Shown: positions 1 to 39,742 of the stretch, piece after piece | Position numbering within the stretch: position 1 is the stretch's first letter | Layout of the letters: the number at the start of each line of letters is the position of its first letter | Source: Candidatus Shapirobacteria bacterium | GTDB taxonomy: Bacteria; Patescibacteriota; Microgenomatia; UBA12405 | Direction of reading: 5' to 3' | Assembly: GCA_016188545.1 (NCBI GenBank) | Contig: JACPHO010000005.1 | Coordinates: 1 to 39,742, forward strand | DNA: 39,742 nucleotides | Program-made: the position numbers and the translations under genes | Notes under the pieces: generated by a model | Databases searched by the model: none | What the model saw: the letters and a program-made list of their open reading frames with translations, nothing else | What the model was told of the DNA's origin: nothing

Positions 1-1391
1 AAAATCTCTGAATCCTTTATCAAAGTTCCAAGCTCCTTTGGACTTCTATCTGCAACTGCCTCTTTGTATGAAGCGTATTTAGTTTTATTCTCAAGCCCTA
101 AAATTTTCTCCACAAACTCGCTTGCTTTAAAAAGTTTTAATGCATCCTGAATTGTCCCTGGCAAAAATCTTAAGCGTTGTCTTTTATTATTTTCTTGTGT
201 TAATTTTTTACCTTCCAGACCGATCCTCAACAATGTATAAAGCGCTAAGTATGGATTGCTGTCTGGTGCAACCGATCGAACCTCGATTCGAGCGCTTCTT
301 TCATTGCCAACCGGAATGCGAATCATCGAGCCCCGATCGATTGGGGAAACTTTTATCTGGTTTGGGGCCTCAAAATGAGGATCAAGACGCCTATATGCAT
401 TAACGCTTGAGTTGAGTGCTAAACAAATCTCTGGCGCGTGATTTAAGATTTTGCTGATAAAATCCCATGCTTCTTTCGATAATCCATCCTGTCCCTTTTT
501 GTCATAAAAAATATTTTTGCCGTTTTTTCCCAAAGAAATATTGGTATGCATACCACTGCCGTTAATGTTTTGTAATGGTTTTGGGAGAAAAGTTGCTGTC
601 ATGCCCATTTTGTCGGCCACTTGGCGGCAAACCAATTTGTAAAGTTGAATCTGGTCACATGCACGAAGCGCATGAGTGTAGGAAAAATTGAGTTCAAACT
701 GCGATGGAGCCACTTCCGGGTGATCTTTTTCATTTTTAAAACCCATGGCTCGTTGGGCCTCGGCTGCTGCATCAATAAACTGCCGCAGTCTATCAAGTGG
801 CAAGGAGTGATAATATCCACCTGTAGTAATGAGTGCAAAACCACCGTTTTTTTCGTAATTCTGCTCGGCGTTAAAGCCGTCAACCAAAAAACCTTCTATC
901 TCTGCAGAGGCAAAAGGCGTAATTCCTTTTTCTTTTCCTAATTGCTTAATGTATCTTTGTAATTGGCCTCGAAAGTCAGACTGGTACGGTGTCTTATCGC
1001 GGTTAAAAATGTTGGCGAACATCACAACTTTGCCCGGACCAAAAACATCTGACGGCAGCCAGACAAGACTTGTCCAATCAACACCAAGCCGTAGATCTGA
1101 TTCATGCTGGGCGGTAAAGCCTCGAATAGAAGAACCATCAAAAGTAAGATTCTCCGCGGAATCAAGAAGATATTTCTTATCGTAATCAAGCATATGGAAC
1201 CTGCCTTCAAGGTCGGAAAAACAAAGCGTTACTGCTTTAATTCGTTTTTCTTTGGTAAGATATGTTCTGTATTCTTTTTCCTGCTCTGCTGAACTTTTTT
1301 TATCGCGGTCTTCTTTTGCTTTAAGATTCATTTCCTCAAGCTGGCTATAAGGAATTTCGAGGAATGTTTTAAGATTATTTTTACTATCCAT
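1..1391 (-). CDS. glnA: Glutamine synthetase, type I-like (partial; C-terminus beyond left window edge)
   Basis: Reverse-strand translation from ATG at 1391 reads MDSKNNLKTFLEIPYSQLEEMN...LTFDGSSIRGF...NGSGMHTNISL...NAYRRLDPHFEAPN; GS motifs. Absent from the ORF track because no stop lies in the window. Confidence 0.93.
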   Translation of the reverse strand, partial: MDSKNNLKTFLEIPYSQLEEMNLKAKEDRDKKSSAEQEKEYRTYLTKEKRIKAVTLCFSDLEGRFHMLDYDKKYLLDSAENLTFDGSSIRGFTAQHESDLRLGVDWTSLVWLPSDVFGPGKVVMFANIFNRDKTPYQSDFRGQLQRYIKQLGKEKGITPFASAEIEGFLVDGFNAEQNYEKNGGFALITTGGYYHSLPLDRLRQFIDAAAEAQRAMGFKNEKDHPEVAPSQFELNFSYTHALRACDQIQLYKLVCRQVADKMGMTATFLPKPLQNINGSGMHTNISLGKNGKNIFYDKKGQDGLSKEAWDFISKILNHAPEICLALNSSVNAYRRLDPHFEAPNQIKVSPIDRGSMIRIPVGNERSARIEVRSVAPDSNPYLALYTLLRIGLEGKKLTQENNKRQRLRFLPGTIQDALKLFKASEFVEKILGLENKTKYASYKEAVADRSPKELGTLIKDSEI

Positions 1392-1418
1392 AAGATAATT
1401 TATGAAGAATTAATACCA

Positions 1419-1447
1419 AAATTAACATGGATTAGTCTAATTGTCAA
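1419..1447 (-). promoter_or_regulatory. Candidate sigma70-type promoter of glutamine synthetase (TTGACA-17-TAATTT, extended TGn)
   Basis: Minus strand TTGACA (1447-1442), 17-nt spacer, TGT then TAATTT (1424-1419), upstream of start 1391. Confidence 0.6.
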
Positions 1448-1533
1448 GAAGTATTTGGAAAATAATCAAATTTGACATTACCAAATCTAACATGGCTCAA
1501 AACACTCTCCTCACCGATCAGAAATAAATTGAT

Positions 1534-1763
1534 TTACTTAAATTGCACCTGTAAGGACATGTTGAGTACTGCTGCTAATCGCTTGAGGAAAGAAAGAGAA
1601 GGGACAGTTACTGTGTTTGTGTTAACCCTTTTTCTATCCTTGCTTTAATCAATGCTCGAGCAACCTGATACTCAAGTTCTATTTCTTTTACCGCTTCTTT
1701 AAAGCCTGGTTTTTGCAGCAATTCTTTTTCAAAATCTTCCCATTTAAGGTGATTTACTGCCAT
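1534..1763 (-). pseudogene. HigA/XRE-like antitoxin remnant, central HTH deleted and frameshifted
   Basis: Frame 1: MAVNHLKWEDFEKELLQKPGFKEAVKEIELEYQVARALIKARIEKGLTQTQ* (1763-1608). Next frame continues VTVPSLSFLKRLAAVLNMSLQVQFK* (1611-1534), the usual C-terminus of such antitoxins. Confidence 0.75.
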
Positions 1764-1786
1764 ACAATTCTCCTTTTACTTTCATA

Positions 1787-2017
1787 TTATAGCAAAATTG
1801 TTATACTATCTGCTCCTAATACACGAAGTTCCCACAACTGCGTACCAATTAATTTTTTAATATGAGGTGAACTTGTGTTTGTACCAAAGTCTTTTAATAA
1901 ATTAATAGTGTTGCGAACTTTTGCTTGTGCTTTTAACTCTAAACTATCAATGAACTCTTTTACTGGTGGGTCGCCTTGCGGGGTTCTATATAACAAAATT
2001 TTCCACTTCTCGTCCAT
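1787..2017 (-). pseudogene. RelE/HigB-like toxin, probably C-terminally truncated
   Basis: MDEKWKILLYRTPQGDPPVKEFIDSLELKAQAKVRNTINLLKDFGTNTSSPHIKKLIGTQLWELRVLGADSITILL*: phage-derived Gp49/HigB-like N-terminus ending about where the LHGF..KKT region is expected; 23 nt upstream of the antitoxin remnant. Confidence 0.65.
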
Positions 2018-2079
2018 ATAACGAGTATAACAAATCAAAAACATTGACAATCTACATACTAAATGCCACACTTTGGTTA

Positions 2080-2757
2080 ATGGATAATGTTCCAAACCAA
2101 AATCTGCCTTCTCCTCAATCAGTGGAGCAACAAAAGACATCATCAAATCTTGCATGGTTAAAAACACTGACCTATGGTTTTTCCCTTGTCTCATTCGGTA
2201 TAGCAATTGGTGTAATAGGATCAATTCTGACTACAAACAAAAATCAACAAACTTCTCAAAACCAGCAAATTATATCTCCCACCATCCCTCAACCCTCCCC
2301 AACCCCCGACCCAACTGCAAATTGGAAAACATATGAAGGAACTAACTTCTCTTTTAAATATCCATCTACTATGTATATACAAAAGCAAACAACAAATGAA
2401 ACACGATGGAAATCAGACTATGTACCCGGCTCGTATATATTCAATGCGATGATTTTACGCTCTAAGATTACCCCATTTATAAAACTTGAAGTAGGAACTA
2501 CTATATATCGATATCACCAAGGGGAAGATAGTAAAGAAGTTTTTACAGAAATTATTAATGGTTTTGATGAAAATAAAAAAATTACCCTAGGAGAAAAAGA
2601 GGCGCAGAGTTATATTTATAATTGTGGCCCAGATTGTTACTATCACGCAGTATATTTTTATCATGGAAATCTATACTACGAACTTGTTAAATATATAGCC
2701 GGTGGTGGTTCAGAAGCAGAATTTCAAAAAATCCTCTCCACCTTCAGATTCGACTAG
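2080..2757 (+). CDS. Hypothetical membrane-anchored protein (N-terminal TM plus extracytoplasmic domain)
   Basis: MDNVPNQNLPSPQSVEQQKTSSNLAWLKTLTYGFSLVSFGIAIGVIGSILTTN...PTPDPTANWKTYEGTNFSFKYPSTM; TM helix, Pro-rich linker, F-S-F-K-Y-P motif of small secreted domains. Confidence 0.7.
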   Translation: MDNVPNQNLPSPQSVEQQKTSSNLAWLKTLTYGFSLVSFGIAIGVIGSILTTNKNQQTSQNQQIISPTIPQPSPTPDPTANWKTYEGTNFSFKYPSTMYIQKQTTNETRWKSDYVPGSYIFNAMILRSKITPFIKLEVGTTIYRYHQGEDSKEVFTEIINGFDENKKITLGEKEAQSYIYNCGPDCYYHAVYFYHGNLYYELVKYIAGGGSEAEFQKILSTFRFD

Positions 2758-2801
2758 CTCACTGCAAGCAAATTCACCGATCAAAAATAATTGCTTCTAC
2801 A

Positions 2802-2830
2802 TTGACAACCATTACGAACAAGAGCATAAT
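2802..2830 (+). promoter_or_regulatory. Promoter TTGACA-17-CATAAT, -10 ends 6 nt before ATG (leaderless candidate)
   Basis: TTGACA 2802-2807, CATAAT 2825-2830, ATG 2837. Confidence 0.6.
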
Positions 2831-2836
2831 AATAGT

Positions 2837-3070
2837 ATGAAAAAGATAAGGCCAATAAATATCACTCCTCTGACAGAAAAATACGGTCCTGGTTACATTG
2901 CCAAGGATAAAAAAAGTGGTAAAATTATCGCTCATGCCTCACGTGTTGATACGTTGATGAAAAAAGTGAAAACGACAAAAGAACAAAAAGAGGTGGTCAT
3001 AAGCTGGATACCTAAGCATGGAGCACGTTATGTCTTTACGCTTTCCCTTCGTATACGCACAGGTCGCTGA
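2837..3070 (+). CDS. DUF5678-like small protein
   Basis: MKKIRPINITPLTEKYGPGYIAKDKKSGKIIAHASRVDTLMKKVK...: pattern W/Y-I-A-..-GKIIAH-..-L...; start at internal Met of the track ORF. Confidence 0.5.
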   Translation: MKKIRPINITPLTEKYGPGYIAKDKKSGKIIAHASRVDTLMKKVKTTKEQKEVVISWIPKHGARYVFTLSLRIRTGR

Positions 3071-3443
3071 TTTAGGCAAACTATTTTACCCTTTTGTTCG
3101 TGCAAGTCTAAAAACAGTGTACGGCTGGCAAGAATTTGATTTTCTGTTAGATACTGGGGCTGATGTTACTACTTTACCAAGGACAATGCTCCCCATCTTA
3201 GGCCTTAAAAATAAATCTCTACACAAACAGAAAACGCAAGGTGTGGGCGGCATTTGGATTGAAACTCTCGAAACATTGCTCCCCATTCGTATTGGCAGTG
3301 ACGAATTCCCAATTCATGCCTCCATTACCAATACGGAAGAAGAGGGAATTCCTCTCCTTTTGGGGAGAAAAGATATTTTTGAAAATCGTTTTAACCTGGA
3401 GGTAAACAGTAAAGAAAAAGTAACGATACTCAAAAGGAACTAA
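3018..3443 (+). CDS. Retropepsin-like aspartyl protease
   Basis: FDFLLDTGADVTTLPRTMLPILGL ... IPLLLGRKDIFENRFNLEVN: DTGA motif and ILGR element. Overlaps the preceding gene (start at 3018 or 3030). Confidence 0.75.
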   Translation: MEHVMSLRFPFVYAQVADLGKLFYPFVRASLKTVYGWQEFDFLLDTGADVTTLPRTMLPILGLKNKSLHKQKTQGVGGIWIETLETLLPIRIGSDEFPIHASITNTEEEGIPLLLGRKDIFENRFNLEVNSKEKVTILKRN

Positions 3444-3492
3444 TTTCATCAAGTCCTCTTTATATTCTTTTCTTTCTGTGGTTTCTTCCCAG

Positions 3493-3521
3493 TTGTGGAT
3501 AGAGATAAAAAATAGTACACT
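3493..3521 (+). promoter_or_regulatory. Promoter TTGTGG-17-TACACT ending 6 nt before ATG (leaderless candidate)
   Basis: TTGTGG 3493-3498, TACACT 3516-3521, ATG 3528. Confidence 0.45.
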
Positions 3522-3527
3522 ATATGT

Positions 3528-3841
3528 ATGAATTATAAAATAATACCAACACAAGATGTAATTGAAAAAACCATACAAAGCCTAAAAGCAAATGGGATTA
3601 ATGCAATTGTTGTCGAGAATGGCAAGGAGGCGAAGAAAAAAGTGTTTGAGCTTATTTCTCACGATGCAGAGGTGATGACTATGTCATCAACAACGCTTGA
3701 TACAATAAGCCTGACAGAAACGATCAATAAATCTACCAAATATAATGCTGTTAGAGATAAACTCTATTCTATGGATCGAGAAACTCAATACATAGAAATG
3801 CAAAATTAGGCGCCGCGCCAGAATGGACTATTGGCAGTGTG
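3528..3841 (+). pseudogene. LUD-domain protein, frameshifted and 3'-truncated
   Basis: MNYKIIPTQDVIEKTIQSLKANGINAIVVENGKEAKKKVFELI...YNAVRDKLYSMDRETQYIEMQN*; a -1 nt event at CAAAATTAGG hides the continuation KLGAAPEWTIGSV, which then stops being recognisable. Confidence 0.75.
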
Positions 3842-3891
3842 TTTTAGGATTTTAATTTGACATTCATTCTTCTTTTTGAAATATTAACATC

Positions 3892-4023
3892 ATGGATGTT
3901 TCAACAGAACAGCAAAACGTATCATCAAATAATCTCGCATGGTTAAAAACACTAGCCTATGGTTTCTCTCTGGTCTCATTTGGTATCGCAATTGGCGTAA
4001 TAGGTTATATTTTAACTCAATAA
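3892..4023 (+). CDS. 43-aa membrane peptide, paralogue of the N-terminal anchor of the 2080-2757 protein
   Basis: MDVSTEQQNVSSNNLAWLKTLAYGFSLVSFGIAIGVIGYILTQ*; nearly identical to SSNLAWLKTLTYGFSLVSFGIAIGVIGSILT. Too short for the ORF track. Confidence 0.55.
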   Translation: MDVSTEQQNVSSNNLAWLKTLAYGFSLVSFGIAIGVIGYILTQ

Positions 4024-4028
4024 AATAT

Positions 4029-4361
4029 ATGATTCTTGTCATTTCCAAAAAAGCTACAAAAGAAGAGATAGGAAAAATGGCGCAGGATTTTGAGGGATAT
4101 GTCAAAGTTGTTGTGGATATTGACAAAGAAATACTTGCTGGTGGAGGGAAACGGCATGCTGACGCAGAACAAACACTTTTAGAAAATGGCTCAAGACAAG
4201 ATAATCTATGGGGAGGCGGATTAGATTTGGAGACAAAGGAAATTGATTACAATTCAATTATTAATTTACGGCCAACACAGAATAATCCAAGCCGAGATAT
4301 CCTGTCAGAAAATATAAGAAAAAAATTTGATACAATTGTGAAGAAACTTTTATCAGTATGA
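4029..4361 (+). CDS. DUF5674-like protein
   Basis: MILVISKKATKEEIGKMAQDFEGYVKVVVDIDKEILAGGGKRHADAEQTLLENGSRQDNLWGGGLD...INLRPTQNNPSRDI. Confidence 0.65.
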   Translation: MILVISKKATKEEIGKMAQDFEGYVKVVVDIDKEILAGGGKRHADAEQTLLENGSRQDNLWGGGLDLETKEIDYNSIINLRPTQNNPSRDILSENIRKKFDTIVKKLLSV

Positions 4362-4666
4362 CTACCAGAGAAAAAATTCTAGATATCGCAATGAACCTTA
4401 ATAGAGTTGGGAACTGGGCTGCTGATGGATACGAAGCTAAACAAAAACGCATTAGGTTATTTGTTGACGAAACATCGCAGATGATCAAAACTATAGAGCC
4501 GACATCTTTCCCCAAAAAGTTTAGAAAAACATTTGATCAGTTTTTACACGAATATGAAAAGTTGAAAAAAGAGATATACCATTCCCCTAAAAATGAGCTC
4601 TTGTGGGCTGAGACAATGATGACATGGGGAAACATTCTCACTCATCGTGCTCGTCTTCTTGAATAG
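4358..4666 (+). CDS. Hypothetical protein, ATGA-overlapping with DUF5674-like gene
   Basis: 102-aa ORF starting in the stop of the previous gene. Confidence 0.6.
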   Translation: MTTREKILDIAMNLNRVGNWAADGYEAKQKRIRLFVDETSQMIKTIEPTSFPKKFRKTFDQFLHEYEKLKKEIYHSPKNELLWAETMMTWGNILTHRARLLE

Positions 4667-4677
4667 AGAAGATATTT

Positions 4678-5871
4678 TTATTTTCCAAACCGCCGCTCGC
4701 GGGAGATGTAGTCAAGGATTGCTTTATCAAATTCTTTTTCATTAAAATCCGGCCAGTAAGTATTAGTAAAATACAATTCACTGTAAGTACTTTGCCATGG
4801 AAGATAACCGCTTAAACGCTGCTCGCCTCCTGTACGGATAATTAAATCTGGGTCTGGCTGACCAGCAGTATATAAAAAATCACTGAATATTCTTTCTGTA
4901 ACTTCTTTTGGTTTTTCTGCAATAATTTTTTGAACCGCTCGTAATATCTCTTCCCTTCCTCCGTAATTGAGTGCAAAATTAACAGTAATACCTGTATTGT
5001 TTTTTGTATCCTCAACAACTTCTTGTATATCTTTTTCAATATCTTTAGGAAAAGCGGAAATATCCCCAAGTGTTTTAACCCGCACATTATTTTTTTTAAG
5101 CTTTGCTACCAAGGAACCACTAAACATACGACGAAATAAATTCATCAGTGCATCTACTTCTCTTTTCTCCCGATTCCAATTTTCTGTAGAAAATGCCCAA
5201 AACGTAAGATATTTAATCCCTAAATCTGCTGCATGGGAAACAGTTGGTTCAATCCGGTTAAAACCATACCTGTGACCAATAAAAACAGGCAACTTTCTTT
5301 CTCGTGCCCATCGCCTGTTACCATCCATAATCATGGCAACATGTTTTGGCAAAAATAAATTTGTCATTGTGTATATAACCCATGGTGTATATTTTTTTTC
5401 TCTTTGTTTTAAAACATCTTTAATAAACTCTTCCCTTTTTACCCAAGCATATTCATAAACAACATCTTTGTTTGGATTTATTTTACCATCATATTCCCCT
5501 AGTAAAATTGCGCAGTATTCGTTTTCACAGTTTTTTCCATACTTTGCAAAATAATTAAATGCGCCAACTTTTTTCAAAGATACAGCACTTATTCCCATTT
5601 CTCTTTTTAGTGAACGAGCGGCTGCCTCTTCATATGTTTCATCATGAGTTGAGTAATGCAAAACATGACTTATTGCGCTTAAATCCCAATATCCATCCCA
5701 AAGTTTGTGTTTTCTCTTCTGCAATAATACTTCCCCTTTTTTGTTTTCGAGTAAGACCACAAACGCGCGGTGATGCAATCCCTGTCTAAGATGACACTTT
5801 TCCTTTTCGGCATACTTACCTAAAAAATTATCTTTTTCGTCAACCAGTAATAACATTTGCTTCTCTTCCAT
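4678..5871 (-). CDS. IPP-isomerase-like NUDIX domain fused to isoprenyl transferase (UppS/cis-prenyltransferase)
   Basis: N-terminus MEEKQMLLLVDEKDNFLGKYAEKEKCHLRQGLHHRAF...WDGYWDLSAISHV...ENEYCAILLGEYDG...YTPW (IDI-1/NUDIX); C-terminus VAMIMDGNRRWARE..GHRYGFNRI..LTFWAFSTENWNR...PDPDLIIRTGGEQRLSGYLPWQSTYSELYF (UppS) in one frame. Confidence 0.88.
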   Translation of the reverse strand: MEEKQMLLLVDEKDNFLGKYAEKEKCHLRQGLHHRAFVVLLENKKGEVLLQKRKHKLWDGYWDLSAISHVLHYSTHDETYEEAAARSLKREMGISAVSLKKVGAFNYFAKYGKNCENEYCAILLGEYDGKINPNKDVVYEYAWVKREEFIKDVLKQREKKYTPWVIYTMTNLFLPKHVAMIMDGNRRWARERKLPVFIGHRYGFNRIEPTVSHAADLGIKYLTFWAFSTENWNREKREVDALMNLFRRMFSGSLVAKLKKNNVRVKTLGDISAFPKDIEKDIQEVVEDTKNNTGITVNFALNYGGREEILRAVQKIIAEKPKEVTERIFSDFLYTAGQPDPDLIIRTGGEQRLSGYLPWQSTYSELYFTNTYWPDFNEKEFDKAILDYISRERRFGK

Positions 5872-5872
5872 A

Positions 5873-6835
5873 TTAAAATAAATGTTCTTTAACCAAGTGT
5901 GCCCCACTACTTGGAAGGTTGATTATAACATCCTTTGTTACAGAAAGCGTTCTTGCCAATGTTGCGACTTTTTCTTTATCTTTTCCCTGACAAATGAGAT
6001 GCACATCTTGTCCCGTATTTAATGTCCAGTATACAGGTATACCTTGTATCCTCCATTTCTCGACGGCCTTTATTACGACAATTGTTTCTGGTTTAAAATA
6101 GATAAGCGGTGGTTTTTGGGTAAGCATAATTGCATGAAGTTCTAACGCTTCTTGTTCGACAAGTTCTCCAAAACTTTCAAAGTCCCTTTTTTGGATTAGC
6201 TTTTTGAGATCTTCATTTTTCTTTTTCATTCTTGATAATCGAACAGCCATAAATGGACTTGATTCTGCGGTCTTTTGACCAACGCTAGTTGACACGTCCT
6301 TTTTTTGGCTGCTTGCAACTACAACCACGTCCGCAATATCATAATAATCTTCTTTGAAAATTTGTATAGCATACGATGTTTCACTTGTATTACCATCGAA
6401 CCATTCAACAAAACCATTAGGAATCGATCGGCACGCAGAACCAGAACCTTGGCGCGCTAAAATTGAGAGCTCTTTTTCGGAAAGCTGCAGCGAAGCAGCA
6501 AATGACGCGGCAACTGTTAATGCAGCAAAACCAGAGGCAGACGAAGAAAGACCAGTGCCTGTTGGAAAATTATTTTCTGACACAACTTTTGCTTTTTGAT
6601 GTATACCTGCTATCTTTCTAATTCTATCAAGATGTTTTATTACTCTGTCTATCTCACCTGGGAGGTGAATTTCATCTTTTTTATATTCATCTAAAAATTC
6701 TACTGTTGTTGTCGTTAACAAATTACTTAAATTCATTGAAATACTTCCATTCTCGGGAATCCGTAACTTCTCATCTTTCTTTCCCCAATATTTGGTAAAT
6801 GCAATATTTGATGGTGCAACTGCGGTTTTTTTCAT
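5873..6835 (-). CDS. mvaD: Diphosphomevalonate decarboxylase
   Basis: MKKTAVAPSNIAFTKYWGKKDEKLRIPENGSISMNL...FPTGTGLSSSASGFAAL...GSGSACRSIPNGFVEW. Confidence 0.93.
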   Translation of the reverse strand: MKKTAVAPSNIAFTKYWGKKDEKLRIPENGSISMNLSNLLTTTTVEFLDEYKKDEIHLPGEIDRVIKHLDRIRKIAGIHQKAKVVSENNFPTGTGLSSSASGFAALTVAASFAASLQLSEKELSILARQGSGSACRSIPNGFVEWFDGNTSETSYAIQIFKEDYYDIADVVVVASSQKKDVSTSVGQKTAESSPFMAVRLSRMKKKNEDLKKLIQKRDFESFGELVEQEALELHAIMLTQKPPLIYFKPETIVVIKAVEKWRIQGIPVYWTLNTGQDVHLICQGKDKEKVATLARTLSVTKDVIINLPSSGAHLVKEHLF

Positions 6836-7797
6836 GACTCTATTCGTACTCCTTCTGCATTAACTGAAACATCAATGACTTGACCTCCAGTATTTTTTAT
6901 TGCTTTCTCAACAAGCCTTCTTTTACTCTCATCAACAAGAGCAATCATACAATCTCCACCTCCTGCGCCAGATAATTTTGCCCCATATGCGCCCCTGCTT
7001 AGCGAGGCAGCAATCATTAAATCTAGTTTTTTGGTACTCACGCCTAAGTTTTTCAAAAACATTTGATTTTTATTCATAAGCTCTCCCGTTTGCTTCCAAT
7101 CTTTCTTTTCTAATGCTTCCTGTGCGTTAGCTACCACTTTTGCGATTTCAATAAACACTTTTGTTTTTCTTGAAACTTGATTGATAATCGCTATTGTATC
7201 TGCTTTTTTACCGCTATACCCAACAACTATTGGAAGCTCTGATACAGATAATGGTTTTACTATTTCCCCTCCAGTTACAAAATACAGTGTTCCACCATAT
7301 ATGGCTGCAGCCACATCAAACCCAGAACCTTTTTTCTGAATATCAATTACTGTTTTGTAAGCTAAATCAAAAATTTGTTTATTATCCAAATTTATATTGA
7401 ACAATTCCGATAATGCCTTAATAACACAAACTGTTGATGCAGAAGATGATCCAAATCCAAATAAGGAACTAAATTCAGATGTAGTTAAAATTTTAATACC
7501 GTGTTTTAAAGGGTATTTTTTAACAAAGTTTTTGACTGCCATCTCAACAAACCTTGCTTCCTTTGGAATATCACCTTTCCCTAACTCGGAAATTGATTTT
7601 TGGTAACTGGTAATGTCTACATCTGGAGCTTGAAGTTCAAAAGATGAGGTATTTGTAAACTCAACTGTTGCCTTCATTCTTTGATTTACAGCAGTAACAA
7701 TACAAGGTTTTTGAAATAGTGCGGCATGCTCGCCAAAAAGCATCAGTTTTCCAGGAGCCGATACAGTAATTTTATTCACGTCGCAATCCCTCCACAC
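6832..7797 (-). CDS. GHMP kinase, probable phosphomevalonate kinase
   Basis: ITVSAPGKLMLFGEHAALFQKPCIVTAVNQR...FGFGSSSAS...KKGSGFDVAAAIYGGTLYF...GAYGAKLSGAGGGDC; the GSGFDVAAA motif fits ERG8/MvaK2-type enzymes. Confidence 0.75.
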   Translation of the reverse strand: MWRDCDVNKITVSAPGKLMLFGEHAALFQKPCIVTAVNQRMKATVEFTNTSSFELQAPDVDITSYQKSISELGKGDIPKEARFVEMAVKNFVKKYPLKHGIKILTTSEFSSLFGFGSSSASTVCVIKALSELFNINLDNKQIFDLAYKTVIDIQKKGSGFDVAAAIYGGTLYFVTGGEIVKPLSVSELPIVVGYSGKKADTIAIINQVSRKTKVFIEIAKVVANAQEALEKKDWKQTGELMNKNQMFLKNLGVSTKKLDLMIAASLSRGAYGAKLSGAGGGDCMIALVDESKRRLVEKAIKNTGGQVIDVSVNAEGVRIES

Positions 7798-8683
7798 CTA
7801 ACTCTGTTTGAAAGAAAGGAAATTTTCTTTTTTTGGCAATTTTTTTAATTATTTCTGGATCTTTGTGATATGTTAAAAGCATACCTACACCTTTTGTCCT
7901 TCCGCCACCGCCAGAAATTTTTGCAGCCCCCCCTGCATTTTCAATTTCTCGGATTATTAATTGCACAATTTCAGAAACAACGCCAATGCTTTCAAGATTT
8001 TTTTCTCCTTGCTTTATAATACGAATAAAATTTTTCTCATCGCCATTTTTTATAACTTCAGCCAGTTCGTTTGTCAATTTCTCTTGGTCTTGTAAAAAAA
8101 AATCAGTAATCCGAGCCAACTTTACCATTTCTGCTGTTGATTCAACTGGTTTTCCGGTGTTAATAAGCACAAAATTTTGTGCTAGTTTTTCGGGTATGGA
8201 AAAGGGCAGGTGTTTGATGATTTTTTCATCTCTATTTATCTTCTGGAACCAAATCAATCCTCCAAAAACTACAGCTGCATTATCTCCACCAGACGGATTG
8301 CCATGAAATACTTTTTCTGCTTCAAAGGCAAGTTTATTAACGCTATTTCTATCCCAAGATATTTTTAAGATTGACAATATTGCTGCAATACAAGCAGCTG
8401 ACACTGCAGCCGATGAGCCAAGACCAGATCCTACTGGGATTTTTGAGTCAATAACAAGTTTAAACTTAGGAATCTCTTTGATGTTATATTCTTTTTTTAT
8501 TATTGGCTCAATAATTTTAGAAATTTTTAATCTACAAGGTTTAGAAGAAGGAGAAATTGAAACCTTAACTCTTAATTCAACTGAATGCAAAAGCGCTGGT
8601 TTTCCATACACCACAGCATGTTCACCAAGAAGATGAATTTTGGCAGGAACAGAAATATTAATATGGTTTGACTTTAATACCAT
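7772..8683 (-). CDS. GHMP kinase, probable mevalonate kinase
   Basis: INISVPAKIHLLGEHAVVYGKPALLHSVELR...PVGSGLGSSAAVSAA...EKVFHGNPSGGDNAAVVFGG. Confidence 0.82.
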   Translation of the reverse strand: MVLKSNHINISVPAKIHLLGEHAVVYGKPALLHSVELRVKVSISPSSKPCRLKISKIIEPIIKKEYNIKEIPKFKLVIDSKIPVGSGLGSSAAVSAACIAAILSILKISWDRNSVNKLAFEAEKVFHGNPSGGDNAAVVFGGLIWFQKINRDEKIIKHLPFSIPEKLAQNFVLINTGKPVESTAEMVKLARITDFFLQDQEKLTNELAEVIKNGDEKNFIRIIKQGEKNLESIGVVSEIVQLIIREIENAGGAAKISGGGGRTKGVGMLLTYHKDPEIIKKIAKKRKFPFFQTELGVEGLRRE

Positions 8684-8954
8684 ATTGAATCACATCTTGC
8701 GGCCTCTGTCTTCCAATGCGACGCACAACCGTCACCACATTTTGTCCTATTGCTGGTTCATCTTCAAAATCAACAAATTGTACTGTTGTACGCTGTCCAT
8801 TTCTAAACTCCACAATCCCTGCATAATACGGTACATCTGCCTCAAATCCAGACGGTGCCACATATACTTTTGTCCACGAAACAATTTTGGCAACTTTACC
8901 TATTTGTTTATGTATATTTTTAGCTTGCCGCCAATTTGAAACTAAATTAGTCAT
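8658..8954 (-). CDS. DUF35 OB-fold protein (acyl-CoA-associated), lacking a zinc ribbon
   Basis: GKVAKIVSWTKVYVAPSGFEADVPYYAGIVEFRNGQRTTVQFVDFEDEPAIGQNVVTVVRRIGRQRPQDVIQYGIKVKPY; DUF35 OB-fold signature next to thiolase/HMGS; no Cys. Confidence 0.82.
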   Translation of the reverse strand: MTNLVSNWRQAKNIHKQIGKVAKIVSWTKVYVAPSGFEADVPYYAGIVEFRNGQRTTVQFVDFEDEPAIGQNVVTVVRRIGRQRPQDVIQYGIKVKPY

Positions 8955-10084
8955 ACTTGTAAAACATGAACTACAACCGTTGCTCCTGTTCCTCCTACGT
9001 TTTGTGCCAGTCCAACTTTTGCACCCTTTACCTGACGGTTTAACGCATTGCCCCGCAATTGATTTGTAATTTCAACTATTTGCTTAACTCCTGTAGCAGC
9101 CAAGGGGTGACCGCAGGCCTTAAGCCCTCCAGATGTATTAACCGGCATTTTGCTGCCAAGCTTTGTTTGCCCACTGGAAACATATTGTCCACCTTCTCCT
9201 TTTTCACAAAAACCCAAATCTTCCATTGCCATAATCTCGGCAACAGTAAAACAATCATGCACTTCTAAAACATCAATATCAGAAAGAGAGACTCCTGCCT
9301 GCCTTAATGCTTTTTCCCCTGCAATTTTTGTTGCCGCAACCTCGGTTAAACTTTTGCGTTTAGCAAGACCAATTGTGTCAGTTGCAACTGTGCTGGCCCT
9401 AATAGCAACACCCTTTCTAACTGATTTTTTTGTAAGAACAACTGCTGCGGCCCCATCCGAGATAGGAGAAGAATCAAAAAGAGTAAATGGATAACTTATA
9501 GAGGGACTACCAAGCACTTTCTCAATCGAGACTTCAAAAGGAAAATGCGCATGTTCATTTAAGCTGGCATGGAAATGGTTTTTTACGGCAACTTGCGCCA
9601 TTTGCTCACGAGTTGTACCAAACTCCTCCATATGTGCTCTTGCCATAAGAGCATACAATCCTGGAAAAGTAAGCCCAGCTAATCGCTCTTCTTCAGCTCC
9701 TGCGCCCATTAAAGCTGTTGTTATCTCACACGTTGACACATCGGTCATTTTTTCAACCCCCAAAACTAAAACTGTTTCATATATGCCAGACAAGATTGCC
9801 GCAACTGCTTGATGTACTGCAAGGCCACCAGATGCACATGCCCCCTCTATCCTTACTGCAGATACTGATAAACCAAGCAGTGTTGCCACAACGGCTCCCA
9901 AATGGTCTTGTCCATCAAGTTTTGAAGACAACATATTAGCCACAAATACTGCATCAATCTTTTTTGTATCAAGACCGCTATCCTCTATTGCTTTGACAGA
10001 TGCTTCCTCGGCTAAATCAAAAATTGATTTATCCCACAACTCACCGAATTTTGTCATTCCAACACCTGCAATTGCTACTTTCAT
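8951..10084 (-). CDS. Archaeal/SCP2-type thiolase (acetoacetyl-CoA thiolase candidate)
   Basis: MKVAIAGVGMTKFGELWDKSIFDLAEEA...IEGACASGGLAVHQAV...VNTSGGLKACGHPLAATGVKQIVEI...QNVGGTGATVVVHVLQV. Confidence 0.9.
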   Translation of the reverse strand: MKVAIAGVGMTKFGELWDKSIFDLAEEASVKAIEDSGLDTKKIDAVFVANMLSSKLDGQDHLGAVVATLLGLSVSAVRIEGACASGGLAVHQAVAAILSGIYETVLVLGVEKMTDVSTCEITTALMGAGAEEERLAGLTFPGLYALMARAHMEEFGTTREQMAQVAVKNHFHASLNEHAHFPFEVSIEKVLGSPSISYPFTLFDSSPISDGAAAVVLTKKSVRKGVAIRASTVATDTIGLAKRKSLTEVAATKIAGEKALRQAGVSLSDIDVLEVHDCFTVAEIMAMEDLGFCEKGEGGQYVSSGQTKLGSKMPVNTSGGLKACGHPLAATGVKQIVEITNQLRGNALNRQVKGAKVGLAQNVGGTGATVVVHVLQV

Positions 10085-11124
10085 AAACATTGCTTATTCA
10101 TTGCGCATTTTGTTAAAAAGTTGTAATCAACGTATACTTTTTGCTCAATTTGAGACAAAATAGTTTTTGTATTTTGTTTTTGAAATGTAATAATATCTTT
10201 TGTCGTTTTTATAATAAATGCATCAGCACCGGCACCTGATCCATAGGAACAGAAAAAAATGGTGTCATTTGGGTGGGCTATATCTAAAACTGCCGCCAGA
10301 CCAGCTAGAGATGAGCCAGAATACGGATTGCCAATTTTATCAACCACAAAACCTGCTTGGATTTGTTCGTAATCGAATCCAAGCCGCTTTGCCACCTCTT
10401 TAGGAAACTTGCCATTTGGCATATGAAATACTGCATAAGTAAAATCGCTTTGCTTCTTTTTTACTTTTGCAAGAAGTGTCTTTGATGCATTAATAACATG
10501 GTTAAAATATGCTGGTTCTCCAGTAAACCTGCCTCCATGAGATGGAAATGCTTGGCCGTCTCTTCGCCAAAAATCTGGCGTGTTTGAGGTAAAAGAAACA
10601 AAATCAACAATTTCTGCAATAACTCGTTTTTTTCCAAGGATATACGCTGCCGCTGCACTTGCCGCTGTGTACTCCAAAATATCTCCCTGTTTTGCTTGGG
10701 CAACATCACTTCCAATTGCTAATCCATAATCAATTTTGCGACTCGCAACAAGTCCCCACAGAAATTGCATGCCTGCAGTTGCGGCTTTACAGGCAAATTG
10801 CAAATCCGCTGCAAAATAATGATTGCCAACACCAAGCATTTCTCCAACAATGGTTGAGGTAGGTTTTACTGCATAGGGATGTGATTCTGATCCAACAGTA
10901 ATTGCTCCAATTTTTAATGGGTCAATTTCCCCATTTGTTAGTGCTCTAAGCCCTGCTTCAACAGCAAGTGTTGCTGCGTCTTCATCTGACGATGCTATTG
11001 CTTTTTCTTCAATCTGCAATCCTGCAGTTACTTCCGCAGAGTCTCTTTTTAAGGCCTTGGCAATATCCGAAATTTTTATTCTGTATTTTGGGATATATGT
11101 GCCGTATGAAACAATACCAGTCAT
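10081..11124 (-). CDS. Hydroxymethylglutaryl-CoA synthase, archaeal type
   Basis: MTGIVSYGTYIPKYRIKISDIAKAL...ADLQFACKAATAGMQ...GGRFTGEPAYFNHVI...FHMPNGKFPKEVAKRLGF...GNPYSGSSLAGLAAVLD. Confidence 0.92.
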   Translation of the reverse strand: MTGIVSYGTYIPKYRIKISDIAKALKRDSAEVTAGLQIEEKAIASSDEDAATLAVEAGLRALTNGEIDPLKIGAITVGSESHPYAVKPTSTIVGEMLGVGNHYFAADLQFACKAATAGMQFLWGLVASRKIDYGLAIGSDVAQAKQGDILEYTAASAAAAYILGKKRVIAEIVDFVSFTSNTPDFWRRDGQAFPSHGGRFTGEPAYFNHVINASKTLLAKVKKKQSDFTYAVFHMPNGKFPKEVAKRLGFDYEQIQAGFVVDKIGNPYSGSSLAGLAAVLDIAHPNDTIFFCSYGSGAGADAFIIKTTKDIITFQKQNTKTILSQIEQKVYVDYNFLTKCAMNKQCL

Positions 11125-12254
11125 CTTTTTTCTCTTCCTAACCTTTCGTGTGCACGCGCTAACGAACCTTCTGCTAAACTTGCCAACAATGATAATTCTC
11201 CAGCAAGCACTGCTCCCGCAATAATTTCTGCAAACTCTTTGGAATTTTGAACTCCCATTATTGATAATGCTTCTTTTTGAGTGGCAAGATTTGTTCCACC
11301 ACCAACTGTTCCCACCATAAGTGCCGGCAAATAAATAGAAAAATATAAATCTCCATTCTCTAAAATTTCTGCATCTGTTACTCCCAAGCTCCCTTCCACA
11401 ACGTGGGCAGGATCCTGCCCGGTTGCCAAAAATATAGCAGCGATAATATTGGCAAAATGGGCATTAAAACCCAAAGAGCCGCTTAGAATAGAACCTAAGT
11501 GAACTTTTCGCTCAACCACCTCTGCAATTTTCTCGGGCGTAGTTTTTAAGATTTCTCCAACAACTTTTTTAGGCAGAACAACTTCTGCCCAAACCTTTTT
11601 CCCCCGTCCTAAAATAAAATTTAACCAGGCAGGTTTTTTATCTATATCAAAATTGCCAGCTAAAGACACACATGTTGCTTTGGTTTTTTGCTCAATTATT
11701 TTTGCCATTTCTTCTGTTGCTATAGTTACCATATTCATGCCCATGGCATCCTGGGTATCAAAATAAAATCTGACAAATAAATTTCTGCCTAAAACTTTAT
11801 AATCCGCTTTTAGCAATTTTAAGTGTGATGAGGTGCTTGCAGCGATTTTAGCTAAATACTTAAAATTTTCTTCAATCCAAATTTCGGCCTTCATTGCCGT
11901 ACCTAAATTTTTGGCTTTAAAAACAGGACCTCTGGTCATGCCGACATTTTCTACATAAACAGTGGCTCCTCCTGAAAGAGATATTGCCTTACACCCCCGA
12001 TTAACCGAGGCCACCAGCGCTCCTTCTGTAGTTGCCAAAGGCAGATAATAACTTTGATCATTAATAATTTTTAGAGGACCGGCAATGCCTAGTGGAACGT
12101 GGATTGCGCCGATGACGTTTTCGCAATTTCGAGAGGAAACAATTGCCTCATCAAATGCATATGAGGCAATATTTTGCAGTTTTATTTGTAACTCTTTTTC
12201 AACTCCAACTCTTCGCTCTTTGGCGCTTTTGAAGCCTCGTAAGTCCACAACCAT
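11121..12254 (-). CDS. Hydroxymethylglutaryl-CoA reductase, class I-like
   Basis: ENVIGAIHVPLGIAGPLKI...LATTEGALVASVNRGCKAI...DAMGMNMVTIATE...GSLGFNAHFANIIAAIFLATGQDPAHVVEGS...GTVGGGTNLATQ. Confidence 0.93.
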   Translation of the reverse strand: MVVDLRGFKSAKERRVGVEKELQIKLQNIASYAFDEAIVSSRNCENVIGAIHVPLGIAGPLKIINDQSYYLPLATTEGALVASVNRGCKAISLSGGATVYVENVGMTRGPVFKAKNLGTAMKAEIWIEENFKYLAKIAASTSSHLKLLKADYKVLGRNLFVRFYFDTQDAMGMNMVTIATEEMAKIIEQKTKATCVSLAGNFDIDKKPAWLNFILGRGKKVWAEVVLPKKVVGEILKTTPEKIAEVVERKVHLGSILSGSLGFNAHFANIIAAIFLATGQDPAHVVEGSLGVTDAEILENGDLYFSIYLPALMVGTVGGGTNLATQKEALSIMGVQNSKEFAEIIAGAVLAGELSLLASLAEGSLARAHERLGREKR

Positions 12255-12329
12255 ACAAAAATCCTTATATTATAGTCGGAAAAATCACCATAATCATTCG
12301 GTTGTAAAATTTGTGCTATACTCATAATC

Positions 12330-12881
12330 ATGATTTCTCTTATTGAGAAAATTTTACAGGGAGACAAAAGAGCAACTGTTGCGTTTTACCAACAGTACTC
12401 GCCTAACATCTTTGATTACCTGAAAAAACGGCTCCCGAGAGAGGAAGATGCCCAAGAAGTTTTACACGATGTTTTTTTGGAGGCACTTGACGCGCTTCCT
12501 CTTCTTCGTAAGAAGGAAAGTATTAGCTCCTGGCTCTACACAATCGCGCGAAACGAGGTTGTTGATTTTTATCGTAAGCAAAAAATAAAATCTATTCTTC
12601 TCTCCCAAATTCCCTTTCTGCAACTGGTGGCTAATGAGGTAAACCAACCAGAGTTTGAGTACGAGAAAGAACGTGTTCGTGAACGGATTGAAAAATCATT
12701 CTCTCTTTTGTCTCCTCATCACCAAAAAATATTGCGCCTCCATTATGAAGACGGAATTGCTGTAAAACAGCTTGCTATTTTTTTTAATCTCTCTTTCAAG
12801 GCAACTGAATCACTCCTTTTTAGAGCACGACAAAGTTTTATTCGTGCCTATGAACGAACAGCAGTTTCTTTTGGAACTTGA
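12330..12881 (+). CDS. RNA polymerase sigma factor, sigma-70 family (ECF)
   Basis: ILQGDKRATVAFYQQYSPNIFDYLKKRLPREEDAQEVLHDVFLEALDALPLLRKKESISSWLYTIARNEVVDFYRK...; region 2 and region 4 (HHQKILRLHYEDGIAVKQLAIFFNLS). Confidence 0.9.
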   Translation: MISLIEKILQGDKRATVAFYQQYSPNIFDYLKKRLPREEDAQEVLHDVFLEALDALPLLRKKESISSWLYTIARNEVVDFYRKQKIKSILLSQIPFLQLVANEVNQPEFEYEKERVRERIEKSFSLLSPHHQKILRLHYEDGIAVKQLAIFFNLSFKATESLLFRARQSFIRAYERTAVSFGT

Positions 12882-13077
12882 AAACAGAGCAAGAGAACAA
12901 GAAGCGTTAATGGAAAGAATGCTCATGCCAAAAGCAGTGTTTTCTGTGAGCGTTTGGCTAGGACGTCATCCTTGGCGCTTTCTTGTCCCTCTTGCCCTTA
13001 CATTAACACTCCTGTTTCGATTTGCCTTTGGGAAACCATACAGTGAGCTTATTTTGTGGCTCTTTGGTTACGTATGA
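12850..13077 (+). CDS. Small single-TM protein, overlaps ECF sigma gene
   Basis: MNEQQFLLELENRAREQEALMERMLMPKAVFSVSVWLGRHPWRFLVPLALTLTLLFRFAFGKPYSELILWLFGYV. Confidence 0.7.
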   Translation: MNEQQFLLELENRAREQEALMERMLMPKAVFSVSVWLGRHPWRFLVPLALTLTLLFRFAFGKPYSELILWLFGYV

Positions 13078-13391
13078 AAAACAGCACAATGATTATTTTT
13101 ATCACCTATGTTTGGACAAAAGTTCTCTTAGGTCTTGTTGTGCATCCCTATAAATCAGTGCGAGAAGTCAGTCGTCACCGAGTGCTTTTACCAGTAGTTC
13201 TTTCTCCCCTCTATGCACTTATTGGGCTTTTTCTTTTAGGTAGAATTGGCTCATTTCTGTTTGAAGTTTCCGGATTTAAACGTGAACTCATCTCTTTAGT
13301 CTTGAGTACGGGCCTTATTTCAATTTTACTATGGCAATTTTTATTGCTCTATTTGCTCTTAAGTTTTCTCCTCGCCTTCCGAAGATCCTAG
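13074..13391 (+). CDS. Polytopic small membrane protein
   Basis: MKNSTMIIFITYVWTKVLLGLVVHPYKSVREVSRHRVLLPVVLSPLYALIGLFLLG...; ATGA overlap with the previous gene. Confidence 0.7.
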   Translation: MKNSTMIIFITYVWTKVLLGLVVHPYKSVREVSRHRVLLPVVLSPLYALIGLFLLGRIGSFLFEVSGFKRELISLVLSTGLISILLWQFLLLYLLLSFLLAFRRS

Positions 13392-13399
13392 TCCACAAT

Positions 13400-14554
13400 T
13401 TAAATTTTTACTGCCTGTTTTAACTGCGAGATTTTGTCGGTTTTTTCCCAGGGGAATTCGCTTCTGCCAAAATGGCCGTAGACTGCAGTTTGGCGGTAAA
13501 TTGGACGTTTGAGATCAAGCGTTTTTATAATACCGGCAGGCGTCATATCGAAAACCTTACGAATTGCTTTCTCAACTTTTTTGTCACTAATCTTTCCTGT
13601 ACCAAATGTGGTTACATGAACAGAAACTGGCTCCGGATATCCAATGGCATAGGCTAACTGCACTTCGCATTTGTCCGAAAGTTTTGCTGCCACAACATTT
13701 TTGGCAATATAACGCGCCATATAGGCGCCGCTTCTGTCTTGTTTGTTTGGTACTTTGCCGGAAAATGCCCCACCTCCGTGCCTGGCCATGCCGCCATAAG
13801 TATCAACAATTATTTTTCTTCCCGTTACTCCAGTATCTCCTTGTGGACCACCTGTTACAAATTTACCTGTTTCGTTAATATAAATTTTGGCGTTTTTGTT
13901 AAGCAACTTTCCGCATATCGGATTAATAACGTGTTTAATAATGTCGGCGCGAATTTTTTTGTAGGGAATGCCGTCATCGTGCTGGGCGGCAACAACCACA
14001 GTTTCGATACCAACCGGTTTGTCGTTTTCGTAATTTACAGACACCTGTGTTTTTCCATCGGGACGCAGATATGGAATTATTTTCTTTTTTCTAACCTCGG
14101 CTAGTCTTCTTGCCATTTTATGGGCCAGCATTATCGGCATGGGCATAAGCTCGGGAGTTTCCCGGCAGGCAAACCCAACCATCATGCCCTGATCCCCTGC
14201 TCCCTGCTTTTTATGGAGGGCTTTTTGGGGGTCTTCACCTTGAGCTATATCACCACTTTGTTCGTGGATTACGTTAACCACAGAACAGCTTTTGTAATCT
14301 ATGCCATAATCAGCATTTATATACCCAATATCCTTTAGAACATCCCGGACAATTTTTTGCACATCAACGTACGTTTTAGTTGTGATTTCTCCTCCAACCA
14401 GCACAAGACCAGTTGTGGTAAATACCTCACAGCAACATGCGCCATTGGGATCATCTTTTAATACTGCGTCCAAAACACTGTCTGCTACCTGATCGCAAAT
14501 TTTATCCGGATGACCTTCAGTTACAGATTCTGATGTAAAAGTATAATTCGTCAT
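13400..14554 (-). CDS. metK: S-adenosylmethionine synthetase
   Basis: [28 protein letters not shown]...[25 protein letters not shown]...[26 protein letters not shown]. Confidence 0.97.
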
Positions 14555-14608
14555 TTAGATAAATTGTAGATTACACTACCAACTTTTCTTTGTCAAGAAT
14601 AACTTTCT

Positions 14609-15769
14609 TTATTTTTCCAAAACTTTTTCTGCTAGCCTGGCGCCTTCGACAGTTGCCTGTAATTTCTTAAATGCTGTGTCCCAAGTTCGAGTCCGAAGTC
14701 CGCAATCTGGCGTTGGATTAATGAGCATTGGGCTACCAAGAATTTTTGTGGCATACAAAATTCTGTCTCTGACAAGCTGCGGCGACTCAAGAAAATCTGT
14801 ATGAATATCGGTAACACCCAAACCAATACGTGATGGGATCTTATATTTCTTAAACAATTTCAAAATTTCATATCCTGGCCGATCCCCTTCTTTTGTACCA
14901 GAACTTTTTAGGTCTCTGTTGGAAAGTTCAAGGGCATATTGACTACAATTTTGCATTTTTTGAATGTGCGGAAACAACAGCCTGTAATCCGAAAAGCAAA
15001 TATGCACACTAAACTCACCCTTTAAGCCCTTGACTGATTCGTTAAACGATTCAACAAAAAGGGGAACTTCCGATGGAATGGTCGTTGCTGCTGGCTCATC
15101 TATCTGTATCCAATTTGCTCCTTTCTCAAGAAGCATTTTAATATTTGGGCGAATAAGGTAGCGTGCAATATCTAGTACAAACGCATGGCGTGCATTTTCC
15201 TTGCCTTTTTGTGCGCTTCGACTTCCCAGATCGAAGGCCTTTTTGCTGTAATGCTCATCAAACGACCAAGCAGCAATAGTATATGCACCAGTAATTGGGA
15301 TTTTTATTGGCTTGGTGGTCATTTTTTGTAAATATGCCAGTTCTTCATTGTGCCATGGTTTTTTAATTTTTGGCCGGCTAACACATGCTGCTTTTTGATA
15401 GTATTTATTATCAAAGGAGCGAACTAGTCCACGAAACACAAATCCAGATGAACGATTTACTGCGTATTGGTACATTTCAGATCGCTGCTGTTCACCATCA
15501 TAGACCACATCAATCCCGGCCTTCTCAAGCATTGCCACTGCATACTTTGAGGCCCAATGTTTAATAGCATTTCGGTCTTTTGTTGACAAACTTCTCTTTC
15601 GCAAAAGCAGCAGTAGCCCTGCGTAATCAATGCCAATTTTTTCTCCCCACAAAATCGCATCATCAATATCCTGGCCTTCGATTTTTTTCTTTAAAGCTGC
15701 CTTTACCCGCCATTCGGGCTTGGCTAGGCTTCCTATCTCGTGTGTAATAAAATGGTGATTATTTTTCAT
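14609..15769 (-). CDS. metE: Cobalamin-independent methionine synthase, C-terminal (catalytic, zinc-binding) half
   Basis: THEIGSLAKPEWR...VVYDGEQQRSEMYQY...VHICFSDY...LGVTDIHTD...LINPTPDCGLRTRTWDTAFKKLQ; HxC and DCGL motifs present. Confidence 0.88.
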   Translation of the reverse strand: MKNNHHFITHEIGSLAKPEWRVKAALKKKIEGQDIDDAILWGEKIGIDYAGLLLLLRKRSLSTKDRNAIKHWASKYAVAMLEKAGIDVVYDGEQQRSEMYQYAVNRSSGFVFRGLVRSFDNKYYQKAACVSRPKIKKPWHNEELAYLQKMTTKPIKIPITGAYTIAAWSFDEHYSKKAFDLGSRSAQKGKENARHAFVLDIARYLIRPNIKMLLEKGANWIQIDEPAATTIPSEVPLFVESFNESVKGLKGEFSVHICFSDYRLLFPHIQKMQNCSQYALELSNRDLKSSGTKEGDRPGYEILKLFKKYKIPSRIGLGVTDIHTDFLESPQLVRDRILYATKILGSPMLINPTPDCGLRTRTWDTAFKKLQATVEGARLAEKVLEK

Positions 15770-16719
15770 TGTTTTTTCGAAAAACTCTTTTGCAGTTTTT
15801 CAAGTAATGCTACTTTTTTCTCTGCGACTTTTTCTGGCAAAAACTGTAAATCTGAATTGTTTGTGAGGTACAATGTTTCGGGCTTTATTGTTTTTATTAC
15901 TTTTTTAATAAATACTTTTAGTGTCTTCTCTTTTTCTAAAAGAGAATTTCTCCCCTCCACAATTCCTGCAATTAAAGCATATGGCAAACGTTTTGGAAGA
16001 CTTGAGAGATTTGTTTTGACGAAATCAACCCCAACTGCGTCAATTGGCACGTGTGTCCTGACCAGTTCTTTGATAATTGGTGCCGCATCGCCGAAATAAA
16101 AATGTATGGCAAGTTTCGTGTTGCGCTTTATTGATGCCAGTTTGGTGATTGCCTGGATAAATAATGCCTGTTCTTTTCTGTTTGTTTCAAAGTAAGGCAG
16201 GCTTGGCTCATTGAGCTGAATAAAAGAAACTCCCAATTTTTCTAAATAGATAATAAGATCTTTTAAGATGTTTGTTGTCTCCAAAAGTATTTCTTCAAAA
16301 TCTTTTTCACTTTTGGCAAGTTTTGCAAAAAGGTATGGTGATGGCAGGGTTACTTTCCATTTACCATTTTTGGCAACTTTTGGAAAGTATTGTTTTATTT
16401 TCTCTTCGCTAAGTCGCAACTTTCCCGTAATAATTGGCTGGCGAAAAAAGGCATTATTATCAAACCAGCGGGTTAGTGTCCCTTCAGTTACATTCTCTGA
16501 ATTTTGCACAATTGGCCGAAAAATATCCTGCCAGGAAAGCTTTCCATCCTCTACATATGAAAAAGATTGTTGTTTTTTTAAAAGATTATTAAGATCTTTT
16601 TTCCTTGCTCTTTCCAAATCTTCTAATGTTTTTCGCTTTCGATCCACATCGCGACTTACTTGCGCTAAATTGTCAGAACGTGGATAAATACCATGAATAA
16701 AACTTGTTACTTTAGTCAT
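15766..16719 (-). CDS. MetE N-terminal-half-like protein (split gene)
   Basis: SFIHGIYPRSDNLAQVSRDVDRKR...VTLPSPYLFAKLAKSEKDFEEILLETTNILKDLIIYLEKLGVSFIQLNEPSLPYF...LPKRLPYALIAGIVEGRNS; lacks HxC and DCGL. Confidence 0.75.
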   Translation of the reverse strand: MTKVTSFIHGIYPRSDNLAQVSRDVDRKRKTLEDLERARKKDLNNLLKKQQSFSYVEDGKLSWQDIFRPIVQNSENVTEGTLTRWFDNNAFFRQPIITGKLRLSEEKIKQYFPKVAKNGKWKVTLPSPYLFAKLAKSEKDFEEILLETTNILKDLIIYLEKLGVSFIQLNEPSLPYFETNRKEQALFIQAITKLASIKRNTKLAIHFYFGDAAPIIKELVRTHVPIDAVGVDFVKTNLSSLPKRLPYALIAGIVEGRNSLLEKEKTLKVFIKKVIKTIKPETLYLTNNSDLQFLPEKVAEKKVALLEKLQKSFSKKQ

Positions 16720-17650
16720 AAGCTCTATATATATCAGATAATTTCTTAAGCAGCAAGAAGGACAATTCAAAATTATGCCGAGATATGTGTTCAACGTTTA
16801 ATCCCAATGGGACGTTTATCTTTTCTCTTTTGGCAAATTGCAAAATGTCAGTGAGTACTTTTTGACAAATATCAAGTGATCGAAACCCCGTCCCCAACCA
16901 CCCTGCAGTTAATTTTGCAACGGTTTTTTTAGGAATCTCTACACCCAGCCACTGCAAAAGCGCAACATCACTTGGTATTACAGCAGGAGCAAAACTTAAG
17001 AAAATCATTTTGGGAGTTGTGTTATTTTTTTGTGTTAGTTGCCAATATTCTTTTAAAAACTTTTTAAACGCCTTTGCTTCATATAATACTTGGGTGGTAA
17101 AAAAATCAATACCTGCCTCTGCTTTTTTTGCGACACGCTTTGCTTCATTTTTCCGTGTTGGAATAGAAATGCCCCCTAAAAAAATCTGCGGAAACTTATC
17201 TCGTAAACCATTTGAAACCGTTTTTGCGGCATCCGTAACGGTTAGTCCTGGATAGGAAATACTGCTTGATTCTCCTCCTACAAAAACAAAATTGTGAATG
17301 TTGTATGCATGGTAAGTATCCAAAAGCCAAATCTTTTGTTTTTCCCAAGAAAGGTACACAATCGGCCGATTAACAATTACATCTAAATTGGAATATTTTT
17401 GCAAATGTTTACAAACGACCCGCGGCTCAAATTTAATAATGCTTGGAGCAGTACGCTTACCACTCCTTGTCTCTTCCCGAACCTCGGGAATATTAACTGC
17501 ATCAATATGATAGTTAGGTAAAACTTTAGCAAAAAGAGAAATTGATGTTTGAATATCTTTTTGAGAAAGCGTTGTTGGAGGAGGAAGAAACTCATAGAGA
17601 ATCACTTTTTCTCCATTTTTTACTTTTTTTGAAAATGAACGTTTTTTCAT
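16712..17650 (-). CDS. Methylenetetrahydrofolate reductase-like protein
   Basis: MKKRSFSKKVKNGEKVILYEFLPPPTTLSQKDIQTSISLFAKVLPNYHIDAVNIPEV...FVFVGGESSSISYPGLTVTDAAKTV...GGISIPTRKNEAKRVAKKAEAGIDFFTTQVLYEA. Confidence 0.8.
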   Translation of the reverse strand: MKKRSFSKKVKNGEKVILYEFLPPPTTLSQKDIQTSISLFAKVLPNYHIDAVNIPEVREETRSGKRTAPSIIKFEPRVVCKHLQKYSNLDVIVNRPIVYLSWEKQKIWLLDTYHAYNIHNFVFVGGESSSISYPGLTVTDAAKTVSNGLRDKFPQIFLGGISIPTRKNEAKRVAKKAEAGIDFFTTQVLYEAKAFKKFLKEYWQLTQKNNTTPKMIFLSFAPAVIPSDVALLQWLGVEIPKKTVAKLTAGWLGTGFRSLDICQKVLTDILQFAKREKINVPLGLNVEHISRHNFELSFLLLKKLSDIYRAYD

Positions 17651-17677
17651 ATAAAAAACCTCTCTAATAAGAGAGGT
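17651..17677 (-). terminator. Intrinsic terminator of riboswitch expression platform (ACCTCTCT-TATT-AGAGAGGT-TTTTT)
   Basis: 8-bp hairpin followed by a T run directly before the metF start; the 3' arm AGAGAGG lies at SD distance from ATG 17650. Confidence 0.8.
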
Positions 17678-17702
17678 ATACTTTTTACCCGCCTTGGCGG
17701 GT

Positions 17703-17800
17703 CTCATCCTTCCCTTATCAGGGCTGGGTGTAGCACCGCGTCTTTTTTGGAATCGGTTGCTGGGTGAGTCATCAGGCCAGTTCCCTCGTCACCACTCTTT
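17703..17800 (-). promoter_or_regulatory. SAM-I-like (S-box clan) riboswitch
   Basis: AAAGAGTGGTGACGAGGGAACTGGCCTGATGACTCACCCAGCAACC...GCGGTGCTACACCCAGCCCTGATAAGGGAAGGATGAG: conserved S-box core blocks, upstream of metF/metE/metK. Confidence 0.88.
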
Positions 17801-17820
17801 ATGTTTAATTGTTATATTCT

Positions 17821-17849
17821 ATACTAATAAAATCTGTCCTGTTTGTCAA
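17821..17849 (-). promoter_or_regulatory. Promoter driving SAM riboswitch/met operon (TTGACA-17-TAGTAT), inside the 3' end of cysS
   Basis: Minus-strand TTGACA 17849-17844, 17-nt spacer, TAGTAT 17826-17821. Confidence 0.5.
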
Positions 17850-19251
17850 TAATCATTTTAACAACTGTTTCTCCACCTTTTTTGTCTTCAATGTCGTAGC
17901 CTAATTTCTTAATTTTGTGGCGGATTTGATCTGCCAGATGGAAGCGTTTTTGTTTTCGTAACTGCTCTCGTTCTTTTACCAACTTCATAATACTATCTGG
18001 AATTTTTTCTGCTGGCGCTGTAAAACCTTTCTCATGCACCTCCCACAAATTAAGACCTAAAATATGGTCAAACCGCAAAAGACTTTCTGCTTTTGCCGAG
18101 GTTGGGTAATCTGACTTTACAAGTTCCCAAATAACTGCAAGCGCTTTTGGCATATTTAAATCGTCGTTAACTGCCTCGAAAAACTTCTCTTCAAACTCCG
18201 CGCAGCCCTGCCCGCCATTGCTACGCACAGGCGTTGGCAGGCGGGCTATTTTTGGCTTGTCCCATGTTGATACTTCTTCCCATAATCTAAAGAGTGCTTT
18301 TTGCGCTGCTTCCAAAGCTCCAAAGGTAAAATTCATCTCTTGCCGGTAGTGTGTTTGCAGATAAAGATAACGCAATGCCAAAGGGTTAAAACCTTTTTGT
18401 TCTACATCTTGTAACGTATAAAAATTCCCTAGTGATTTACTCATCTTTTGTCCATTTACCAACATATGTGCCCCATGAACAAAATAATTTACAAATTTTT
18501 TACCCGTCTTCCCCTCTGATTGCGCTATTTCATTTTCGTGATGTGGAAAAATTAAATCTACCCCTCCAACATGGATATCGAATGTATCGCTCAAAGTTTC
18601 CTGACTCATCACCGAACATTCAATATGCCATCCTGGCCTTCCCCAACCTAGCTCGCTCTTATAACTACCTATTTCGCCTTCGGGCACAGCTTTCCAAAGG
18701 GCAAAATCTTGCACATTCTCTTTAGTGTACTCATCAGACAAAACGCGCGTACCGCTCTTTAGCTCTCTTTTGTCAATCTGCGACAATTTCCCATAACGTG
18801 GAAACTTTGAAATATCAAAATAGACCGATCCATCTGCCTCTTGATAGGCAAGACCTTTTTCCATAAGTACTTTAATATAAATAACAATCTGGGTGATATA
18901 CTCTGTAACACGCGGCTGCTCCCCCATTTTCCAGGGAATATTGAGCCTGTTCACGTCTTTAAGAAAAACTTGAGTAAATTTTTTGGAGACTCCTTCGATG
19001 GTTTCGTTTGTTTCCAAGGCTTTCTTAACAATCTTATCATCGATATCGGTAATATTTTGAACAGATTTCACATCGTAACCATTAAACTTAAGAACTCTAA
19101 ATAAAATATCCGATAAAACAAACGTTCTCAAATTTCCAATATGCATATAGTCGTAGACTGTTGGACCACAACTATACATTCCTACTTTATGCGGATGAAT
19201 TGACTTAAAATCTTCAACTTGACGAGTGAGAGTGTTGTATAGCTTTAGCAT
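17824..19251 (-). CDS. cysS: Cysteinyl-tRNA synthetase
   Basis: LYNTLTRQVEDFKSIHPHKVGMYSCGPTVYDYMHIGNLRTFVLSDIL...GWHIECSVMSQ...GGVDLIFPHHENEIAQSE...KMSKSLGNF. Confidence 0.97.
   Translation of the reverse strand: MLKLYNTLTRQVEDFKSIHPHKVGMYSCGPTVYDYMHIGNLRTFVLSDILFRVLKFNGYDVKSVQNITDIDDKIVKKALETNETIEGVSKKFTQVFLKDVNRLNIPWKMGEQPRVTEYITQIVIYIKVLMEKGLAYQEADGSVYFDISKFPRYGKLSQIDKRELKSGTRVLSDEYTKENVQDFALWKAVPEGEIGSYKSELGWGRPGWHIECSVMSQETLSDTFDIHVGGVDLIFPHHENEIAQSEGKTGKKFVNYFVHGAHMLVNGQKMSKSLGNFYTLQDVEQKGFNPLALRYLYLQTHYRQEMNFTFGALEAAQKALFRLWEEVSTWDKPKIARLPTPVRSNGGQGCAEFEEKFFEAVNDDLNMPKALAVIWELVKSDYPTSAKAESLLRFDHILGLNLWEVHEKGFTAPAEKIPDSIMKLVKEREQLRKQKRFHLADQIRHKIKKLGYDIEDKKGGETVVKMIIDKQDRFY
18207..18245. 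repeat. GC-rich palindromic element (39 nt, in frame) within cysS
   Basis: CCTGCCCGCCATTGCTACGCACAGGCGTTGGCAGGCGGG; self-complementary ends, related to elements at 33490-33525 and 39424-39468. Confidence 0.7.
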
Positions 19252-19252
19252 A

Positions 19253-19711
19253 CTACCCCGCGCCTAAGGGTGCTTCGGTTTTTCTCTCTGCTTGTGCTAC
19301 GGCAATTGGTTTTTTCTTTTCTTCATCTTCTTTTTTCTTTTGCAAATCTTCCATTCCTAATCGTTCAACCCGCTCTGCCGCCCGCTCCTGCCCTTCCTGC
19401 GCTTCTTGTGGACGTTTTTGGGGAGAAATTAATTTTTGATAATATTCACCATGCAGCTTTTGGCGAAGAGTTTCTTCTTTTTGCTTATCTTCCATTTCTT
19501 TTTTGGCAACTTGCTCGTTGGTTAATGGTTTGACATTTCCCCCATACAAGTCTTGCACAAAATCTTTTTTATCTTCTCCTTCTTTTGGCGCTTTTGGCTG
19601 TTTATTTTTGGGCTGTCTGCCCGTAATTTGTGAGGCAGCTGTTTTGACCCCCCTTTTTGCCTCCTCCTGTAAAACTTCCAATGTATCGCCAATAATACCA
19701 AGCTTGTTCAT
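19253..19711 (-). CDS. Hypothetical charged coiled protein (DUF5660-like)
   Basis: Low-complexity K/E/Q-rich sequence MNKLGIIGDTLEVLQEEAKRGVKTAASQITGRQP... Confidence 0.55.
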   Translation of the reverse strand: MNKLGIIGDTLEVLQEEAKRGVKTAASQITGRQPKNKQPKAPKEGEDKKDFVQDLYGGNVKPLTNEQVAKKEMEDKQKEETLRQKLHGEYYQKLISPQKRPQEAQEGQERAAERVERLGMEDLQKKKEDEEKKKPIAVAQAERKTEAPLGAG

Positions 19712-19712
19712 A

Positions 19713-20021
19713 TCATTTTACTATTCCTAAGTTCTCTTTCGCCTCCTCGCTTATTTTATCTGGGTTCCAAGGTGGCTCCCAAACCAAATTTATTTTTACA
19801 TCCTTGACACCTTCAATTTTTTTAACCGCCTCCGGCACCCATTCTTCAAAGACAATAGAGAGTGGACATCCGGGACTGGTTAATGTCATAACAACTTCTA
19901 CCGAACCTTTTTTCTCGTCTATTATTGTATCGTAGACAAGCCCTAAATCCACAATATTAATATTTAACTCCGGATCAATAACCTCCTTTAAATATTCCAA
20001 AACGAGTTCTTTGGTAATCAT
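19713..20021 (-). CDS. Metal-sulfur cluster assembly factor (MIP18/DUF59 family)
   Basis: LKEVIDPELNINIVDLGLVYDTIID...VEVVMTLTSPGCPLSIVFEEWV...VKINLVWEPPWNPDKIS. Confidence 0.9.
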   Translation of the reverse strand: MITKELVLEYLKEVIDPELNINIVDLGLVYDTIIDEKKGSVEVVMTLTSPGCPLSIVFEEWVPEAVKKIEGVKDVKINLVWEPPWNPDKISEEAKENLGIVK

Positions 20022-20042
20022 GCAAAAGAGTATAGCACAGAA

Positions 20043-20651
20043 TTAATATTCACTCCTACCCTCCATGGCTCGCTGGAGCGTTACATCGTCGGCGTATTCG
20101 ATGTCTGCGCCAACCGGCAATCCTCTCCCTATACGCGTAACTTTTAACTTTGAACCTTGAACTTTGAACTGTTTTGCAATATACATGGCCGTTGCCTCTC
20201 CTTCCATTGTCGGGTTAGTTGATAAAATAATTTCCTTCACTCTTTCCCCTTCACGCTTAACCCTTTCCAAAAGTTGTTTGATATAAATCTCGTCTGGTCC
20301 AATATTATTAAGCGGATCGATCTTTCCATGCAGCACATGATAAACGCCCTTGTATTTCCCATTTTTTTCCAGAGCAAAAATGTCGAGCGGCTGTTCGACA
20401 ACACAAATAACAGAACCATCTCTGTGTAAATCACTGCAAATATCACACGGATCGGTCTCTGCGATGGTAAAACAAACTGAACACAATACAGTATCTTTTT
20501 TAAGATTTTGCAATGAGGAAGCAAACCGATCAAGTTCACCTTGAGGAACGTGCAGCAGATAAAACGTAAGTCGCTGCGCTGTTTTTGGCCCAATGCCAGG
20601 CAGCCTTTCAAATGACTCAATAAGTTGTTGAATGGCTTTAGGAATTTTCAT
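20043..20651 (-). CDS. recR: Recombination protein RecR
   Basis: MKIPKAIQQLIESFERLPGIGPKTAQRLTFYLL...CSVCFTIAETDPCDICSD...ICVVEQPLDIFALEK...LSTNPTMEGEATAMYIAK. Confidence 0.95.
   Translation of the reverse strand: MKIPKAIQQLIESFERLPGIGPKTAQRLTFYLLHVPQGELDRFASSLQNLKKDTVLCSVCFTIAETDPCDICSDLHRDGSVICVVEQPLDIFALEKNGKYKGVYHVLHGKIDPLNNIGPDEIYIKQLLERVKREGERVKEIILSTNPTMEGEATAMYIAKQFKVQGSKLKVTRIGRGLPVGADIEYADDVTLQRAMEGRSEY
20142..20169. repeat. Heptanucleotide array, 4 units (TTTTAAC/TTTGAAC/CTTGAAC/TTTGAAC) in recR
   Basis: Direct reading of plus strand; period exactly 7. Confidence 0.85.
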
Positions 20652-21546
20652 AAAGTTTTTCTGCAATAACAGGAGCAACCGATAAAATCTCAAGCTTTGG
20701 AAATTGTTTTTCTTTTGGTACAAAAACCGTATCAGTTACATATATTTTTTGAGCCATACTTTTTTCAAGAATTTTTGGCGCATCATCAGAAAACACCGGA
20801 TGTGTGGCAAAAACAAAGATTTCTTCTATTCCTTTTTTTTCTAAGAGATCACAGGCAACGGCAATTGTTTTGCCGCTTGAAATCATATCATCAACAATAA
20901 CTGCCTGTTTTGCGCCTCGCAATTCTCCATGTATGACATTGGCATCAATGCTTCCTGTGGCTAAATCACGGTTTTTTTCTATTGCCACATACGGCATACC
21001 ACCAAGAAGCTCTGAAAGTATTTTTATTCGTCTTTGTCCTCCCATATCTGGTGAAACTAAAACAGCATGAGAATTTCCAAGTGTTTTTATCTTCTCTGCA
21101 AAAAGCGGCAATGCTGATAAATGCAAAACTTTTATATGGAACAATTCTTGGGTTTTTATAGAATGGAAATCAAAAGCTATAAAAGCAGAAACACCTGTTG
21201 TTTCAAGTGTTTTTATAACAACATCAAGCGATACTGCTTCGCCACTTCGAAACACATGATCTTGCCTTTGATACCCAACATAGGACATGACAACCGTAAT
21301 TTTCGCAGCCCCGCTTCGCTTTATTGCATCAACCAGAAAAAAAAGCTCCATGTAATTTGTGTCAACCGGTGGAGAAGTTGGTTGCACAACAATACACGGC
21401 TTATCAACAACAGTATCTAAAATACGTACCCTTTTCTCACCGTCTGGGAAAATGTGTATTTCGGTTTCCGAAAGCGTGAGATCAAGACTTTTTGCAACTT
21501 TTTCCGCAAGCGGTTTATTGGCACTTCCACTAAAAATTTTCATCAC
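20638..21546 (-). CDS. Ribose-phosphate pyrophosphokinase (paralogue 1)
   Basis: MKIFSGSANKPLAEKVAKSLDL...EIHIFPDGEKRVRI...SYVGYQRQDHVF...VSPDMGGQRRIK...VIVDDMISSGKTI. Confidence 0.92.
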   Translation of the reverse strand: MMKIFSGSANKPLAEKVAKSLDLTLSETEIHIFPDGEKRVRILDTVVDKPCIVVQPTSPPVDTNYMELFFLVDAIKRSGAAKITVVMSYVGYQRQDHVFRSGEAVSLDVVIKTLETTGVSAFIAFDFHSIKTQELFHIKVLHLSALPLFAEKIKTLGNSHAVLVSPDMGGQRRIKILSELLGGMPYVAIEKNRDLATGSIDANVIHGELRGAKQAVIVDDMISSGKTIAVACDLLEKKGIEEIFVFATHPVFSDDAPKILEKSMAQKIYVTDTVFVPKEKQFPKLEILSVAPVIAEKLYENS

Positions 21547-22493
21547 AAAATGAGGTCGTGGCTTATTGATTCTCCTGTTTCTGTATGTCGGATAGCCTCT
21601 GCCAATAATGGAGCAACCGGCACAATGATCACTTTTTTGTTTTTTACCACTTCCTCACGCAGCATAATTGTATCGCTAACAATAACCTCCTCAATTACCG
21701 ACTTGGTGATGTTTTCAAGCGAAGATCCAGAAAATAATCCATGAGTCACTGCTGCAGAAATACTTTTTGCGCCATTCTTTTTAAGATACTCTGCTGCATT
21801 GATAAGTGTACCGCCAGTGTCTATCATATCATCAACCAATAGCACATCCTTATCTTTCACCTCTCCCATCATGCCCAGTGCTTCTGAAACATTGCTCATA
21901 TCAATATCTCTCTCTTTGTACACCAGAGCAAGTCCTTTTGCTCCAAGCAATCTGGCATATCCTGTTGCTCGTTTCATTCCACCTTTGTCGGGGGACGCAA
22001 CAATAAGATTTGATAAGTTTCTCTTTTTAAGGACTGGAACTAAAGAGTAACTGCCATATACATTGTCCCAGGGAATACTCACAAAACCTTCCTGCTGTTC
22101 GGAATGAATATCAACGGTTAAAATTCTGCTAGCGCCGGCATGCTCAATAGTACTAGCTACCAAAGATGCGCTAATAGGTACTCTTGAAACCTCTTTCCTA
22201 TCTTGTCTGCTGTAACCAAAATACGGAATAACCGCAATAACCTCGCTGGCAGAGCCACGCTTTGCCGCATCAATCATTAGCATTAGTTCCATGATATGAT
22301 CGTTAACAGGATATGACGTTGGTTGAATTATGTACACATGGCGACGTCTCATGTTGTGGGGAATTTTAACGCGGATTTCTCCGTCCGAAAAAACAGTAAT
22401 AGGGTCGTAAACTTCTGTTTTAAGTATCTTCCCAATTTCTTTGGCTAATGGTTTATTAGCAGTACCTGTCAGTATCACAAAATTCTCACTCAT
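21543..22493 (-). CDS. prs: Ribose-phosphate pyrophosphokinase (paralogue 2)
   Basis: FVILTGTANKPLAKEIGKIL...FSDGEIRVKIPHNMRRRHVYIIQPTSYPVNDHIMELMLMIDAAKRGSA...PYFGYSRQDRK...DDMIDTGGTL. Confidence 0.95.
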   Translation of the reverse strand: MSENFVILTGTANKPLAKEIGKILKTEVYDPITVFSDGEIRVKIPHNMRRRHVYIIQPTSYPVNDHIMELMLMIDAAKRGSASEVIAVIPYFGYSRQDRKEVSRVPISASLVASTIEHAGASRILTVDIHSEQQEGFVSIPWDNVYGSYSLVPVLKKRNLSNLIVASPDKGGMKRATGYARLLGAKGLALVYKERDIDMSNVSEALGMMGEVKDKDVLLVDDMIDTGGTLINAAEYLKKNGAKSISAAVTHGLFSGSSLENITKSVIEEVIVSDTIMLREEVVKNKKVIIVPVAPLLAEAIRHTETGESISHDLIL

Positions 22494-22786
22494 TTTCCTC
22501 CTCCTAACAATCCTTGGAGTCCCCCTCCCATTTGCGAAAGCTTTTTGGCTGCTACCTCTTGGGATTTTTTAACTGCCTCGTTAACGGCCACTTTTATATC
22601 CTCATCTGATCTGCCGCCCGATGCAAATTCTTTTATCTTCTGGTCTCCTGTTATGACAATACGAACGCCGTTTTTCTCGACAGTTACCTCTTCGGCCGAA
22701 AGCAGTCGTTGCATTTCCATTGCCTGATCCCGCATTTTTTTAAGTTCGCTTATTTGTCCAAACGGATTAAACATACCATTCACCAC
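22490..22786 (-). CDS. YbaB/EbfC family nucleoid-associated protein
   Basis: FNPFGQISELKKMRDQAMEMQRLLSAEEVTVEKNGVRIVITGDQKIKEF...GGGLQGLLGGGK. Confidence 0.9.
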   Translation of the reverse strand: MVNGMFNPFGQISELKKMRDQAMEMQRLLSAEEVTVEKNGVRIVITGDQKIKEFASGGRSDEDIKVAVNEAVKKSQEVAAKKLSQMGGGLQGLLGGGK

Positions 22787-22789
22787 CTT

Positions 22790-22862
22790 TCACCCGCCGA
22801 CCAAGCGCCCCGTGAGCCGTATTCGAATAGAATTGTAAAGGCGAACGGTAAGCTTAGGCGGG
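22790..22862. repeat. Imperfect ~70-nt hairpin between dnaX and ybaB
   Basis: CCCGCC/GGCGGG outer stem, AAGC/GCTT, then CCGT-TCG/CGA-AT-ACGG inner stem; contains the dnaX stop codon. Confidence 0.6.
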
Positions 22863-24179
22863 CCTATCTTTTAATACTACCAAAACTTCAATTGCATTTC
22901 CAGTGATTTCTTGGACTGTTTTTCCCAGAAGTTCAAGGATTTTTTTATCTTCCAGTTTTTCCTTATGGAATTTGTAAGGTGTTTCGATAACAAGATTTTT
23001 ATCATCCATACTTTTCATTTTGCATCCCCGCAATACCCCAGCAAGGGAGTGATTGTGCTGCTTTACTGCATCAATAAGTTGATACCAGAAAGCAGTATCG
23101 CTGTTTGGTTGTGTGTGTTGTTGTTCTACTTGGTTCTGCGATCTCTGTGCGAACTCTATAATGGCTAACTCCAGCGGTAATTGCGGCAGTGGTGCATATT
23201 TTATTTCCTGATGGGCTTTTGTTAGTAGTTGAACAAGATTTTTTATCTCATCTATCTCTAAAGGTGAATTCCACTGCGAACTTTCAATTTCAAGTTTTGC
23301 CAGTAAATTTTTATGTAAAGTGTCAATAAATTGTTCTATAAAATATTTTATATCATTTCCCTGTTTAGCAAGTTTAGAAATGAGCAATAGTGCTTCTTTA
23401 GTGTCTCTCCTTTTTAAGTAATCAATGAGATCTACCTGATAATGGGCAAAACTAGCAATTTTAAATTTTTCCTCTACTAATTCTTTCGTAATTTTCTTAT
23501 CGCTTGCAAGAAGCGCAATCTCTTCTATTATCTTTGCCCCATCTCGAAAACTACTATCTGAAAGTTTGGTAAGAACATGTAACGCTTCATCTTCGATTAC
23601 GAGTTTTTCCCCTGTTGCAATTCGTTTGAACGAACGGACTAATTCTTCCTCGCTCGCCCGCCTAAAGGTAATATGAAAACATCGAGACACAATCGTTTGG
23701 GGCACTTTGTGCGGTTCGGTGGTGCAGAGAATAAAAATGGCATGACTAGGTGGCTCCTCTAACATCTTGAGTAAGGCGTTAAAGGCCTCTGTGGTAAGCA
23801 TGTGTACCTCGTCTATGATATAAACTTTTTTTGATGCCGCAATGGGAGATAAACGAATCTTTTCTCGCAAATCCCTTATTTCATCTATTCCTCGATTTGA
23901 CGCCCCATCAATTTCTAAGACATCAAGATTTGTCCCATTGGTTATCGATGTGCATTGATGACACTTATTACACGACTCAACACTTTTGCTCCTTTTTTCG
24001 CAGTTAACTACTTTTGCCACAATTCGAGCAGCCGAGGTTTTACCTAAGCCCTTAGGGCCCGTAAAGAGAAAGGCATGAGAAACAGATTTTCCAGAGAGTA
24101 TAGCAAAGAGTTTTTCCCGAACTTCTTTGCTATCAAGCTCAGAAATTACCTGTGGTCTGTATTTGCGATAATATACCAT
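22854..24179 (-). CDS. dnaX: DNA polymerase III subunit gamma/tau
   Basis: YRKYRPQVISELDSKEVREKLFAIL...AFLFTGPKGLGKTSAARIVAK...CNKCHQC...EIDGASNRGIDEIRDLREK...VYIIDEVHMLTTEAFNALLKMLEEPP. Confidence 0.96.
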   Translation of the reverse strand: MVYYRKYRPQVISELDSKEVREKLFAILSGKSVSHAFLFTGPKGLGKTSAARIVAKVVNCEKRSKSVESCNKCHQCTSITNGTNLDVLEIDGASNRGIDEIRDLREKIRLSPIAASKKVYIIDEVHMLTTEAFNALLKMLEEPPSHAIFILCTTEPHKVPQTIVSRCFHITFRRASEEELVRSFKRIATGEKLVIEDEALHVLTKLSDSSFRDGAKIIEEIALLASDKKITKELVEEKFKIASFAHYQVDLIDYLKRRDTKEALLLISKLAKQGNDIKYFIEQFIDTLHKNLLAKLEIESSQWNSPLEIDEIKNLVQLLTKAHQEIKYAPLPQLPLELAIIEFAQRSQNQVEQQHTQPNSDTAFWYQLIDAVKQHNHSLAGVLRGCKMKSMDDKNLVIETPYKFHKEKLEDKKILELLGKTVQEITGNAIEVLVVLKDRPA

Positions 24180-24586
24180 TATTCTTCGTGGTCTACTCCA
24201 AGCAAGTGCATAACACCGTGGTTTACAAGTTCATCAATTTTATCATCCACCAAAACTTCCTCTTCTGCCGCTTCCTGAATAACTTGCGGATATGAAATGA
24301 TGACGTCTCCCAAACGCAAGACATCTGATTTTTCAGATGGCGGCAAAACTGTTGCTTCTCCCTCCGACAACGAAAACGATAAAACATTGGTGGTTTGATC
24401 TTTCCCCCTATACTGCTTATTGAGGCTTCGCATCTTCCGATCACCGACAATCGCCAAAGAAATCTCCACATCTCTGACAATATTCTGTTTCAAAATCAGC
24501 TCAGAAACCGCTGTGATAACACGCTTTCTGTTTACCTTGTATCGGCTTTCCACATACAGCAAGGTATTAATATTGCCCATACCCAA
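24179..24586 (-). CDS. ybeY: Endoribonuclease YbeY (16S rRNA maturation)
   Basis: ...NKQYRGKDQTTNVLSFSLSEGE...LGDVIISYPQV...ELVNHGVMHLLGVDHEE. Confidence 0.92.
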   Translation of the reverse strand: MGMGNINTLLYVESRYKVNRKRVITAVSELILKQNIVRDVEISLAIVGDRKMRSLNKQYRGKDQTTNVLSFSLSEGEATVLPPSEKSDVLRLGDVIISYPQVIQEAAEEEVLVDDKIDELVNHGVMHLLGVDHEE

Positions 24587-24758
24587 CTTTTTTCGCGCGG
24601 CGCGCTTCCTCGCGCTTTAATTTCCGTGCCAGCGATGGTTTAAGATAAAACTCTCGCCGTTTTGCTTCTTGCAAAATTCCCTCGGAAATAACTTTTCGCG
24701 AAAACTTGCGGATAAGAGATTCGTCAGAATCTCCCGGCATTTTCTTAACAAGAACCAT
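24567..24758 (-). CDS. rpsU: Small ribosomal subunit protein bS21
   Basis: DSDESLIRKFSRKVISEGILQEAKRREFYLKPSLARKLKREEARRAKK. Confidence 0.9.
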   Translation of the reverse strand: MVLVKKMPGDSDESLIRKFSRKVISEGILQEAKRREFYLKPSLARKLKREEARRAKKVGYGQY

Positions 24759-24801
24759 ATACTACAACACCTCCTTTGCGAGCTTAGACAACCCTATGAT
24801 A

Positions 24802-25131
24802 TCACATTTTGGCGGTTTTGGTAACCGGGGCCATGAGATGCAAATGAAGATGATCAATCAGCTGCGCCCCACCGCCATTGATCACAATTCTATATCCTTT
24901 CCCATTCAATTTTTCCTGCGTAATAACTTTTTTGGCAATTTCAAATAATTTTGCAAAAATACCAATCTCCTCCACCGCGCCCGTATCCACAATATGCGTT
25001 TTTGGCACAATTAAAACATGAAATTCCCTTACTGGGTGGATATCATTAAAAACCATCACCTGCTCATCCTGATATAAAAATGTTGCTGGTAATTCTTTAT
25101 TAGCAATTTTACAAAAAACACAAGTCTCCAT
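24802..25131 (-). CDS. HIT family protein
   Basis: CVFCKIANKELPATFLYQDEQVMVFNDIHPVREFHVLIVPKTHI...LIDHLHLHLMAPV; HxHxH-like motif. Confidence 0.92.
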   Translation of the reverse strand: METCVFCKIANKELPATFLYQDEQVMVFNDIHPVREFHVLIVPKTHIVDTGAVEEIGIFAKLFEIAKKVITQEKLNGKGYRIVINGGGAQLIDHLHLHLMAPVTKTAKM

Positions 25132-25134
25132 AAG

Positions 25135-26001
25135 TCAAATTTGTTCTAATACCTTTATTATCTCATCCAAAGAAAGTCTGGTTGGTCTCATTGTAGGGTT
25201 TTTGACTGTTCCATTCAAGAGCATTTTTTTAGAAACATGCAAAAACCATGTTGCCAAAGGATCCATTTTCTTTAATTTTTCGTAAACAAGTGTCAAATCA
25301 ATGTCTTCTAAAGGCCTGGCCTTTATCCTAATGTATCCTTTTCTCGGATCTTTCCTAACTACCACTACATATCTCATCTTCTGCGCCAATGCCAAAACCG
25401 TATCGTTAATTGTTTCAAATCCAATTCCCTTCCCCCATTTCGTTTTGAATTTGATCCCTCTTTCTGCAATCTCTTTCTCCGCCCAAATCCTATTTTCAAA
25501 ACTATGCAAAAGCGCATCCAAAAGTGTCATGCCTACATCAATGTAATACATGTCCTCGTCTGGTTTGGCAAGCTTTAACCCCTCCAAGACCCCAAGCAGA
25601 GAAAATTCGTGGTAGTCTGCTGTTGGATTATCCCAAAATACTTCTCCAAAATGATCAATATCAACAACTACTCTTACTATTCGCGACAGCGCCTCTTCCC
25701 TATGCTTTTCCCTTTCCGGATGTGAACTGTGAACTATGAACTGTGAACTGTTAGCCTGCTTAACAAAATTAAAAGTTAAACTAGCTCCACATACATTTTT
25801 GTCATTTGTTTGATGATGATCCAATGGTCCAAGCCCCGTATCAACATGCAGTACCTTATCATTTCCTATTCGTTCAAGTTTACTTCCCGCAGGAACAAAT
25901 CTCACTTCTGCCTGATCCCATCCCGGCAGAAACCGCTTAATTAACCAAACAGAAGTTATCGCATCCCAATCAGGAGAGTTATGCGTCACCACAATTTTCA
26001 T
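25135..26001 (-). CDS. Conserved hypothetical, possibly MYG1/DHH-like metal-dependent hydrolase
   Basis: MKIVVTHNSPDWDAITSVWLIKRFLPGWD...VLHVDTGLGPLDHHQTN...VDIDHFGEVFWD: HNxPDxDA, DxG, DHHQ and DIDHFG acidic/His motifs. Confidence 0.5.
   Translation of the reverse strand: MKIVVTHNSPDWDAITSVWLIKRFLPGWDQAEVRFVPAGSKLERIGNDKVLHVDTGLGPLDHHQTNDKNVCGASLTFNFVKQANSSQFIVHSSHPEREKHREEALSRIVRVVVDIDHFGEVFWDNPTADYHEFSLLGVLEGLKLAKPDEDMYYIDVGMTLLDALLHSFENRIWAEKEIAERGIKFKTKWGKGIGFETINDTVLALAQKMRYVVVVRKDPRKGYIRIKARPLEDIDLTLVYEKLKKMDPLATWFLHVSKKMLLNGTVKNPTMRPTRLSLDEIIKVLEQI
25721..25748. repeat. Heptanucleotide array, 4 units (TGTGAAC x2, TATGAAC, TGTGAAC) in the 25135-26001 gene
   Basis: Direct reading; encodes NSSQFIVHSS on the minus strand. 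Confidence 0.9.
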
Positions 26002-26062
26002 AGAATATTAGTATATCACACTTACTTTCGAGGACTTGACAAAGAGAGATAAATATCCTTAC

Positions 26063-26068
26063 TATAAT
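26063..26068 (+). promoter_or_regulatory. TATAAT box ending 4 nt before ATG 26073; TTGACA at 26036-26041 (21-nt spacer)
   Basis: Direct reading. Confidence 0.4.
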
Positions 26069-26072
26069 ATTG

Positions 26073-26480
26073 ATGGATCCAAATGCAAATCCTACAATTG
26101 ATCCCAAATTAAAAGAAGCATACGATCGTGTGATGAGCACATCAGTACCACCACCTGCACCTGCCTCCCCGCCTACCCCACTAACACCACCGCCTCCTCA
26201 ACCAACGCCACCACCAGCTGGCCCCGTTGTTCCAACTCCACCGCAATCACCAACCCCGATTCAATCGGAACCAACAACTACTGTCCATGCCACAATTCCT
26301 ATTACCGCCGCAAAGCCAACAGGATCGGCAGTAATTGTTGGCGCAACATCAAAACAGCATGCAAAATCAGACAGCCTTTTTCCACTTCTATTTACGATTG
26401 GAGGGCTTGTCTTCTTTGCAGTTTATACAGTTTTTTGGATAAAATTCTTTAACCTCTCCGTCCCCTTTTTACCGTTTTAA
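26073..26480 (+). CDS. Pro-rich protein with C-terminal TM helix
   Basis: MDPNANPTIDPKLKEAYDRVMSTSVPPPAPASPPTPLTPPPP...LFPLLFTIGGLVFFAVYTVFWIKFF. Confidence 0.75.
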   Translation: MDPNANPTIDPKLKEAYDRVMSTSVPPPAPASPPTPLTPPPPQPTPPPAGPVVPTPPQSPTPIQSEPTTTVHATIPITAAKPTGSAVIVGATSKQHAKSDSLFPLLFTIGGLVFFAVYTVFWIKFFNLSVPFLPF

Positions 26481-27707
26481 TCGCTTGAGGGTTTCATCAA
26501 GGGATAAAAGATCTGATTTCTCTTCATCTCTTCTTTTCCACTCGATTTTATCTCCAGTTTTCTTTGACACCACAAGCCGTACTGGAATACCAATCAAATC
26601 ACAATCGGCAAACTTTTCTCCAGCCGACACGTCCTCCCGATCATCATATAACACCTCAACCCCTGCTCTGTTCAGTTTTTCGTACACCTCTTCGTACACC
26701 TCGGAGGTGTACGCATGAACTCCTCCGAGGTGGATCAGATGAACAGCAAATGGCGCCACCGACTCTGGCCAAATAATTCCCTTCTCATTATGATGCACCT
26801 CGACAATTGTTCCCATAAATCTGCTAATCCCAATTCCATAACACCCCATAATTACTGGGGTATCTTTCCCCTCCTTGCTTTTATACGTTAATCCAAATGC
26901 GTCTGAAAACTTTGTTTTAAGAGGAAAAATATTGCCAACTTCAATTGTCTTTGCCCGTTTTAGAGGACCATGCCCTAACACACACTGTTTTCCTTCCTTG
27001 ACAGGACTTATCTCAACGTTTGAGCTAAAATCGCCCCCAGGACAATAAATAATTTCGTCTTCTCCAGCATCTGTAATTACCTGGTATTCATGAGAAAATT
27101 TACTAAAAGCTCCTCCACTTGCCTCTGTTTGAATTGCTTCTAAACCACATCTTGTAAAAACATTTTTGTACGCCTTTTTCATCTCCTCGTAATATTTATT
27201 AAAGTCCTCTTCGTCGGCATGAAACGAATAAAGATCCTTCATCAAAAATTCCCGCCCTCTCAAAATCCCGCTTTTTGCCCGCGCTTCATCTCGGAATTTT
27301 GTCTGGATTTGATAAAGCGAAAGCGGAAGATCTCTGTATGAATTAATCATTTGAGCAACAATCGGCACCAATACTTCCTCATGTGTTGGCCCAAGACCAT
27401 ATTCAAAATCGTAGCGGCTTTTTATCTTAAACAATGCATCAAAACTATCCCAGCGGCCAGTTTTTTGCCAATTTTCTTTGTTTTGCAAAGCGCTCAATAC
27501 CAATTCTTGCCCGCCAGTTTTATTCATCTCGTCTCGAACTATTACATTGATTTTATTCAAAACGCGAAGACCTAAAGGCAAAAAATTATAGACCCCTGCC
27601 ATTTCTTTTCTAATAAATCCGGCGCGAGTTAAAAGCTTGGCATTTGTTGACACCTCATCTTTTGGTGTGTCCTTTATTGTTTTTCCAAATAACTTTGAAT
27701 ACCGCAT
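26469..27707 (-). CDS. proS: Prolyl-tRNA synthetase, short form (no INS editing domain)
   Basis: MRYSKLFGKTIKDTPKDEVSTNAKLLTRAGFIRKEMAGVYNFLPLGLRVL...GPTHEEVL...QIQTKFRDEARAKSGILRGREFLMKDLYSFHADEEDF...GCYGIGISR. Confidence 0.95.
   Translation of the reverse strand: MRYSKLFGKTIKDTPKDEVSTNAKLLTRAGFIRKEMAGVYNFLPLGLRVLNKINVIVRDEMNKTGGQELVLSALQNKENWQKTGRWDSFDALFKIKSRYDFEYGLGPTHEEVLVPIVAQMINSYRDLPLSLYQIQTKFRDEARAKSGILRGREFLMKDLYSFHADEEDFNKYYEEMKKAYKNVFTRCGLEAIQTEASGGAFSKFSHEYQVITDAGEDEIIYCPGGDFSSNVEISPVKEGKQCVLGHGPLKRAKTIEVGNIFPLKTKFSDAFGLTYKSKEGKDTPVIMGCYGIGISRFMGTIVEVHHNEKGIIWPESVAPFAVHLIHLGGVHAYTSEVYEEVYEKLNRAGVEVLYDDREDVSAGEKFADCDLIGIPVRLVVSKKTGDKIEWKRRDEEKSDLLSLDETLKRLKR
26681..26733. repeat. 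Palindrome and tandem 12-mer inside proS
   Basis: TTCGTACACCTC repeated twice; GTACACCTC-G-GAGGTGTAC perfect palindrome (26694-26712). Confidence 0.8.
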
Positions 27708-27875
27708 ATTAGTAAATTCTCCCAACCCGTATATCTAATTTCTGAAAATCTCCGTACGTCTGCATATCTTTTGTAAGTATATCACCGCATTTTTACAATA
27801 ACAATATGATTACACATAGTCGCTATAGCGTTGTATTGTATTACAACTATTATCATGTATAATAAACCACTATGT

Positions 27876-28217
27876 ATGAGTAAACAAGAAAAAGAAAGCA
27901 GTATTCTCGACATATTGTTTGAGTTTAATGATCCAAACGAGCGATACATTGATCCGACCTACCGAACAACAAGTGAGCTAAAGGATGAAATTCGCTTATC
28001 CATCATGAGTAGTGACGGAAAAGAACCAACTGACATACAAATAAAAAATAGCACACTGCTGCTTACCTTTACCGTGGAACGACAACAAAGGCTTAAGGCA
28101 AAATTTTATGGAAACGAGGAATATAGGAAGAATTTCTTTCAAAGACTAGATCGGCTTCTAGAAGGAGCAGAAAAAATTATCTTTATAAAAAGGCCTGGGG
28201 GTAGAAAGACAGCTTAA
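27876..28217 (+). CDS. Hypothetical protein
   Basis: MSKQEKESSILDILFEFNDPNERYIDPTYRTTSELKDEIRLSIMSS...; TATAAT at 27858-27863 upstream. Confidence 0.6.
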   Translation: MSKQEKESSILDILFEFNDPNERYIDPTYRTTSELKDEIRLSIMSSDGKEPTDIQIKNSTLLLTFTVERQQRLKAKFYGNEEYRKNFFQRLDRLLEGAEKIIFIKRPGGRKTA

Positions 28218-28218
28218 G

Positions 28219-29136
28219 TTACTTTTTCTTTACCTCATGGCCGCCGAAGGCCTGGCGCAAGGCTGCGACCATTTTGGCGGCAAATGAATTCTGAACTTTT
28301 GAATCTGTCTGTGATCTGCGGCGAAACTCTAAAGACCGCTTGATAATTTCAACATCAACTCCCTCTTCCTTTGCCTGCTCAACTGTCCACTGTGCTTCTC
28401 CCGACTCGGCGATGACACCCACAATATTATCTAACTTTGGATCTTTTTCCAACGCTTCAACTGCCCGATCCAACATAAAGCCAGAGACCAGTGTCCCCCT
28501 TTGCCACAGTTTTGCAACTTTTTGTAAATCAAACTTATATGGCGCTTTTTGTAAAACCGCAAAACCTTCTCCTAAGCTTTGCATAATGCCATACTCAATG
28601 CCATTGTGGATCATTTTGACAAAGTGTCCTGCTCCACCTGTCCCAAAATAAGCATGTCCCCCTTTTGGTTTAGCTAAACTATCAAGAATTGGAATAATAT
28701 GTTCGTACGCGCTTTTATCCCCACCCACCATTAACGGATATCCTTCTTCAAAAGCAATAATACCTCCCGATACCCCAATTCCTAAAAATTTTATATTCTT
28801 TGTTTTCAGTTCTTCATATCTTCTTTCCGAATCTTTGTAAAATGCATTTCCGCCGTCGATAATAATATCCCCTGGCTCAACATATTTTTTAACTTCTGAT
28901 AATACCTCTTCCGTCGCATCCCCCGCCGGAATCATTGTCCAAATGACCCTTGGTTTTTGTAAGCTTAATGCTAATTCTTGTATTGTTTTTGTGGCTTTAA
29001 GGTTTTGAGCTATAGTTTTGAGATTTTCTATTGGAGCTTCTGATCTATTCCATACAATAAGCTCGTGTCCTTCACGAATTAATTTTAAAACCATTCTATT
29101 CCCCATCTTCCCTAATCCAATAAATCCTATCTGCAT
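28219..29136 (-). CDS. gnd: 6-phosphogluconate dehydrogenase, short (YqeC/GndA-like) type
   Basis: MQIGFIGLGKMGNRMVLKLIREGHELIVWNR...IIDGGNAFYKDSERRYEEL...GVSGGIIAFEEGYPLMVGG...GAGHFVKMIHNGIEYGIMQSLGEGF. Confidence 0.93.
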   Translation of the reverse strand: MQIGFIGLGKMGNRMVLKLIREGHELIVWNRSEAPIENLKTIAQNLKATKTIQELALSLQKPRVIWTMIPAGDATEEVLSEVKKYVEPGDIIIDGGNAFYKDSERRYEELKTKNIKFLGIGVSGGIIAFEEGYPLMVGGDKSAYEHIIPILDSLAKPKGGHAYFGTGGAGHFVKMIHNGIEYGIMQSLGEGFAVLQKAPYKFDLQKVAKLWQRGTLVSGFMLDRAVEALEKDPKLDNIVGVIAESGEAQWTVEQAKEEGVDVEIIKRSLEFRRRSQTDSKVQNSFAAKMVAALRQAFGGHEVKKK

Positions 29137-29143
29137 ACTTCTA

Positions 29144-30586
29144 CTATAGCCACTTCCTCCCGTCTTTTTCTATTAACTCATTTGCTTCTTTTGGACCCCA
29201 CATTCCTGGTTTATAATTTTTAACTTTTGCCTTCTGACTTTCCCAGCCTTTCAGAATCTTGGTGATAAAATCCCACGAACTCTCCAGCTCGTCAGATCTG
29301 TTAAACAGCATCTGATCCCCTGCTAAAATATCTAAAAGCAACTTTTCGTATGCTTCAACTCCTGCTCTACCAAAGGCCTCTTTGTAGGAAAATCTCATCG
29401 AAACAGGCTTAATTGACATTACCGGACTTGGTCGCTTAGACACTAGAGACAGAGTAATGCCTTCATCCGGCTGAATATGAAAGGTTAAGATATTACCTAC
29501 CTCTGGACAACCGTATTCCTTAAACAATACATGACATGTTTGGCGAAAAATAACAGAAATTGAGACATGATTTTTGGGCATTTTCTTTCCTGCCCGAAGA
29601 TAAAACGGCACCCCAGAAAACCGGGGGGTTTTGATAAATAATTTCATAGCCACAAATGTCTCTGTTTGCGAATCCCTCATAACTCCTTCTTCGGCAAGGT
29701 ATCCTGTATACTGCCCCCTTACAACATACTTTTCTACATCTTCTGGTTCAATACAACGAATGGCCGAAATAGCAGCAGACCTGGCATCGCGAACTCCTCC
29801 GTCTCTTGCAAAACTTTTTGGTTGCTCCATAACAACAGAAGCCAAAAGTTGCATCAAGTGATTCTGGCCAACATCCCGCAATAACCCAACTCCATCAAAA
29901 AACCTCCCCCTCCCCATAATCCCCTTTTTTTCGGCAAAGGTAATCTGCGCATGATCTATGTACTCTTTATTCCAGACCGGTTCAAAAATATTGTTGGCGA
30001 ATCTAAATGTCAAAATATTCTGCACCGTTTCTTTTCCAAGGTAATGATCAACACGAAAAATCTGTTCTTCTGGAAAAATTTGTGAGAGTTTTTTATCTAA
30101 CCTCTTGGCAGTCTCAAGATCCTTCCCAAATGGCTTTTCCAGAGCAACTCTTGGCTTATTTTTTTTATCGTGCCCTTTGGAAAGTTTTGTTTTCTCCAAA
30201 AAAGACAAAATGGTATTATATCTGTCCGGTGCTGTGGCCAAGTAAAAAATACGTTTAACACGCTCGCCAGCAACAGCATCAATTTCATGGATAAGTTTAA
30301 TAAGCTGATTATATCCAGCTACGTCTTCAAACAATCCCTGCTGGTAGTGGAGACGAGACAAAAACCTTTCCAAATCTTTCTTTTCCTCTTTTTTAAGAAA
30401 AAACATACTGCTAACTTCCTGCCGAAATTGAAGATTTGTTAGTGGTCTCCTGGCAAAACCAATGATGTAAAATCTAGAACCTAATTGCCTATGCTGACAC
30501 AAACGAAATAATGCCGGCAAAAGCTTATTGCGGGCTAAATCGCCTGTGGCGCCAAAAATTACAATAGCAAAAGCATTATTTTTCAT
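29144..30586 (-). CDS. zwf: Glucose-6-phosphate 1-dehydrogenase
   Basis: AIVIFGATGDLARNKLLPALFRL...RVALEKPFGKDLETAKRL...FRVDHYLGKETVQNILTFRFANNIFEPVWN...FYLRAGKKMPK. Confidence 0.96.
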   Translation of the reverse strand: MKNNAFAIVIFGATGDLARNKLLPALFRLCQHRQLGSRFYIIGFARRPLTNLQFRQEVSSMFFLKKEEKKDLERFLSRLHYQQGLFEDVAGYNQLIKLIHEIDAVAGERVKRIFYLATAPDRYNTILSFLEKTKLSKGHDKKNKPRVALEKPFGKDLETAKRLDKKLSQIFPEEQIFRVDHYLGKETVQNILTFRFANNIFEPVWNKEYIDHAQITFAEKKGIMGRGRFFDGVGLLRDVGQNHLMQLLASVVMEQPKSFARDGGVRDARSAAISAIRCIEPEDVEKYVVRGQYTGYLAEEGVMRDSQTETFVAMKLFIKTPRFSGVPFYLRAGKKMPKNHVSISVIFRQTCHVLFKEYGCPEVGNILTFHIQPDEGITLSLVSKRPSPVMSIKPVSMRFSYKEAFGRAGVEAYEKLLLDILAGDQMLFNRSDELESSWDFITKILKGWESQKAKVKNYKPGMWGPKEANELIEKDGRKWL

Positions 30587-31212
30587 CTCTCAACTAGTAT
30601 TACCCGTGCCGGTGCGCCATCCACACCAACAACATGAAGCGGCAAACAAATCATTTCATACTTACCAGCTGGTACATTTTCTAAATTGAGTCCTTCAACA
30701 TTAACTATGCCTTTTGAAAGCAGAGCCTTGTGCACAGGATGATTTGGATTTGCTTTTTTTTCGATACTTAAAAAATCTGTGCCAACAAGCACAACTTCTT
30801 TTTTTACCAAAAATTCTGCGGCCTCAAGAGAAAGAGAAATATATTTCTTCGGAAACGTTGCCTTTCGAAGTAGCCGAAAATTTCCCGTTTTGAGAAGAAT
30901 CCGATCTCCTTTGGTAATATTTCTCTCCGAGAGGTCAGAAACTTGAATTTCTTGATGCTTTATTCCTGTCAGGTCCAAAACGCGACATTTTCCAATTAGT
31001 TTATTAAGAGGAATCTTGTCGAGTGTTTTTCCATTTTGTAGAAAATGACTTGGCGCGTCAATATGGGTTCCTGTGTGACTACCAAAACTAAACCGTGTTA
31101 GCGCAACCTCATCTTTTGCCAAAGTTGCAGTTTGTTCTATGGAGACCGATTCGTCGCCTTCCCAAACAAGCATATCCTTGTGTATCGGAAGAGTAACATC
31201 GTATATTTTCAC
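30583..31212 (-). CDS. Cyclase family protein (kynurenine formamidase-like metal hydrolase)
   Basis: MKIYDVTLPIHKDMLVWEGDES...FGSHTGTHIDAPSHFL...: HxGTHxDAPxH motif; ATGA overlap with zwf. Confidence 0.88.
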   Translation of the reverse strand: MKIYDVTLPIHKDMLVWEGDESVSIEQTATLAKDEVALTRFSFGSHTGTHIDAPSHFLQNGKTLDKIPLNKLIGKCRVLDLTGIKHQEIQVSDLSERNITKGDRILLKTGNFRLLRKATFPKKYISLSLEAAEFLVKKEVVLVGTDFLSIEKKANPNHPVHKALLSKGIVNVEGLNLENVPAGKYEMICLPLHVVGVDGAPARVILVER

Positions 31213-31248
31213 CGCAACAATTATCGCCTAAAGAACTCTTCCAGTCAA

Positions 31249-32424
31249 TCACCTAATAAAAAATCTGCCGATATCCTGAAAAGTAATCAGAAGAAGCAGG
31301 GTGAGTAAAATCGCCATGCCAATGGTGTGTACCATACTTTCGAATTTCTGCGGTACTTTTTTGCCAGTAATTCCTTCGATGAGAATAAAAAACAGTCTCC
31401 CCCCATCAAGTGCCGGGATGGGCAGGATATTAAAAAACGCCAGGGAAATAGAAAGGATTCCTGCAAGGTTTAGTATTTGCATCACTCGCTCTTTCATCTC
31501 TGGAATTTCTATAATATTACCAACTAGGGAATAAATGCCAACTGGTCCAGAGACTGCTCCGCTTAAGGGCTCTGCTGACTTTTGTTTAAACGAAGCTCCA
31601 ATAAGAGTTTTTAATACACTAAGATTGTAATCCATCAAATTTAAGGGATGAGAAATACCGGAAAATATTTTTTGCGTATTCGTTTCGTAGGTTAATTTTG
31701 CTGATCTGAAAGAAAAAAATCGCACTCCCAAAGCACCTTCATCTCTGGGAGGATTTATTCTTGGCGTTAGTTTTGCCTCGAAAAGTTTATTTGTTTTGAT
31801 ATCTTGCCAGGCAATTGTTACTTCTTTACCTTTGTTTGCAGAAATAGTCTCTAAAAAGTATTTGGTATTGGTAATTTTTTGTCCATTTACTTCTGTAATT
31901 TTTACTGCTTCTTTTATTCCTGCTTTTTGGGCTGGAGAATTTTTGACAACTTTATTAACAATAATACCTTCTAAATTTTGCTGGTTTACAAAAAAGAACT
32001 TGTGGTCTCCTAAAAGTGGAAGTTCGACAGTAAAATTGGACATGAATAAAAAGATGTAAAAAATAATGCTTGCTAAAACTGTGTTCATCAAAACGCCTGC
32101 AACAACAACCGATGCTTTTTGCCAGGGGCCTCTGGCAAAAAACGCCCTTTTGAGGTCTTTATTTGGAGTTTGGGATTTGGAGCTTGTGATTTTTCCGCCT
32201 CCGGCGGCGTCTTCCCCATACAACTTGACAAAACCACCAATAGGTAACCAGTTTATAGAATAGATTGTTTCTCCTCGTTTTATACCAAATGCGCGTGGCG
32301 GAAAACCAAAACCAAATTCCTCAACTTTTATTCCCAAGCGCTTTGCCACTAAAAAATGCCCCAACTCATGGATCAAAACCAGAACTGAAAGAATGATAAG
32401 AAATACTAAAGCAGTAAACAGCAT
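31249..32424 (-). CDS. rseP: Site-2 protease, RseP/M50 family
   Basis: VLIHELGHFLVAKRLGIKVEEFGFGFPPRAFG...YSINWLPIGGFVKLYGED...PDZ...FFNILPIPALDGGRLFFILIEGI. Confidence 0.93.
   Translation of the reverse strand: MLFTALVFLIILSVLVLIHELGHFLVAKRLGIKVEEFGFGFPPRAFGIKRGETIYSINWLPIGGFVKLYGEDAAGGGKITSSKSQTPNKDLKRAFFARGPWQKASVVVAGVLMNTVLASIIFYIFLFMSNFTVELPLLGDHKFFFVNQQNLEGIIVNKVVKNSPAQKAGIKEAVKITEVNGQKITNTKYFLETISANKGKEVTIAWQDIKTNKLFEAKLTPRINPPRDEGALGVRFFSFRSAKLTYETNTQKIFSGISHPLNLMDYNLSVLKTLIGASFKQKSAEPLSGAVSGPVGIYSLVGNIIEIPEMKERVMQILNLAGILSISLAFFNILPIPALDGGRLFFILIEGITGKKVPQKFESMVHTIGMAILLTLLLLITFQDIGRFFIR
32162..32189. repeat. Heptanucleotide array (TTTGGAG/TTTGGGA/TTTGGAG/CTTGTGA) in rseP
   Basis: Direct reading; encodes KITSSKSQTPNK on the minus strand. 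Confidence 0.75.
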
Positions 32425-32978
32425 TATATTTGCAAGAGTTCTTCTTCCTTTCTTTTTCCTAAAGTATCAATTTCCGAAATTGTATCGTCAGTTAATCTCT
32501 GGACTTCTTTTTCCAGTCGTACCATCTCATCTTCTGAAATTGCTTTTTCATTGTATTGTTTTTTAATATCATGCATGGCCTCTTGCCTAACCTGACGCAC
32601 CATAATCCTTCCGTTTTCTAACTTTTGCTTCATTAGGTGAATTAGTTGCTCACGTCTTTCCTGGGAAAGGGGTGGAATAGAAATCCTAATAATCTGTCCA
32701 TCAACAACCGGACTTAGTCCAACATTTGCTTCTTGTATCCCTTTTTGTATTTCGTTAATAATTGTATGGTCAAAAGGAGTAATTAAAAGTGTCTGTGTAT
32801 CTTGTGTTCCAATGGTGGCAAGTTCCATTACTTTCAAACGCGTCGAACCACCATAGACGCTAATCGTAATATGTTCAACAAGACTTGGGGTTGCTCGGCC
32901 TGTTCGAACCGTTGCGACATCGGTTTTTAAAACCTCCAAAACCTTCTCCATGTTCACTTTTGTTTCGTCGGTGTTCAT
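32424..32978 (-). CDS. frr: Ribosome recycling factor
   Basis: LKTDVATVRTGRATPSLVEHITISVYGGSTRLKVMELATIGTQDTQTLLITPFD...IRISIPPLSQERREQLIHLMKQ. Confidence 0.96.
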   Translation of the reverse strand: MNTDETKVNMEKVLEVLKTDVATVRTGRATPSLVEHITISVYGGSTRLKVMELATIGTQDTQTLLITPFDHTIINEIQKGIQEANVGLSPVVDGQIIRISIPPLSQERREQLIHLMKQKLENGRIMVRQVRQEAMHDIKKQYNEKAISEDEMVRLEKEVQRLTDDTISEIDTLGKRKEEELLQI

Positions 32979-32986
32979 AAAAATAT

Positions 32987-33442
32987 TTATTCACCAATTG
33001 CAATACGAGCAATATTTTTGACAGTTATATTCTCGCCTACTCTTGCTATTGTTTCTTTAACAAGTCCCTCAATTGTTTTAGTACTATCTCTAATATATTC
33101 TTGTTTTAACAACGTGTCCACATCACGTGGCGCCATAGCGGCAACTTGCATGGCGATTTCATGGGCTAAATTCTTAAACTCCGAAGTCCTCGCAACAAAA
33201 TCTGTCTCGCACAACACTTCTACCATTGCCCCAACGCGACCATTTTGATGAATGTAGGATTCTACAAGTCCCTGCGAGGTTTCGCGCTCCGCCTTTTTTG
33301 CAGCTTTTTCAAGGCCATGTTTTTTGAGCCAAGTTAACGCTTTTTCGTAGTTATTATCTGTTTCTTCCAAAGCTTTCCGACAATCAGCCAATGAAACTTG
33401 CGTTTCATTTCGAAGTCGTTTTAATAATTTTATGTCTACCAT
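32987..33442 (-). CDS. tsf: Elongation factor Ts (short form)
   Basis: IKLLKRLRNETQVSLADCRKALEETDNNYEKALTWLKKHGLEKAAKKAERETSQGLVESYIHQNGRVGAMVEVLCETDFVART. Confidence 0.95.
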   Translation of the reverse strand: MVDIKLLKRLRNETQVSLADCRKALEETDNNYEKALTWLKKHGLEKAAKKAERETSQGLVESYIHQNGRVGAMVEVLCETDFVARTSEFKNLAHEIAMQVAAMAPRDVDTLLKQEYIRDSTKTIEGLVKETIARVGENITVKNIARIAIGE

Positions 33443-33447
33443 ATGCT

Positions 33448-34275
33448 TTATTCTGCTTTTTTCTTTCTTCCTCTTTTTTTAGGTTTTTCCCCGCCTGCAT
33501 CGCGCGGCGTCGCATTGCGGGCAGGTTCTTTTTCTTCTACTTTCTCTACTTCTTCTACTTTTTTCTCCCCTGTCTTTCGACCTTCTATCCACGCGTCAAT
33601 AATATATGACACAATGAGCTTAATACTTCCTACTGCATCGTCGTTTGCCGGAATTGGATAATCAATCACTGTTGGATCGGCATTGGTATCAACAATACCA
33701 ACTGTTGTAACACCCATTGCGTGTGCTTCGCGAACTGCAAGATTTTCTAAGTGGGTATCTATAATAAAGAGTGCATTAGGAGTCTTTTTAAGATCTGCAA
33801 CGCCACCGTAAAATGTTTCAAGTTTTTGTCTCTCCTTTTCCCATTGTCCTACTTCTTTTTTGGTATATTTGGCTTTTTCTTCATCTGATTGCAAGCGGTA
33901 AGAAATATCTCTAAGTTTCTTGTAGTTTTTGGAGACTTCTGAAAAGTTGGTCAGCGTGCCACCAATCCAGCGATTGGTAACAGAAAAAAGTCCCTCTGCG
34001 CTCTTGGCATCTTGACCCCGCTTGACTTCCTCTGCCACAATTCCTCTAGCCTGCCTTTTTGCGCCAAGCACAATCATAGTACCATTTTTTGCAGCTAAAT
34101 CTTTGACAAACCCTGCTGCTGTTTCTAAACCCTCTTTGGTTTTGGCTAAATCAATAATGTGGATATTATCGCGGGCCTCAAAAACAAAATCTCGGCTTTT
34201 CGGATTGTGCCTTGTTACCTGGTGTCCAAAATGACACCCAGCCTCCAATAATTCTTCTAGAGTAATTTCTCTCAT
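33448..34275 (-). CDS. rpsB: Small ribosomal subunit protein uS2
   Basis: ITLEELLEAGCHFGHQVTRHNPKSRDFVFEARDNIHIIDLAKTKEGLE...NRWIGGTLTNF...AVREAHAMGVTTVGIVDTNADPTVIDYPIPANDDAVGSIKL. Confidence 0.97.
   Translation of the reverse strand: MREITLEELLEAGCHFGHQVTRHNPKSRDFVFEARDNIHIIDLAKTKEGLETAAGFVKDLAAKNGTMIVLGAKRQARGIVAEEVKRGQDAKSAEGLFSVTNRWIGGTLTNFSEVSKNYKKLRDISYRLQSDEEKAKYTKKEVGQWEKERQKLETFYGGVADLKKTPNALFIIDTHLENLAVREAHAMGVTTVGIVDTNADPTVIDYPIPANDDAVGSIKLIVSYIIDAWIEGRKTGEKKVEEVEKVEEKEPARNATPRDAGGEKPKKRGRKKKAE
33490..33525. repeat. GC-rich palindromic element (36 nt, in frame) in the rpsB 3' region
   Basis: Minus strand CCTGCCCGCAATGCGACGCCGCGCGATGCAGGCGGG; shares CCTGCCCGC...GCAGGCGGG ends with the cysS element. 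Confidence 0.7.
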
Positions 34276-34294
34276 AATTAGTCCTTTAAACCTC

Positions 34295-34328
34295 CATCCG
34301 AATCCGTAGTCAGGACTATCTTCGGATG
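34295..34328 (-). promoter_or_regulatory. Structured rpsB leader hairpin
   Basis: CATCCGAA-GA-TAGTC-CT-GACTA-CGGA-TTCGGATG; outer 8-bp and inner 5-bp perfect stems, 20 nt upstream of ATG 34275; TATAAT at 34343-34338. Confidence 0.6.
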
Positions 34329-34367
34329 TGTGTAATTATTATATGTTACCAGAAAGGATAAAAAAAC

Positions 34368-34874
34368 TCAAGAAGCTAAAATCCCATCCGGCTTTCCAAT
34401 AAGAGAGGGTAAATCATTAACGCCGCGAGTGTCCAAAAATGATAATTTAGTGAATGTACTAAATTCCTCTCTAGTATTTTGATCAAAAAAGGAAATTTTG
34501 CACTGGTCGTGCAAAGTTGGATTCGACCAGCTAAAATCACTTCTCATCTTTACCTTTATTCTTCCCTCTCCATCTCTTCTAAGCTGTAATGCAAGAAAGA
34601 CCAAAGTATTTTTAATATCATAAAATCCAGGTAGTTCTTCTTGTTTACGTTTTTGCCTTCTTCGAATTTTCTTGTCTATATCTACCAATCCATCTTTTAT
34701 TGTCTGGTAATACAATTCATGTTCCTCTACTGTCTGACTGTGGCTTTCACCTTCTATCCAATCAGCTTGTCCTACCACAAACCCAGTAACTTGCCGTCTT
34801 ACTAATTCATCGGTCTGACGGGCTAATCCAAAATGTCTTCTTGCCCGATAATGAATAATAGTCTCTTTGCCCAT
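34368..34874 (-). CDS. Hypothetical protein
   Basis: 168-aa ORF, MGKETIIHYRARRHFGLARQTDELVRRQVTGF... Confidence 0.6.
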   Translation of the reverse strand: MGKETIIHYRARRHFGLARQTDELVRRQVTGFVVGQADWIEGESHSQTVEEHELYYQTIKDGLVDIDKKIRRRQKRKQEELPGFYDIKNTLVFLALQLRRDGEGRIKVKMRSDFSWSNPTLHDQCKISFFDQNTREEFSTFTKLSFLDTRGVNDLPSLIGKPDGILAS

Positions 34875-34923
34875 ACCGACCGCATCTTAGCATATTTTTA
34901 GGAAATATGCATAAAAAAATAAT

Positions 34924-34963
34924 CTTTCCACCTTAGAGGTGGAACAGATACGCCACCTTGGGA
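34924..34963. repeat. 40-bp repeat copy 1
   Basis: CTTTCCACCTTAGAGGTGGAACAGATACGCCACCTTGGGA. Confidence 0.9.
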
Positions 34964-35811
34964 TTATTTGCCCGAAAAAGAAATTGGCGGACATCAATTG
35001 TACCCCTTCGAAACCAGTCAGCAGACTGCATTAAATACTGCAGATACTTATCAAAGGTTTTCTCGCCTGCCACAACAATTGCTTTGTCGCGATTTGCTGC
35101 CAGATTATCAGCCCACCTATCTAACGTTTTGGCATAGTGCGGCTGTAAACTTTCTTCATCTAATAACTCAAATCCGGCTTGGCTGCTTAATGTTCTAATC
35201 TCATCAGGGTATGGCAATTCCCCTCCTGGAAATATTTCGTTCTTCATAAAAATGCTGTAGCGTCCAAAGGCAAATTTCTTATCTGGAGGTGGAGGATTAC
35301 CAAATGTAATTGTGTGCAGCAACATCAACCCACCAGCAGGAAGTAAGCTTTGCGCTTTGGCAAAAAACGCCGGATAGTTTTCTCTTCCAAAATGTTCAAA
35401 CGACCCAATAACAACAATCGCATCAATCCTTCCTTCATAAGTTTCCCATCCTTCAAGTCTATACTCCAACCCCTCAAGGCCTCGAGCCACTTGACGTGAA
35501 TGTTCTAGCTGCACTGGGCTTAAATTAAGCCCCACTCCATTTACTCCATAAAGTTCTTGTGCCCGCCGCAGTGCATACCCATAGCCCGAGCCAATATCCA
35601 AAAGGGTTTCGCCTGGTCGTAAATCAAGTTTTGCAAGCGTGTGATCAGTTTTTGCAATCTGTGCTTGCCCAAGCGTCATCCCTTCTTGGGGAAAATAAGC
35701 ACAAGTATACATTCGTGTTTCTGGATCAACAAATGTAGTAATAATTGCATCGTTAGCATCGTACTGATGACGAACAGCTTCCTGTCGCCCTTCTATTTCT
35801 TGCGGCTGCAT
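34933..35811 (-). CDS. Class I SAM methyltransferase, cyclopropane-fatty-acyl-phospholipid synthase-like
   Basis: HQYDANDAIITTFVDPETRMYTCAYFPQEGMTLGQAQIAKTDHTLAKLDLRPGETLLDIGSGYGYALRRAQELYGVNGVGLNLSPVQLEHSRQ...SFEHFGRENYPAFFAKAQSLL. Confidence 0.85.
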   Translation of the reverse strand: MQPQEIEGRQEAVRHQYDANDAIITTFVDPETRMYTCAYFPQEGMTLGQAQIAKTDHTLAKLDLRPGETLLDIGSGYGYALRRAQELYGVNGVGLNLSPVQLEHSRQVARGLEGLEYRLEGWETYEGRIDAIVVIGSFEHFGRENYPAFFAKAQSLLPAGGLMLLHTITFGNPPPPDKKFAFGRYSIFMKNEIFPGGELPYPDEIRTLSSQAGFELLDEESLQPHYAKTLDRWADNLAANRDKAIVVAGEKTFDKYLQYLMQSADWFRRGTIDVRQFLFRANNPKVAYLFHL

Positions 35812-35879
35812 AACAGACAGGATGGTACAGCAAAGAATCTCATTAGTCAACCACTTTGAGCTTTTTGGCGATGGTACAA

Positions 35880-35919
35880 CTTTCCACCTTAGAGGTGGAA
35901 TAGATACGCCACCTAAGAT
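35880..35919. repeat. 40-bp repeat copy 2
   Basis: CTTTCCACCTTAGAGGTGGAATAGATACGCCACCTAAGAT. Confidence 0.88.
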
Positions 35920-35925
35920 AATAGT

Positions 35926-37479
35926 TTAGTTTGCAGTTTTAAATCTTCTGTAATCCGCCCCTTTTTTTTCTATCTGGTCATTTATGTAATCAGTTGCATT
36001 GTGTGCTTCTTTGGCTGAATATCTATCTTCATCAATTAAACCTAGGGCAAATATGTAAGAAAAAATTTCTCCAAGAATAAATTCTGACCCTTCTGGCAGT
36101 GTCTTCCTATCAATATCTCTTTGTATGCTGGCAACAACAAATCTTGCTCGTCTATTAAATCTGGTCTTTGCCCTGTCAAAGAAAAACAGTTCGTTTTCTA
36201 ATTTTCCATTTTTTAGTCTCGCTGCCACGTCGCCGCCTATTTGATCGTAAAGAAACAATCTTGAACCTTCAAAAATAGTAAATGCCCAAGTATCTATTAC
36301 ATCCTGGAGCGCGTCTCCTGCATAAAATGCCTTTCCGCCTTTTAATTCTGCCCTATCTCTAGCTGATTCATGGGCAAGCCATGAAGAAAGCGTCTTAAGT
36401 ATGCCACTTTCTGAAATAAATCCTGTTATACTTCGATCAGTTAATGCCTTCCCGTCCGAATCTCTATATTCCACAACAGCGTTGAATAATGTTTCTAAAA
36501 TTACAGTCCTTGCATGAACGTTATTAAGAACCCATTGAACACCTGCTATCTCCGCTTGAAGTTTTCCTCCAATAATACGTTTTTGTGCATACTCTTTTGC
36601 TAATTCTTCTTCTCTTTCTTGCTGCCCCAGAGACATTCCTACAAAAAATGCTCGACTTTTTGTAAATAAATCCCTAAAATCATCTATGAGTCCTCTTCTT
36701 TGCAGCTCTACCATTAAATGATTTTTTGATAAGGTTATCTCCCCTGTGTTAATTCCATAACATATTCCATTAAGACCAGCAGTTGGTATTCTTTCTGTAG
36801 AAATATGTTCTTGCGGGACTAAGAATAAACCAACCGTTTTTGTGGGAGCATTTTTACGTAGAGCTGTAACAATAAGACCAGCATTTCCAGATAATCCCTG
36901 AAGATGCTTATACATTTTAAGTTTTATCTCATCACCATTTAATGAGTAAGATGAATCCATATCAAGAGCGCTCGAGCCAGATCTGTCCCGTTCGGTAATG
37001 GCAAGACCAAAACGCTCGCCGTTGCGAATTCTTGTTAAGTATTCTTCTTGTTGTTCTAAAGTCCCAAATCGCGCAATGGGCATAATGACAAGAGCAGTTG
37101 TAATGCCATACGATAAACCGAGGGAAATATCGTAATAAGATGCCATGCGGCCGACATGCATTATTTCTTCCTGTCTCATATTTGGATCTCTATCGCCAAG
37201 GGATGAAGCAAGGAATCCGCCTTTCACAAGTCTTTGCCATGCGCTATCTGAAATATATCCAGTTTCTGCATCTAGGTAATCAGGCGATGATACAACATCA
37301 ACAATACACTTGTGCATATGGGCTAAATATTCAGGCGTTGAGAGAGCCGTTATTTCAGTATCAGAAGTGACATCGGGCGTTTGTTGGGGCAAAAAACTTT
37401 CCCAACGCTTGAGCGGAGGAGGTAATGTACCTAATCTTCCTAAACCATGATCTCCGATTTCAACTAGTCTCTCTTGCAT
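35926..37479 (-). CDS. Acyl-CoA dehydrogenase family protein
   Basis: YDISLGLSYGITTALVIMPIARFGTLEQQEEYLTRIRNGERFGLAITERDRSGSSALDM...YSLNGDEIKLKMYKHLQGLSGNAGLIVTALRKN...FEGSRLFLYDQIGG. Confidence 0.75.
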   Translation of the reverse strand: MQERLVEIGDHGLGRLGTLPPPLKRWESFLPQQTPDVTSDTEITALSTPEYLAHMHKCIVDVVSSPDYLDAETGYISDSAWQRLVKGGFLASSLGDRDPNMRQEEIMHVGRMASYYDISLGLSYGITTALVIMPIARFGTLEQQEEYLTRIRNGERFGLAITERDRSGSSALDMDSSYSLNGDEIKLKMYKHLQGLSGNAGLIVTALRKNAPTKTVGLFLVPQEHISTERIPTAGLNGICYGINTGEITLSKNHLMVELQRRGLIDDFRDLFTKSRAFFVGMSLGQQEREEELAKEYAQKRIIGGKLQAEIAGVQWVLNNVHARTVILETLFNAVVEYRDSDGKALTDRSITGFISESGILKTLSSWLAHESARDRAELKGGKAFYAGDALQDVIDTWAFTIFEGSRLFLYDQIGGDVAARLKNGKLENELFFFDRAKTRFNRRARFVVASIQRDIDRKTLPEGSEFILGEIFSYIFALGLIDEDRYSAKEAHNATDYINDQIEKKGADYRRFKTAN

Positions 37480-37483
37480 TGTA

Positions 37484-37523
37484 CTTTCCACCTTAGAGGT
37501 GGAATAGCTACGCCACCTTGGGA
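37484..37523. repeat. 40-bp repeat copy 3
   Basis: CTTTCCACCTTAGAGGTGGAATAGCTACGCCACCTTGGGA. Confidence 0.9.
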
Positions 37524-37529
37524 ATTTTG

Positions 37530-38825
37530 CTATTTTATCCCCGGCACTGGGTACTTTAGGCAGAGGTCTTGGACGTCTTTTTTAATTTTGTTTATTTTCT
37601 TCTCATCATTTCTATTTTGGGAAATCTCCACAATCCAACGAGCAATCTGTTTCATTTGTTTTTCTTTCATTCCCCGTGTTGTCATAGCTGGTGTACCAAG
37701 ACGAAGACCGCTTGGAGAGTATGGTGGTAATGGATCATCGGGAATTGTGCTTTTGCTGGCGGTAATACCAGCTTTGTCTAATGCTACTTCTATTTCTTTC
37801 CCATTTGAGCCAAAGGATGTTACGCAATCCATAACCATTAAGTGATTATCTGTACCATTAGTTACTAATTTGCACCCTAAATCCATAAGTTCTTCTGCCA
37901 TGGCTTTGGCGTTTTTAAGAATTTGTTTTGCATATGTTTTAAATGCAGGCTTTGCTGCCTCGCCAAGAGCAACGGTAATAGCAGCAATGGTATTCATGTG
38001 CGGCCCGCCTTGAAATCCAGGGAAAACGGAGCGGTCAATAAGCGTTGGCAAGTTTTCGATTGTTTTTTCAACTTGCTTTAAGGGATTACCAACTGTTCCT
38101 TTTGATAAAATCAAAGCACCACGAGGTCCGCGCAAGGTTTTGTGCGTTGTTGTTGTTATAATATGAAAGCCATAGTCAAAAGGATTTTTTAATAAACCTG
38201 CGGCAATAAGCCCGGCAATGTGAGCCATATCTGCCATAGCAACAGCCCCAACCTCGTCGGCAATTGCCTTCATTTTTGCATAGTCGTATTCTCTTGGATA
38301 TGCAGAAAAACCAGCTAAAATAATTTTTGGTTTTTCTTTTTTGGCAACTCGTCGAAGCTCGTCATAATCAATTTCTCCAGTTTCGACATCTTTCATTTTA
38401 TAACGGACAAAATTATACAGTTTTGCCATGTACGTTACTGGGCTCCCGTGTGTTAAATGTCCTCCATGGGTTAAGTCCATTCCCAAAACTGTGTCTCCTG
38501 GATTAAGCCAGGCAAAATAGACGGCAACATTGGCAGGAGCACCAGAAAGGGGCTGGACATTTGCGTGATCAGAGCGGAACAATTTTTTTGCTCGTTCAAT
38601 GGCTAATGACTCAAGTTTATCGGTAAATTCTTGTCCACCGTAATAGCGTTTTCCTGGGTATCCCTCGGAGTACTTGTTTGTAAAAACTGTCCCTAATGCT
38701 TCAAGAACCGATGGCGACACATAATTCTCCGAGGCAATAAGTTCCATGCCGTTTTTCTGTCGCTTTTCTTCACCTTTAATGAAATTGTAGACATTGGGGT
38801 CGGTTTTTTTAAGATGCGTTATCAT
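37530..38825 (-). CDS. glyA: Serine hydroxymethyltransferase
   Basis: RQKNGMELIASENYVSPSVLEALGTVFTNKYSEGYPGKRYYGGQEFTDKLE...TTTTHKTLRGPRGALI...FPGFQGGPHMNTIAAI. Confidence 0.97.
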   Translation of the reverse strand: MITHLKKTDPNVYNFIKGEEKRQKNGMELIASENYVSPSVLEALGTVFTNKYSEGYPGKRYYGGQEFTDKLESLAIERAKKLFRSDHANVQPLSGAPANVAVYFAWLNPGDTVLGMDLTHGGHLTHGSPVTYMAKLYNFVRYKMKDVETGEIDYDELRRVAKKEKPKIILAGFSAYPREYDYAKMKAIADEVGAVAMADMAHIAGLIAAGLLKNPFDYGFHIITTTTHKTLRGPRGALILSKGTVGNPLKQVEKTIENLPTLIDRSVFPGFQGGPHMNTIAAITVALGEAAKPAFKTYAKQILKNAKAMAEELMDLGCKLVTNGTDNHLMVMDCVTSFGSNGKEIEVALDKAGITASKSTIPDDPLPPYSPSGLRLGTPAMTTRGMKEKQMKQIARWIVEISQNRNDEKKINKIKKDVQDLCLKYPVPGIK

Positions 38826-38839
38826 GAAAAGCAATTCCT

Positions 38840-38867
38840 ACTATAGCAGCAAAAAATTTTCTGTCAA
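38840..38867 (-). promoter_or_regulatory. glyA promoter TTGACA-16-TATAGT overlapping the 3' end of thyA
   Basis: Minus TTGACA 38867-38862, TATAGT 38845-38840, ATG 38825. Confidence 0.6.
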
Positions 38868-39742
38868 GAGTCTTTTTCATATAATCCGCCGGCAACAGTC
38901 AGTTCGCCTTTTAAAACTGGGTGTGGGTCGTAGTTTTTAAGTGTTACATGTTCTGGCTTAAAATCATCGATATCTTTAACACTGGAATCAATAGTCACTG
39001 TTGGAAATGGTTTTGGCTCTCGCTTTAATTGCTCTTTTACTTGCTCAAGGTGGTTTTCGTAAATATGCACATCACCGAATGTATGAACAAACTCTCCTGG
39101 CTTATATCCAAGCACTTGCGCCAGAATAATTGTTAACAGTGCATAGCTGGCAATATTAAACGGTACTCCCAAAAACAAATCTGCTGATCTTTGATACAAC
39201 TGCAAACTTAATTTGCCGTTTTTGACACTTACTTGGTACATATTATGACAAATGGGAAACCGCGAGGCATCTTCATTTGCGGCCATTGTATATAAATATT
39301 CCGGATTCCAGGAAGTAACAATGGCATTCCTGGCAAAAGGGTCTTCGGTTAACTCCGCAATTACCCATTTAAGCTGGTCTATTGTCCTGCCGCTTCGCGT
39401 AGGCTCGCCCGCTAACGCCTGAGCCTGCCCGGCAATCGCCTGACGGCTCAAGCCGTATGGCAGACGGGCGTAGCGATGGCGAGCGGGCCATCTGCGCCAC
39501 ATTTCTCCATAAATCCGCGGTAAATTCCCCCACTCCTTCGCAAACTTCTCATCAGTTTTAATTCTTTCGATAAATTCCTCTTTATTGGAAATTGGAAATT
39601 GGAAATTGGAAATTGAAGATTTTTTTTTCAAAAAAATCTTGTACGGATAGTCATCCCAAATGTGGACATTGTTATCAACCAAATACTTTATATTTGACTG
39701 CCCCGATATAAACCAATACAGCTCGTGCAAAACCCCTTTCCA
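38864..39742 (-). CDS. thyA: Thymidylate synthase (partial; N-terminus beyond right edge)
   Basis: WKGVLHELYWFISGQSNIKYLVDNNVHIWDDY...LPRIYGEMWRRWP...RTIDQLKWVIAEL...NAIVTSWNPEYL...PICHNMYQVSVKNGKLSLQLYQRSADLFLGVPFNIASYALL. Confidence 0.96.
   Translation of the reverse strand, partial: WKGVLHELYWFISGQSNIKYLVDNNVHIWDDYPYKIFLKKKSSISNFQFPISNKEEFIERIKTDEKFAKEWGNLPRIYGEMWRRWPARHRYARLPYGLSRQAIAGQAQALAGEPTRSGRTIDQLKWVIAELTEDPFARNAIVTSWNPEYLYTMAANEDASRFPICHNMYQVSVKNGKLSLQLYQRSADLFLGVPFNIASYALLTIILAQVLGYKPGEFVHTFGDVHIYENHLEQVKEQLKREPKPFPTVTIDSSVKDIDDFKPEHVTLKNYDPHPVLKGELTVAGGLYEKDS
39407..39488. repeat. Composite GC-rich palindromic element inserted in frame in thyA
   Basis: Outer GCCCGCT...AGCGGGC, nested CCTGCCCGGCAATCGC...GGCAGACGGG, core ACGGCT-CA-AGCCGT. 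Confidence 0.8.
39584..39611. repeat. Heptanucleotide array ATTGGAA x4 in thyA
   Basis: Four perfect ATTGGAA units followed by ATTGAAG; encodes SSISNFQFPISN. Confidence 0.95.

Follow-up and report, generated by a model that had tools for sequence, protein, structure and literature searches.

The stretch of DNA analysed here, referred to as the window, comprises 39,742 nucleotides and carries on its minus strand a mevalonate operon transcribed in the order HMG-CoA reductase (HMGR), HMG-CoA synthase (HMGS), thiolase, DUF35, two GHMP kinases (MVK1 and MVK2), decarboxylase and an IPP isomerase-undecaprenyl diphosphate synthase (UppS) fusion (Table 1). Adjacent genes of the operon overlap, and three of the junctions are of the ATGA type. 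An earlier note on this DNA had described an HMGS-thiolase-DUF35 set joined by ATGA overlaps at 10081-10084 and 8951-8954, and both overlaps and the coordinates of the set were found to be right. The additional ATGA overlap at 11121-11124 joins HMGR to HMGS in the same way, indicating that the three-gene set stands at the head of a complete mevalonate operon. The overlap between HMGS and thiolase uses the second ATG of the thiolase frame (10084), the first being at 10090, and the thiolase is 377 aa long if translation starts at 10084.

Table 1. Genes of the mevalonate operon in the window, in order of transcription
Gene product	Length (aa)	Coordinates	Strand	Evidence
HMG-CoA reductase (HMGR), class I	377	11121..12254	-	PF00368 1e-126; TIGR00533 443.3 bits, cut-off 441.8
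HMG-CoA synthase (HMGS), archaeal type	347	10081..11124	-	TIGR00748; 6esq_I 1.4e-104
Acetoacetyl-CoA thiolase, SCP2/archaeal type	379	8951..10090	-	PRK06064 484 bits, cut-off 420; 6esq_A 1.2e-90
Ribbon-free DUF35, no Cys	98	8658..8954	-	PF01796 only; AF2; Foldseek; alignment
GHMP kinase MVK1, probably mevalonate kinase	303	7772..8683	-	TIGR00549 160 bits, cut-off 163
GHMP kinase MVK2	321	6832..7797	-	TIGR00549 185 bits
Diphosphomevalonate decarboxylase	320	5873..6835	-	TIGR01240 268 bits, cut-off 171
Type I IPP isomerase (Nudix)-UppS fusion	409	4678..5907	-	PF00293 45-176, PF01255 193-408, single ORF

The description of the set as archaeal in type within a bacterial operon was borne out, as HMGS scored 423.9 bits with the archaeal equivalog TIGR00748 (cut-off 353.35) and just 123 of the 360 bits set for the bacterial TIGR01835. 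The nearest solved relatives of HMGS, thiolase and DUF35 are chains of one archaeal complex, 6esq, with 6esq_E the best match for DUF35, and the window thus holds three adjacent genes that are each homologous to a 6ESQ chain. Downstream, the two GHMP kinases and the diphosphomevalonate decarboxylase make up a lower mevalonate pathway of the classical, eukaryote-type kind. MVK1 clusters with the sole GHMP kinase retained by most members of a family designated f75, and MVK2, which by HMM scores alone would be called a mevalonate kinase (TIGR00549), is probably the phosphomevalonate kinase, as argued from f75 below. Since the operon ends in the IPP isomerase-UppS fusion, it probably yields the cell-wall lipid carrier.

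The window (1-39742) is a whole contig (G000:C2), and contamination of the genome bin to which it is assigned is 4.4%. The bin has two copies of dnaX, one in the window and one on G000:C4, which are 40% identical. The window's dnaX and rpsB are nearer to those of other families than to those of the genus of the bin, and no copy of the thiolase was found among the members of that genus and its family that were sampled. The contig was probably mis-binned within the class, which leaves the DUF35 finding unaffected. The host bin is an unsafe guide to the organism that carries the window.

The ribbon-free DUF35 protein

DUF35 scaffolds have been described as always two-domain proteins: the pairing of a zinc ribbon (PF12172) with an OB fold (PF01796), defined on SSO2064, was published as 'conserved in all DUF35 homologs' (PMC2954200), and all DUF35 structures solved by 2019 are zinc-binding (PMC6996347). 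The window protein shares the PF01796 OB fold with SSO2064 and is without the PF12172 domain. PF01796 was its sole Pfam family over cut-off (40.8 bits, gathering score 27.1), and the OB fold was recovered both by an AF2 model built with 66 relatives (pLDDT 90.7), which has a helix at residues 4-17 followed by five strands, and by Foldseek, in which the top PDB matches of that model were chains F, E and G of 6esq (TM 0.72). The absence of the ribbon half and of any Cys from the 98-aa protein, as claimed in the earlier note, was therefore upheld, with no match to PF12172, and proved general to the class. A search of the open-access literature for a ribbon-free DUF35 found none.

We considered whether a ribbon might be supplied by an unrecognised upstream start or in trans by a small separate protein. 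The 39 open codons upstream of DUF35 in frame encode four Cys; they lie inside the 3′ end of the thiolase gene and encode these residues by chance. A longer start carrying a CxxC ribbon was rejected, since no ATG, GTG or TTG is present upstream in frame, the extension would overlap thiolase coding sequence, and its Cys would precede the N-terminal helix, while in DUF35 the ribbon comes after it. The claim of a ribbon-free protein thus stands. Relatives in which a gap separates the thiolase and DUF35 genes are equally ribbon-free, and no PF12172 match over cut-off was found anywhere in the genome bin, which may not be the right genome. A ribbon from either source is largely refuted and is the least probable of the readings weighed here.

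An alignment of 66 ribbon-free sequences with 61 ribboned ones from archaea and a few other bacteria placed the missing part in a single block of ~34 columns that includes both CxxC pairs. Outside this block, W8, R9, P42, R78, Y91 and K94 are retained in at least 92% of both the ribbon-free and the ribboned sets, and Y43 and I89 are also among the OB residues kept on both sides of the alignment. An R-Y pair at the end of the helix is nearly fixed in the ribboned proteins and lost in the ribbon-free ones.

Distribution and loss of the ribbon

A scan of 382 genomes across the phylum gave 30, the window's own included, with a strong HMGS of this kind, and a scan of 382 genomes of the class found the thiolase in 113; 80 class loci were fetched. 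One of the loci, L073, is Candidatus Levybacteria MFNO01000022.1, which places the class in Microgenomates. A ribbon-free DUF35 lies directly after the thiolase in 75 of the 80, mostly at 92-104 aa, with some ORFs longer at the start or tail. The recurrence of the same gene order and the same ribbon-free protein in these loci is far beyond chance, and the comparison of DUF35 lengths across CPR relatives proposed in the earlier note extends the finding beyond a single genome. Two of the other loci run into a contig edge. The remaining three (L203-L205) belong to a divergent family, f166, with a thiolase 41-44% identical and a divergent mevalonate operon, and encode a DUF35-like protein of 158-164 aa that has a CxxC-CxxC ribbon and scores under the Pfam cut-offs. 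Their classification as loci without any DUF35 was rejected on inspection, which identified this protein as a divergent ribboned DUF35.

These counts also bear on whether the protein is a degenerate, non-functional remnant being lost from a shrinking genome, as might be suspected from the small genomes of Patescibacteria and from an 88-aa form in one member of family f33 (L044) that is trimmed further. We regard this as highly improbable, given that the gene is kept in nearly all of the class loci, that its predicted fold is confident, and that W8, R9, P42, R78 and Y91 are invariant across 66 ribbon-free sequences that are 24-52% identical to that of the window.

Outside Patescibacteria, 62 of 63 nearby DUF35s have the four-Cys ribbon, 60 by the strict pattern and two (L080 and L103) through a CxC variant; the exception (L064:4973-5377), from a DPANN archaeon by its tree position, is a full-length protein with other residues in place of all four ribbon Cys, a separate loss. 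Elsewhere in the phylum the ribbon is kept in families f47 and f73 and in one f33 genome. L038 encodes a ribbon-free DUF35, and L039 has a ribbon-length stretch without Cys that is plausibly an intermediate of ribbon loss.

An HMGS+thiolase tree of 95 rows, obtained by a quick search, was built without L044, for which the alignment had no thiolase. In this tree a branch with SH-aLRT 98 separates all Patescibacteria from archaea and an Ignavibacteria/WOR-3 group. The Patescibacterial side holds both ribboned and ribbon-free members, indicating that the ribbon was lost inside the group. As read from the tree, it would have been lost at least twice, with one loss in the main clade and another in L038/L039; the placement of L049 and L051, which sit on long branches, is unsure. 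L044 suggests a third loss, since L049, also of f33, keeps the ribbon.

The earlier note had attributed the pared-down protein to a reduced genome, and this part of the claim did not hold. The four-Cys ribbon is kept in Patescibacteria with equally small genomes of 0.9-1.4 Mb (G040, G087, G130 and G039) and in DPANN archaea, indicating that ribbon loss tracks lineage and not genome size; the presence of ribboned f166 within the same class shows that the ribbon is compatible with the lineage. No convincing change specific to ribbon loss was found in thiolase or HMGS, a 3-5 residue loop deletion near thiolase residues 223-227 being present also in Patescibacteria that keep the ribbon.

A guanylate-kinase-like fusion in family f75

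In family f75, sampled as 12 genomes in a first scan and 26 in a later one, mevalonate operons without the second GHMP kinase encode a ribbon-free OB domain fused to a guanylate-kinase-like domain (L047, L048, L050 and L052-L060; for example, L055:6197-7117), the predicted structure of which is a guanylate-kinase fold (1gky, TM 0.89 by target). The first 11 genomes each encode a normal stand-alone gmk in addition to the fused guanylate-kinase domain, making two such domains, and two GHMP kinases only, whereas the operon in the window's class contains three. The generalisation from these 11 of 11 that all f75 genomes have two GHMP kinases failed in the larger sample, where 5 of 15 further genomes deviated, four having three and one having none. 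Because the f75 decarboxylase passes the diphosphomevalonate cut-off, a phosphomevalonate kinase is needed in this family, and a search of f75 for IPP kinase, which would mark the alternative route, gave no match over cut-off.

Residues are numbered as in E. coli gmk, in which a Ser, a Glu, a Thr and an Asp lie on the guanine side of the site. The P-loop Lys, Arg42, Tyr54 and Tyr82 are all present in the fused domain, and in 12 of 12 fusions the GMP-site residues are replaced (Ser by Ile, Glu by Ala, Thr or Ser, Thr by Tyr, and Asp by Glu), while all four are retained in the 11 of 11 stand-alone gmk proteins of f75. Four f75 genomes (G879, G863, G830 and G849; L240, L241, L242 and L243/L244) carry an extra cassette of window-type MVK2 and decarboxylase, which, judging from the tree, was either gained at least twice or gained and lost. 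The catalytic residues of the fused kinase are lost in three of these four, whereas it is intact in 20 of 21 f75 genomes with two GHMP kinases (Fisher p = 0.007, uncorrected for relatedness). The exceptions are G849, with both the cassette and an intact-looking fused kinase; G871, with R42H despite two GHMP kinases; and G107 (L245:4498-5256), in which no GHMP kinase was found and a guanylate-kinase-like relative of the fusion lacks the OB fold.

An active site that is intact in 20 of 21 genomes without the extra GHMP kinase and broken in three of four with it suggests the fused domain as a candidate new phosphomevalonate kinase. The simplest reading of these sequence patterns is that the fused domain is a phosphomevalonate kinase and that MVK2 would do the same job in the window. 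A guanylate-kinase-like phosphomevalonate kinase was not found in a search of the open-access literature. For Peribacteria, the published account gives genes for the steps as far as mevalonate-5P and again from mevalonate-5PP onwards, calls the pathway 'near-complete', and lists no enzyme for the step between the two (PMC4736985). Family f75 could be Peribacteria, with a protein Cys content of 1.63% in f75 loci compared to the published 1.67%. If so, the candidate phosphomevalonate kinase, of an unexpected fold, would supply a step whose absence from the mevalonate pathway of these uncultivated bacteria has been documented.

A likely thiolase-HMGS clamp and its known counterparts

The part of DUF35 that is kept corresponds to the primary interface and the part that is lost looks accessory, and for this reason we think it likely that the window protein is a helix-plus-OB scaffold that still clamps thiolase to HMGS. 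Gene order, the loss of the ribbon only, residue conservation, the predicted fold and the recurrence of the loss across the clade were read directly from the loci and models; binding and channelling would follow by analogy with the 6ESQ and 9MYR families. The helix and OB fold would grip thiolase and the OB side would grip HMGS, so that the two enzymes would share a CoA site and acetoacetyl-CoA would be condensed without release. Consistent with this proposal are the OB-kinase fusion of f75 and a natural HMGR-HMGS fusion of 760 aa (L038:7209-9491, genome G368), which is followed by thiolase and ribbon-free DUF35. Against it, thiolase in 6ET9 is faced by the cleft that the ribbon forms with the OB fold (PMC6996347), and loss of the ribbon therefore takes away part of a known interface; the failure to find a thiolase change specific to ribbon loss and the ribboned f166 in the same class count on this side too.

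It is also conceivable that DUF35 no longer bridges and serves either as a subunit of thiolase only, as in the Ltp2 and Sal aldolases, or as an OB protein binding CoA or acyl groups. DUF35 is paired with a thiolase-fold protein alone in 6OK1, 9MYR and 7PXP, which the window model also matches in Foldseek, and acyl-CoA binding was proposed for SSO2064 (PMC2954200). However, the top match in both sequence and fold is a DUF35 that bridges to HMGS, HMGS is the constant neighbour of DUF35, and positions conserved among the archaeal bridging proteins are still conserved here, making a non-bridging role unlikely.

With thiolase-HMGS clamping as the preferred reading, a class that is almost wholly without the ribbon, in a phylum where it was independently lost more than once, amounts to a natural deletion experiment. 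It suggests that clamping depends on the helix and OB fold and that the ribbon is accessory, and the ribbon-free form would offer a compact part for enzyme-channelling work. We lean slightly towards a broader proposal, in which ribbon-free DUF35 is a minimal portable scaffold, the f75 fusion supplies a new phosphomevalonate kinase outside the GHMP family and fills the Peribacteria gap (if f75 is Peribacteria), and, with the HMGR-HMGS fusion, more than two steps may take place in one assembly.

The mevalonate pathway has already been reported in CPR and Peribacteria (PMC4736985, PMC11052028), the same kind of bacteria and the same pathway as in the window, with DUF35 unmentioned in the searched passages of those reports. 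The PhlABC and MucABC acyltransferases and the Sal-Shy and Ltp2-ChsH2 aldolases, all among the Foldseek matches, likewise have an OB-fold subunit clamped on a thiolase-fold enzyme; they differ in their chemistry and in having a zinc ribbon where one is described, that of Shy being a Cys3His1 variant (PMC12329534). Compared to 6ESQ, the window DUF35 is without the four-Cys zinc ribbon (~34 residues), and its operon is bacterial and also includes HMGR and the lower mevalonate enzymes of eukaryote type, while the gene order is that of the archaeal loci and the helix and OB fold of DUF35 are kept.
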